Source: Leeuwenhoekiella parthenopeia
GTDB taxonomy: Bacteria; Bacteroidota; Bacteroidia; Flavobacteriales; Flavobacteriaceae
Reading direction: 5' to 3'
DNA length: 45,639 nucleotides
Assembly: GCF_020782115.1 (NCBI RefSeq)
Contig: NZ_JAJGMW010000032.1
Coordinates: 1 to 45,639, forward strand
Shown here: positions 1 through 45,639 of the stretch, piece after piece
Position numbering within the stretch: the first letter of the stretch is position 1
Layout of the letters: each line of letters starts with the position of its first letter
Made by a program: the position numbers and the translations under genes
The notes under the pieces: generated by a model
Seen by the model: the letters and a program-made list of their open reading frames with translations, nothing else
What the model was told of the DNA's origin: nothing
Databases searched by the model: none

Positions 1-63
1 CTCTTTGAGAGCTTCTAAAACCACTTTGGTCTTGAACTTGGGTGTGAATTTTCTTCGTGTCAT
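1..63 (-). CDS. IS3-family transposase OrfA, N-terminal 21 codons
   Basis: The fragment reads MTRRKFTPKFKTKVVLEALK and continues past the window edge. This is the usual opening of the helix-turn-helix OrfA protein of IS3-family elements, with its basic N terminus and the pattern KFK-x-KVVLEAL. OrfA binds the element ends, and the full transposase is normally made by programmed frameshifting into OrfB. There is no visible ribosome binding site, as is usual in this group. Its OrfB counterpart is represented by the 3' fragment at the other end of the window. Confidence 0.85.
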   Translation of the reverse strand, partial: MTRRKFTPKFKTKVVLEALKE

Positions 64-127
64 AAAACAGTAAATTTAAAGTTATTTTGGAACTTAAATT
101 ACTGTCCTAATTTTTGGGGGATGCTCA
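1..127 (-). mobile_element. IS3-family insertion sequence, 5' end only (cut by window edge)
   Basis: The element runs leftward out of the window. Its outer end is the terminal repeat TGAGCATCCCCC, read on the minus strand at 127-116. The same 12 bases open the other IS fragment at 45462, where they close the 3' end of the element, so the two sequences are the left and right inverted repeats of one IS type. Inside the repeat, after a 52-base leader, is the start of OrfA at 63. TG...CA termini and an orfA/orfB transposase are typical of the IS3 family. The insertion interrupts a small gene at 128. The target duplication cannot be read because the far end is outside the window. Confidence 0.88.
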
Positions 128-446
128 ATTTCACTAATACTCGGCTCCTTAGTTGCATATTTAACCTCAAAAAATGCCCCAATACATCCCAAATCCCCTC
201 CTTTAAAATAAAATTTCTTCATACCGCCTACACTTGATCTGTACTTTACGCCGTCCACATAGTACACATATTTCAAATAGTACGTATAGTTGCTAAATGA
301 AAAGTCTACAACTTTTCCTCGGGTAAAGCGTGTGAGGAATTTAGAGCATCGCTATTCCGTTTATTCACAAAATAATTACCTAAAAAACCGAATATGATCA
401 TACCTAAGACTACATACACCCCAAAATAGTTATCCTTATTTTCCAC
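128..446 (-). pseudogene. Broken small membrane protein gene (frameshift plus IS truncation)
   Basis: Two minus-strand reading frames fit together as one gene. The first, from a GTG near 446, encodes a single membrane segment (about GVYVVLGMIIFGFLGNYF). It is followed in another frame by a region containing TRGKVVDFSFSNYTYYLKY and YVDGVKYRSSVG, then FFEVKYATKEPSISEIE. The frame changes around 330-340. The second frame runs straight into the IS terminal repeat at 127, so the last nine residues of the apparent 60-residue open frame are encoded by the IS. The layout (N-terminal anchor, then a short beta-rich domain ending in a KNPE/KEPS-like motif) resembles small flavobacterial hypothetical proteins, but no function is known to me. 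It is almost certainly non-functional. Confidence 0.7.
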
Positions 447-530
447 ATTATAATTTTTATAAAGACCTCAGAACAAATTCCTTTCGATATAACTTATATT
501 GCAAAATACTATTTAGCACAATTAAAGACA

Positions 531-890
531 ATGCTTAAAACCTACCTATCTATTTTAATTTTAATTATGGTATGCTGTGTCGGTTGCGAAAATAAGACTA
601 CCGTCAACTTCCAAATTAAAAACGACACCACTTTTCAGATTGATTCCTTAAATATTGAACCCAATCAAAATCCGGATAAAGTAACTGGTCTTAAACCCAA
701 TCAAAATCTGGATTACCAAATCGATATGAGCCATGTCCCAAAAACAGATGGGTCATACTTCCTTTCATTCAGGATGAATGATGAGCAACATCTCAAAAGA
801 TTTGGATATTACACCAATGGATGGCCCATTTCAGACCTTTATGAACTTACTATTAAGGCCGATACCATTCTAATTAAGGAAATACCTTAG
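531..890 (+). CDS. Small putative lipoprotein, unknown function
   Basis: This is a 119-residue protein. It has a short hydrophobic signal (residues 4-17) ending in the lipobox VGC, so cysteine 19 is the likely lipidation site and the mature protein is anchored in the outer or inner membrane. The mature part is polar. It contains a duplicated short motif, EPNQNPDKV followed by KPNQNLDYQ, about 15 residues apart, and ends in a beta-rich segment. I do not recognise the family. The gene is AT-rich compared with the glucanase gene downstream, stands alone, and diverges from the broken membrane protein gene on its left. Confidence 0.65.
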   Translation: MLKTYLSILILIMVCCVGCENKTTVNFQIKNDTTFQIDSLNIEPNQNPDKVTGLKPNQNLDYQIDMSHVPKTDGSYFLSFRMNDEQHLKRFGYYTNGWPISDLYELTIKADTILIKEIP

Positions 891-1007
891 TAGGGATTCT
901 GCTACTAATTTTTAAGTTCAAAAAAAAATTAGATCACTAATAATCGGGAAAAATGAACAGGTTTACCGGTTATCATCCCTCGCCCCGATACTTTGGGTCG
1001 TAATCAA

Positions 1008-1406
1008 TCATCCACTCGATCCCATATTTATCCCAAAATGAGAGCCCCAGAAGCTTTCAGCAAAAGGAACTTCCACCTCACCCGCTTCAGACAGACCCTT
1101 AAATAATTTTTCGGCCTCCTCAAGAGTTTCGGCACTAATCGAAATTTTACTTCGGTTTTCCCGAAGATTTAAAGGCCCCAGTCCCGGGTGAATATCACTG
1201 GCCATCAGGATATCGCTTTTACCTATAGGTAATGCGATGTGCATAATGCGGTTGCCATCTGCATCATCTATGGGAAAATCAGGATTTGCAGGTACGTCTT
1301 TAAAGCGCATCAGCATGGCAAAGTCTCCTCCAAAAATAGATTTATAGAATACAAAGGCTTCCTCGGCATTGCCGTCAAAATGAATGTATGGGTTGATTGA
1401 TGCCAT
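1008..1406 (-). CDS. VOC-superfamily (glyoxalase/PhnB-like) protein with frameshifted C terminus
   Basis: The 132-residue reading frame opens with NPYIHFDGNAEEAFVFYKS and contains HIALPIG and ILMASD, typical of the PhnB/3-demethylubiquinone methyltransferase-like branch of the VOC fold. These are small cytoplasmic proteins of usually unknown substrate. The last real residues are SFWGSHFG. After that the frame gives a short nonsense tail and a stop at 1008. A second frame continues the family sequence with FWDKYGIEWMIDYDPKYRG and stops at 973. The family C terminus has therefore been split from the rest by a frameshift near 1030. It may be a pseudogene, a truncated but working protein, or a sequencing error. 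The start ATG at 1406 directly precedes the conserved N terminus. Confidence 0.8.
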   Translation of the reverse strand: MASINPYIHFDGNAEEAFVFYKSIFGGDFAMLMRFKDVPANPDFPIDDADGNRIMHIALPIGKSDILMASDIHPGLGPLNLRENRSKISISAETLEEAEKLFKGLSEAGEVEVPFAESFWGSHFGINMGSSG

Positions 1407-1714
1407 TTCAGTTCTTGCTTTTGGTTAATTAAGTATCAAGGCTTTACGCTATTCTAAAGATAACAAGCTTTTACAACAGATTTTTAATTTCCTGAAAGAG
1501 AATCTTATAACCATGCAAAAACAATTTTGGAGTCAGCATAGCCCCTATTCCAGGTCTGTCAATTAAGTAAATGTGTATTGAACACTTTACCCCTCTAGTT
1601 TACCCCAAATACCCCCTGAATAAAAGCTGCTATTTTAGGAAACTTGTATATGAAACAACTAAAAGCTCAACTAAAGCTTTTTCACGATATCGATTTCGCT
1701 AACAACTATAACCT
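1407..1714. other. Intergenic region before the GH128 gene; possible 22-codon leader ORF
   Basis: No clear gene lies in these 308 bases. The only structured signal is a short plus-strand reading frame from ATG at 1650 to a TGA at 1716-1718. It would encode MKQLKAQLKLFHDIDFANNY plus two residues, and its stop overlaps the ATG of the next gene in an ATGA arrangement. Both start sites read ATGAAACAA, so the small frame may be a coupled leader or a chance duplication. I see no clear TAnnTTTG promoter box. Confidence 0.3.
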
Positions 1715-4700
1715 ATGAAACAACATTACCTTTTTCTATTAGCCATAATTACGCTTAGTCTGACTAACCTGCGCGCTCAGGCCCCTGCATTCCCGGTGCA
1801 GACCAGTCTCAATGAAAACCTGCGTACACAAGTGGTATTTGACTGTTCAAAATATACCGTGAAGCTCCACACGCAAAATGCTTCTAATTTCAGTGTTGAA
1901 TTTCCGGCACAGATTGATGCGGCAACAGGCAGAGGTCTTGACGTATTTTACAAAAACAAATTGGGAAGGGGTTTTAGAACCAGTCTTTCTAAAACTGAAT
2001 TTAACCTCACAACAGACCTGAATGCTCCACAAAATCTCAGCCTTTCGGTAGATAATGCTCAGAAGCAAACCTATCGTTATGTAGTAGACGGCGATGACCT
2101 TCACATTTATCTGGACGGGTATTATTTAACTTCTAAAAAATTAGAGCAGATTTCGGGTTCTGAAAGTGCAAACCCCGTGGCTTACGGACCTGATAATCTT
2201 TTGGGTGCCTGGGCCGGAACACCCGGTAACAACTCGGGCAGACCCACTGACTACGGATGGAGCAACAATCAGATCACTTCGATATTCAATACCGCAAATG
2301 CCGGCTCTGGTGTAAGGTATATGGATTTGTCTTCGGGACATGTTCTGGACAGCGACGGTTCAACCTTTAACGGACGCCTGATGTATATACGCTGGGATGG
2401 TAATGATTACAGTAACTCAACCTACAGCTATCCTATAGATCTTAAGGTAGGTGCTTCTTACGAGTTTTCGTGGTTATATGAGCTTGTCGCTAATACGTCC
2501 CCCGGTGCCAAATTGCAGGTAGCTATCTCTTCAGACCAGACAGGAACAAACCAACTCTTCTCAGAAAGCTATACTACTGCTGCTAATTTAAGACTTAGAG
2601 AAGGTAAGCTCGCCTTTACTGCACCCGCTAGTGGCAAACACTATCTTACCATTACCGGCGACTGGGGCCTGTACGGTATTGGGCAACTCCATCTCAAGTC
2701 AAGCGACCTGATTAACAAATGGGATGGTTTGGCCATTGATCAGGCAGGCAGTCCTGACCAATATGGCTGGACAAGTACCGATGCCGGTATAAACTGGACT
2801 ACAGCAAACAGCACAGCCGGAGTACGTTATCTTGATGTTACTTCAGGGCACCTTCTCGAAGAAGAGGACGGTAATTTTGAAGGGCGCATTTTAGCCCTTA
2901 ACTGGGAAAATGTTTCCGGTACGCGCAAGTTTTCCTTTCCTATTGAATTGCAGGCTGATCAAACCTATGAATTCTCAGCTCTTGCGGAAGGCCTCAACGG
3001 AACCACAAGCGATTTGACCTGGAGTATTGCCGGCAATTCAGACGGAAGCTCTGTTTTAAAAACAACCTCTTTTCCGGTTTCAGACCGCCTAAAAACCCAG
3101 GCGCTTACCTTTACACCTTCGGCAGACGGTACCTTTTTTCTAATTGTTGAGGCAGCTTCAGGAAGCTTTGGACTTGCCAATCTTTCGGTACTGAAAAAAG
3201 AAACTGAAGAGCTCATCATCGGAAGAAATCATATTGATGGGACTCTGACTGCTACATTAGATTACATCAACTTTGAGGCAGGCACCTTCGCTCCCAATCC
3301 GGTCTCTGCTCCTTCAACGGTAGAGCAAACAATCACTAATCAAAACTTAAGTACCATTAGTTATGCTAAAACCAACTTAAATCTCAGAGGCAATAGCCGG
3401 TTGCACCTCAGTAACCTGGTAAATCCCCTCATCAATGCGCAGCTTAATATCAGCGATGATGCTGTTGTATATTTTGACAAGCTTCGCCCTTCGGAAGTTA
3501 TAGGTTCGGTTTTACAATTTATACGTGTAGACGGGGCCAACGCTATTGAAGGTACAAATGTTTCGGTAAGCGCATCAGGTGCAGGCAGCCGGTTGACAAA
3601 GTATGCTTCAGATTACAGTCCGCTTACTGTATATACCGAAGAAAATTATGGCGGACAGTCTCAAACCTTCGTGACTGTGACTCCACATAACAATCTGGGC
3701 GATCTGGATAATAAAATTAAGTCTCTCAAGTTGAAGAAAGGCTTTATGGCTACTCTGGCTTCTAATGCAAACGGTACAGGCTACAGCCGGGTTTTTATCG
3801 CGGAAGACGAAGATCTCGAAATTCCGGTTTTACAACCGTACTTGTATGAGACCGTTTCTTTTATACGTACCATGAAATGGCACGAAGTAAGCAAAAAAGG
3901 TCTTGCCGGCGGAGGTGATGCAGAGCAGGCCGCACTTGATATCACCTGGTACTACAACTGGAACACGGGTATAAACAGTTCTCCAAATATTGAATATGTC
4001 CCAATTCGCCAAACGCGCTGGTGGCCAGATCTGGGGCCGGCGAATACCAAAGAAGGCTATACGCATCTTTTGGGTTATAACGAACCGGATCGTCCCGATC
4101 AGGCTAATTTAGATGTACAGGGAGCAATTGACGGCTGGCCTGGATTACTTCAGTCTGGTCTCAGACTGGGTTCTCCCGCGACTTCAGATCCTTTTAATCC
4201 CTGGCTGGGCGATTTTATGCAAAAGGCTGAAGCTCGCAATTACCGGGTAGATTATATGGCCATACACTGCTATTGGTACAAATCTCCGAGCCAATGGGCA
4301 AGCGATCTACAAAACGTCTACAACCGATATAAAAGACCCTTATGGATTACCGAATGGAATATAGGTGCAAACTGGACAGGTAATAATTTCCCGGATGGCC
4401 CTCAGGTTCTGACCGACGCCAACGCCCAAAAACATAAAAATGACCTCATCGCAATTCTAGATCTGCTTGACAATACCGATTATGTAGAACGCTATTCCAT
4501 TTACAATTGGGTAGAGGATGCACGTGCTATGTTTGTGACCATTAACGACGCTTTCAAATCACGAAATCCAAATCACGCAAATTACGAATGGTTAAAAATC
4601 GCTCCCGTTGTAGCCAGCTGGGAAGGCGATAGCGGCACCATCAAAGTGGTATTAACCCCGGCCGGGCAATATTATGCCGCTAATGCTTCAGAAAAAGCCT

Positions 4701-6415
4701 TTAAACCGTCATATGAATACACAACCACCTGGAAACCCCTTGCTCCGGTTTTAGAATATGAAGTTGCCGATGATTACAAGTCCATTGATTTGAAATGGAC
4801 CGGCAACAATTTTGATCTGATTTCTAAGTATGTTGTAGAACGTAAATTAGAAGGAGAATCAAACTTTTCGGTATTTTTTGAGACCGAAGATTTTACTGTA
4901 CTTACTAAAGAAGATGGTATACAGGAGAAGGCAGATTACCGCATACGCGCTATTGGCAAAGATGGTGCGGCATCACCCTGGTCAAATGTCGTTCAATTTG
5001 TAAAAGAAGAATTGCCACAAGCTCCAACAGGCTTTACCGGTGAAGCACTATCTCCGTTTCGCATTGCATTAAACTGGGAAGCTCCTGCAAATGCAAGTTC
5101 GTATGTTTTACAGCGTGCAGCCATCGCAAACGGAACCTATACGGATATTGCCAGCAATTTTTCAGAATTGACGTTTATTGATGAAAATCTTACTGCCTCA
5201 ACCACTTATTACTACCGTGTGGCAGCTTTAAATACTGCAGGCACAGGTACTTTTACAGAAACACTGGCCGTAACAACGCCGGCAGTGAGCATTCCTGATG
5301 CTGTAAACGGCGTTCGTATAGGCGCAGCAGATGCTCAGGTCAGTCTATTTTGGAATGCCCGCTACGATGAAAGTTATTACATCAAACGCGCCAATGCGGC
5401 TGATGGTAATTTTGAAAACTTAGCCACGGTTACCGGCACACCGTATGTGGATCAAAATCTCACGAATGGCACATCCTATTTTTATAAAATAGTTCCGTTT
5501 ACTGCCGCTGGTGAACAGGGAAACAACGAAATCTTCGAAGCTAAACCGCAAGACGGCAGACACCTCCACTTCAATTTTGAGGGTGAAGGCGATAAAGTTC
5601 TTGATGTCTGGAATATGAAAGACGCCCGGGCGATGACCACTTTTACCCGTGAAACCGGTGCTAAGCAAAATGCCATACATCTTACCGGCGGCGGTTACAT
5701 TCAGTTACCTGAAGGGGTTGTAAGCACACTAACTGATTTTACGGTATCCACCTGGATTAAACTGGATCAGCTTTCAAACTGGAATCGTGTTTTCGATTTT
5801 GGTACCGGCACAGACAACTGGATGGCGCTTGAGGCCGCTAACGGAAGTGGAAAATTTCAGTACGAAATTGAACATGGCGGCACCCGAAACCGGGTGAGTA
5901 CCGATCTCACGCTTTCCCTAAATGAATGGATGCACGTGGCAATTGTACAGGCCGGAAATACCGCGACCCTATACGTCAACGGAAATGCTGCCGGAAGTGC
6001 TGAAGTAACCTTAAAACCTGCTGATCTTGGGAATACAACAGCAAACTATCTGGGCAAATCACAATACCCGGATCCGCTGTCCCAAATAAGCTATGACGAG
6101 TTTAAAATTTTCAATTACGGATTACCTAAAGAAGAAATTGAAAAACTGGCCGACACAGAGCGACTGGGAACTGAGAAAAATTCCTTATCAGATAAAGGCA
6201 TTCAGCTTTTTAGTGCTAATAGTACACTTTACTGCAATTATTCAGGTGACGAAAGCCCTTCTTACCGTTTGTATACCATTACAGGGCAATTGTTGGGTAA
6301 TGGCAATCTGGCAAATGGCGTGACAAATACATTGGGGCAATTCAGCTCAGGGATTTATATTTTGCAGGTTGCTACAAACACAAAAACCGAATCTGTAAAA
6401 GTGATTGTAAATTAA
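1715..6415 (+). CDS. Secreted multidomain GH128-type glucanase with type IX secretion tail
   Basis: This 1566-residue protein begins with a signal peptide cut after LRAQA. Two similar carbohydrate-binding-like modules follow (about 156-330 and 335-495). Both share an opening of YGW plus GVRY-DL/V-SGH-L and a long beta-rich body. A beta/gamma-crystallin-like motif lies near 636-705 (VYTEENYGGQSQTF). The catalytic part is about 720-960 and resembles GH128 (Asl1-like) beta-1,3-glucanases, with HLLGYNEPD (Glu790) and PLWITEWN (Glu880) as the likely acid/base and nucleophile. Three fibronectin III domains (about 1008-1100, 1102-1188, 1193-1278), a LamG/concanavalin-like domain (1280-1470) and a C-terminal sorting domain (from about 1493, with YRLYTITGQLL and GIYILQV) follow. 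The likely role is degradation of laminarin- or curdlan-like beta-1,3-glucan outside the cell. The fold assignment comes from motifs only. Confidence 0.88.
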   Translation: MKQHYLFLLAIITLSLTNLRAQAPAFPVQTSLNENLRTQVVFDCSKYTVKLHTQNASNFSVEFPAQIDAATGRGLDVFYKNKLGRGFRTSLSKTEFNLTTDLNAPQNLSLSVDNAQKQTYRYVVDGDDLHIYLDGYYLTSKKLEQISGSESANPVAYGPDNLLGAWAGTPGNNSGRPTDYGWSNNQITSIFNTANAGSGVRYMDLSSGHVLDSDGSTFNGRLMYIRWDGNDYSNSTYSYPIDLKVGASYEFSWLYELVANTSPGAKLQVAISSDQTGTNQLFSESYTTAANLRLREGKLAFTAPASGKHYLTITGDWGLYGIGQLHLKSSDLINKWDGLAIDQAGSPDQYGWTSTDAGINWTTANSTAGVRYLDVTSGHLLEEEDGNFEGRILALNWENVSGTRKFSFPIELQADQTYEFSALAEGLNGTTSDLTWSIAGNSDGSSVLKTTSFPVSDRLKTQALTFTPSADGTFFLIVEAASGSFGLANLSVLKKETEELIIGRNHIDGTLTATLDYINFEAGTFAPNPVSAPSTVEQTITNQNLSTISYAKTNLNLRGNSRLHLSNLVNPLINAQLNISDDAVVYFDKLRPSEVIGSVLQFIRVDGANAIEGTNVSVSASGAGSRLTKYASDYSPLTVYTEENYGGQSQTFVTVTPHNNLGDLDNKIKSLKLKKGFMATLASNANGTGYSRVFIAEDEDLEIPVLQPYLYETVSFIRTMKWHEVSKKGLAGGGDAEQAALDITWYYNWNTGINSSPNIEYVPIRQTRWWPDLGPANTKEGYTHLLGYNEPDRPDQANLDVQGAIDGWPGLLQSGLRLGSPATSDPFNPWLGDFMQKAEARNYRVDYMAIHCYWYKSPSQWASDLQNVYNRYKRPLWITEWNIGANWTGNNFPDGPQVLTDANAQKHKNDLIAILDLLDNTDYVERYSIYNWVEDARAMFVTINDAFKSRNPNHANYEWLKIAPVVASWEGDSGTIKVVLTPAGQYYAANASEKAFKPSYEYTTTWKPLAPVLEYEVADDYKSIDLKWTGNNFDLISKYVVERKLEGESNFSVFFETEDFTVLTKEDGIQEKADYRIRAIGKDGAASPWSNVVQFVKEELPQAPTGFTGEALSPFRIALNWEAPANASSYVLQRAAIANGTYTDIASNFSELTFIDENLTASTTYYYRVAALNTAGTGTFTETLAVTTPAVSIPDAVNGVRIGAADAQVSLFWNARYDESYYIKRANAADGNFENLATVTGTPYVDQNLTNGTSYFYKIVPFTAAGEQGNNEIFEAKPQDGRHLHFNFEGEGDKVLDVWNMKDARAMTTFTRETGAKQNAIHLTGGGYIQLPEGVVSTLTDFTVSTWIKLDQLSNWNRVFDFGTGTDNWMALEAANGSGKFQYEIEHGGTRNRVSTDLTLSLNEWMHVAIVQAGNTATLYVNGNAAGSAEVTLKPADLGNTTANYLGKSQYPDPLSQISYDEFKIFNYGLPKEEIEKLADTERLGTEKNSLSDKGIQLFSANSTLYCNYSGDESPSYRLYTITGQLLGNGNLANGVTNTLGQFSSGIYILQVATNTKTESVKVIVN

Positions 6416-6451
6416 AAAAAAATCTCAACGCCTTTCTAATCTCCTTAAAAC

Positions 6452-6481
6452 AACAAGCGACCCAAAAGGGTCGCTTGTTTT
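6452..6481. terminator. Strong bidirectional terminator between convergent genes
   Basis: A perfect 12-base-pair stem (AACAAGCGACCC, loop AAAA, GGGTCGCTTGTT) is followed by T residues on the plus strand and flanked by a T-rich stretch on the minus strand. It sits 37 bases after the stop of the glucanase gene and 24 bases beyond the stop of the convergent molybdenum hydroxylase gene, so it can serve both. Confidence 0.9.
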
Positions 6482-6504
6482 ATAATTCCGGTAAAAATTG
6501 CTGA

Positions 6505-8694
6505 TCAACCCAACACCTTCTCCTGCTGATCGAGGATCATATAGGGCTGTCGGTAATAGCGCTTTCCGGTTGCTTTATACATGGCGTTGGCAAAGGCTCC
6601 GGCTATCGGTGGTAAACCGGGCTCACCCAGACCGGTGGGTGCAATACCGTTTTCTACAAAAAAGACTTCGATCTCTGCCGGTGCCTCGTTGTTTTTGATG
6701 AGGCGGTAGCGGTTAAAGTTTTGCTGCATGGGTTTTCCTTTTTCAAAAGTAAGCTGACTGTAGAGCGCGTGACCCAGACCGTCTACGATTCCGCCTTCAA
6801 TCTGGTTAAGAGCGCCTTCTTTATTGACCACGATTCCGCAGTCAACAGCGGCCCAAACCTTTTTGATCACGGGATTGCCATCTTCATCTTTAACCAAATC
6901 AATTACCTGAGCCACGTAGGAATTGTGGCAGTAATAAGCGGAAACACCGCGGTAAACACCGTCGAGTTCTACGCCCCAATTGCTTTTTTCTTTTACCAGT
7001 TTGAGCACGCCGGCATAACGCTCGGGATCGTAATCGTTGCGCTCCCCTACCGGATTGCTGATCGCTTTATCAAAAAGCTCCAGTCTGAACTCTATAGGAT
7101 CTTTACCCGCTGCTTCAGCCACCTCGTCCAAAAAGGATTGCTCTGCTCCCGCGGTAAAATTAGAACGCGGCGCACGCCAGGCTCCGGTGGAAATCGCGGT
7201 TTCCACACCAAAATTTTCTGCTTTGTAATTGCTAACTGTTCCTGCAGGATAGCGGTTTTCAAAAATAGGGCTCTCCGGGATTCCTGAACCCAGGACTTCA
7301 AAACCTATCAAATTCTTATCCGCATCAAGCGCTGCACGGTACTTCAGCATATACGAAGGGCGATAGGTTCCCTGAGTCATATCGTCTTCCCGGCTGTAAA
7401 CCAGTTTTACGGGTTTGCCTATTTTCTGCGAAATCGCTGCCGCTTCCAGTCCGAAATTTCCATACAAACGGCGGCCAAAACCACCTCCCATACGGGTCAT
7501 ATCGACATTTATATTTTCTTCCGGAATATTCAACAGTGCCGAAGCCGATTTGCGCAACGATTCCGGGGTTTGAATAGGCCCAACCAGGTCAGCTTTGTCA
7601 GCCTGTACATCGGCAAAAAAGTTCATCGGCTCCATGGTATTGTGGGCTAAAAACGAACCGTAATAGCTGGCCTCAACAATTTTATCTGCTTTCGCGAAAG
7701 CGTCATCAGGATCCCCATCCTTACGCTTCACTTCTCCTTTTCCGCTGCTGAAAACTTTTTCGAGTTTCTCCCGATGAGCGGCCGTGTCTTCCAGCTCCTC
7801 AACAGTCTCCCAGCTTACCTCAACAGCTTTTTTAGCCTGCATCACCTGCCAGGTGCTGTCACCTACCACGACTACAAGTTCATTAAAAGCATTAACATCA
7901 GACCATTGCGGTTTCTCCAGCGTGGTATTAATGGTAAAAACATCGTGAATACCCGGCATCGCCTTAGCCGCCGTGGCATCAAAAGATTTTAGTTTCTGAC
8001 CGAAAGCCGGCGGATGTATCGGCATCGCGATAAGCGCACCATCACGCATATAATCAAGGCCAAAAAGCGGCTTACCGGTAGCAATGCCCATACCGTCTAC
8101 GTTCTTAACCGCAGTTCCTATCAATTTAAAGTCGGCAGGATCTTTCAGTTTTACTTCTTCCGGTACCGGAATCATCACGGCATCCTGAATGAGATCGGGA
8201 TAGGCCACAAACTGATTGGTAGGCAGGTGTTTTACCTGACCGTCTTCCGTGATTAAATCTTCAATGGGGATATCCCATTTTTTAGCCGCTGCGGCTAAAA
8301 ACAGATGTCTTGCCGAAGCTCCCGCCATACGCAGACCATCCCAGCTGCGGCGTATAGACTGACTACCACCCGCGATTTGGCCCTGATATTTATCGGTATT
8401 TAAAGGCGCCTGCTCTACGCTAACCTGATCCCAGGCGACATCAAGCTCTTCGGCCACAATAAGCGGCATCGAGGTTTTTACGTTCTGACCAATCTCCGGG
8501 TTTGGTGAAAAAATAGTCACCGTCCCGTCTGTATTCACGCGAATGTACGCGTTGAGATCAAAAGCTTCTTCGGCAGGCTTATTGTCCTGAGCCATACCGC
8601 GCAGCCAACTGAACTGCAACATCAGGCCGGCACCTCCCGCCGCCGAAACCTTTAGAAATGATCTGCGATTGTATTTGGTTTTAATAAATGCCAT
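6505..8694 (-). CDS. Molybdopterin-binding large subunit, xanthine dehydrogenase family (IorB-like), Tat-exported
   Basis: The encoded protein (729 residues from this start) is the catalytic subunit of a molybdenum hydroxylase of the aldehyde oxidase/isoquinoline 1-oxidoreductase type. It hydroxylates a heterocyclic or aldehyde substrate that cannot be named from sequence. The start at 8694 gives MAFIKTKYNRRSFLKVSAAGG, a twin-arginine signal, so the folded cofactor-loaded enzyme is exported to the periplasm. The in-frame extension upstream to 8868 is only a shadow of the preceding gene. Visible family motifs are GGGFGRRLYGNFGLEAA, GAWRAPRSNFTAG, AVDCGIVVNKEGALNQIEGG and the C-terminal GEPGLPPIAGAFANA. 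The start lies five bases after the stop of the 2Fe-2S subunit gene, so the two are one operon. Electron transfer would go from the molybdenum centre to the iron-sulfur partner. Confidence 0.93.
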   Translation of the reverse strand: MAFIKTKYNRRSFLKVSAAGGAGLMLQFSWLRGMAQDNKPAEEAFDLNAYIRVNTDGTVTIFSPNPEIGQNVKTSMPLIVAEELDVAWDQVSVEQAPLNTDKYQGQIAGGSQSIRRSWDGLRMAGASARHLFLAAAAKKWDIPIEDLITEDGQVKHLPTNQFVAYPDLIQDAVMIPVPEEVKLKDPADFKLIGTAVKNVDGMGIATGKPLFGLDYMRDGALIAMPIHPPAFGQKLKSFDATAAKAMPGIHDVFTINTTLEKPQWSDVNAFNELVVVVGDSTWQVMQAKKAVEVSWETVEELEDTAAHREKLEKVFSSGKGEVKRKDGDPDDAFAKADKIVEASYYGSFLAHNTMEPMNFFADVQADKADLVGPIQTPESLRKSASALLNIPEENINVDMTRMGGGFGRRLYGNFGLEAAAISQKIGKPVKLVYSREDDMTQGTYRPSYMLKYRAALDADKNLIGFEVLGSGIPESPIFENRYPAGTVSNYKAENFGVETAISTGAWRAPRSNFTAGAEQSFLDEVAEAAGKDPIEFRLELFDKAISNPVGERNDYDPERYAGVLKLVKEKSNWGVELDGVYRGVSAYYCHNSYVAQVIDLVKDEDGNPVIKKVWAAVDCGIVVNKEGALNQIEGGIVDGLGHALYSQLTFEKGKPMQQNFNRYRLIKNNEAPAEIEVFFVENGIAPTGLGEPGLPPIAGAFANAMYKATGKRYYRQPYMILDQQEKVLG

Positions 8695-8699
8695 AGTCC

Positions 8700-9164
8700 T
8701 TATTGTTTTTGTGCTGCCAGAGCGATTGCTTTGTTTATTCGTGTGTACGTACCGCAACGGCAGAGGTTTCCGCTCATAGCGGTCTTGATCTCCTCCTCGT
8801 TGGGATTGGGATTGCTTTTCAGCAAAGCCGCGGCGCTCATAATCTGTCCCGCCTGGCAATAGCCGCACTGGGGCACATCAACCTCCAGCCAGGCCTGTTG
8901 CACAGGATGGTCTGCATTTTCGGATAGACCTTCAATTGTGGTGAGTTGCATAGAGCCGCCCGCAACCGCACTTACAGGAAGCGAACACGAGCGTACCGCG
9001 CTTCCGTTTACGTGAATGGTACAGGCTCCGCATTGGCCAATTCCGCAGCCGTATTTGGTTCCTACCAGTTTTAAGTGATCGCGTAGCACCCAGAGAATGG
9101 GCGTGTCTGCAGCAACATCAACCTGATGTTCCTGATTGTTAATTGTTAAAGTGTACTGTGGCAT
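8700..9164 (-). CDS. 2Fe-2S iron-sulfur subunit of molybdenum hydroxylase (IorA-like)
   Basis: This 154-residue protein is the small electron-transfer subunit of the hydroxylase encoded directly downstream. The N-terminal ferredoxin-like domain carries the plant-type cluster pattern [17 protein letters not shown] followed by RSC. The C-terminal helical domain holds the second cluster with [11 protein letters not shown] and [12 protein letters not shown]. All eight cysteines expected for two 2Fe-2S clusters are present. There is no signal peptide, so it is probably exported by riding with the Tat-signal-bearing large subunit. It is the first gene of the pair. No FAD subunit or XdhC-like maturation factor is nearby, which fits the two-subunit IorAB type. 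Confidence 0.94.
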
Positions 9165-9354
9165 AATACGCTGTTTTTACTAGGGTTTAAGGTTAACACC
9201 AGAATACCGAAAGCAATCCGATAAGGAAGTTCTGCTAAAATTCAAAAGCCGGTACAGGCGTAGAATTTAAGTGGTTTTCATAGCGCTGCCCTAAGATACA
9301 CAATCCTGTGACGTTTTTAAAGCAGAAAATTTTAAAGGCTTAATTGTGCGTTGA

Positions 9355-10728
9355 TTAGCGGGAAAGAACTTGCAGGAGTCTGTCGAGAGTTTCGTCCTCA
9401 TCATCCAGCAGGTGATCGCGTATTTTGAGATCGGGGATCACGCCTTCTTCGGCATCACTCCCATTTACCCGAACGCTTTTCCCTTTTGAAAGTTGAACCA
9501 CGATACCCGTCTGAGGCAGTTTTACATAAAACACGGAAGCATATAAGGAAGGATAATCGCCGGTCTCCTCGCCTACCAGCGTCGCCCAACCGTAATCCTG
9601 AAGCTGACTGGCAGTGACGGCCGCCTGAGAATGCGATTGGCGGTTGATCAGCGCATAGACAGTTCCCGTAAAACGTTGGTTTTCAGGTTTGGGCTCATAA
9701 GCTTCAAAGGCGTAATCGTAAATTTCACCATCAGCGTGCGTGAGGGCTTCCTTCCAAAACGCAGCGGTGGTGTCGCGCTCGCTGCGCACATGTTCTTTCA
9801 GGGCTTTACTGGTTTTAAGACTGAAGGAGGAATTCCACCGAAAAGGCCGGTCTGCAATATAACTGAGGAGGTAATCGCTCTGGCTGTCATTTCCGCCGGA
9901 ATTGTTGCGTAAATCGAGAATCAGAGTATCGGTTTTGGTTTTGCGTATTTCGGTAAAGGCCGAATCAACAAAGGCTTTAAATTGTTCCTCATCCCCACTG
10001 AAGCTTCCCAATTTCATATAGGCTTTGTTTTGTATAAAGCGGAAATCCTGAACGCCGTCGAGCGTTTCATTTCGCAGGCTTTCATAACCGGAAATACCGG
10101 CTACAGCGGGCACTTCAATTAAGACGGACTTCCCATCCTGAAGCGCTTCGACCTGGAAAGACGAAACACTGCCAAACACCTGCCAGTAAATTCTGGGAAA
10201 GGAGAAAAGTTCCATCTTCGCGTTTTTTAGATACTCCCGCTCACCGGCCAGATGCGGATGCAGTTTCGCCAATACTTCAGGCATGGGCATCCCATTAATG
10301 CTGAGAATTTCAGTCCCGGGACGGAGTGCTTCAGTTGCAGACCAGTTTTTACGCACAAAGCTTTTATCGTCCTCAAAAGTGAGTTCTAACGGAAACACCG
10401 TTCCGCCGCCGCTTACATATTCGATATACGACTGCGCAGGAAACGGAATGGAGGTATGCCCCATTTTGACCACATCGACCATTCGCTGAAACAGGTTGGT
10501 CGTTTCCAGAAAATTCAGGGAATCTCTTTTAATTTCAGATTTTAAACCATCGTAAACCGAATCAAATTCAGCCTTGGTAGTATAGGCATACGCGTTGTAA
10601 TTGGCATTGATGAGCAAGTTTTTGAGCTCGTTCAAATCTTCAGCAACCTGTTGCTTTGAAAATCGGGATTGTGCGTTTGCCGAAATCAGAAACAAAGACA
10701 CTAAAATGAAAAACAGAAGTTTACGCAT
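9355..10728 (-). CDS. S41-family (C-terminal processing type) serine peptidase, exported
   Basis: This is a 457-residue protein with a cleavable signal peptide (cut after SANA or ANAQ). The central segment resembles a PDZ-like region (TEILSINGMPMPEVLAKL). The peptidase core follows, with TLILDLRNNSGGNDSQSDYL and then ALINRQSHSQAAVTASQLQD, which carries the candidate catalytic serine. The region GEETGDYPSLYASVFYVKLP and the closing DGVIPD-like sequence EEGVIPDLKI are also typical of S41 tail-specific and tricorn-like peptidases. It probably acts in the periplasm or at the cell surface. The gene is followed on the same strand by nothing close and is preceded 36 bases away by the esterase gene, so they may be cotranscribed. 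Confidence 0.88.
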   Translation of the reverse strand: MRKLLFFILVSLFLISANAQSRFSKQQVAEDLNELKNLLINANYNAYAYTTKAEFDSVYDGLKSEIKRDSLNFLETTNLFQRMVDVVKMGHTSIPFPAQSYIEYVSGGGTVFPLELTFEDDKSFVRKNWSATEALRPGTEILSINGMPMPEVLAKLHPHLAGEREYLKNAKMELFSFPRIYWQVFGSVSSFQVEALQDGKSVLIEVPAVAGISGYESLRNETLDGVQDFRFIQNKAYMKLGSFSGDEEQFKAFVDSAFTEIRKTKTDTLILDLRNNSGGNDSQSDYLLSYIADRPFRWNSSFSLKTSKALKEHVRSERDTTAAFWKEALTHADGEIYDYAFEAYEPKPENQRFTGTVYALINRQSHSQAAVTASQLQDYGWATLVGEETGDYPSLYASVFYVKLPQTGIVVQLSKGKSVRVNGSDAEEGVIPDLKIRDHLLDDEDETLDRLLQVLSR

Positions 10729-10764
10729 AGCTGAACCTTAGATGTATTCGGCTAAAAATAGCAT

Positions 10765-12225
10765 TTATTGGCGAATAGAATCGCCTTTAAAAATCTGAAA
10801 CTCCAGCAGACTTGATGTTGAAAAAGATTCCAGATTGGCGTTTGTCTCGTTTTTAAGGTGTCGGTCAAAAAAGGCTGTGACCAGATCGCTTACGATGTGG
10901 ATACCTTCTTCAGCATCAATGCTTCCGGTGCCTGCCAAAGCCGAAACAGGAACCATAAACGGAATGTCCATAAAATTGGGATGCCCGGAATTCAGCAATT
11001 TGGCCTCGTAAAAATAGTCGGTACTTTTTTTGAGGTAAATATGTGCGTTCAGGTCTTCGTGCTCCGCAGGCCAGTCTGCCGAAACGTACAAAAACGGCTT
11101 TTGAAACAGGGTATCTATTTTAGTTCCCCATTGAATGCCGTCGAGATTGGCTCCGGCTTTAATGCGTGCATCTGAAAGGCTAAGCCTGCCCGCCGCTCCC
11201 CCACCAACCGAATGCCCAAAAGCACCTACCTGATTGAGATTCATCTTGTTCTTCAAAAACCCACTGCTATTCCATTGCGGTAAACGATCTAAAACCTCCT
11301 GCATATCCTGCACCCAACGCTCCTGGATATCGCCTTCAAAATAGTCTTGCACGGCATCGCGTACAATCTTTTGGCGCTGCTCAAAGGAGATCGAATCGCG
11401 AAAAGCCTGCTGAATGGGTGTAATGGTTTCCATCTGATTTGCGGCAATTTGTCTTTGATACTCGTAATCGAAATACACTTCACTCCCATCCGGAAAGGTA
11501 GTTCCCAGGCTTTCATAGGTGTGATTCATAGTGATGACGATATAGCCTTGGCTGGCGATTTCACTCAATAAAGCATAATACCCGGTGGCCTTGGAGCCGT
11601 AGCCGTGCGAAAAAATCAAAACCGGGAAGCGTCCTTCGGCAAATGGAGCTTCGGGATGCACATAGGTCTTCACATAATCCAGATAATTAAGCGCCGAAGC
11701 AGGCAGGCCGTATTTCAACGCAAAAGCATCGCGACCGGCACCCGGGACATAGGTTTCAGTTGGCGCATCATCTGCAATCGCGGGATACCAGACTTTGAGC
11801 ATGAGTTGGCGTTTGTCTTCTAGATTCTCTGTGATTGGTTCAGGTTTGTTGGTTTCCAGATGTATGTTTTTTGAGCCTACGGCGAAAGGTCCGCGGGGCT
11901 CGGGCAATTTAAAAACCGGCAAAACCAGTGGCAACACCCAGGCCGGGACCAGCAATAACAGATATCCCAGACCTCTCAACACGGATAGCGCTGAAAATCG
12001 AAACGGATTTTCTGCATTTGCAAATCTTATGCGTACGGCTAAAATCACGATAAGTAGATAGCCCGGAAGCAATTGCCAACGATAGCCTTCAACGACCAAC
12101 TGGAGGATTATCAAAACAGCGAGTCCGCCTATCAAATAATAAGAACTGAATTTACGGGCTAAAAATTTCCAGCAAAACGGTAAAATGGTGAGCGATACGA
12201 GCAGTATGATTTCAAATAGACGCAT
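10765..12225 (-). CDS. Alpha/beta hydrolase of the PAF-acetylhydrolase/dienelactone type with membrane N terminus
   Basis: The protein has 486 residues. The first roughly 115 contain about four hydrophobic membrane segments, and the rest is an alpha/beta hydrolase domain. The nucleophile elbow is GAFGHSVGGGAA, with the oxyanion-type motif PVLIFSHGYGS upstream. LDGIQWG probably carries the acid, and SGHPNFMD the histidine. This arrangement matches platelet-activating-factor acetylhydrolase-like esterases (isoform II group), which cleave short acyl chains; the true substrate is unknown. The membrane part would hold the catalytic domain at the inner membrane. A TAnnTTTG box lies 29 bases upstream of the start. 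Confidence 0.85.
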   Translation of the reverse strand: MRLFEIILLVSLTILPFCWKFLARKFSSYYLIGGLAVLIILQLVVEGYRWQLLPGYLLIVILAVRIRFANAENPFRFSALSVLRGLGYLLLLVPAWVLPLVLPVFKLPEPRGPFAVGSKNIHLETNKPEPITENLEDKRQLMLKVWYPAIADDAPTETYVPGAGRDAFALKYGLPASALNYLDYVKTYVHPEAPFAEGRFPVLIFSHGYGSKATGYYALLSEIASQGYIVITMNHTYESLGTTFPDGSEVYFDYEYQRQIAANQMETITPIQQAFRDSISFEQRQKIVRDAVQDYFEGDIQERWVQDMQEVLDRLPQWNSSGFLKNKMNLNQVGAFGHSVGGGAAGRLSLSDARIKAGANLDGIQWGTKIDTLFQKPFLYVSADWPAEHEDLNAHIYLKKSTDYFYEAKLLNSGHPNFMDIPFMVPVSALAGTGSIDAEEGIHIVSDLVTAFFDRHLKNETNANLESFSTSSLLEFQIFKGDSIRQ

Positions 12226-12254
12226 AGAACTACTTTAAAGGTTTGAATACCTTA

Positions 12255-12262
12255 CAAAAGTA
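12255..12262 (-). promoter_or_regulatory. Candidate -7 promoter box for the hydrolase gene
   Basis: The minus strand reads TACTTTTG, a match to the Bacteroidota -7 consensus TAnnTTTG, 29 bases before the ATG at 12225. No clear TTG was found at the expected -33 distance. Confidence 0.4.
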
Positions 12263-12339
12263 TCAGGTAGACCTTAGCGATGCCATGTGGAATCCCCTGC
12301 TAATGCGGTTGTTTGTCGCTGGGATAGGGAGTTTGTGCT

Positions 12340-13158
12340 CTATTTGCTTCCTTCTAAAGTATTCTGAAGCTCCTCACTTAGAGTTTTATCAATCAAATCA
12401 TTCAGGACCCCCGTTTCAAAATTGTATTTTTTAATACGGGTGGGCTCATTGAATTCGGTATAGCGACCATCTTCATTTTTATCTATACCAAATGATAAAA
12501 TTAAATCTTTAGTGTTATACAGAAAGTCATATTGGTAGGCGTCCATTCCGCTCTGCGAAATAGTTTTTAATTCGTTCTGTGCAAACGAATAAACATACAA
12601 TGAGGAAAGATCCTGCAGGTTTATGACCCCGTCTTTGTAGGTGTCTGAATTGGAAGCCTGAATCAGAATTAAAATATCATCTTCAAAATACTCGGTACGG
12701 ATGTTATTGAAATTGATACGCTTTTCAAATAACTTATTGGTAGTCTGGGATTTTGCATCATAGAGCAGCAGATTATTGAATTTACCATAAAAATTAGCAG
12801 AGTACCTCTCGTCTTCATTTTCATAATAATCAGACGAGCTTGCCATCGCCTTTAATAATCCGCTGTTAATATCTTCTTCCTCTTCCAGATTTTTATGAGA
12901 AACCGGAATCATATAAATAGAATTGACGGTATCAACCAGTTTCGGGGTATTATAAGAAATCACCTGTTGCCTCTTCTGTTTACGCTGCAACTCTTCAATT
13001 TTCTCGTCAGATAATATGCCTGTTTCCTCGGGGTAGTTGTTTCGTCGCATATCATTTATGGTATATACGAGAAAGGAAAAGAGCGCAATTAATAGAAAAA
13101 TCACGGCAACACTACCCAATATCGCTAACAAACGTTTGTTATAAGTTTCCAGTTTCAT
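12340..13158 (-). CDS. Membrane-anchored protein with EF-hand-like loops, unknown function
   Basis: The protein has 272 residues. Residues 10-33 form one membrane segment, leaving a large soluble part, presumably periplasmic. Residues 60-100 include the short motif IYMIPVSHKN. Two aspartate-rich loops look like calcium-binding EF-hand loops: SDTYKDGVINLQD (from Asp172) and DKNEDGRYTEFNE (from Asp226, with the D-x-N-x-D-G core). I do not recognise the family. The gene begins 14 bases after the stop of the RDD gene, so the two form an operon and probably act together at the inner membrane. Calcium binding is inferred from the loop pattern only. Confidence 0.75.
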   Translation of the reverse strand: MKLETYNKRLLAILGSVAVIFLLIALFSFLVYTINDMRRNNYPEETGILSDEKIEELQRKQKRQQVISYNTPKLVDTVNSIYMIPVSHKNLEEEEDINSGLLKAMASSSDYYENEDERYSANFYGKFNNLLLYDAKSQTTNKLFEKRINFNNIRTEYFEDDILILIQASNSDTYKDGVINLQDLSSLYVYSFAQNELKTISQSGMDAYQYDFLYNTKDLILSFGIDKNEDGRYTEFNEPTRIKKYNFETGVLNDLIDKTLSEELQNTLEGSK

Positions 13159-13172
13159 ACTACTTATTCTTT

Positions 13173-13625
13173 TTATCCAGGTTGATCCAAATCCTTAGCA
13201 CGAACAACAATCGTTCTTCCCCATAAATCTCCTAAACGCTGGCGTTTAGCTGTGTTTTTTATTGTAATGATCCCAACAAGCCCAAAAAAGCTCATATCAA
13301 TTACATCGCAAAAATGTCTTTTGAAGGATTCGCCAAAAGTGAGCTTACGATTTCTCCCATTTTGCGGGATGGCTCTTAAGCCTGCAATCGTATTACCTAC
13401 AGTTGCGCCCAACCAAATCTCTACTCCGATAGTCATTAAAAACCAGAATATAACAGGTACCAAAGCAGGCAGTCCTTCGATGGAGTAATTCGCTTCTTCA
13501 TCAGGTGTACCAAAAGAAAATAAATACGTAAGGAAGAATGCATATATCAGGGTATAGTCGATAAGTCCTGCAAGAATGCGATATCGTATATTAGATTTTG
13601 GGGGTATTTCCATTGTTGAGTCCAT
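13173..13625 (-). CDS. RDD-family integral membrane protein
   Basis: This is a 150-residue inner-membrane protein. The N-terminal RILAGLIDYTLIYAFFL is the classic RDD opening (Arg, then Asp in the first membrane helix). The family's second signature is also present in VGNTIAGLRAIPQNG, followed by a final helix and RQRLGDLWGRTIVV. RDD proteins have about three membrane helices; some are linked to ion or metal exchange, but most are uncharacterised. It is the first gene of a two-gene operon with the EF-hand-like protein. A 16-base palindrome lies about 40 bases upstream of its start. Confidence 0.9.
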   Translation of the reverse strand: MDSTMEIPPKSNIRYRILAGLIDYTLIYAFFLTYLFSFGTPDEEANYSIEGLPALVPVIFWFLMTIGVEIWLGATVGNTIAGLRAIPQNGRNRKLTFGESFKRHFCDVIDMSFFGLVGIITIKNTAKRQRLGDLWGRTIVVRAKDLDQPG

Positions 13626-13666
13626 TCAAAACTAAAGGCAAAATATTCTTTATTTTTTGTTTTGAA

Positions 13667-13682
13667 TTATGGAATTCCATAA
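13667..13682. promoter_or_regulatory. 16-base perfect palindrome upstream of the RDD operon
   Basis: TTATGGAATTCCATAA is perfectly self-complementary and lies 41 bases before the start of the RDD gene, in the region shared with the divergent BamA-like gene. It could be an operator for a dimeric repressor. There is no direct evidence of function. Confidence 0.35.
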
Positions 13683-13892
13683 AACTTCACAAATAGCCTT
13701 TGCGGATAAGGACTCATCTAAATGCATAAGACAATCTGCTACACGGCTTTTATCAATCAATACCTACTTCATAAATTCATATTTCGTATTTCCTACTTTC
13801 CTTAAGAGCCTTTAAAGTATTCAGTTGAAGCGAAGCGAAAACCTATCCCGGTGGTTAACATTCATTTATCATCTGCAGACCACTAATTGGAC

Positions 13893-13900
13893 TAACTTTG
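13893..13900 (+). promoter_or_regulatory. -7 box immediately before the BamA-like gene; likely leaderless start
   Basis: TAACTTTG matches TAnnTTTG and ends only six bases before the ATG at 13907. With the usual distance from this box to the transcription start, the mRNA would begin at or next to the start codon. This also argues against the in-frame TTG start at 13898, which would lie within the box. Confidence 0.55.
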
Positions 13901-13906
13901 GCGCCT

Positions 13907-15088
13907 ATGAAAAAGATTATGAACCCCACCTTGCTGGTGACAGGCCTTTTGCTTTGCTTCAGCTTTTCTGCCTTTGCACAGGAATCTCCGGAAGATTCCC
14001 GCAAAAAAGGCTTTATCACCCGGTACATCAATAAAATCTTTAACGATACCGTTTCGCAGGAAAAATCACAATTTCTCTTTTATCCGGTTATGGGCGTTCG
14101 TCCTGAAACGGGTTTAGAATTTGGTGTTGTGCCTTTAATGGTTTTTTATGCCAATGAAGACACCAATAACAGGCTTAGCGAAATCAACGCCTATGCCTTT
14201 TTTACGTTTAATGGCCAGTACGGCCTGCGCATCAACCACGCCATTTACTCAGATCAGGACAAATGGTTTTTTCTGGGAGACCTTGATTTTGAACAGTTCC
14301 CTTTGAAATATTATGGTATTGGCAATGACGTTCCCGAAGACAATATCGCTATCGTAGATGCGACGCAGATTCAGATTAAAGAGCGCGTATTACGCAAGGT
14401 TCTTGACAACTTTTACATTGGCCTGGAAACCGATTTCAGAAGTCTTACCAACGTAAGTTTTGAGTCTCCCGAAGACAGCGATCAACCTCTGTATATCGAG
14501 TTACCTTTTGGCGCAGGCGGCTCAACCAATTTTGGTATGGGTATAGGCTTTGTATATGATGAGCGCCATAACGTCCTCAACGAACGCGATGCCTTTTTTA
14601 GTGAATTTGCCTATCTCAATTACAATCCGTTTTGGCAAAGTGATGTCAAATACCAACTTATAACTTCAGACAGCCGCTTTTTTACCCCGGTTGGCAAAAA
14701 CGACGTTCTGGCCGCACAGCTGATCGGTCAGTTTAACTTTGGAGGTGATGTGCCTTTTAATCAGTTGTCCTATCTGGGCGGTGAAAGCATTATGCGGGGG
14801 TATTTTGACGGAAGGTTTAGAGACCGAAATCAGATTGCCGCTCAGGTTGAATACCGCTTTCTACCGCTCAAACTGGGTTTTAGCAATCGCATTGGGGCAA
14901 CTGTTTTTACCGGTGTGGGCGAGGTTTTTGACGGTTGGAATGAAATCCAGATGAACAACCTGAAATGGTCTGCCGGGGCCGGGGCTCGCTTTCTTCTTTT
15001 TCAGCAAAAAGACATCTTTATACGCTTTGACTATGCGTTTACACGAGACGGAAGCAATTTTTACCTGAGTATTGGAGAGGCGTTCTAG
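13907..15088 (+). CDS. BamA/TamA-family outer-membrane beta-barrel protein (no POTRA domains)
   Basis: The protein has 393 residues from this start. It begins MKKIMNPTLLVTG with a signal peptide ending SAFAQ. The body is a beta-barrel of the Omp85/D15 surface-antigen type. It opens with PVMGVRPETGLEFG, contains FPLKYYGIGND, and has the hallmark loop GGESIMRGYFDGRFRD, equivalent to the VRGF/Y element, before the last strands, ending in an aromatic C-terminal segment. Full BamA has five POTRA domains in front of the barrel; here there is room for none, so this is a barrel-only member found in many Bacteroidota, of uncertain cargo. It stands alone between a divergent operon and sbcD. Confidence 0.87.
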   Translation: MKKIMNPTLLVTGLLLCFSFSAFAQESPEDSRKKGFITRYINKIFNDTVSQEKSQFLFYPVMGVRPETGLEFGVVPLMVFYANEDTNNRLSEINAYAFFTFNGQYGLRINHAIYSDQDKWFFLGDLDFEQFPLKYYGIGNDVPEDNIAIVDATQIQIKERVLRKVLDNFYIGLETDFRSLTNVSFESPEDSDQPLYIELPFGAGGSTNFGMGIGFVYDERHNVLNERDAFFSEFAYLNYNPFWQSDVKYQLITSDSRFFTPVGKNDVLAAQLIGQFNFGGDVPFNQLSYLGGESIMRGYFDGRFRDRNQIAAQVEYRFLPLKLGFSNRIGATVFTGVGEVFDGWNEIQMNNLKWSAGAGARFLLFQQKDIFIRFDYAFTRDGSNFYLSIGEAF

Positions 15089-15191
15089 AGCCTGAAATAC
15101 TACATTTTTAAATACACCTGACCCGAAACAGCAGGCATTAGTCACTTAATTTGTAACTTCGGTTTTCCCGCAAAGCAGCAAAAAAACAGTG

Positions 15192-16409
15192 ATGAAAATC
15201 CTCCATACCGCCGACTGGCACATCGGCAAAAAGCTACATAAACACTACCTCCACGAAGACTTTGAGCGCTTTATAACCTGGTTGCTCACCTGCATACAGG
15301 AACATCAGGTTGAAGTGGTTTTGATTTCGGGTGACGTGTTTGACCTGGCCAATCCTTCAGCCGAAGCACGCAGGCAGTACTATTTGGCACTCAAAAAACT
15401 GAGCAACCTCAATTGCAAAATCATCATTACCGGCGGCAATCACGACTCACCCTCGATGCTGGACGCGCCTCGTGAAATACTCGAAGCCCTTAACGTACAC
15501 ATCATCGGCGGGATGCCTCAGGATCCCGCTCAATGTCTCATCCCTATCCGCAATAAAGCAGGTGAAGTCGAACTGGTTGTGGCAGCGATTTCGTTTTTGC
15601 GGGATAGTGATCTGCGCGCTGCCGAAGAAGGGGTGAGCTATGACACCCGTATTGAAGCCATTCGCAAAGGCATTGAAGCCGTGTTTGCGCAGGCAGCCGC
15701 GCTTTGTAAACAGCGATTTCCGGGTCTTCCAGTGATCGCAATGGGGCATCTGTATGCCGCAGGCATCGAGTCCTCCGAAAGCGAGCGCGACATTCAAATA
15801 GGGAATCAGGCGGCTTTTCAGGCAAGTCAGTTTGGTGACTATTTCAGCTATGTGGCATTAGGCCATATTCACAAACCGCAACGCATCAACGCGGCAATTC
15901 CCGCCTTTTACAGCGGCTCGCCATTACCCCTTTCGTTTAGTGAACGAAAAGATGAAAAACGCGTACTACTATTGGATACTGAGGCTGGTTTTGAGCCGAA
16001 AAGCCTGGCTATCCCTGCTTTTCGCAAGCTGATAAAAGTGAGTGGTACTTTAGACCAAATCAAAGCCAAACTGAGCATACTTTCCGCCGAAGGCGAACTC
16101 ACCAATCTGATTGAAGTCGAGCTGCTCGAAGAAGATTTTGACGCGAGGCTCATAAGCGAATTGGACGATCTCGTGACGCAGTTTGACAAGCCCGGAATGG
16201 AGATCGTTAAGCATCGTGCGAGCTTTAAAAACCGACTTCGCGAAACCGGAAAACTCTTTGATTCGCACCAAAAGCTTGAAGATTTAAAACCCCGGGAAGT
16301 TTTTGCCAAAATGCTGGAGCAAAACAGTTATGATGCCGAAACCAAAGCCGAAGTGACCCGCGCCTTTCAGGAACTGGTAGAACAGATAACCAATGCAGAC
16401 CCCGCTTAG
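15192..16409 (+). CDS. sbcD: SbcD, Mre11-like nuclease subunit of the SbcCD exonuclease
   Basis: SbcD is the metallophosphoesterase subunit of SbcCD. It cuts hairpins and protein-blocked DNA ends together with the SbcC ATPase. All the metal-binding motifs are in order: ILHTADWHIGKKLH, VLISGDVFDLANPS, IIITGGNHDSPSM, AMGHLYAAG and ALGHIHKPQ. The ATG at 15192 gives 405 residues; a GTG one codon earlier is possible. sbcC follows after 63 bases, so they are cotranscribed. The stop is an in-frame TAG after NADPA, and the same frame continues with 15 plausible codons (PESLQELNKNLKLLR) to a TAA at 16455. The C terminus may therefore have been shortened recently. Confidence 0.96.
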   Translation: MKILHTADWHIGKKLHKHYLHEDFERFITWLLTCIQEHQVEVVLISGDVFDLANPSAEARRQYYLALKKLSNLNCKIIITGGNHDSPSMLDAPREILEALNVHIIGGMPQDPAQCLIPIRNKAGEVELVVAAISFLRDSDLRAAEEGVSYDTRIEAIRKGIEAVFAQAAALCKQRFPGLPVIAMGHLYAAGIESSESERDIQIGNQAAFQASQFGDYFSYVALGHIHKPQRINAAIPAFYSGSPLPLSFSERKDEKRVLLLDTEAGFEPKSLAIPAFRKLIKVSGTLDQIKAKLSILSAEGELTNLIEVELLEEDFDARLISELDDLVTQFDKPGMEIVKHRASFKNRLRETGKLFDSHQKLEDLKPREVFAKMLEQNSYDAETKAEVTRAFQELVEQITNADPA

Positions 16410-16472
16410 CCCGAAAGCCTGCAAGAGCTGAATAAAAACCTGAAACTGCTGCGATAACACCATTTAAAAGCG

Positions 16473-19400
16473 ATGAAATTATTAAAAATTGATTTTCAAA
16501 ACATCAATTCCCTTCGTGGGGAACATCATATCGATTTTACCCAGGAACCCTTTCTGCAAAACAGTCTGTTTGCGATCACGGGACCTACCGGAAGCGGTAA
16601 AACCACGATTCTCGATGTGATCTCGCTGGCGCTTTTCAATCAGGTGCCGCGTCTGGGTAAAATGAGTACTAACGAAATCCTGAAAAAAGGTGCGATCCTT
16701 ACCCGCAATCAGAGCGAAGCTTTCGCCAAAGTAACCTACCGTTGCAAAGCCGGTATTTTTGCTTCTACCTGGTCTATCTCTACCGCCCGCACCGGAAATT
16801 TACGGGACTACCATATGGAGCTCGAAAATCTGGAAAGCGGTGCACTTTTAGACCTCAAAAAATCGGATGTGCCCGCTAAGAATGAAGAACTCATCGGGCT
16901 GAGCTACGATCAGTTTATCAAAAGTGTGGTATTGGCTCAGGGCGAGTTTGCCAAGTTTCTTCAGGTGCCCAAAAAAGAACGCGGGGCTTTGCTCGAGAAA
17001 ATAACCGGCACCGAAATCTACCGCCGTATTGGGCAGGAAGTGTTTCTGAAAAACAAAGAACGTGCAGCTGCTATTGATGCTAAAAAGGGCAAAATTGAAA
17101 CCTATAAAGAGCAATTATTAGACGAGGAAGTTTATAAACTGAAGCAAACCGAAGCCGAAAAACTACAGCAGGCACGTGAAGCAATTAAGTCGAAACTGGA
17201 ACGTCTGGGTAAGGAAATCGACCTAAAAACCAAGCTACAGCAGGAAGAAGCCGAGCTGGCTAAAACCGAAAACGAACTTAAGGAGCTACGAGTCCGCCAG
17301 CAGGAATTTGATGCCGAAAAAGGACTTAAACTGAAGCGGCATCAGGAGATTCAGGTATTTAGCGACGACCTCAACACCTGGCAAAGCCTTACCGAAAAAG
17401 TCAAAGACAAGCAAAGCGAAATCACGACAGCAAGCAAGGCGATCAAAACTGCTGAAGCAGAACGCAACCGACTTAAACATGAAATCAGCGAAATGTTTAA
17501 ACTGGATGTTTCATCTGAAAATTTTTCAGAAAAGCTGGAAGTTTACAAAAGCGAATTACGTAAGCTGATAGCGGAGCGCAATACCATCGCCACCAGTTTT
17601 ACCAATACCAAAACCCATCTCAAAAGTCTGGCATCGCCACTTCATTTTGACAGCGATCCTTCCGACTCTACTGCATTTGAGGCTGAAGTAAAGCGAAACC
17701 TAACCAGTAAACAGAAAACGTACGAGGAGCTTGAAACCCGTTTTGATCTCAAGAATCAGGCGGTAAGCGATAAAAAGGAAAAACTTCAACAACAACTGAA
17801 GCAATTGCGCCAGACTGAAAAAAGCGCCACTGCAATAGAGCATCTCAAGAGCGTCCTGCAGGAACGGCAAACCGAAGCCACACAAATCACAGAGCAACAA
17901 AAAGGTTTGCCTGAACAGCTGCATGTGTTAAAGACTCAGATCGAACTCAAAGAAGCTCAGCTCGAGGCTAAACAACAAAAATTGGAGATCGAGAATCTGC
18001 AAAAGCAACTCAGTGATTACCGCCGTGAATTAATCGATAATGAGCCCTGTCCCCTCTGTGGTGCGCTGCATCATCCGTATTCTGAAGATCTTTCGTTAGC
18101 AGAAAACGGACTCAAAACGGCAATTGACGTGCTAAAGCAGGAACTTAACGAGTTATCCCAAAAACGTATGGCCACCGAAACCTCGCTAAGCCAACTGGAA
18201 AAGCAGGAAAAACTCATTCAGGAGCGCATCAGCCTGGGGACTGCCCAGCTTAAAACCGAGCAGGAAAACTTTGATAGGGAATTTAAAGACCTTTTAAAAG
18301 AAGTTTCCGCAGGCAGTTTTAAAGATCTTGAAAACAGCCTTGAAGAACAGGAACGCCAGCTTAATCAGGCTGAAAACCTGCAAAATGAACTCAAGCTGTT
18401 GCACACCTTAAAAAGTCAGACCGAAGATCTGAATACGCTCCTAAAACAGGGAAAACATGTTTCTCATGAAATCGAAAAACACTTTACGGGGAAAATTTCA
18501 GAATTCGAGCATAAGATCAACAGCATCGAAATCGCCTGGAACCGCAATGAGCAAAACCTGCAACAGCAACAGCAGCTTTTAAAAGCAGCCGAGGCTACAG
18601 CGAAACAAGTACAGGAGCAGTTGAGCAAATTGAGCGAAAAGCTGACTGCTGCACTACAACAAAAGGGCTACGACTTCATCGAAAAGGCTTTACAACAGCG
18701 CTTACCGGCAGGAGAAGCACAGGCATTGGCTAACGAGCATCAAAATTTACAAAATGCCTTGCTTCGCCTTAATACCTTACACGCCAAACTTAAAGAAGCT
18801 ATTGCCGGCCTAAAAGAAACCGCCGGTGAAATACCTCTCGAGGAACTGAAACAACAGCAGCACGAGAATAATGAAGCCCTAACAAAAAATGAAACGGCAT
18901 TTAATGAGGTTTCGCGATTGCTTAAAAACCAAAAACAAAACCTAGAAGCCATTGAGCAACTGCAGCAGGAAATAAAGACCAGTATTGAAGAATCCAGACA
19001 CTGGTACATTCTCAAGGAATTAATCGGCGACTCTAAAGGAGACAAATTCAACAATTTCGCTCAGGATCTTACCTTACAGCAATTACTGCTTTTGGCCAAT
19101 AAACGTCTGATGCAACTTACAGACCGCTATCGTATTGATCAGCCGGGTGATGAAGAAGACGATAGTCTGGTTGCCATTGATGAGCATATGGGCGGGCAAC
19201 GCCGCTCCATCAAAACCCTGAGCGGTGGCGAGACTTTTATTTTGAGTCTGGCGCTGGCATTGGCCTTGTCTGATTTGGCTTCGCGAAATATTGAAATCAA
19301 CAGCCTTTTTATTGATGAAGGTTTTGGCACCCTCGACCCGGAAACCCTTGATCAAACCCTCGATACCCTTGAAGTGCTACAAGCAGAATCGTCCAAAATG

Positions 19401-19502
19401 ATTGGAGTTATCAGCCACGTAGACAGTCTGAAAGAGCGTATCGCCACCCAAATTCAGCTTACGCAGAACGGACAGGGATATAGCACCTTAAAGGTGGTTT
19501 GA
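16473..19502 (+). CDS. sbcC: SbcC, Rad50-like SMC ATPase of the SbcCD exonuclease
   Basis: This 1009-residue protein is the ATPase partner of SbcD. Walker A is GPTGSGKTT at 37-45, and the signature and Walker B are LSGGETFILSLALA and LFIDEGFGTLDP (Asp948, Glu949). Between them are two long coiled-coil arms rich in Gln, Glu, Lys and Leu. At the apex sits the zinc hook CPLCG (Cys526 and Cys529), through which two complexes join. The length is normal for the family. The gene ends GYSTLKVV. A second, diverged copy of this 3' end lies about 530 bases downstream, beyond one accessory gene. Confidence 0.97.
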   Translation: MKLLKIDFQNINSLRGEHHIDFTQEPFLQNSLFAITGPTGSGKTTILDVISLALFNQVPRLGKMSTNEILKKGAILTRNQSEAFAKVTYRCKAGIFASTWSISTARTGNLRDYHMELENLESGALLDLKKSDVPAKNEELIGLSYDQFIKSVVLAQGEFAKFLQVPKKERGALLEKITGTEIYRRIGQEVFLKNKERAAAIDAKKGKIETYKEQLLDEEVYKLKQTEAEKLQQAREAIKSKLERLGKEIDLKTKLQQEEAELAKTENELKELRVRQQEFDAEKGLKLKRHQEIQVFSDDLNTWQSLTEKVKDKQSEITTASKAIKTAEAERNRLKHEISEMFKLDVSSENFSEKLEVYKSELRKLIAERNTIATSFTNTKTHLKSLASPLHFDSDPSDSTAFEAEVKRNLTSKQKTYEELETRFDLKNQAVSDKKEKLQQQLKQLRQTEKSATAIEHLKSVLQERQTEATQITEQQKGLPEQLHVLKTQIELKEAQLEAKQQKLEIENLQKQLSDYRRELIDNEPCPLCGALHHPYSEDLSLAENGLKTAIDVLKQELNELSQKRMATETSLSQLEKQEKLIQERISLGTAQLKTEQENFDREFKDLLKEVSAGSFKDLENSLEEQERQLNQAENLQNELKLLHTLKSQTEDLNTLLKQGKHVSHEIEKHFTGKISEFEHKINSIEIAWNRNEQNLQQQQQLLKAAEATAKQVQEQLSKLSEKLTAALQQKGYDFIEKALQQRLPAGEAQALANEHQNLQNALLRLNTLHAKLKEAIAGLKETAGEIPLEELKQQQHENNEALTKNETAFNEVSRLLKNQKQNLEAIEQLQQEIKTSIEESRHWYILKELIGDSKGDKFNNFAQDLTLQQLLLLANKRLMQLTDRYRIDQPGDEEDDSLVAIDEHMGGQRRSIKTLSGGETFILSLALALALSDLASRNIEINSLFIDEGFGTLDPETLDQTLDTLEVLQAESSKMIGVISHVDSLKERIATQIQLTQNGQGYSTLKVV

Positions 19503-19524
19503 TAAATTCTTTAATATTAAAATA

Positions 19525-19998
19525 ATGAATAAGCAATTAGACTCCATTACATTTCACCACAAGAAAACCCCATTAATGATAAGGTTTTTTCTAGGTTTAT
19601 TAGTGTTGGTCTGCGCGCTTATTCCGATAATTGTTTTGACTGTGGTAGCTCTCAATCGTAAAGGTCTGCATATTGGTATTTTTCTTGCCTTCTTCCTTTT
19701 TTGGGGACTTGGCTTTATGATATTGCGCATCTTTTTATGGAATTCTTTCGGAAAAGAAATTCTTTATCTTCAAAAAGATAAAATTATATACTTGGCAGAT
19801 TATAAATACTTCAGAGATGCTCGACAGGAAATTGAGATTGAAGAGCTAGAAGCAGAAATTGTTTATAGTGAAACAACTAATGGAGCAGGAACTCTTCGAC
19901 TAAAAAACGGAAAAACAACAATTGATACCGTGTTGGAAACTCCTTTGGAAAACCTGCTAAATCAATTGTATAAAATCCAAAATGTATATAATTCCTAG
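19525..19998 (+). CDS. Small two-helix membrane protein of unknown function (cargo gene behind sbcC)
   Basis: The protein has 157 residues. Two membrane helices (about 18-43 and 51-72) are followed by a soluble, probably cytoplasmic, domain with a beta-alpha pattern (ILYLQKDKIIYLADYKYF, then NGAGTLRLKNGKTTIDTVLE, and a final amphipathic helix). The layout resembles small PH-like membrane proteins. I do not recognise a family. The gene is clearly more AT-rich than sbcC. It starts 22 bases after the sbcC stop and is followed by a decayed second copy of the sbcC 3' end, which marks it as inserted. Immunity-type proteins can look like this, but nothing here proves it. Confidence 0.72.
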   Translation: MNKQLDSITFHHKKTPLMIRFFLGLLVLVCALIPIIVLTVVALNRKGLHIGIFLAFFLFWGLGFMILRIFLWNSFGKEILYLQKDKIIYLADYKYFRDARQEIEIEELEAEIVYSETTNGAGTLRLKNGKTTIDTVLETPLENLLNQLYKIQNVYNS

Positions 19999-20033
19999 CT
20001 AAAACATCTCTAGTATCTGAACTAATTAAAATC

Positions 20034-20075
20034 ACGAAAAACGGATAGGGATATAGCACGCTCAAGGTGGTTTAG
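20034..20075 (+). repeat. Second, diverged copy of the sbcC 3' end
   Basis: These 42 bases align without gaps to 19461-19502, the last 13 codons and stop of sbcC. Translated in the matching frame they read TKNG, a stop, then GYSTLKVV and a stop, against TQNGQGYSTLKVV in sbcC. Two codons of the shared part differ only synonymously (ACC/ACG, TTA/CTC), and the stop codon is TAG instead of TGA. Weaker protein-level similarity (LIKI against QIQL) reaches about 20 bases further upstream. The copy looks like the remains of a related allele, not a fresh tandem duplication. Confidence 0.85.
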
Positions 20076-20112
20076 ATATTTAATTTTATATTGCTCGGAT
20101 AATAATCTTTCT

Positions 20113-20865
20113 ATGCAGAATTATCTTTTCGCCGTTTTATGTTTATTCTTTTTTGTTCAATGTGAATCAGTTTCTGAGAATACTATAGATAACTCTCCGG
20201 AAACTGTTAAGCTTCTAAAAACCTACGAGAAGTCAGGAGAAAGTAACTATAAGATTGAGTTGTTTTACAATGAAGATCAAACACTAGATTACGCCATATC
20301 TACATCCAATGAGTTTGAAGATTTTATCAGGGAATATATTTATGAAGATGGTCTTTTGATGCGCTCAGAAAAAAGGGATATAAATGCTGTTTATGACGAC
20401 TATTTTGAGGAATATATTTACGAAAATGGAGTACTTGTGAAGCGTAAAGACATTTACAATGAAAACTTTTTAGATGAAACCTTTCAATTTACGATTCTAA
20501 ATAATCGTATTCAGGATATTGCTTATTACGCACAGGATAACCCGGACTTACGAAGTATTTATGTGTATAACTATGATGCCTCCGGTAATTTAGTTTTAGA
20601 AGAAACAGTTGTTGATTCAAATACCGAATCTGAAATTCAGTATACATACGATGATAAGATAAATCCCTTTAGACATCTTAAACCACATTTTTTATTGTGG
20701 GAAGATTTTCCTTCGAGAGTAAATAATGTTTTGTCTTCTAAACGAATAAATTTATCAGACAACAGGGTTATTTGGGAAGAAAACTACACCTATACCTACG
20801 ATTCAGACGGTTATCCCGTTACTCAGGAAGATGGCGTCAGTATAATAACTTTCACCTACTATTAA
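20113..20865 (+). CDS. Putative lipoprotein with YD-like repeats
   Basis: This is a 250-residue protein with a short signal and a lipobox-like FFVQC, so Cys18 is probably lipidated. The mature part is rich in Tyr, Asp, Glu and Asn. It has repeated segments such as YIYEDGLLMRSEKRD, YIYENGVLVKRKDI and YVYNYDASGNLVLEE, and ends in YTYTYDSDGYPVTQ. These are the beta-hairpin YD/RHS-like repeats common in Bacteroidota surface lipoproteins. No enzyme motif is visible. Like its left neighbour the gene is AT-rich. It stands directly behind the decayed sbcC copy and is followed by a MITE-like inverted repeat that may serve as its terminator. Confidence 0.75.
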   Translation: MQNYLFAVLCLFFFVQCESVSENTIDNSPETVKLLKTYEKSGESNYKIELFYNEDQTLDYAISTSNEFEDFIREYIYEDGLLMRSEKRDINAVYDDYFEEYIYENGVLVKRKDIYNENFLDETFQFTILNNRIQDIAYYAQDNPDLRSIYVYNYDASGNLVLEETVVDSNTESEIQYTYDDKINPFRHLKPHFLLWEDFPSRVNNVLSSKRINLSDNRVIWEENYTYTYDSDGYPVTQEDGVSIITFTYY

Positions 20866-20870
20866 AAAAA

Positions 20871-20995
20871 GGCTGTCTAAAAAGCAAGCCGTGTCATATT
20901 GAGCTTGTCTAAATATTTTCAACTTACTGATTATCAAAATCGGTTTCGACAGGCTCAACCTGACAACTCAAGTTATTAAGACTTTTTAGAAAGCC
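20871..20995. repeat. MITE-like 125-base inverted repeat (nested palindromes)
   Basis: The outer arms are GGCTGTCTAAAAAG (20871) and CTTTTTAGAAAGCC (ends 20995), which match at 13 of 14 positions. Inside them lie TGTCATATTGAGCTTGTC (20892-20909) and GACAGGCTCAACCTGACA (20948-20965), also complementary with few mismatches. The whole segment can fold as one long hairpin. Outer ends beginning GGCTGTC resemble IS-derived terminal repeats, and the inner sequence is of a type widely dispersed in Bacteroidota genomes. There is no coding capacity. It begins six bases after a stop codon, so it may also end transcription. Confidence 0.7.
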
Positions 20996-21307
20996 TCTTA
21001 GCACTAATGATATAGCTTGTTATTTAGCCTCCGCTATAAATTACCGCTGCATTTTTTCCATTTTATGGTCAGTCGTTTAACCGCTCGAAAAGCGCCTTCC
21101 GGGTTAGTCTTTGTTTAGCAAGCCTTAAAAGGGATGCTGCGGCTGTTAAGTCCTGTTCAATCGCTGGCCATTACAATCGATTAGGCGATTTAAGTTTACC
21201 TGAAAAAACTCAGGCCTGCTAATAAATGCATACTTCCCGATAATCGATAAAAAGCAGTTCTGTTACGGTTTTGGTATCTTAGCAGACAGACACTTGTTTA
21301 AACAAAA
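20996..21307. other. Intergenic region without recognised features
   Basis: No gene, hairpin or repeat of note was seen between the MITE-like element and the aminopeptidase gene. TATCTTAG at about 21277, 24 bases before the ATG, is a near match to the -7 promoter consensus TAnnTTTG and may be the aminopeptidase promoter. Confidence 0.4.
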
Positions 21308-22708
21308 ATGAACCGCATGTTCCCTAAAAAAACCTACGTCGAAAGACGCGCCATACTTAAAAACACCCTCAAAACCGGGATCATCCTCTTTCCCGGAAAC
21401 GGCGAAAGCCCGATGAATTATGCTGATAACTGGTACCCTTTCAAGCAGGACAGCAGCTTTTTATACTACACCGGTATTGATCATATCCCAGATCTGTATT
21501 TTTTGATCAATCTGGATACAGACGAAGAAATTCTTTTTGGCAATAACACCACCGCAGAACAAAAAGTCTGGGTGGGCGCCACCGAAAAACTGGAAAGTTA
21601 TGCGGAGCAAACCGGTTTTAAGACCGTCAAACCGCTAAAGGAAATCGATACCTACCTCAAAACACAACTCGGCAAGGGCCTACAGATACATTACCTCACC
21701 CCCTATCGCTTTGAACAAAAAATTGCCCTGAGCGATTTGCTGAATATCCCGGTTCAGGAACTTGACGCGCACAAATCGGTACCGCTCATCAAAGCCATCG
21801 TTGCCCAGCGCGAACGCAAAACTGCCGAAGAACTGGTACAACTGGAAGAAGCGGTAAACATTACCCGAGCGATGCATAAGCATGCCATTGTAAATACCCG
21901 TCCGGGTATGACCGAGATGCAGATGGCCGGCCAGTTAAACGGCATTGCCGTAAGCGGTGGTGGCGGACTCGCATTCCCCATTATTCTTACCAAAGACGGC
22001 CAATACCTGCACAATCACGCTTCGCAAACCGTATTGCAGGATGGTGATCTGGTGCTTTGCGACTGCGGGGCTTACAACACCATGGGTTATGGTGGCGACA
22101 TGACGCGCACCTTCCCGGCCGGTAAACGTTTTAGTCCGCTGCAAAAAGACGTCTACAACATTGTGCTCAACGCACACAATACGGCGGTTGCCGCTTTAAA
22201 ACCGGGAATACGCTTTAAAGACGTGCATCTTTTGGCCTCCAAAAAACTGGTAGAAGGCCTTACCGATCTCGGTCTGATGAAAGGCAATGCCGATGATGCC
22301 GTGGCTGCAGGGGCACATACCCTGTTCTTTCAGTGCGGACTTGGGCATATGATGGGGCTCGACATTCACGATATGGAAAATCTGGGCGAGGAATACGTAG
22401 GTTATACGCCCGAACTGAAGAAGAGTACCGAGTTTGGCCTGAAATCCCTGCGTCTGGGTAAAGAACTACAGGAAGATTTCGTGCTTACGGTAGAGCCCGG
22501 TTTATACTTCAATCCGTTTTTAATTGACGAGCGCAGAGCGGAAGGTAAATTCCTCGACTTTGTAAATTATGATGCCGTAGAGCAGTTTAAGACTTTCGGC
22601 GGAATACGCGTTGAAGAAGATTTTGTCATTACCAAAACCGGAAGCAAACTGCTGGGTGAACCTCTTGCCAAAACCGTAGAAGAAATCGAAGCCTTAAGAA
22701 ACTTATAA
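21308..22708 (+). CDS. Xaa-Pro aminopeptidase (aminopeptidase P, M24 family)
   Basis: This 466-residue protein removes the N-terminal residue from peptides with proline in second position. The N-terminal domain (MFPKKTYVERRAIL to about 170) is the creatinase-like regulatory domain with the substrate-side motif DSSFLYYTGI. The C-terminal pita-bread domain supplies the two-metal site: DCGAYNTMGYGGDMTRTFP (two Asp), CGLGHMMGLDIHDMEN (His), VLTVEPGLYF (Glu) and GGIRVEEDFVIT (Glu). There is no signal peptide, so it acts in the cytoplasm. The start at 21308 is followed three codons later by a second ATG that is also possible. The DPP4-like gene begins seven bases after the stop, so both serve in degrading proline-rich peptides. 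Confidence 0.95.
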   Translation: MNRMFPKKTYVERRAILKNTLKTGIILFPGNGESPMNYADNWYPFKQDSSFLYYTGIDHIPDLYFLINLDTDEEILFGNNTTAEQKVWVGATEKLESYAEQTGFKTVKPLKEIDTYLKTQLGKGLQIHYLTPYRFEQKIALSDLLNIPVQELDAHKSVPLIKAIVAQRERKTAEELVQLEEAVNITRAMHKHAIVNTRPGMTEMQMAGQLNGIAVSGGGGLAFPIILTKDGQYLHNHASQTVLQDGDLVLCDCGAYNTMGYGGDMTRTFPAGKRFSPLQKDVYNIVLNAHNTAVAALKPGIRFKDVHLLASKKLVEGLTDLGLMKGNADDAVAAGAHTLFFQCGLGHMMGLDIHDMENLGEEYVGYTPELKKSTEFGLKSLRLGKELQEDFVLTVEPGLYFNPFLIDERRAEGKFLDFVNYDAVEQFKTFGGIRVEEDFVITKTGSKLLGEPLAKTVEEIEALRNL

Positions 22709-22715
22709 GAATCCC

Positions 22716-24968
22716 ATGAGAAACTTTAAAAACCTGTTTATCCTTTTTATCCTGGTAAGCGCCGGTCTGGCGGTAAACGCACAGGAAACCGACCCTGCAA
22801 AATTAACGCTCGACCGGATCTACAATTCCGGCGAATTCAACGCAGACCGCGCCCGCTCGATCTCGTGGATCAACGAGGGCGATGCTTTTGTCACTATCGA
22901 AAATGAAAACGGTAATGACCAACTCATCAAATACGAGAGCAAGTCAAACGAACGTTCGGTTTTTCTGAGTGCAAACGCACTTACTCCTGAAGGTGCAAAT
23001 CAGGCGCTCAATGTGGCCGATTTCAGCCTTTCTAATGACGAAAGCAAGGTCCTTATCTTTACCAACACCAGCCGGGTTTGGCGTTCCAACACCAAAGGCG
23101 ATTACTGGGTCTACGATTTTGACACTCAAAAACTGAAGCAACTGGGCACACAGCTGCCTGCATCGTCCTTAATGTTTGCCAAGTTTTCAGATTCTAACGA
23201 ACATGTCGCTTACGTTTCGGGCTTCAATTTGTATGAGGAAAACTTCAACACCGGTAACGTAACACAGCTCACTCAGGACGGAAACGGCGATATTATCAAC
23301 GGGACTTTTGACTGGGTTTATGAGGAAGAATTTGGCGCCCGCGACGGCTTCCGCTGGAGTCCTGATGGCGAACATATCGCCTACTGGCAACTGGATGCTT
23401 CCGAAATCGGCACGTTTTATATGATCAACACGACCGATTCGGTGTATTCAAAACCCATTCCGCTGCAATATCCAAAAGCAGGCTACGATCCCTCTTCAGC
23501 TAAAGTGGGTATCGTAAACACCGAAACTAAAGAAACCAGCTGGATTCCGGTTCCCGGTGACCCGGTGCAACACTATATTCCGGCAATTCAATGGATTGAT
23601 GCCGATTTGCTCCTGATTCAGCAGCTTAACCGTAAGCAAAATACCCTGAAGATTTACACCTTTAAGCCTTCCACCCAAAGTATTAAAAACGTGTACACCG
23701 AGACCGAAGATACCTGGGTTGATCTGCAATACCCTGATGTTTCGGCCAATCAATGGGGTCAAAACGATTTGTTGCTTACCGAAGATAAGGATGCGTTTTT
23801 GCGTATGACCGAAAATGATGCCTGGCGGCATATTTACAAGGTCGATTTAAAAACCGGTAAAAAAACGGTACTCACTCCGGGCGATTATGACGTGGCGGCT
23901 TTTTATACTGCCAATGCTAAAAAGGTATTTTTTTCGGCTTCGCCGGAAGACCCTGCGCAGCGGTATCTGTTTGAAGCCTCACTCAGCGGAAAAGGCAAAC
24001 CCAAACGCCTTACTCCCGCTGAATATGAAGGCATCAACACCTATCAGATCGCTCCTAACGGCGCGTTTGCCATTCACAACCATACCGATGCGAATACCCC
24101 TACCACCACGCGACTCATCAGCCTGCCCGATCACAAGACGATCAAAGTGCTCGTAGCTAATACTGCATTAAAAGAGAAGTTAGCGCGTCTCGATTTACCG
24201 GAAACCGATTTCTTTCAGGTGGAAACCGAAGACGGCATTGTGGTGGAAGGCCGCATTACCAAACCCACCAACTTTGACCCTGCTCAAAAATATCCGGTGC
24301 TTTTTCACGTCTACGGCGAACCCTGGGGACAAATGGCTACCGATAATTTTATTGGGATGTACAACATCTTTTTGGCCCAAAACGGCTTTGTGATTATCAA
24401 CCTCGACAACCGCGGTACACCTTCCCTGAAGGGCAGCGACTGGCGCAAATCGATTTATCGGAAGGTGGGTGTAGTCAATTCGCGCGATCAGGCGATGGCT
24501 ACTAAAAAGTTACTTAACGATTGGAGCTTCCTTGATGCAGATCGCGTTTCGGTATGGGGCTGGAGCGGCGGTGGCTCGATGACGCTTAATCTGATGTTTC
24601 GCTATCCGGAAATCTATAAAACCGGAATGTCTGTAGCACCTGTTGCTAATCAATTGTTCTACGACAACGTCTATCAGGAGCGCTATATGGGACTTCCGCA
24701 GGAAAACAAAGAAGATTTTGTGGAAGGTTCGCCTGCCACCTATGCTAAAAATCTGGAAGGCAACCTGCTTATCGTTCACGGTACGGGCGACGATAATGTA
24801 CACTATCAGAATATGGAATTCCTGGTTAACGAACTCATCGCAAACAACAAACAATTTACGATGATGGCCTATCCCAACCGTTCGCACGGTATTTATGAGG
24901 GCGCCAACACCCGCAGACACTTATATACGCTGCTTACCAATTACCTTTTTGAGCATAACCAAAAGTAA
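22716..24968 (+). CDS. Dipeptidyl peptidase IV-like S9 serine peptidase, exported
   Basis: The 750-residue enzyme has a signal peptide ending AVNAQ, then an N-terminal beta-propeller (about 30-490) and a C-terminal alpha/beta hydrolase domain. The propeller carries DWVYEEEFGARDGFRWSPDG, whose double Glu binds the free N terminus of substrates in DPP4 enzymes. The triad is Ser617 in GWSGGGS, Asp692 in HGTGDDNVHYQ and His724 in NRSHGIYEG. The nucleophile elbow has GGG where human DPP4 has YGG. It should release X-Pro dipeptides in the periplasm, and the aminopeptidase encoded just upstream would complete their use inside the cell. Confidence 0.95.
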   Translation: MRNFKNLFILFILVSAGLAVNAQETDPAKLTLDRIYNSGEFNADRARSISWINEGDAFVTIENENGNDQLIKYESKSNERSVFLSANALTPEGANQALNVADFSLSNDESKVLIFTNTSRVWRSNTKGDYWVYDFDTQKLKQLGTQLPASSLMFAKFSDSNEHVAYVSGFNLYEENFNTGNVTQLTQDGNGDIINGTFDWVYEEEFGARDGFRWSPDGEHIAYWQLDASEIGTFYMINTTDSVYSKPIPLQYPKAGYDPSSAKVGIVNTETKETSWIPVPGDPVQHYIPAIQWIDADLLLIQQLNRKQNTLKIYTFKPSTQSIKNVYTETEDTWVDLQYPDVSANQWGQNDLLLTEDKDAFLRMTENDAWRHIYKVDLKTGKKTVLTPGDYDVAAFYTANAKKVFFSASPEDPAQRYLFEASLSGKGKPKRLTPAEYEGINTYQIAPNGAFAIHNHTDANTPTTTRLISLPDHKTIKVLVANTALKEKLARLDLPETDFFQVETEDGIVVEGRITKPTNFDPAQKYPVLFHVYGEPWGQMATDNFIGMYNIFLAQNGFVIINLDNRGTPSLKGSDWRKSIYRKVGVVNSRDQAMATKKLLNDWSFLDADRVSVWGWSGGGSMTLNLMFRYPEIYKTGMSVAPVANQLFYDNVYQERYMGLPQENKEDFVEGSPATYAKNLEGNLLIVHGTGDDNVHYQNMEFLVNELIANNKQFTMMAYPNRSHGIYEGANTRRHLYTLLTNYLFEHNQK

Positions 24969-24992
24969 ATCAAGCCAGCCTTTAAAAACTGA

Positions 24993-25025
24993 AAAACCCA
25001 CAAGCTTAATTAACTTGTGGGTTTT
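24993..25025. terminator. Bidirectional terminator between convergent genes
   Basis: A perfect 12-base-pair stem (AAAACCCACAAG and CTTGTGGGTTTT) with a nine-base loop lies 24 bases after the DPP4-like stop and 20 bases beyond the convergent minus-strand stop. A and T tracts at the stem ends suit both directions. Confidence 0.85.
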
Positions 25026-25045
25026 CTGGTTTTAGGAATGCATTA

Positions 25046-25552
25046 TTATGCCGCTACGGCGGTACGTCTTGCAGGCGTAAGCTGCGCCTCAATAAGTTCC
25101 TTCCATTTTTTAGCACGCTTTACCTCATAGTTCTGAGCCGGATCAATTTCAGAATCGTAAAAACTAAGCATACGAGATGCCTCGGCTGTTTTTGAGATAA
25201 ACTCAAGATTTACGGCTTCAAGTGTTTGCTGGTGTTTACCATCTATTTTTTTAGAAACCACCACCTCGTGAACCAGAATACGGCTTATGGTATTTAAATC
25301 AAGATGTTGTACCGTTACTGTATCGTCTAGCAACTGACCAAAAAGCAACTGCCCTTTTTGAGTATCGAGGGCAATTTCACGGCTGTTCCAGTTTTCTTTT
25401 TGCTCCAAATTAAGGCCTTTGAGCTTAGCTTCGTCTTTTAAGCGGGTGCTCAGTTTTTTTGTTCGCCCCGAACCAAAAAGAATAAAGGCTATATAAGGAA
25501 TTGCTACTAAGCCGGTAACTACGGCAAATACGAGGATCATATCTATTTTCAT
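25046..25552 (-). CDS. N-terminally anchored protein of unknown function
   Basis: From the ATG at 25552 the protein has 168 residues: MKIDMILVFAVVTGLVAIPY opens one membrane helix ending near FGSG, then a charged soluble domain. This domain has a beta-rich middle (KGQLLFGQLLDDTVTVQHLD and ISRILVHEVVV) and an amphipathic C-terminal helix (YEVKRAKKWKELIEAQL). The longer in-frame extension to 25651 lacks any conserved look and would bury the membrane helix, so the internal start is preferred. I recognise no family. It is convergent with the DPP4-like gene and lies 107 bases after the next gene on the same strand. Confidence 0.7.
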   Translation of the reverse strand: MKIDMILVFAVVTGLVAIPYIAFILFGSGRTKKLSTRLKDEAKLKGLNLEQKENWNSREIALDTQKGQLLFGQLLDDTVTVQHLDLNTISRILVHEVVVSKKIDGKHQQTLEAVNLEFISKTAEASRMLSFYDSEIDPAQNYEVKRAKKWKELIEAQLTPARRTAVAA

Positions 25553-25659
25553 TGTAAAAAGTTTTGTGTTGTTTATGTAAGAATTGGATGCAAAGCATCG
25601 AAAAATCGACCCAGGCCCGTAGGACTGCGTCAATTGCAAAACGGAAAACAAACTAAAAC

Positions 25660-26034
25660 TTAGGGAAACAGATGAAACGGAAAGATCTGCTGCAAACTGC
25701 TAAGACCGGGAATAATCAGGGCTGAAGCCTTGATGTAATTGGATTCCTGATCAGCATAAAAATGCAGATTTACAGGACTGCTTCTGTAAAAGCAAAATGG
25801 AACGAATGGTGTAGTGGTATCCTCCTGAGGTTGAACCCGATTTTCCGGAGAAGTTAACACAAACTCCACCGCGCCAAGAGCCTGATCGTTAAGGTGACCC
25901 AGCTCCAACTGATGTTTGGAGAAAGGATCCTCTGCGCGATCAGACTGAAGATTTAAATCTAAAGCATAGGAAGAACCGCCCGCTGTAAAAAACAGGAACA
26001 GACACAACCAAAATGCTTGAAAAATTCGCTTCAT
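25660..26034 (-). CDS. Small exported protein, unknown function
   Basis: Starting at 26034 the protein has 124 residues: MKRIFQAFWLCLFLFFTAGG forms the signal peptide, cut near SSYA. The mature part of about 100 residues is acidic and contains FVPFCFYRSSPVNLHFYADQ and ends with a hydrophobic aromatic tail (FPFHLFP). There is no known domain. The ATG four codons upstream (26046) would overlap the -7 promoter box at 26044-26051, so the later start is preferred. Confidence 0.6.
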   Translation of the reverse strand: MKRIFQAFWLCLFLFFTAGGSSYALDLNLQSDRAEDPFSKHQLELGHLNDQALGAVEFVLTSPENRVQPQEDTTTPFVPFCFYRSSPVNLHFYADQESNYIKASALIIPGLSSLQQIFPFHLFP

Positions 26035-26043
26035 AATACCACA

Positions 26044-26076
26044 CAAATGTATAGCAGCAACTGTTAAGTTGCTGCT
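26044..26076 (-). promoter_or_regulatory. -7 box with overlapping dyad upstream of the small exported protein
   Basis: The minus strand carries TACATTTG (26051-26044), a perfect TAnnTTTG box, nine bases before the ATG at 26034. Directly upstream is a perfect 10-base inverted repeat (AGCAGCAACT, loop GTTA, AGTTGCTGCT at 26053-26076). The dyad lies between the -33 and -7 regions, where a bound repressor would block transcription. It has no T-tract on the minus strand, so it is a poor terminator for the gene to its right. Confidence 0.5.
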
Positions 26077-26101
26077 AATTTTTCTAAAAAATTATTGAGA
26101 C

Positions 26102-27934
26102 CTAATTGGAATATTCAGGCTCTACATCAGTGTCGGTCAGGGTCATTACAAAGTCGGTCAACGCCTGGAGTTCTGCTGCATCCAGTTGCAGATTATCAAA
26201 AGGCAGGGTCTGATGCGGCAGGTCAAAACCGAGGCCTGCCCCACCCCCTTTGTTGTAAAAATCCATCACCTCCTCAAGCGTGGCATAAACGCCGTTGTGC
26301 ATATAGGGTGCGGTCACCCCGGCATTGCGCACGGTAGGCGTTTTAAACATGCCGCTTTGTATGGGTTCGTCATACATAAAGTAAAAACCCAAGTCGTCAT
26401 CCAATTGTTTATTAGCCGCAGTCTCGGGCACGCCTATGACTTCTTTTTCGGTTTCTGCGAAAAAAGGCGGCACCGTTCCGCCGGTTAAGGGCATAAAATG
26501 ACAGGTCGCGCACAGGGCTTTACCCATAAACAGATTCAACCCCACCTTTTCAGATTCGGTAAAGCTATCTTCCTCCCCACGCATATTTCGGTCAAATTTA
26601 GAATCAAAAGCATTTAGGGTCGAAATGTAAGAGGACAGGGCCATGATCGCCTGATCATTGGTTAATTTTTTGGTATCAAAAACTTCCTGAAAGGCTTCCA
26701 CATAGGCAGAATCCTGAAGGATTTCCTCTGAAAATTCGTGAACACTGCTGTTGAATTCTTCGGCATTGGTAAACACCCCGGAAATCTGCGCCATCAAATC
26801 GGGAGCGCGCCCGTCCCAGAAAAACGCCTGTTGAAAAACCGAATTGATCAGCGTGGGCGAATTGCGTTTTAACGAAGTTCCGGCATTGCTAAAATTAGTA
26901 ACCAGTCCATCTGCATAGGCTTTTTCCGGAATGTGGCAGGTGGCGCAGGCCATAGTACCGTCTTTTGACAATTTCGCATCAAAAAAGAGGCGCTTTCCCA
27001 AAGCGATCTGTGCTTCAGAGGGATTTCGGTTGGTCACCCTTCTGAAGAATTCCACATTAAAAGAATTATTCTCGAAAAAGGTAGGCGCATCAAAATTATA
27101 GGCCTGAGTGTTTACCGGTTCCCAAACCGCAGCTGTTTTCCGGATCTCTACCCAGGCTCGTGTAATGGGATTTAGATAGTCCCGCACAAAAGTATAGCGA
27201 TCAAAAGTCTCAAAATCGCCATCTTTTCGAATAAAAACTACTGCGGCATCAATAGCTTCAGTGAACTTTTGGTCGATCTGTTTATCCTTTTGCTTAATCA
27301 ATTCCTGAAGGGACAATTCGTACACGGTTTTGAGCGACTCCAGCGACTGAGCCGTTTCCTTTAAACCCAGACCGCTTACAGGAGTGTCAAAACCTGTAAT
27401 TCCAAAGCTCAGCACCCGCATCAACTGCTGATGCGTCGCGATAAAAAAGCGCTGGGCATCCAGCTGGCGTTGGCCAACATTCTTTTGAAGTACACTGATC
27501 AGACCTCGGGTCAATTTAAGTTCGTGTTTAAAAAGCGCCTCATCTTCAGCTCCTTCATAAATAGATTCTTCCAGGCGTTGTAACCCTATGGGTTGCAACA
27601 CGCGCTGGGTGTCATCGGTAAGACGCGGCAAAGCCGGACCATTAGCCTGATGCCCCACCGGCGGATTGAGGTACGACGCGTAAGGTTCAGCTTTTTTAAA
27701 GGCTTCTCGGGCTTTGATAAAGTAGATTTTAGCCAAAGAATCGGAAGAAGCCACCCCATCTAAACTGTCGAGATAGTCAGCCGTCTCGTTGATGTGCTTC
27801 AAATAATATTGATGCGCAGGTTGCCAGTCTACGGCAATTTCATAGGTTTCCGGGGCCGGTTTATCTTCTTTACAAGAAGCTAAAATCAGGCAAACAAGAA
27901 GACCTGTAACTAGGTGTTTAATAGAATACATCAA
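26102..27934 (-). CDS. Di-heme cytochrome c peroxidase (MauG/CcpA-like) lipoprotein with imelysin-like N-terminal domain
   Basis: The 610-residue protein opens with a lipoprotein signal (LLVCLILASC, Cys near 21). Residues about 30-280 are helical and resemble an imelysin/EfeO-like fold (VGHQANGPALPRL, LQRLEESIYEGAEDEAL). The C-terminal half is a bacterial di-heme peroxidase. The first heme site is CATCH at 330-334 in MACATCHIPEKAYADG, and the second is CATCH at 475-479 in ALCATCHFMPLTGG. It also has FFWDGRAPDLMAQISGVF and TPTVRNAGVTAPYMHNGVYAT, typical of the family. It would reduce peroxide or oxidise a protein or organic partner in the periplasm. The PhoX-like gene is 68 bases upstream on the same strand, with a terminator-like hairpin between them. 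ATG 27931 is an alternative start. Confidence 0.92.
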   Translation of the reverse strand: MMYSIKHLVTGLLVCLILASCKEDKPAPETYEIAVDWQPAHQYYLKHINETADYLDSLDGVASSDSLAKIYFIKAREAFKKAEPYASYLNPPVGHQANGPALPRLTDDTQRVLQPIGLQRLEESIYEGAEDEALFKHELKLTRGLISVLQKNVGQRQLDAQRFFIATHQQLMRVLSFGITGFDTPVSGLGLKETAQSLESLKTVYELSLQELIKQKDKQIDQKFTEAIDAAVVFIRKDGDFETFDRYTFVRDYLNPITRAWVEIRKTAAVWEPVNTQAYNFDAPTFFENNSFNVEFFRRVTNRNPSEAQIALGKRLFFDAKLSKDGTMACATCHIPEKAYADGLVTNFSNAGTSLKRNSPTLINSVFQQAFFWDGRAPDLMAQISGVFTNAEEFNSSVHEFSEEILQDSAYVEAFQEVFDTKKLTNDQAIMALSSYISTLNAFDSKFDRNMRGEEDSFTESEKVGLNLFMGKALCATCHFMPLTGGTVPPFFAETEKEVIGVPETAANKQLDDDLGFYFMYDEPIQSGMFKTPTVRNAGVTAPYMHNGVYATLEEVMDFYNKGGGAGLGFDLPHQTLPFDNLQLDAAELQALTDFVMTLTDTDVEPEYSN

Positions 27935-27949
27935 GTGGGTTTTACGTCA

Positions 27950-27979
27950 AAAACCCCCGGAGTCAAAGCCGGAGGTTTT
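27950..27979 (-). terminator. Hairpin between the PhoX-like and cytochrome c peroxidase genes
   Basis: An 11-base-pair stem with one mismatch (AAAACCCCCGG and CCGGAGGTTTT, loop of eight bases) follows the PhoX-like stop by 23 bases on the minus strand and ends in T residues. It may stop or attenuate transcription into the peroxidase gene, whose start is only 15 bases further on. Confidence 0.7.
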
Positions 27980-28002
27980 AAGGTTGATTGGTTTGTTTTT
28001 AC

Positions 28003-29556
28003 TTATCTGGGAAGTCCCTGAAGAATAATGATCTGACCTCCCTGGGTATCTTCGGCTCCTTCTAAGGTATGACCATCACGGCCTGCAAACGAAGCATTTT
28101 TCCAGTAGTGAGGTTGTAGGTTTAGAATGAAAGTACCCGGTTTATCTACCTTGTCTGAAATATCAATTAAAGCACCGTACTCCCCGCTAAATCCGGAGCT
28201 TCCGTTTTCTACCAAATCCTGACGAATAACAAATTCAAGCACCGGACGTGCATTGTTACCGTTAAGGTCAGACTGGTAAATGTATGCCGCGTGATTTCTG
28301 GAAAACGAGTTAGGATCTTCCTGAAAGTACACAAAGTTTTCAGTCACACAGATGTTATCAGGACTCTGTAGCAAAGACACGTTTCCGTCTGCATTGTTAG
28401 AATCGGTATTTCCGCTGATGATTTGAGTCAATTTACCTTCCAGCGGATTGGTCTCATCAAGCTCCAGTTTGTAAACCGTTCCCCAATCGTTATAAGTTCC
28501 TGCTCCGGGACCACGACCGGTTACTGCAAAAAATACATTTCGGCCTTTAGCATCAGAACCTTTTTGATAATCCACATCTTCCACACGCATAAAAGCAGAA
28601 GCCTGTACCCCGATACAAGCGGTTTCCATTTCAGTTTTGGTCTTATCTTTTCCATTTACTATCTCCACAAACTCCACATCATACGATTTCTGAAAATCCA
28701 GATTGCTTTCGTTATAAATTTTTCCGGCTTCCACAGCTTTTTTGCCGCCTGCCCCGTCAGCTATTTCTTTAAAGCGAAGCACATAAATTTTACCGTTTTC
28801 TAAATCGGCATCACCGTTTTCAGAAAGGTACATGGTCACCTGACCTTCAGAACCGCTGGAGTCGTCATCCCCACCTATGATAACGGTCTTACCTGCGTAA
28901 GCACCTTGTGGAAGCGGCACCGCATTTTCCCATGAAAATTCGCCCAAAGCATCCAGACCAAAATCAGCATCCGGGTCTGGTGTCATATACGGGTCGATCC
29001 CTTTTACATCGTAGTTGATGCTTTCCGAAGCCGAAAGGTATAAATCCTGTGACCCGCCATGAATCGCAGCTTCCCACATCGTACCACTACACTGGCGGGC
29101 ATAGTCTGCCACGCTTGAGTTTAACAACCACTCGCCGCTCAAAGGCTTCAGGTTTTTATCAAGCATGATACGTGATACGGCATAGGTATCTTCGGCATTT
29201 ACCACGTAGATATAGCCATCGCTGTTAGGATCTTTAAGAAAACCGGCACCATCCTGAGCCCCTACTAGTTTAAAGCCGTTGCTTAAGGTATCAGACGAAC
29301 TGATAATGGAATAGGCCTTTACATAGTTAAATTGAGGCATCATCGCCACAAGCGGAGCCAGATTTGATTTGTCTGAAAACATTCCCGGGTCTGGTGTAAA
29401 ATCCTGACCGTCTTCGCCGTCAACGCCATCTGCACCGTCTTGACCATCTACACCATCAACGCCGTCAATTCCGTCTTCTACATCACAGGCTGTAAAAACA
29501 CTTCCGGCAGCACCCAGAAGCATCAGATTAAATACAAGTCTCTTAATTGTAATCAT
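28003..29556 (-). CDS. PhoX-like (DUF839-type) lipoprotein with collagen-like stalk
   Basis: The protein has 517 residues. A signal ending SVFTAC points to a lipoprotein, followed at once by eight collagen-like triplets of the form G-x-D, starting GIDGVDGVDGQDGADG. The rest resembles a PhoX/DUF839 beta-propeller: DGYIYVVNAEDTYAVSR, GTMWEAAIHGGSQDLYLSAS, ASAFMRVEDVDYQKG, VTGRGPGAGTYNDWG and LQSPDNICVTENFVYFQED. PhoX enzymes are Ca/Fe phosphatases; whether this member keeps activity cannot be told without alignment. The Gly-x-Asp stalk would lift the domain off the outer membrane. It precedes the MauG-like peroxidase, and the two probably work in one pathway. Confidence 0.82.
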   Translation of the reverse strand: MITIKRLVFNLMLLGAAGSVFTACDVEDGIDGVDGVDGQDGADGVDGEDGQDFTPDPGMFSDKSNLAPLVAMMPQFNYVKAYSIISSSDTLSNGFKLVGAQDGAGFLKDPNSDGYIYVVNAEDTYAVSRIMLDKNLKPLSGEWLLNSSVADYARQCSGTMWEAAIHGGSQDLYLSASESINYDVKGIDPYMTPDPDADFGLDALGEFSWENAVPLPQGAYAGKTVIIGGDDDSSGSEGQVTMYLSENGDADLENGKIYVLRFKEIADGAGGKKAVEAGKIYNESNLDFQKSYDVEFVEIVNGKDKTKTEMETACIGVQASAFMRVEDVDYQKGSDAKGRNVFFAVTGRGPGAGTYNDWGTVYKLELDETNPLEGKLTQIISGNTDSNNADGNVSLLQSPDNICVTENFVYFQEDPNSFSRNHAAYIYQSDLNGNNARPVLEFVIRQDLVENGSSGFSGEYGALIDISDKVDKPGTFILNLQPHYWKNASFAGRDGHTLEGAEDTQGGQIIILQGLPR

Positions 29557-29588
29557 CTTTAAATAGTTTTTGATTTTTTAGTTTGTTT

Positions 29589-29596
29589 CAAAACTA
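29589..29596 (-). promoter_or_regulatory. Candidate -7 box for the PhoX-like gene
   Basis: The minus strand reads TAGTTTTG, matching TAnnTTTG, 32 bases before the ATG at 29556. A clear -33 element at standard spacing was not found. The rest of the 266-base gap holds only the bcp terminator. Confidence 0.4.
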
Positions 29597-29769
29597 GCCA
29601 GATGACCGTCGGTGAAGGTTAATTCAAAATCGTGTTTGGATTACCCTTTTCTAAAGTGAATGTTATAGGTGTTACCTCAACTTTACTATTTAAAGTTATT
29701 CTAAGGAGTTGTGTAAACTGTATTTGGGGAAATCCCCTATAAATCAGTCGTTAAGCCCAAATGCATAAA

Positions 29770-29798
29770 AAAAGTCTGTCCAACCAGGACAGACTTTT
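29770..29798 (-). terminator. Terminator of bcp
   Basis: A perfect 12-base-pair stem (AAAAGTCTGTCC, loop AACCA, GGACAGACTTTT) lies 24 bases after the bcp stop on the minus strand and runs into a T-tract (the A-run at 29767-29773 on the plus strand). Confidence 0.9.
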
Positions 29799-29822
29799 AA
29801 ATTAACATTGAAAACCGGAGAC

Positions 29823-30278
29823 CTAGACTTCGGTTAAAATCTGCGCAGCGTGATCTTTGGTTTTTACCTTATCAATCACCCGGGTAACCGTACCATTTTC
29901 TACAATAAAAGTGGTACGGTGAATGCCGTCGTATTCCTTACCCATAAACTTTTTAGGGCCCCAGACGCCGAAGGCATTGATCACGGTCTTGTCTTCATCG
30001 GCCAATAAGGGGAACGGAAATTCGTATTTCTCCTTAAAGTTGCTTTGGCGCTTTTCAGAATCTGCGCTTACCCCAAGTATGGCGTAACCCTGATCCTGAA
30101 GTTCCTTATAGTGGTCTCTCAGATTGCAGGCTTCGGCAGTACAGCCGGGCGTTGAGGCCTTCGGGTAAAAGAACACCACTACCTTCTTGTCGGCATAATC
30201 ACTCCAGTTTACGGTGTTGCCATCCTGATCGGTTGTGGTAAATGCGGGAACATCATCCCCTTCTTTAAGCATATTCAT
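29823..30278 (-). CDS. bcp: Bcp/PrxQ-type thioredoxin-dependent thiol peroxidase
   Basis: This 151-residue cytoplasmic peroxiredoxin reduces hydrogen peroxide and organic hydroperoxides using thioredoxin. The peroxidatic cysteine is Cys46 in YPKASTPGCTAEACNLRD and the resolving cysteine is Cys51, five residues on, the atypical 2-Cys PrxQ pattern. ILGVSADSEKRQSNFKEKY and GVWGPKKFMGKEYDGIHRTT are typical of Bcp. The start MNMLKEGDDVPAF matches the family N terminus; the ATG two codons later is possible. It diverges from nth across 90 bases. Confidence 0.96.
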   Translation of the reverse strand: MNMLKEGDDVPAFTTTDQDGNTVNWSDYADKKVVVFFYPKASTPGCTAEACNLRDHYKELQDQGYAILGVSADSEKRQSNFKEKYEFPFPLLADEDKTVINAFGVWGPKKFMGKEYDGIHRTTFIVENGTVTRVIDKVKTKDHAAQILTEV

Positions 30279-30368
30279 AGCGTTTTATTTAGATTATTAT
30301 TGGTATTATTATTCAAATTTTAAGGCAATAAGAAGTTCTTTTGCCTAAAGACTATAAATTTAAAGATT

Positions 30369-31025
30369 ATGACCAAGGCCGAGAAGGTTAGCTTTGTTAT
30401 AGATACGTTAAAGCGCCTGTATCCCCAGATTCCCATTCCATTAGACCACAAAGATCCCTATACCCTGCTTATTGCGGTTTTGATGAGTGCCCAAAGCACC
30501 GATGTCAAGGTAAACCAGATCACGCCCCTGCTGTTTGAGGTAGCAGATAATCCCTATGAAATGGTAAAGCTTACGGTGGAAGAAATACGGGAAATCATAA
30601 AACCCGTAGGTTTATCGCCTATGAAGGCCAAAGGTATTCACGGCCTCTCCCATATTTTGATTGACAAATACAACGGAAGGGTTCCGGAAAGTATTGAAGA
30701 ACTCGAGCAATTGCCTGCCGTAGGTCATAAGACCGCCAGCGTGGTAGTGGCACAGGCTTTTAATATTCCGGCTTTTCCGGTAGATACACACATACACCGC
30801 CTGATGTACCGCTGGGGACTGACCACCGGTAAAAACGTGGTACAAACCGAAAAAGATGCCAAGCGCCTCTTCCCCGAATATTTGTGGAATGACCTGCATT
30901 TACAGATCATCTGGTACGGGCGTCAATACAGTCCTGCGCGCGGCTGGGATCTGGAAAAAGACATCATCACCGCAACTATAGGTCGCAAAAAAGTGATTGA
31001 AGAGTGGAACAAAGGAAGGAAGTAA
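30369..31025 (+). CDS. nth: Endonuclease III, DNA glycosylase/AP lyase, without the Fe-S cluster cysteines
   Basis: The 218-residue protein removes oxidised pyrimidines and cuts at abasic sites. The helix-hairpin-helix is LEQLPAVGHKTASVVV, with catalytic Lys121, and the catalytic acid is Asp139 in FPVDTHIHRLMYRWGL. The C-terminal loop of most Nth proteins holds four cysteines (C-x6-C-x2-C-x5-C) binding 4Fe-4S. Here that part reads YGRQYSPARGWDLEKDI and no cysteine is present, so the cluster is absent. The 106 bases at its 3' end are repeated, with four synonymous changes, about 0.6 kb downstream beyond an accessory gene. Confidence 0.95.
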   Translation: MTKAEKVSFVIDTLKRLYPQIPIPLDHKDPYTLLIAVLMSAQSTDVKVNQITPLLFEVADNPYEMVKLTVEEIREIIKPVGLSPMKAKGIHGLSHILIDKYNGRVPESIEELEQLPAVGHKTASVVVAQAFNIPAFPVDTHIHRLMYRWGLTTGKNVVQTEKDAKRLFPEYLWNDLHLQIIWYGRQYSPARGWDLEKDIITATIGRKKVIEEWNKGRK

Positions 31026-31038
31026 AGCCGTTGGTTTT
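30933..31038 (+). repeat. 3' end of nth, first copy of a 106-base direct repeat
   Basis: This is the native last 31 codons of nth plus 13 bases after the stop. It pairs with 31550-31655 at an offset of 617, with identity at 102 of 106 positions. The four differences are all in third codon positions of the nth frame and silent: Pro CCT/CCC, Thr ACC/ACT, Ile ATA/ATT and Asn AAC/AAT. Confidence 0.97.
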
Positions 31039-31052
31039 TTTAAGATTCAAAG

Positions 31053-31538
31053 ATGGTCAAAGAAGATCTTCATATCTATTTGAAAGCAGAAACAAGGCAA
31101 TTGCTCGAATTGGCCAAATCAAGGTCGCTATACCCAGTTTCAGAAAACTGTCTTTATATAACCAGCAAAATTGAAAATAATTCAAACGAGAACTTTCTTG
31201 AAGTAAGAAAACTTAGAAAAAGAAAAAATAAAGACAAAAAGCCAAGGTTCTTAAATGAAGTGGTCGCAGAACTTACTCACTTGTACGAAGACTTGTATGA
31301 TATAAATCTATTCATCTACAAATCTTCAAAAAATATAAGTCTTGTAGAAATTCAGTACTTTCTAAAAAGTTCTCTTGATAAAGAATACCATAAAAAAGTT
31401 AGCCAAGATTCCCCGATGATACATTCCAAGTTAGCCATTCCTCCTTATGTAGAAGGAGATAAACAAATGTTTGATCTTAACTGGGAATTAGGTGGATTCA
31501 AACACCAGTGGAAACTTTTTTGGTGGAAGATATGTTAA
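31053..31538 (+). CDS. Unknown 161-residue protein (cargo gene behind nth)
   Basis: The protein opens MVKEDLHIYLKAETRQLLEL. It has a lysine-rich middle (VRKLRKRKNKDKKPRFLNEV), a helical segment around LTHLYEDLYDINLFIYKSS, and a Trp-rich C terminus (GGFKHQWKLFWWKIC). There is no signal peptide or membrane helix, and I recognise no family. The gene is much more AT-rich than nth. It starts 27 bases after the nth stop and ends 11 bases before a second copy of the nth 3' end. This is the same arrangement as the 157-residue gene behind sbcC, so both look like inserted cargo. Function cannot be assigned. Confidence 0.72.
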   Translation: MVKEDLHIYLKAETRQLLELAKSRSLYPVSENCLYITSKIENNSNENFLEVRKLRKRKNKDKKPRFLNEVVAELTHLYEDLYDINLFIYKSSKNISLVEIQYFLKSSLDKEYHKKVSQDSPMIHSKLAIPPYVEGDKQMFDLNWELGGFKHQWKLFWWKIC

Positions 31539-31549
31539 TACGTTTATTA

Positions 31550-31655
31550 CCCGCGCGCGGCTGGGATCTGGAAAAAGACATCATCACTGCAACTATTGGT
31601 CGCAAAAAAGTGATTGAAGAGTGGAATAAAGGAAGGAAGTAAAGCCGTTGGTTTT
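31550..31655 (+). repeat. Second copy of the nth 3' end
   Basis: This non-genic copy of nth codons from PARGWDLEK to the stop, plus 13 downstream bases, begins in mid-gene with no start codon. It keeps the reading frame and stop intact. Because all four differences from the native copy are silent, it diverged while still part of a working nth gene, most simply in another strain or species, and arrived by recombination. Confidence 0.93.
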
Positions 31656-31739
31656 ATTTATTTAAAATGTGGAATTCCGTAAGTCGGGTGTTCAAATAAC
31701 TAGTAAGTTTATAGAATTTGAAATTATTTCTCAAAGTTT

Positions 31740-32359
31740 GCTAGCGCGAGCGTCTCGCTCGTGTAGCATAAGTCAGTATTAAGAATGAGCCGAAAATATA
31801 AATTTCACAATCTATCTGGAGCATACTTCATAAGTTTTGCTACGGTATACTGGTTGGACGTTTTTACCCGGCAGGAATATTTCAACGTATTGACGGAAAG
31901 TATAACTTATTGCAGGGCTAAAAAAGGTATGGAGGTATTTGCTTATTGCTTTATGCCTAATCATGTTCATTTAATTTTTAGATCAGCTAATGATGATCCT
32001 TCAGGATTGATTAGAGATTTTAAAGGATTTACAGCGAGAAAACTCATAAAAACAATAAAAGACAATCCAAAGGAAAGCAGAAAAGAATGGTTATTATGGA
32101 TGATGAAGCGTGCGGGTACTAAGAATAGTAATGTAAAAGAACTTCAGTTTTGGCAGCAGCACAATAATCCCATCGAACTGTGGAGCACTAAAGTAATTCA
32201 GCAAAAGATAGACTATATCCATAACAATCCTGTCAAAAGCGGTTTTGTAACAAATCCTGTAGATTGGAAGTATAGCAGCGCGAGAAATTATCAGGAAGAT
32301 CAAACAGTTTTGGAAATAGATATTTGAGGTTAGACCACGAGCAGGATGCTCGCGCTAGC
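31740..32359 (+). mobile_element. RAYT element with flanking REP hairpins
   Basis: The left boundary is GCTAGCGCGAGCGTCTCGCT and on to 31763. The right boundary (32336-32359), read in reverse complement, begins GCTAGCGCGAGC and ends GCTCGTG like the left one, so the two are inverted. Each contains a hairpin: CGAGCG-TCT-CGCTCG on the left and CGAGCA-GGA-TGCTCG on the right, preceded by the same GCTAGCG guide-like tag. This is the organisation of REP-associated tyrosine transposase units, where the enzyme recognises the tag and hairpin foot. The element sits behind the second nth copy. Confidence 0.88.
31785..32327 (+). CDS. REP-associated tyrosine transposase (Y1_Tnp, IS200-like)
   Basis: This is a 180-residue single-strand DNA nuclease/transposase of the RAYT class. 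It opens MSRKYKFHNLSGAYFISFATVY. The metal-binding HUH motif is MPNHVHLIF (His60 and His62), and the catalytic tyrosine is Tyr144 in KIDYIHNNPVKSGFV. DWKYSSARNYQ near the end is a standard RAYT signature. All active-site residues are present, so it is probably functional. It should cut and join REP hairpins such as the pair on either side, and may spread REP sequences rather than itself. It is AT-rich relative to the housekeeping genes. Confidence 0.93.
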   Translation: MSRKYKFHNLSGAYFISFATVYWLDVFTRQEYFNVLTESITYCRAKKGMEVFAYCFMPNHVHLIFRSANDDPSGLIRDFKGFTARKLIKTIKDNPKESRKEWLLWMMKRAGTKNSNVKELQFWQQHNNPIELWSTKVIQQKIDYIHNNPVKSGFVTNPVDWKYSSARNYQEDQTVLEIDI

Positions 32360-32463
32360 AATTTTTTATCAGGCATTAATGACAATTAATCCTAAATAAT
32401 TATCATTTTTCTATTTGATTATAAACTACATTAGATTTCAATAACACGAATTATTCAATGTTC

Positions 32464-33042
32464 ATGAAATCTATTTTTACACTTCTATCTCTTTTAGTAC
32501 TAATAAATTACGGAAACCTTTCTGCGCAGCAAATCACTGCTCCGGGAGGTGCTAAATTTCTGGTCGAACTCGGTGGGGAATTTGGCGGGGAAGAAATTCT
32601 AACTGTCTATTTTGAAGAAGGTGGTGATCAAAAAATGCGCGCCGGTCAGGGCGGCTATTTGGCTGTGGGGGGCAAATTCCATTTTAAAAATCTGAAGTCT
32701 TTTATGTTGCGGGGTAGCGTAGGCTTTAAGTATGTAACCACCGCTGCCGACAATGCAAACATCAGGCTTACCCGTTTTCCCATCAACTTAGTGGGCTATT
32801 ACAGGATTAACGAAGACTTTAGACTGGGCGCCGGGCTTACCACCCATCAACTCATTCGGTTTAAAGGAGATGGTTTTGTACCTGATGCTGATTTGACTAG
32901 CGGTCTTGGCGGACGCTTTGAGTTCGGCTGGCGCTGGGTTGCGCTAACCTATACGGCGATCAACTATAAAAATGAGTTTGACTACAGCTTTTCAGCCAAT
33001 TCGATTGGTGTGGCGTTTTCGTTTACTTTTCCACAGGATTGA
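32464..33042 (+). CDS. Outer-membrane beta-barrel protein (OmpA/OmpW-like porin fold), unknown role
   Basis: The protein has 192 residues from this start (an ATG two codons upstream at 32458 is possible). The signal peptide ends NLSAQQ. The mature part alternates hydrophobic and polar residues in short strands separated by Gly-rich turns: GAKFLVELGGEFGGEEI, GGYLAVGGKFHFKN, MLRGSVGFKYVTT, YYRINEDFRLGAGLTTH and GGRFEFGWRWVALTYTAINY, ending with a strand that finishes in aromatic residues (VAFSFTF). This fits an 8-strand barrel. It lies between the RAYT unit and a repeat region, within the accessory insert between nth and the sigma factor. Confidence 0.75.
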   Translation: MKSIFTLLSLLVLINYGNLSAQQITAPGGAKFLVELGGEFGGEEILTVYFEEGGDQKMRAGQGGYLAVGGKFHFKNLKSFMLRGSVGFKYVTTAADNANIRLTRFPINLVGYYRINEDFRLGAGLTTHQLIRFKGDGFVPDADLTSGLGGRFEFGWRWVALTYTAINYKNEFDYSFSANSIGVAFSFTFPQD

Positions 33043-33140
33043 TTTGAAATCCCCTATTGATTTTATTGAATACAACATCGTTAAGATTCTCATTTCTATC
33101 AACTTTGGATTTAACTTTTCAGATTACTAACAAAACAGTT

Positions 33141-33320
33141 CATTCTATTCATTTTCTTTGCTTGTCCAAAGAAAACGAATCAAAAGAAAAGACACTTTTT
33201 CTTAGGTCTTTTTGTCCTTTAGGGGCAAAACCGCAGTAAATCCCCTAAATTTTCTCCAAGGCTTCAAAAATTTTTAACGGGTATTTCCAGCTATACTGAA
33301 GAAAAAGGAGACTAAAGAAT
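33141..33320 (-). repeat. Dispersed intergenic repeat, copy A (inverted relative to 38361-38531)
   Basis: Read on the minus strand, this segment matches 38361-38531 along its whole length with scattered differences. Shared blocks include AGCCTTGGAGAAAATTTAGG, GCGGTTTTGCCCCTAAAGG and TTCGTTTTCTTTGG, then AAGCAAAGAAAATGAA. The short reading frame over it (33057-33239) looks like a product of the repeat, not a gene. The flanking DNA to 33420 is AT-rich and featureless. Confidence 0.85.
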
Positions 33321-33420
33321 TAAATAATAGATATTATTTGAAAAATTCAATTTAGTAAAATAGTTAATTAAAGCTTCGTCGCTTCTTTACCTTTCCACAA
33401 AACTGATTGAACACTAGCTA

Positions 33421-33448
33421 TTCTAAAACTAATTGATTAGTTTTAGAA
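33421..33448. promoter_or_regulatory. 28-base perfect palindrome before a lipoprotein gene
   Basis: The arms TTCTAAAACTAAT and ATTAGTTTTAGAA are fully complementary and separated by two bases. The palindrome ends 20 bases before the ATG at 33469. It could be an operator for a dimeric regulator or form a hairpin in the 5' untranslated RNA. The A/T-rich stem and near-absence of a loop favour a DNA-binding site. Confidence 0.5.
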
Positions 33449-33468
33449 ATATAAAACAAGTACCAGTT

Positions 33469-34119
33469 ATGAAGTATCTCCAATTCTTAAGCCTAAGCCT
33501 TTTTTTAATACTAACCAGCAGCTGTTCTACAGATGATGAGCAGGACGATTACCCGGAATTTGAGCTACAGACTCCTGATGAATTTTCGCAAGAAGAATAT
33601 GAGCTTTACAGTTTATTTTTAGAAGAATGGTGGGGTTTAAATGAGATTGTCGTCGAGCAAAAAACAAGTGCCTGGGTATCAAATTATATAATCAATTCTG
33701 ATTCAGATAATCAAAGAAATGATTTGAATACACGCTTTGAAGGTTATGATACGCAATTACTTGCCGATCAGGTTGAGATCAATACAACTCAATTATTTCT
33801 GGATAATCGCTTTTCACTTGCCGCCAAAAAAGTCTCCTTAATTTCTCAGGAAGAACTTGATTATATTCAGGAAAATGCGCCGGATAAAAACGCTCCCGGT
33901 GAAGATATCCCGTTTTGGAACTATTTCCATCAAATTTATGCAAACTCACAAGGCTTTATGTCTCTAAGTCGCATTTCATTTAACGAAACCAATGATCAGG
34001 CTCTCTTTGAATATTCAAGTGGATGTGGCAGCCTTTGCGGTTATGGCGGACTTGTCTATTTCCGTAAAGAAAATGGTGTGTGGCAATTAATTGAAATCGC
34101 CAATCTGATTATTTCATAG
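33469..34119 (+). CDS. Putative acidic lipoprotein, unknown function
   Basis: The 216-residue protein opens MKYLQFLSLSLFLILTSSCS, a lipoprotein signal with Cys19 as the lipidation site. An acidic linker follows (STDDEQDDYPEFEL). The mature part is acidic and mixed alpha/beta, with QEEYELYSLFLEEWWGLNEI near the start. The C-terminal third has SLSRISFNETNDQALFEYSS, a CGSLCGYGG element and a final YFRKENGVWQLIEIANLIIS, which suggests a beta-sheet domain. I do not recognise the family. The start is chosen because the signal peptide begins there; the in-frame ATG at 33433 would lie inside the upstream palindrome. Confidence 0.75.
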   Translation: MKYLQFLSLSLFLILTSSCSTDDEQDDYPEFELQTPDEFSQEEYELYSLFLEEWWGLNEIVVEQKTSAWVSNYIINSDSDNQRNDLNTRFEGYDTQLLADQVEINTTQLFLDNRFSLAAKKVSLISQEELDYIQENAPDKNAPGEDIPFWNYFHQIYANSQGFMSLSRISFNETNDQALFEYSSGCGSLCGYGGLVYFRKENGVWQLIEIANLIIS

Positions 34120-34150
34120 ACTTCAGAAAAAGTACCTAAATACCCATAAA

Positions 34151-34176
34151 AAAGACCCGCTGATTAGCGGGTCTTT
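34151..34176. terminator. Bidirectional terminator between lipoprotein and sigma-factor operon
   Basis: A perfect 11-base-pair GC-rich stem (AAAGACCCGCT, loop GATT, AGCGGGTCTTT) has T residues following on the plus strand and an A-run (T-run on minus) before it. It lies 31 bases after the lipoprotein stop and four bases beyond the stop of the convergent 48-residue gene. Confidence 0.92.
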
Positions 34177-34179
34177 CTT

Positions 34180-34326
34180 TTAATTGAGAAGGGATTCCAC
34201 CTTCCCAATTGAGGTATTCATAACACTTAAGGCTTTCGAATAATTTAATATTCGGTTTACGGTCTCCTTAGACGGATTCAGATTTTTTCGGTTTAAAGAA
34301 GATTTTTTAGAGTAAAGGTTTTCCAT
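34180..34326 (-). CDS. Small 48-residue protein behind the sigma factor
   Basis: The reading frame starts with ATG at 34326 and encodes MENLYSKKSSLNRKNLNPSK, then ETVNRILNYSKALSVMNTSI and GKVESLLN. It is basic and mostly helical. The pattern NLNPSKETV-x(4)-NYSKALSV looks like a small family I associate with the same position in other flavobacterial genomes, though I cannot verify this here. It starts 59 bases after the stop of the sigma-factor gene, has no terminator in between, and ends at a strong terminator. It is therefore probably cotranscribed and may modulate the sigma factor. That role is speculation from position alone. Confidence 0.72.
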   Translation of the reverse strand: MENLYSKKSSLNRKNLNPSKETVNRILNYSKALSVMNTSIGKVESLLN

Positions 34327-34385
34327 GTACTGTGGTTTAGTTTTTTAGTCTTACTAGAACGCACAGCCTTAGGTTTTATTCTATC

Positions 34386-34970
34386 CTAATTTGTTAAAAT
34401 TATATTGTTTTTTTCAATCACTTTTCGCAGGTTAATCAGGGCATAACGCATACGTCCTAAAGCCGTATTGATACTCACATCGGTGCGCTCTGCGATTTCT
34501 TTAAAACTCATGTCGTTATAAATACGCATCACCAGTACATCGCGCTGATCTTCCGGCAATTCATCAATTAATTTACGTACATCATCTTCTACCTGATCTT
34601 TGATAATGCGTTTTTCGGCATTTAAATCGGGGTCACCCAAAACTGAAAAAATATTGAAATCTCCGGTGTTGTCAAACTTGGGCATACGTTTGTTCTTGCG
34701 GAAATAGTCAATCACCAGATTGTGAGAGATGCGCATAACCCAGGGTAAAAACTTACCCTCCTCATTATATCCGCCGCGTTTTAAGGTGCGTATCACTTTG
34801 ATAAACGTATCCTGAAAAATGTCTTCAGTAACATCCCTGTCGTAAACTTTTGAATAAATAAAACTGTAAATGCGTTGTTGGTGTCTCGAGATGAGTATAG
34901 AAAGTGCCGCTTCTTCGCCCTTGAGGTAGTTGCTGACCAGGACAGCGTCAGAGATTAACATATCTTCCAT
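34386..34970 (-). CDS. ECF-type sigma-70 family RNA polymerase sigma factor
   Basis: The 194-residue protein has region 2 at about 20-95, with IFQDTFIKVIRTLKRGG and LPWVMRISHNLVIDYFRKNKR (promoter melting and -10 recognition). Region 4 is at about 130-185, with LPEDQRDVLVMRIYNDMSFKEIA and a helix-turn-helix continuing TDVSINTALGRMRYAL. There is no region 1 or 3, so it is an ECF-class factor. No anti-sigma factor gene with a membrane helix is adjacent; the next gene is the 48-residue protein. It diverges from uvrA. Confidence 0.94.
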   Translation of the reverse strand: MEDMLISDAVLVSNYLKGEEAALSILISRHQQRIYSFIYSKVYDRDVTEDIFQDTFIKVIRTLKRGGYNEEGKFLPWVMRISHNLVIDYFRKNKRMPKFDNTGDFNIFSVLGDPDLNAEKRIIKDQVEDDVRKLIDELPEDQRDVLVMRIYNDMSFKEIAERTDVSINTALGRMRYALINLRKVIEKNNIILTN

Positions 34971-35075
34971 AAAATTACTTTTTGTAGGTTATAGTGATCC
35001 GTTTATAGGATCGGGGTCAAAACTTTAAAAGTAATTTTCAGATATAGGCCTTTCGCTTAAATGTTAATATTGAGT

Positions 35076-35108
35076 CAAATATAACAACTATTATTCCAAA
35101 TAAACAAA
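35076..35108 (-). promoter_or_regulatory. Candidate promoter of the sigma-factor gene
   Basis: The minus strand has TTTG (35108-35105) and, after 21 bases, TATATTTG (35083-35076). This fits the Bacteroidota primary-sigma pattern TTTG, about 19-21 bases, TAnnTTTG. The predicted transcript would have a leader of about 100 bases before the ATG at 34970. Confidence 0.5.
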
Positions 35109-35177
35109 CGCTGCTCCACAATTTTAACATTAACAGGACGTTGGGCAAAAGGTTGCAGGGTTATGCTTCCTATAAAT

Positions 35178-35185
35178 TATCTTTG
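35178..35185 (+). promoter_or_regulatory. Candidate -7 box of uvrA
   Basis: TATCTTTG matches TAnnTTTG and lies 19 bases before the ATG at 35205; a TTG lies 22 bases upstream of the box. The box falls inside the in-frame extension that begins at 35163, which supports the later start. Confidence 0.55.
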
Positions 35186-35204
35186 CAATCCTATTTCAAT
35201 TGCT

Positions 35205-37988
35205 ATGATCGTAGACGTTTCTAAAGCTGACCCTAAAAAGAATATCATCATCAAGGGGGCAAAGCTGCATAACCTTAAAAATATCAATACCATCATCCCG
35301 CGCAACAAGCTCGTGGTGATTACCGGCTTGTCGGGTTCGGGGAAATCAAGCCTTGCGTTTGACACCCTGTATGCCGAAGGGCAGCGCCGCTATGTGGAGA
35401 GTTTATCCTCTTACGCGCGGCAGTTTTTAGGGCGTCTCGACAAACCGAAAGTGGACTATATAAAAGGTATCGCTCCCGCAATTGCAATTGAGCAAAAGGT
35501 AAACAGTACCAATCCGCGGTCTACTGTGGGCACCTCTACCGAAATTTACGATTACCTCAAACTGCTTTTCGCCCGTATCGGCAAGACCTACTCCCCCATT
35601 TCGGGCGACGAGGTCAAAAAAGATACAGTGACCGATGTGGTGAATTACATCAAAACCTTTGAAGAGCGCAGCAAGCTGTTGCTCCTCGCTCCTTTTATTG
35701 TAGAGGAAGGCCGAAAGATTGAAGAAAAGCTCAACATCCTGCAGCAACAGGGCTATGCGCGTATAAAGGTTAATGACGAGGTAGTGCGTATTGAAGAAGC
35801 CGGAAGCATTACCGCAACAGACAAACTCTTTCTGGTGGTGGACCGAATCATCACCAAAGACGATGAGGACTTTGAAAACCGCCTCGCCGATGCGGTGCAA
35901 ACAGCCTTTTTTGAAGGTAAGGGCGAATTGTTTATCGAAGATTTGGCTACCGGCAAGCAACGGCAGTTTAGCAACAGTTTTGAGCTGGACGGGATGCAAT
36001 TTCTGGAGCCCAATGTACACCTGTTCAGTTTCAATAACCCCTACGGGGCGTGCCCTACCTGCGAAGGTTACGGAGATGTGATTGGGATCGATGAAGACCT
36101 GGTGATTCCCAATACCGCGCTTTCGGTTTACGAAAATGCCGTATTCCCCTGGCGAGGAGACAGTATGAGCTATTACCGCGATCAGCTTGTCAATTCCGCC
36201 TATAAATTCGATTTCCCCATTCACAAACCCTATTTTGAACTGAGTGATGCTCAAAAAGAGGTGTTGTGGAACGGAAACCAGTATTTTGAGGGTATCAATC
36301 AGTTTTTTGAATTTCTGGAATCCAAAGCTTATAAAATTCAAAACCGCGTGATGCTGTCGCGCTACCGCGGAAAAACCAAATGCAAAACCTGTGGTGGCAA
36401 ACGCCTGCGTAAGGAAGCGAATTACGTGAAGATCAGCAACACGACCATTACCGATCTGGTTGCCCTGCCACTCAACAAAGTAGCCGATTTCTTTAAAAAC
36501 CTCGAACTGAGCGAGCACGATGCTAAAATTGCCAAACGCCTGCTCACCGAGATTGAAAGCCGCCTCGAATTCCTTTCGAAAGTGGGGCTTAATTACCTCA
36601 CGTTAAACCGGAAGTCCAACACACTTTCGGGTGGAGAGTCGCAGCGCATCAATCTAGCAACTTCACTGGGGAGCAGCCTGGTGGGATCGATGTATATTCT
36701 TGACGAACCCAGTATAGGCCTGCATCCTAAAGACACCGAGCGTCTTATTGAAGTACTTAAAAGCCTACGCGATCTGGGTAATACCGTGATTGTGGTGGAG
36801 CACGACGAGGACATTATGAAAGCCGCAGATGAGATCATAGACATAGGCCCCGAAGCCGGAACCTATGGTGGTAACGTAGTGGCCACAGGTACCTACGACG
36901 ACATTCTTAAAAGCGAATCGCTTACCGCGAAATATCTAAATGGCACTATGGAAATTAAAGTGCCGGCAAAGCGCCGCACTTCTAAATACTATGTAGACGT
37001 AATCGGTGCACGCGAAAACAACCTGAAAAATATTGATGTACGCTTTCCACTGGGAGTTTTTGTGGCCGTAACCGGGGTTTCGGGTAGTGGCAAGAGTACG
37101 CTGGTTAAAAAGCTGCTCTACCCTGCTATGCTTAAGGAAACCGGTGGTTACGGGGAGAAAATGGGTCAGATGACCGGGATTGAAGGCAAGTTTGACAACA
37201 TCAAGAACATCGAGTTTGTAGATCAGAATCCTATCGGTAGATCGTCACGTTCCAATCCGGTTACCTACATCAAAGCCTATGATGATATCCGTTCACTATA
37301 TGCCGATCAGAAACTGAGTAAGATTCGCAATTTCCAAACCAAGCATTTTTCGTTTAATGTAGATGGCGGCCGCTGCGAAAACTGTAAAGGTGAAGGCGAA
37401 GTGACTATCGAAATGCAGTTTATGGCCGATGTGCATCTGGAATGTGAAGTGTGCAAGGGCAAACGTTTTAAAAAGGAAGTGCTGGAAGTCACCTTTGCAG
37501 ATAAAAACATCGACGACATCCTCAATATGACTATTGATGATGCCATCGCCTTTTTTACCGAAAACAAGCAGGACAAAATCACCCGGAAACTCAAGCCTTT
37601 ACAGGACGTAGGTCTGGGCTATGTGACCCTTGGCCAGAGTTCGTCTACCCTTTCCGGTGGAGAAGCCCAGCGTATCAAACTGGCGTCCTTTTTGGTAAAG
37701 GGAACCACCAAAGAGAAGAACCTGTTCATATTCGATGAGCCTACCACCGGACTGCATTTTCACGATATTCAGAAATTGCTGGCTTCGTTTGAGGCACTGA
37801 TTAAAAATGGACATTCCATTCTTGTGGTGGAGCATAATCTGGATTTGATCAAATGCGCCGATCATGTGATCGATTTGGGTCTGGAAGGCGGCGAAAACGG
37901 GGGTTACCTCATCGCTTCCGGCACCCCGGAAGAAGTTGCTAAAAACAAAAAATCCTTTACTGCGGAGTATTTGAGGGAGAAGCTTTAA
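35205..37988 (+). CDS. uvrA: UvrA, damage-sensing ATPase of nucleotide excision repair
   Basis: From 35205 the protein has 927 residues, opening MIVDVSKADPKKNIIIKGAK. It carries two ABC ATPase halves: Walker A motifs GLSGSGKSSLAFDT and GVSGSGKSTLVKKLL, signatures TLSGGESQRINLA and TLSGGEAQRIKLA, and Walker B segments YILDEPSIGLHP and FIFDEPTTGLHF. It loads UvrB onto damaged DNA. The second zinc module is intact (CENCKGEGEVTIEMQF, then CEVCKGKRF), and so is CKTCGGKRL. The first module is incomplete: CPTC is present at 283-286, but the preceding CxxC pair is replaced by FELDGMQFLEP. The earlier ATG at 35163 is rejected because the promoter box overlaps it. Confidence 0.98.
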   Translation: MIVDVSKADPKKNIIIKGAKLHNLKNINTIIPRNKLVVITGLSGSGKSSLAFDTLYAEGQRRYVESLSSYARQFLGRLDKPKVDYIKGIAPAIAIEQKVNSTNPRSTVGTSTEIYDYLKLLFARIGKTYSPISGDEVKKDTVTDVVNYIKTFEERSKLLLLAPFIVEEGRKIEEKLNILQQQGYARIKVNDEVVRIEEAGSITATDKLFLVVDRIITKDDEDFENRLADAVQTAFFEGKGELFIEDLATGKQRQFSNSFELDGMQFLEPNVHLFSFNNPYGACPTCEGYGDVIGIDEDLVIPNTALSVYENAVFPWRGDSMSYYRDQLVNSAYKFDFPIHKPYFELSDAQKEVLWNGNQYFEGINQFFEFLESKAYKIQNRVMLSRYRGKTKCKTCGGKRLRKEANYVKISNTTITDLVALPLNKVADFFKNLELSEHDAKIAKRLLTEIESRLEFLSKVGLNYLTLNRKSNTLSGGESQRINLATSLGSSLVGSMYILDEPSIGLHPKDTERLIEVLKSLRDLGNTVIVVEHDEDIMKAADEIIDIGPEAGTYGGNVVATGTYDDILKSESLTAKYLNGTMEIKVPAKRRTSKYYVDVIGARENNLKNIDVRFPLGVFVAVTGVSGSGKSTLVKKLLYPAMLKETGGYGEKMGQMTGIEGKFDNIKNIEFVDQNPIGRSSRSNPVTYIKAYDDIRSLYADQKLSKIRNFQTKHFSFNVDGGRCENCKGEGEVTIEMQFMADVHLECEVCKGKRFKKEVLEVTFADKNIDDILNMTIDDAIAFFTENKQDKITRKLKPLQDVGLGYVTLGQSSSTLSGGEAQRIKLASFLVKGTTKEKNLFIFDEPTTGLHFHDIQKLLASFEALIKNGHSILVVEHNLDLIKCADHVIDLGLEGGENGGYLIASGTPEEVAKNKKSFTAEYLREKL

Positions 37989-37990
37989 TC

Positions 37991-38032
37991 AATGTAGAAT
38001 TAAGAATGCTGAATTATGAGTTCTTTTCGCTC
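37991..38032 (+). repeat. 42-base direct repeat, copy 1 (7-base period)
   Basis: The segment begins AATGTAGAATTAAGAATGCT and is identical over 42 bases to 38675-38716. Internally it has a 7-base rhythm (AGAATTA, AGAATGC, TGAATTA). It starts two bases after the uvrA stop codon. Confidence 0.95.
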
Positions 38033-38042
38033 CGTGTTTGTG

Positions 38043-38057
38043 CTCGATTGTATCGCG
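38043..38057. repeat. REP-like hairpin, copy 1
   Basis: CTCGAT-TGT-ATCGCG forms a short hairpin with one mismatch, within the longer shared string GATTGTATCGCGTAC, which recurs at 38555. A truncated third copy abuts the IS at 45462. Confidence 0.7.
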
Positions 38058-38360
38058 TACTTTAAATATTAATTCCTTACATATCTTTATAGTTTGAAGA
38101 ATGTTCCTTTCTTTTTTAGCTCGTGTCATTTGTATTATACGGGAACTCGTGAACCTCGTGCCTCGGTTTGCATTGCCCAAAAAAGAAACAAAAAACGCTA
38201 GGCTCACAAGACGATATCTAAATTTATCGTTCACTGCACTGCATGCGCTTAACTCGTCCGCTATCGCGGCCTCAAACAGAACCGCCTGCGACCTTACGCT
38301 CACTTCAAATTTTAGGATATCTTCTTGTAGGCCGATTGTAGAATGGAACTAAGAATATCA

Positions 38361-38531
38361 TTCTTTAGTCCTCTTTTTCTTCAGTATAGCAAGAAGTTTC
38401 CGTTAAGAATTTTCGAAGCCTTGGAGAAAATTTAGGAAATTTATTGCGGTTTTGCCCCTAAAGGCAAAAATACCTAATAAAAAGGCTCCTTTCTTTTGGT
38501 TCGTTTTCTTTGGAGAAGCAAAGAAAATGAA
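38361..38531 (+). repeat. Dispersed intergenic repeat, copy B (inverted relative to 33141-33320)
   Basis: The segment begins TTCTTTAGTCCTC and contains AGCCTTGGAGAAAATTTAGG, TTTTGCCCCTAAAGG and TTCGTTTTCTTTGG. It is the reverse complement partner of 33141-33320, with scattered mismatches and small gaps. Together the two copies bracket the lipoprotein, sigma-factor and uvrA genes. Confidence 0.85.
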
Positions 38532-38550
38532 CAAAACATCCTCGTTTGTG

Positions 38551-38565
38551 CGCGATTGTATCGCG
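38551..38565. repeat. REP-like hairpin, copy 2
   Basis: CGCGAT-TGT-ATCGCG is a perfect 6-base-pair hairpin with a three-base loop, followed by TAC as in copy 1. Confidence 0.75.
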
Positions 38566-38674
38566 TACCCCTAAGTCAAATTTGGGGTAATTAGATAGTT
38601 GCTTGTTCTTTTCTTGGCTGGCACTACTCTGACTGCTGTAAAAGGTTTCTATGCAGAAGCAAACCGTTTAAGTA

Positions 38675-38716
38675 AATGTAGAATTAAGAATGCTGAATTA
38701 TGAGTTCTTTTCGCTC
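38675..38716 (+). repeat. 42-base direct repeat, copy 2
   Basis: This segment is identical to 37991-38032 over 42 bases, 684 bases downstream and in the same orientation. Recombination between the two would delete the repeat island. Confidence 0.95.
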
Positions 38717-38874
38717 GGAGAAAATCACTCCAGCTTCAGAGTAGCACCTGGGTTTTGAAGTGATTTCTAATACTTTCTCATCCGCTGCCTTTCACTCATA
38801 AAACACTTATAAATAAAGTTTTACACAACTACAGAAACTCTTAATTCTGCATTCTGCACTCCGAATTAAAAAAT

Positions 38875-38890
38875 TTGGCACGCCCTTTGA
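38875..38890 (+). promoter_or_regulatory. Sigma-54-like promoter
   Basis: TTGGCACGCCCTTTGA matches the sigma-54 pattern TGGCACG, four bases, TTGC, with GG and the -12 G spaced by exactly ten bases; the final base is A instead of C. It lies 57 bases before the ATG at 38948. No activator site was identified. Confidence 0.5.
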
Positions 38891-38947
38891 ATTATACTAA
38901 GCGTAATCAGATTGAATAGTAAAAATTCAATCCTTAAATGCAGAATT

Positions 38948-39505
38948 ATGAAACGTATAGTACTTCTTTTAGCAGCGTGTTTCGCATTTGGAACTGCTGC
39001 GCAGGCTGCAGACTCTCATCCGCCTCGTAAAGTGGATAGACGTGTAGACACAAACCGAAATCTTATGCAACCCGTTGTGTTTATCGAAAACGGTATTGAG
39101 TTTCTGGTATATCCTGACGGAGCGCTTGATTTTAACGTCACCCCTTCATCGGTGCGTTTAAATGGGCAGTACGTACGTGAGATCTACAACCCGGTACGTT
39201 ATGATGTGTACCGCACCGGTCACAACTACCGCAGAGGTTATGTACAGTATAACAGAATGGGTTTACCCGTACAGATAGGAGAACTTAGCCTTGATTACTT
39301 AAGGGATGGACGCGTTGCCCGCATCGGTAATATCCCCGTCAACTATAAGAAAGGCCGTTTAGACCGAATCGGTAATATGAAAATGCATTACGACCGCAGC
39401 GGTCGCATCTACAAACAAACCGGTTTTATTGATAAGTATAAAAACGCAGACGATTGCGATATGGGAAGCATTGAAATCATTGGTGACCGCAGTCGCAGAT
39501 ATTAA
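38948..39505 (+). CDS. Secreted basic protein with DR-x-GR-x-x-IG repeats, unknown function
   Basis: From the ATG at 38948 the protein has 185 residues. MKRIVLLLAACFAFGTAAQA is a clear signal peptide, so the upstream in-frame ATG at 38912 is rejected. The mature part contains FIENGIEFLVYPDGALDFNV and then three imperfect repeats of about 19 residues: YLRDGRVARIGNIPVNYKKG, RLDRIGNMKMHYDRSG and RIYKQTG. They are rich in Arg, Gly and Tyr. Proteins of this style are common in flavobacteria but uncharacterised. A sigma-54-like promoter precedes the gene and a strong hairpin terminator follows, so it is a single-gene unit. Confidence 0.82.
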   Translation: MKRIVLLLAACFAFGTAAQAADSHPPRKVDRRVDTNRNLMQPVVFIENGIEFLVYPDGALDFNVTPSSVRLNGQYVREIYNPVRYDVYRTGHNYRRGYVQYNRMGLPVQIGELSLDYLRDGRVARIGNIPVNYKKGRLDRIGNMKMHYDRSGRIYKQTGFIDKYKNADDCDMGSIEIIGDRSRRY

Positions 39506-39556
39506 AATTTAATCCGGCAATCGGATATAATGTTGATTTTTTGGTTGGTTAGTTGG

Positions 39557-39590
39557 AAATCCCTGGCAGATTCGTCTGTCGGGGATTTTT
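39557..39590 (+). terminator. Terminator with UUCG tetraloop
   Basis: A 14-base-pair stem (AAATCCCTGGCAGA and TCTGTCGGGGATTT, two G-T wobbles) is closed by a TTCG tetraloop and followed by a T-run. It ends the secreted-protein transcript 51 bases after its stop. Confidence 0.92.
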
Positions 39591-39688
39591 TATGAGTGCT
39601 CAGGAGTACTTTATGGGCTCCGTCAAAGGCTAAAACCCGAGGCTGGCGTTTAAATCAAAGCTTTCTTTACTTTGGATGCCTCGCAGGC

Positions 39689-39719
39689 TTGCCGCGAGGT
39701 AGTTTACATCGTAATTTTG
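39689..39719 (+). promoter_or_regulatory. Promoter of mnmE; likely leaderless
   Basis: TTG (39689-39691), 20 bases, then TAATTTTG (39712-39719) matches the Bacteroidota promoter pattern. The box ends five bases before the ATG at 39725, so the transcript probably begins at the start codon. The TTG lies within a small hairpin sequence, CCTCGCAGGC facing GCCGCGAGG (39679-39699), a possible REP-like repeat or operator. Confidence 0.6.
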
Positions 39720-39724
39720 CCGCT

Positions 39725-41113
39725 ATGCACATTCAAGATACCATTGCCGCATTAGCGACTGCTCCGGGTGCCGGGGCCATTGCCGTTATACGGGTTTCGG
39801 GCGAAAACGCGATCCCGCTTGTTTCTTCGGTTTTTAAGGCCAAAAGTGGAAAGATTCTGGAAGATCAGGAAAATCATACCCTGCATCTGGGCAATATTGT
39901 AGACGGAAGCCGAATCATTGACGAGGCGTTGGTATCCCTGTTTAAAGGAAAACGCTCCTATACCGGTGAACCTACCGTTGAGATCTCCTGCCACGGAAGC
40001 CCTTATATTCAGCAGGAAATTTTGCAGCTCCTCTTTAGAAAAGGCTGCCGCGCCGCAAAAGCCGGGGAGTTTACCCTGCGGGCCTTTATCAATGGAAAGA
40101 TGGATTTGAGTCAGGCGGAAGCCGTGGCCGACCTGATCGCCAGCGACAATGCCGGAGCACACCAGATCGCGATGCAGCAAATGCGTGGAGGTTTTAGTAA
40201 CGAAATCGCCCAGTTGCGTCAGGAACTGCTCAATTTTGCCTCCCTGATCGAGCTCGAACTCGACTTTGCCGAAGAAGATGTAGAGTTTGCCAACCGGGAA
40301 GAATTTCAGGAGCTTATCGCAAAAATCACCCGGGTTTTAAAACGCCTCATCGACTCCTTTGCCACAGGTAATGTGATTAAAAACGGAATCCCGGTTGCGA
40401 TTGTAGGCGAACCCAACGTAGGAAAATCTACTTTGCTAAATGCGCTGCTCAACGAGGAACGTGCCATTGTAAGCGATATCGCAGGTACCACGCGCGACAC
40501 TATTGAAGATGAACTCAGCATAGGCGGTATTGGTTTTCGCTTTATAGATACGGCCGGAATTCGCGAAACGGTAGACGTTATTGAAGGTTTGGGGATCAAA
40601 AAAACCTTTCAAAAAATAGAACAATCTCAGATCGTCATCTACTTATTTGATGCGGAAAAATTCAGAATTCAGAATTCAGAATTAAAAATTGAAATTGAAA
40701 AGATCAAAAATCAGTTTCCGCAGAAGCCCCTGGTTGTGGTGGCCAATAAAGTAGATAAACTCAGTGAAACCGCGCTAGCCGAACTCAAATCGCAAATCGC
40801 AAACCTGCACCTGCTCTCTGCTAAAAACAAAACCGGCGTTGAAGAACTCACCGATAAACTACTACAATTTGTAAACACCGGTGCCTTGCGCAATAACGAG
40901 ACTCTGGTGACTAACTCTCGTCATTACGATGCCCTGCTTAAAGCTTTAGAAGAAATTGAAAAAGTACAACTGGGTATTGATGCCGGGCTCAGCGGCGACC
41001 TGCTGGCCATAGACATTCGGGAGGCACTGTACCATTTTGGGGAGATCACCGGGCAGGTCACCAACGACGAATTGCTGGGCAATATCTTTGCTAATTTTTG
41101 TATTGGGAAATAG
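39725..41113 (+). CDS. mnmE: MnmE (TrmE), tRNA-modifying GTPase
   Basis: The 462-residue enzyme works with MnmG to modify the wobble uridine of several tRNAs. It opens MHIQDTIAALATAPGAGAIA, the conserved N terminus, so the longer frame to 39596 is rejected. The G domain starts at about residue 220, with GEPNVGKSTLLNALLNEERA (P-loop from Gly228), AGTTRDTIED, DTAGIRE and ANKVDK. The protein ends with the formate-folate-site signature FCIGK (Cys459). Residues about 312-324 in the G domain are encoded by a 7-base DNA repeat and read KFRIQNSELKIEIEK, an extra helix between the strands IVIYLFDA and LVVVANKVD. Confidence 0.97.
   Translation: MHIQDTIAALATAPGAGAIAVIRVSGENAIPLVSSVFKAKSGKILEDQENHTLHLGNIVDGSRIIDEALVSLFKGKRSYTGEPTVEISCHGSPYIQQEILQLLFRKGCRAAKAGEFTLRAFINGKMDLSQAEAVADLIASDNAGAHQIAMQQMRGGFSNEIAQLRQELLNFASLIELELDFAEEDVEFANREEFQELIAKITRVLKRLIDSFATGNVIKNGIPVAIVGEPNVGKSTLLNALLNEERAIVSDIAGTTRDTIEDELSIGGIGFRFIDTAGIRETVDVIEGLGIKKTFQKIEQSQIVIYLFDAEKFRIQNSELKIEIEKIKNQFPQKPLVVVANKVDKLSETALAELKSQIANLHLLSAKNKTGVEELTDKLLQFVNTGALRNNETLVTNSRHYDALLKALEEIEKVQLGIDAGLSGDLLAIDIREALYHFGEITGQVTNDELLGNIFANFCIGK
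40659..40697 (+). repeat. Heptameric AATTCAG repeat inside mnmE
   Basis: Three exact tandem copies of AATTCAG (40659-40679) run into AATTAAAAATTGAAATTG. The unit resembles the 7-base-periodic intergenic repeats at 37991, 38675 and (inverted) 38841. Here it is translated in frame. Confidence 0.8.
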
Positions 41114-41191
41114 ACCTTAACCTCCTGCAAACCAAATCATTTATTCTATTCAACTTCAGACTAATATCTGATTTTTAAATTTAGCTCTGAA

Positions 41192-41231
41192 AAAAGCGCA
41201 ATCCCCAAGCTACTAGCTGAGGATTGCGCTT
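41192..41231 (-). terminator. Terminator of the TonB receptor gene
   Basis: An 11-base-pair stem (AAGCGCAATCC and GGATTGCGCTT), with a 16-base inner segment that can form a second small stem, is followed on the minus strand by a T-run. It lies 72 bases after the receptor stop. On the plus strand there is no T-tract, so its effect on mnmE is less certain. Confidence 0.82.
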
Positions 41232-41302
41232 CAGGCTTGCAGCAACTACAATTCCGCTTAAAATCAAACGCCCGGAAATGAATTGGATCGTATTGACCTT
41301 GT

Positions 41303-43471
41303 CTAAAGCTTCCACTTAAACCCTCCGTTTATTACAAACCCATCTACAGGTGCGTAAATATCCCTGAAGTTGGGATCGTTTAAGCTTCCGGTGTAAATGG
41401 TGTCAAACCGCGTTTGTCGGGTGTCCAGCAGATTTTCGAAGTTTAAAAATAAGGAGAACTTTTCCCCGAGTTTCTTTTCGGTCATCACACCCAGAATCCA
41501 GTAGGCCTGCCCTGTAGTTCCTTCATTTAAAAGTTGTGGACTGTAATAATAGCCTTCCAGCCCGATCCAGAAATTTTCGTGCTTTTCATACATCAGTACA
41601 TTGTTTAGCCGGTGTTGCGCAACCAGGGGATATGGGCTGCTGGTACCCTGATAATGCTGGTTTACATCGGCCAGGGTATAGCCTATGAATAACTTAAAAT
41701 CCTGATATTTCCAGCGCATATTAGCCTCTATACCCTTGCTGTCGAGATAGCCATCAGGCTGATCGAACGAGTACATACTGCTTCCCGTTTGATTCAGCAG
41801 AAGCGGATCGTTGATACGGGTGTAAAACAAAAGCAGATTGGTAGAGAGGTTGAGCTCTGAAGTAATCGACCACTTGTAATTACCATCGAGGTTAAAGCCT
41901 ATAGAACGCTCTGCCCCGCTTTGATCTACAGCAATGGGCATGACATTTTGAAATTGCAGGCGCTCCACCTCTTCGGTAAAAACGGTAGGTGTTTTATAAC
42001 CCAGGCCACCACCTATTCTAAACGTAAGCAGGTTGGTAGGTTCAAACATCAAAGAAAATCTGGGCAACACAAAAGTGCCGTAATTGCTTTGGTAATCGGT
42101 GCGCAAGCCGGTTTCTAAAGTCCATCGTTCTTCAAAATCCCAGATATTTTGTGCAAAAGCGCCCAGGGTGTAATTGGTAAAACTCAAATCCTGACCGGCC
42201 GCCCCCTGTTGCTGCGTAAAATCGTCGGTCCATAAGTTTACACCTAGCACCCATTCGGTATCCCGGCCTGTGGTGGTATAATTAAGTTCAGAAAATGAGG
42301 CCACCTGCCGACCGCCAAAACTATAGTCCGGCACTTCAATTTCGCGCTCAAAAAGACTTATACTGTTTTTCAGGTTAAGGCTGGCAGTTTCAGACAGCGT
42401 ATAGCTCGCCTGTACCTGAGTTGAAAAGCGTTCCGTCGTGTTGCGCTCAAAATACCCGGTTTCACTATCTCCTTTCACATAATCGATGGCACCACCCAGG
42501 CGATCTTCGGTAACATAATTAAAGCCTGCGTTAATCGTGGTTTGATCATTCAGATACAGATAAAATTTCGGGTTTAGCGTAAAACGCTCAAACTTTGGAA
42601 TCGCGGTAAGTCCGTTATCTGCCGGATCGTATGGCGTACCCAGATTGTAAGAAGCAAAAACAGTAGTTCCGGTTTTACCGTATTTTTCCGAATAAAATCC
42701 GCTTAAGTCCAGCCCCAGTGCAGAAGTCCCATTGGCCATAAAACTGAGTTCGGGCTCCTCCTCCGGTGTCTTCGAAATCAAATTAACCAGACCGGCGATA
42801 GCCCCACCTCCATACAGGGTTGAGGATGCACCTTTTATCACTTCCACCTGTTTTAAATCGAGCGGGGCTATCTGCATCAGGCTGAGACCACCCGAATAGC
42901 CGGAATACAACGGGAGCCCATCGCGCAGCAGCTGTGTATATTTCCCGTCGAGGCCCTGTATGCGTATACTCGAATTGTAACTGGTGGCCGATATTTGCTG
43001 GGTTTGAATTCCGGTGCTTTCATTGAGCAACATACGAATATCTCCCGGTTTCATATTGCCTTTTTCGGCTAGTTCTTCACCCGCGATAAACTCGATGCGG
43101 GTGGGTATGTCCTGAAAAGTTCGGGAACTCCGGGTAGATTGGATGACCACTTCTTCCATTTCCTCTTCAGCCGGTTCCATATAAATGGTGGGGTTCTTAT
43201 CGGCCGGATTGAGCGGAAAGCTAAGGCTAAGGTTTTGGGTTTCAAAACCTACGTAGCGAATTTCAAGCGTGTAGGTACCATCAGGGATTCCGGTGATTTC
43301 CACAACCCCGTTGGCATCGCTAATGGCTCCTGTATTTAAGGATTGCATGCTTACGGAAACGCCGTAAAGCGGTTGCCGGGTTTCTGCATGTTTAAGGCTT
43401 GCTTTAAAGGTATTTTGGGCAAAAGCTGAACTGCATAACAGCATGAACAGCATCGTGATAGGATGTTTCAA
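41303..43471 (-). CDS. TonB-dependent outer-membrane receptor with carboxypeptidase-regulatory-like N terminus
   Basis: The 722-residue protein has a signal peptide (ending SSAFAQ). A CarboxypepD_reg-like domain follows at about 22-105 (LYGVSVSMQSLNTGAISD, TYTLEIRYVGFETQ). The plug domain is at about 115-225 (SSIRIQGLDGKYTQLLRDGL, VEVIKGASSTLYGGGAIAGL). A 22-strand barrel ends in NGGFKWKL. It imports a ligand with energy from TonB. It is too short and too lone to be a SusC polysaccharide importer. The upstream Cys-rich gene suggests a metal or metal-chelate ligand, which is inference from neighbourhood only. The two are 51 bases apart and probably cotranscribed. Confidence 0.94.
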   Translation of the reverse strand: MKHPITMLFMLLCSSAFAQNTFKASLKHAETRQPLYGVSVSMQSLNTGAISDANGVVEITGIPDGTYTLEIRYVGFETQNLSLSFPLNPADKNPTIYMEPAEEEMEEVVIQSTRSSRTFQDIPTRIEFIAGEELAEKGNMKPGDIRMLLNESTGIQTQQISATSYNSSIRIQGLDGKYTQLLRDGLPLYSGYSGGLSLMQIAPLDLKQVEVIKGASSTLYGGGAIAGLVNLISKTPEEEPELSFMANGTSALGLDLSGFYSEKYGKTGTTVFASYNLGTPYDPADNGLTAIPKFERFTLNPKFYLYLNDQTTINAGFNYVTEDRLGGAIDYVKGDSETGYFERNTTERFSTQVQASYTLSETASLNLKNSISLFEREIEVPDYSFGGRQVASFSELNYTTTGRDTEWVLGVNLWTDDFTQQQGAAGQDLSFTNYTLGAFAQNIWDFEERWTLETGLRTDYQSNYGTFVLPRFSLMFEPTNLLTFRIGGGLGYKTPTVFTEEVERLQFQNVMPIAVDQSGAERSIGFNLDGNYKWSITSELNLSTNLLLFYTRINDPLLLNQTGSSMYSFDQPDGYLDSKGIEANMRWKYQDFKLFIGYTLADVNQHYQGTSSPYPLVAQHRLNNVLMYEKHENFWIGLEGYYYSPQLLNEGTTGQAYWILGVMTEKKLGEKFSLFLNFENLLDTRQTRFDTIYTGSLNDPNFRDIYAPVDGFVINGGFKWKL

Positions 43472-43522
43472 AAGACTTCAATTTAGGTGATTAAAAAATT
43501 GGTTTTCAACAGGGTGAAAACA

Positions 43523-43846
43523 CTAAACGGATTGTAATCGAGCCCGGGGAGGCTTGAAGGAAGTCTCATGGTAATCTTCCCGGTAAAAATTGAATTTTGA
43601 AACCGGTACAGCCAGGGATACCTGCTCCTGAAGAAGAAAACAGGTCTCTAACTCCTGTATGGAAAAGCCGGTACAGCTCCCACAGGTAAAAAAGGGCGAA
43701 CAGGGTTCGTCACAGGGCGTATTTTCACAATCTGAAGATTCCTCACAGGATTGATGCTCCGTTGCATTTTCAAAATCACCTGTACAGCAATGAGTTGCAG
43801 ACAAAAACAAGGTCAAGCCGGTAAGCAGAAGTATCAACACGTTCAT
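43523..43846 (-). CDS. Small Cys-rich exported protein (DUF6660-like)
   Basis: This 107-residue protein has an N-terminal hydrophobic signal ending near SATHCC. A mature region of about 45 residues contains seven further cysteines (QSCEESSDCENTPCDEPCSP, then FFTCGSC and ETCF). The C-terminal tail ends YHETSFKPPRARLQSV, with the PPRA-like close I associate with a Bacteroidota family found beside heavy-metal efflux or uptake genes. The cysteine spacing could bind a metal or form disulfides outside the cytoplasm. It precedes the TonB receptor on the same strand. The family name is from memory. Confidence 0.7.
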   Translation of the reverse strand: MNVLILLLTGLTLFLSATHCCTGDFENATEHQSCEESSDCENTPCDEPCSPFFTCGSCTGFSIQELETCFLLQEQVSLAVPVSKFNFYREDYHETSFKPPRARLQSV

Positions 43847-43963
43847 CGGGTTAAAAATAGGGATTTTGAATACAGCTTTAAAGCTTCTGCTAAAGTTTGA
43901 TGCAGGGAACTCCGTTCATTTCACACTGCTGATTGCATCCTGGCGGTTTTCAGGAACTCCTTT

Positions 43964-44707
43964 TTAGTTGAGCGTATAAAGCGTCGTGACCAGGTTTCCC
44001 TTTGCTTCGGGAGCGGAAAGGCTGAGGAGTTCCCGGCTCTCTTTCACCTTAAGATGAAAAGGAGCTGCCAAAAGATCAACCCCACTCTGCTTTTTGAGTC
44101 GGATGCCCTGCCCGGAAATGAGATCTGCATTGGGTTCAAAAGGGGAATCGGGAAGATGTTCGGTAAGAATTACATACCTGAATGCATACAATTTGGGTAC
44201 AATTGCGCAGATCTCGGCGTTTGAAAGATGCTGCAATACCTGCCTTAAGAGCGCGCAATCTCCATCGGGCAAGGGATCTTTCGCAAGATCTAAAACTTCA
44301 AAGCTCAATTGCGGGGCTTGATAGTGTTTTTGATTATAGGCGATTAAATCTGGTACAATATCAACCGCCTTATAGCGCTGTGTATAGGGTACCAACCTGC
44401 TCCCCACGTTAAAATCGCCACAACCCAGATCACACACGCGCAGCGGTGGATTGAAACTCCTGAGAAATGCACCTGCCACTTCTACATAAGCGTTTACGGT
44501 TTTGGGGTCGTGCGAGCCGGCCCCCGAATAAAATGCTGCTTCGCCCTTACCCCACAGGTTCTTTTCATAGACCTGCGACATCGCAGCCTGAGTTGGCCAG
44601 GGAATTTTGTTTCGCTTCTTCACAGCTGCAAGATAGCATTCCTGTAGCGATGAAATTTTAGTGATCCGGTGATTTTGTACCCATTTAAACCGGTTAGGTT
44701 GAACCAC
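43964..44707 (-). CDS. Class I SAM-dependent methyltransferase
   Basis: The 247-residue protein has the Rossmann-fold SAM-binding motif VCDLGCGDFNVGSRL (motif I) and AVDIVPDLIAYN (motif II). Later blocks are LSFEVLDLAKDPLPDGDCAL and LRQVLQHLSNAEI. An N-terminal segment, IPWPTQAAMSQVYEKNLWG and YSGAGSHDP, is typical of a family of unknown substrate in Bacteroidota. ATG 44707 is used here; a GTG at 44623 would remove 28 weakly supported residues. The gene diverges from the unknown protein gene at 44780, and 117 bases separate it from the Cys-rich gene. Confidence 0.87.
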   Translation of the reverse strand: MVQPNRFKWVQNHRITKISSLQECYLAAVKKRNKIPWPTQAAMSQVYEKNLWGKGEAAFYSGAGSHDPKTVNAYVEVAGAFLRSFNPPLRVCDLGCGDFNVGSRLVPYTQRYKAVDIVPDLIAYNQKHYQAPQLSFEVLDLAKDPLPDGDCALLRQVLQHLSNAEICAIVPKLYAFRYVILTEHLPDSPFEPNADLISGQGIRLKKQSGVDLLAAPFHLKVKESRELLSLSAPEAKGNLVTTLYTLN

Positions 44708-44740
44708 TGCTATTTAAAGACAAGGGCCCAGTATATCAGC

Positions 44741-44748
44741 TATATTTG
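44741..44748 (+). promoter_or_regulatory. Candidate -7 box for the gene at 44780
   Basis: TATATTTG matches TAnnTTTG and ends 31 bases before the ATG at 44780. It lies inside the in-frame upstream extension that begins at 44669, arguing for the later start. Confidence 0.5.
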
Positions 44749-44779
44749 TTTTGATCTAATACGTGGAAACCCATTTTAT

Positions 44780-45406
44780 ATGCGAGACTTTAACCGGGAA
44801 AAAGAACAGCTGATAAGCGATCTGAAACTAGCTATTGCTGAGCATCCGGAAGAAAAAATTTTTGTTGAGATTCACAGGATACTGCTGGATTTGAACGGTC
44901 CGAAGCAATTGGTAAATCTTCCCGGCGCGATTGATAATGCAGGTTTGGCCGATTTTCAAAAGGCGATTTTAGCGAATCCTAAAAATAAAAGCTCTGAAGA
45001 AATTCGGAAACTTTTATCCAGATATGGTCAAAAAAAATATCCCGGTGTCTTAAGCAGGATGATCGTAGATGCGTTGGATTATAAATTTCATATTGGTGAG
45101 CGCATTATTGAATTTGAGCGTTATTTTTCTGATCCTACCAATTCTTTAATTTCAACTGACCTGAAAAAACTGGCTAAATACCTCCTGAAAAAAAATAGAA
45201 GCATTACCTATTGGGGAAAGGCCTGGTCCGGGAATAAAGCATATTGGATTTATTTTGATGCCGTTCTTGATGTCGAAAAGCTTCGGGCGAAATTCAATTT
45301 TGAAGAGCATGTTACTGTGCATCAAAATTCAGATCCTAAATCGGGTTTAGAAAAAGGATTTATCGATCAAAAAACGGGTGAAGGAATCATAGGCAGACTG
45401 CATTAA
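44780..45406 (+). CDS. Unknown protein, 208 residues
   Basis: From this ATG the protein opens MRDFNREKEQLISDLKLAIA. It has a helical N-terminal half with two similar segments (LAIAEHPEEKIFVEIHRILL and AILANPKNKSSEEIRKLLSR). The basic middle contains LKKLAKYLLKKNRSITYWGK. The C-terminal part contains AYWIYFDAVLDVEKLRAKFN and ends KTGEGIIGRLH. There is no signal peptide or membrane helix. I do not recognise a family. The gene is AT-rich and is followed only by the repeat remnant and the IS. Confidence 0.7.
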   Translation: MRDFNREKEQLISDLKLAIAEHPEEKIFVEIHRILLDLNGPKQLVNLPGAIDNAGLADFQKAILANPKNKSSEEIRKLLSRYGQKKYPGVLSRMIVDALDYKFHIGERIIEFERYFSDPTNSLISTDLKKLAKYLLKKNRSITYWGKAWSGNKAYWIYFDAVLDVEKLRAKFNFEEHVTVHQNSDPKSGLEKGFIDQKTGEGIIGRLH

Positions 45407-45440
45407 ACAACACGTAAACCCGGGATTTCCGGTTGACCCC

Positions 45441-45461
45441 ACCTGTTCGTGGGCGATTGTA
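45441..45461. repeat. Half of a REP-like hairpin cut by the IS
   Basis: ACCTGTTCGTGGGCGATTGT plus A corresponds to the left half of the hairpins at 38551 and 38043 (GTTTGTGCGCGATTGTA). The expected right arm TCGCG is replaced by the IS terminal repeat at 45462. Confidence 0.65.
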
Positions 45462-45639
45462 TGAGCATCCCCCCATTTGTAGGGCAGTTTTCAGCTTAAA
45501 TTAAGTTCCGGCTATATTGACTAAGCTGCTTTTTGTTGTTTGTTTAAATACTTTACCAGCGGTATTTCGTTTTCTATTCCCTGATGCCTTCTTTTTGTAT
45601 TGTAATAACTAAAATACGTTTTTAATTGTTGGTATAGAT
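45462..45639 (-). mobile_element. IS3-family insertion sequence, 3' end only (cut by window edge)
   Basis: The element begins with TGAGCATCCCCC, identical to the outer end of the IS at the left edge read in reverse. TAGG-x-CAGT a few bases further in is also shared between the two ends. Reading from right to left, the OrfB stop is at 45521, followed by about 59 bases to the terminal repeat. Orientation is the same as for the left copy, so the two elements are direct repeats bounding the window. Confidence 0.88.
45521..45639 (-). CDS. IS3-family transposase OrfB, C-terminal 38 codons
   Basis: The fragment reads LYQQLKTYFSYYNTKRRHQG and continues to a stop after KQQKAA. YYN-x-KRRHQG followed by a P-x-x-x-Y motif is the standard C terminus of the DDE integrase core of IS3-family OrfB proteins. 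The catalytic residues lie outside the window. Confidence 0.9.
   Translation of the reverse strand, partial: LYQQLKTYFSYYNTKRRHQGIENEIPLVKYLNKQQKAA

Follow-up and report, generated by a model that had tools for sequence, protein, structure and literature searches.

Prophages e14 and phage 21 in icd carry a replacement 3′ end of the gene together with an integrase. In integrons, a gene cassette consists of one small gene with a site 3′ of it. Inserts of accessory genes between long direct repeats of the target are described for Helicobacter pylori, where the pattern is often linked to restriction-modification genes (PMC1643837, as excerpted). In Escherichia coli, linear DNA is reported to have two main fates, one of them being ligation followed by a single crossover (PMC3240628, as excerpted), and the same excerpt describes homology-facilitated illegitimate recombination, in which one homologous anchor admits foreign DNA.

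In Leeuwenhoekiella parthenopeia (G000), a window of 45,639 nt (that is, the whole stretch of DNA that was analysed) harbours sbcC and nth, each followed by a small gene and then by a second copy of its own 3′ end. At just short of even chances, the gene behind sbcC is the cargo of a homology-anchored insertion, in which a short foreign fragment would have entered by a single crossover in the gene end.

Repeated gene ends at sbcC and nth

The features of the two sites are collected in Table 1. The terminal codons of sbcC are ACG CAG AAC GGA CAG GGA TAT AGC ACC TTA AAG GTG GTT TGA, and the second copy reads ACG AAA AAC GGA TAG GGA TAT AGC ACG CTC AAG GTG GTT TAG. As the preliminary description had it, the last 42 nt of sbcC recur behind a 157-residue gene with two silent codon differences, TAG for TGA and an internal TAG; one amino-acid change (CAG to AAA) had been overlooked. 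The silent change of TTA to CTC is a double one, and there the sister species that lacks the sbcC cargo (G005) is nearly identical to the first copy. The repeat finder reported a 50-nt pair at 80% identity for sbcC (19451-19500 and 20024-20073) and a 109-nt pair at 95% for nth (30933-31041 and 31550-31658). The nth site lies 11.5 kb beyond the sbcC site, and its cargo starts 27 nt after the nth stop.

Table 1. Features of the sbcC and nth sites in the window.
Feature	Position	Strand	Basis or remark
sbcC, host gene, intact, 1009 aa	16473..19502	+	AAA_23 and SbcC_Walker_B matches
First copy of the repeated end (last 42-50 nt of sbcC)	within 16473..19502	+	repeat pair D4
22-nt flank brought with the cargo, after the sbcC stop	19503..19524	+	unlike the flank in sister G005 (score 20)
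Cargo 1, 157 aa, GC 0.335	19525..19998	+	ORF; without Pfam match
Second sbcC end copy (13 codons and stop, one internal stop)	20034..20075	+	alignable from about 20024
Native sbcC flank, displaced behind the second copy	20076..20112	+	directly 3′ of the sbcC stop in G005
nth, host gene, intact, 218 aa	30369..31025	+	HhH-GPD match
Cargo 2, 161 aa, GC 0.323	31053..31538	+	ORF; without Pfam match
Second nth end copy (93 nt of gene and 16 nt downstream)	31550..31658	+	repeat pair D1, 95%; then native flank as in G010

Among the 13 genomes of the genus, exactly one sbcC match was found in 12 and two in none. A tail copy of sbcC was present in 2 of 12 genomes (within 820 nt downstream in the case of G005 and mostly within 1.5 kb elsewhere), and one of nth in 2 of 13 (in the stored downstream DNA, 1.5 kb at most loci); additional nth matches do not adjoin the first nth, tail copies excepted. 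L. parthenopeia and L. blandensis (G003) carry the same cargo at the same sbcC end.

Several other repeats were observed in the window. Right behind the nth tail copy is an IS200-like (Y1_Tnp) transposase ORF (31785-32327) with 31-nt inverted arms (31733-32366), which we take to be a REP-associated transposase from its appearance. A dispersed repeat of ~200 nt occurs at 33183-33325 (−) and 38355-38497 (+); several Leeuwenhoekiella have dozens of copies in each genome (with 51 matches in L. parthenopeia and 43 in L. blandensis), and the insert that follows the YceI-like gene of L. blandensis is filled by it too. Moreover, a 49-nt direct repeat (94%; 37984-38032 and 38668-38716, 684 nt apart) adjoins a 30-nt repeat (38031 and 38539).

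Occurrence of gene-tail copies and nature of the cargos

Gene-tail copies were sought by matching the terminal 150 nt of every ORF of at least 100 aa against the 3 kb that follow on that strand, at score thresholds of 40 (L. parthenopeia), 36 (L. blandensis, cargo-homology loci and E. coli) and 34 (G008). The L. parthenopeia sample comprised 1,203,639 of 4,418,806 bases (27%), including the window. Seven of its 899 genes scored at least 40 (sbcC 52 and nth 192), versus none of 749 at that level, with a maximum of 34, when tails were compared with the DNA downstream of a different gene. At that threshold there were no matches among 899 reverse-complemented tails, 4 among 901 heads compared with upstream DNA, and 3 of 673 and 2 of 674 for middles; the head and middle matches, some of which were inspected closely, look like paralogues apart from one head-type case. 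Null draws came from other contigs only in L. parthenopeia; in the remaining sets neighbours were possible, and null values reached the threshold there (2 in L. blandensis, 3 in the cargo-homology loci, 3 in G008 and 2 in E. coli), mostly as near-self matches with scores up to 330.

After inspection, four of the seven were tail-only cases with a gene between the copies: nth, sbcC, a thioesterase-like gene and an hsdR-like gene (the latter two named by reading the sequence); the other three were two tandem paralogues and the head-type case. The window had been chosen for its two cases, nth and sbcC, and the thioesterase-like and hsdR-like cases are unselected. The thioesterase-like host (181 aa; contig C4) is followed by a cargo of 213 aa at 155 nt after its stop, and the hsdR-like host (contig C12) by one of 291 aa at 25 nt.

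For L. blandensis, 800,000 of 4,244,565 bases (19%) were scanned, and 6 of 607 genes scored at least 36. Two are paralogues by script, and one (locus L188) is an internal match that was excluded by eye despite the script's tail-only label, as it ends 83 nt before the stop. Three are tail-only: sbcC (in a stretch picked on purpose), a TonB-type receptor with a 91-nt tail copy and a cargo 21 nt after the stop, and a YceI-like gene of 239 aa whose insert is a dispersed repeat without an ORF of at least 60 aa (the last two named by reading). In G008, 9 of 331 genes scored at least 34 with no clear tail-copy case, five script-labelled tail-only matches being excluded by eye (two internal repeats in L203, a decayed paralogue in L220, and one each in L209 and L218). 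In 300 kb of E. coli MG1655, 0 of 248 genes reached 36. Cargo homology supplied a further 36 loci from named genomes, in which 4 of 240 genes reached the threshold, namely sbcC of L. blandensis again, two internal repeats in L157 and one match in L128 beside attC-resembling repeats; the matches in L157 and L128 were excluded by eye despite the label.

Outside the chosen stretches, the two Leeuwenhoekiella species yielded two cases each, in about 1.16 Mb of L. parthenopeia and 0.78 Mb of L. blandensis. That small genes recurrently settle behind intact host genes was suggested earlier and is borne out: two further unselected sites emerged from the 27% scan and more from L. blandensis, the host gene being whole, and a recurrent host-sparing route is present at modest frequency in two species. 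A dedicated mechanism did not emerge with it. The similar cargo spacing noted at the window sites (22 and 27 bases after the sbcC and nth stops, respectively) extends to a range of 21-27 nt in five cases, and fails at the thioesterase-like gene with its 155 nt.

All tail copies found are about 40-110 nt long. We found no fixed att core per host gene: for the TonB-type gene, the copies begin 91, 71 and 48 nt before the stop in L. blandensis, G002 and G001, respectively. Behind the TonB end in G002 (L255) and G001 (L232 and L238) lie larger inserts with lipoprotein-like ORFs and others that we presume to be toxin-like, followed by the tail copy, which in L255 adjoins a conserved convergent gene.

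The four L. parthenopeia cargos share a low GC (0.335 for sbcC, 0.323 for nth, and 0.332 and 0.316 for the others), with only 2.5-4.3% of 915 genes lower. Low GC and kinship of the intervening genes had both been raised as possibilities, and kinship did not emerge. Cargo 1 is matched in 15 of 397 genomes of the family (its own counted, several matches being weak), and cargo 2 in 8 of 397 (its own and 7 others). Searches of eight proteins (including the cargos of sbcC, nth, the hsdR-like gene and the TonB-type receptor) against NCBIfam and Pfam gave none above the curated cut-off, and PADLOC, which prints no cut-off, gave a single match (E 0.019) for seven proteins. Cargo 1, with a weak match to the STM3941 family (16.9 bits versus a cut-off of 40), is predicted to contain two membrane helices and a PH-like domain; its model is of high confidence (pLDDT 89.7) with weak PDB matches (best EROS, E 0.008; a bacterial PH protein, E 0.018). 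The model of cargo 2 is poor (pLDDT 53).

Some relatives of both cargos reside in attC-like surroundings. Of seven loci with cargo-2 relatives, attC-like motifs are on both sides in four, upstream only in one and on neither side in two; in L046 (G007), the relative is directly behind an apparent C-terminal piece of an integron integrase, with attC-like ends on both sides. By reading, the cargo-1 relatives in L048 and L051 lie between attC-like repeats. An integron cassette, suggested by the G007 relative, was considered for the window and rejected: there is no attC-like motif pair at the nth cargo, and none was seen by eye at the sbcC cargo. The two window sites showed no recombinase and no att or attC site. 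The sbcC and nth inserts each contain one ORF of at least 80 aa, without Pfam match, and hence no integrase gene among ORFs of that size; an enzyme might act in trans. Elsewhere in L. parthenopeia (C20:1500-1922; L086), short repeats near two small ORFs resemble the ends of attC cassettes.

Allelic divergence of the copies and ownership of the flanks

Across ten pairs of copy and host end, differences number 20, 11 and 56 at codon positions 1, 2 and 3, respectively. The excess at the third position (56 of 87) is significant versus one third (P value=3 × 10−9) and versus one half (P value=0.005), the latter being our rough figure for one copy evolving as a gene and the other freely; the ten pairs are not fully independent (nth is from two sister species, and sbcC from two species maybe of one origin), the hsdR-like count takes in positions shifted by a 3-nt indel, and the L. 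blandensis sbcC count takes in the part right of the crossover. When the two indel-bearing pairs are left out, 50 of 70 differences are at the third position (P value=2 × 10−4). Per pair, the counts are, for example, 1/1/14 for the TonB-type receptor of L. blandensis and 0/0/4 for nth of L. parthenopeia; the two pairs with indels, thioesterase-like (3/2/1; one of six at the third) and hsdR-like (3/3/5; five of 11), have no third-position excess. In its simplest reading, the excess suggests that two functional alleles met and that the DNA came from a related lineage. Rather than as plain target duplications, the copies behave by these counts as alleles of two lineages. A diversity-generating retroelement, which likewise repeats a gene 3′ end around a small gene, was rejected as well, the differences being mostly at third positions and not adenine-directed, and the sbcC and nth inserts each being one ORF without Pfam match.

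A mirror case at a gene head was found at C12:184313-186994 in L. parthenopeia, where a truncated 105-aa copy of the head (307 nt, 90.6%) is followed by two ORFs (170 and 100 aa) and the full 315-aa gene. Its differences are 7/5/17, and the stretch with the two ORFs has a GC of 0.30.

The flanks of the two copies were compared with those in cargo-free relatives. In G005, the sbcC stop is followed by the flank that stands behind the second copy in L. parthenopeia (score 216, versus 20 for the first-copy flank); likewise, the second-copy flank is matched better than the first by G006 at sbcC of L. blandensis (126 versus 28) and by G010 at nth (84 versus 27). At the YceI-like gene of L. blandensis, the second flank is matched by G002, G007, G010, L. 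parthenopeia and G005 (115-184 versus 20-33), and G006 matches the first flank instead (96 versus 17). Because relatives without cargo run the host gene straight into the second flank, that flank is native and the first arrived with the insert. Nothing of the target is deleted, and the native flank is retained right from the stop codon, at sbcC and nth of L. parthenopeia and at sbcC and the YceI-like gene of L. blandensis. The thioesterase-like gene has a first flank similar to that of G004 (62) and a second with a weak similarity to that of G005 (55), with G007 and G010 poor for both.

The gene ends themselves were assigned in the same way. At sbcC of L. parthenopeia, the first end corresponds to the allele of G005, with a single difference in 60 nt, and the left part of the second end does not. 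A first copy that is resident on the left and donor on the right, with the reverse in the second, is found at this sbcC, partly at the thioesterase-like gene, and in mixed form at sbcC and the YceI-like gene of L. blandensis. Just left of the second sbcC copy, the sequence is common to L. parthenopeia and L. blandensis. Identical runs of 27 and 23 nt mark the right end of two diverged pairs (P value=4 × 10−4 and 1 × 10−3), those in three other pairs being not or hardly significant.

Certain loci have a more complex history. In G006, the first flank of the YceI-like locus occurs together with an end that resembles the second copy of L. blandensis, therefore this locus needs more than one event. 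The sbcC locus of L. blandensis, where both ends are native-like in the middle, needs more than one event as well. The empty sbcC site of G005 could represent a pop-out instead of the pre-insertion state. A comparison of sbcC between L. blandensis (L011) and G006 (L013) showed a mosaic pattern, with 86-98% identity in the first 2 kb and 76-87% in the last 1 kb.

Insertion route and relation to known systems

Our reading of these cases is a single-crossover (‘ends-in') integration of short foreign fragments that carry a related species' gene end plus cargo, which the mirror head case also fits. A fragment comprising the end of a gene, its downstream flank and the cargo would enter from a related species, and its gene end would pair with the resident end. 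One crossover near the stop codon, an act to which the observed junctions point, would then link the resident gene to the donor flank and cargo. Joining of the fragment's outer ends, as a circle before the crossover or afterwards, would set the donor gene-end piece between the cargo and the resident flank, and the resulting order would be whole gene, donor flank, cargo, donor gene-end piece and resident flank. The identical right-end runs of two pairs fit an exchange near the stop. Since both ends encode nearly the same residues, the host protein would stay intact, and a single crossover with joined outer ends would account for the arbitrary copy lengths and for the mirror case. Later recombination in the same ends may hand the cargo on or pop it out, as the states of sbcC in L. 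parthenopeia, L. blandensis and G005 suggest. From the sequences we infer the joining, the direction and the fragment, and a single route may not account for all cases. Ku was considered as the joiner and rejected: it is present in 8 of the 13 genomes and absent in L. parthenopeia, L. blandensis, G005, G004 and G010, therefore Ku-based joining is not available today in the first three.

Certain observations count against a single crossover. The copies are uniformly short (about 40-110 nt), and generic homologous recombination should also leave longer ones; our guess is that longer, less stable repeats were lost. The thioesterase-like and hsdR-like pairs, with indels and without third-position excess, and the dispersed repeat that makes up the YceI-like insert also speak against it, as do the more complex histories of the YceI-like locus and of sbcC in L. 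blandensis, the possible pop-out in G005 and the absence of Ku from L. parthenopeia, L. blandensis and G005. Homology-facilitated illegitimate recombination would pair a homologous exchange inside the host gene with an illegitimate join in the resident tail, leaving the second copy as a resident remnant and the host gene chimeric. We regard this as unlikely, if worth serious thought. The left edges of the copies vary, the identity of L. blandensis sbcC to that of G006 falls from 86-98% in the first 2 kb to 76-87% in the last 1 kb, and neither TonB-type copy of L. blandensis is clearly nearer to G006 (82 and 80 of 91), all of which speaks for such a route. However, it usually deletes a stretch of about the size of the insert (PMC3240628, as excerpted), and in these cases the native flank is retained from the stop codon onwards. 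Moreover, the first sbcC end of L. parthenopeia, not the second, is the sister's allele, and independent joins would not give L. parthenopeia and L. blandensis the sequence that they share left of the second copy. A long target duplication, made from the host end by the insertion itself and decaying afterwards, would give the same anatomy as the H. pylori pattern (PMC1643837, as excerpted) and would suit the nth copies, which are 95% alike; the third-position excess (as in the TonB-type pair, with 14 of 16) and the double silent TTA to CTC change in sbcC, where G005 is nearly identical to the first copy, make it improbable. A tandem paralogue reduced to its end by deletion of the body is hardly credible: such paralogues do occur in the samples (C23, C1 and L185, plus the decayed third copy in L220 of G008), but no genus genome has two sbcC matches and 12 of 13 have exactly one, the other nth matches are not beside the first except as tail copies, and the single sbcC of G005 is joined to the native flank.

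The uniform shortness of the copies would sit more easily with a recombinase acting in trans on each core gene end as its own site, comparable to attC or 3′-end islands, as would a crossover near the stop in the two significant cases, a cargo start 21-27 nt later in five cases, and the same cargo at the same gene end in L. parthenopeia and L. blandensis. Against it, the sbcC and nth inserts are one ORF each without Pfam match, the host ends have no obvious common motif by eye, the left edges vary for one and the same host gene, and a head-type mirror case exists. We consider such a recombinase a rather long shot. The same low standing applies to the gene-end cassettes that it would move, that is, single-gene mobile units that use a core gene's final 40-110 nt for docking, arrive at the stop codon, restore the gene in doing so and have cargo families in common with integron cassettes; if they were real, every core-gene end would be a potential capture port. 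Ordinary recombination with the DNA of relatives is likelier than a dedicated system, in a form that is rarely pointed out.

If arisen by a single crossover, tail copies would be a readable scar that marks both the entry point of a small accessory gene and the core gene that anchored it, and a diverged allele in the copy would point to a relative as the source of the DNA. By looking for such scars, one could trace the capture of orphan genes without integrase or transposase. Should the rate in the two Leeuwenhoekiella species hold, gene gain by this route would be real, if modest, and would leave the host gene unharmed. In the literature, as judged by titles and abstract openings with subscription journals thinly covered, no account of gene-end copies behind cargo in Flavobacteriia was found.

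The sites resemble each of the known systems in part. As with e14 and phage 21 in icd, the incoming element would supply the host gene with a new end that differs silently and would displace the old one; those, however, are phages with an integrase, whereas the inserts here are of 0.5 kb with no ORF that has a family match. The integron gene cassette is alike in its one small gene and 3′ site, and relatives of both cargos lie in attC-like cassettes, yet the nth cargo has no attC-like motif pair and the flanking copy here is host coding sequence. Like the H. pylori inserts, those at sbcC, nth and the other tail cases have a direct repeat of the target on both sides; the second copy, however, does not appear to derive from the target itself, as 56 of 87 differences are at third positions (this being weakest for nth, 95% alike), and the alleles of two lineages with unknown small cargos differ from the restriction-modification genes often found there (PMC1643837, as excerpted). 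Homology-facilitated illegitimate recombination shares the single homologous anchor; the deletion of similar size that it usually brings (in general, not absolutely; PMC3240628, as excerpted) is not seen here. Ligated linear DNA that integrates by a single (Campbell-type) crossover, as reported for E. coli conjugation, likewise duplicates the shared stretch and inserts the rest without a dedicated recombinase or a deletion (PMC3240628, as excerpted); in Leeuwenhoekiella, the integration would be a natural one between species, by way of a gene end of about 40-110 nt and with one small gene.
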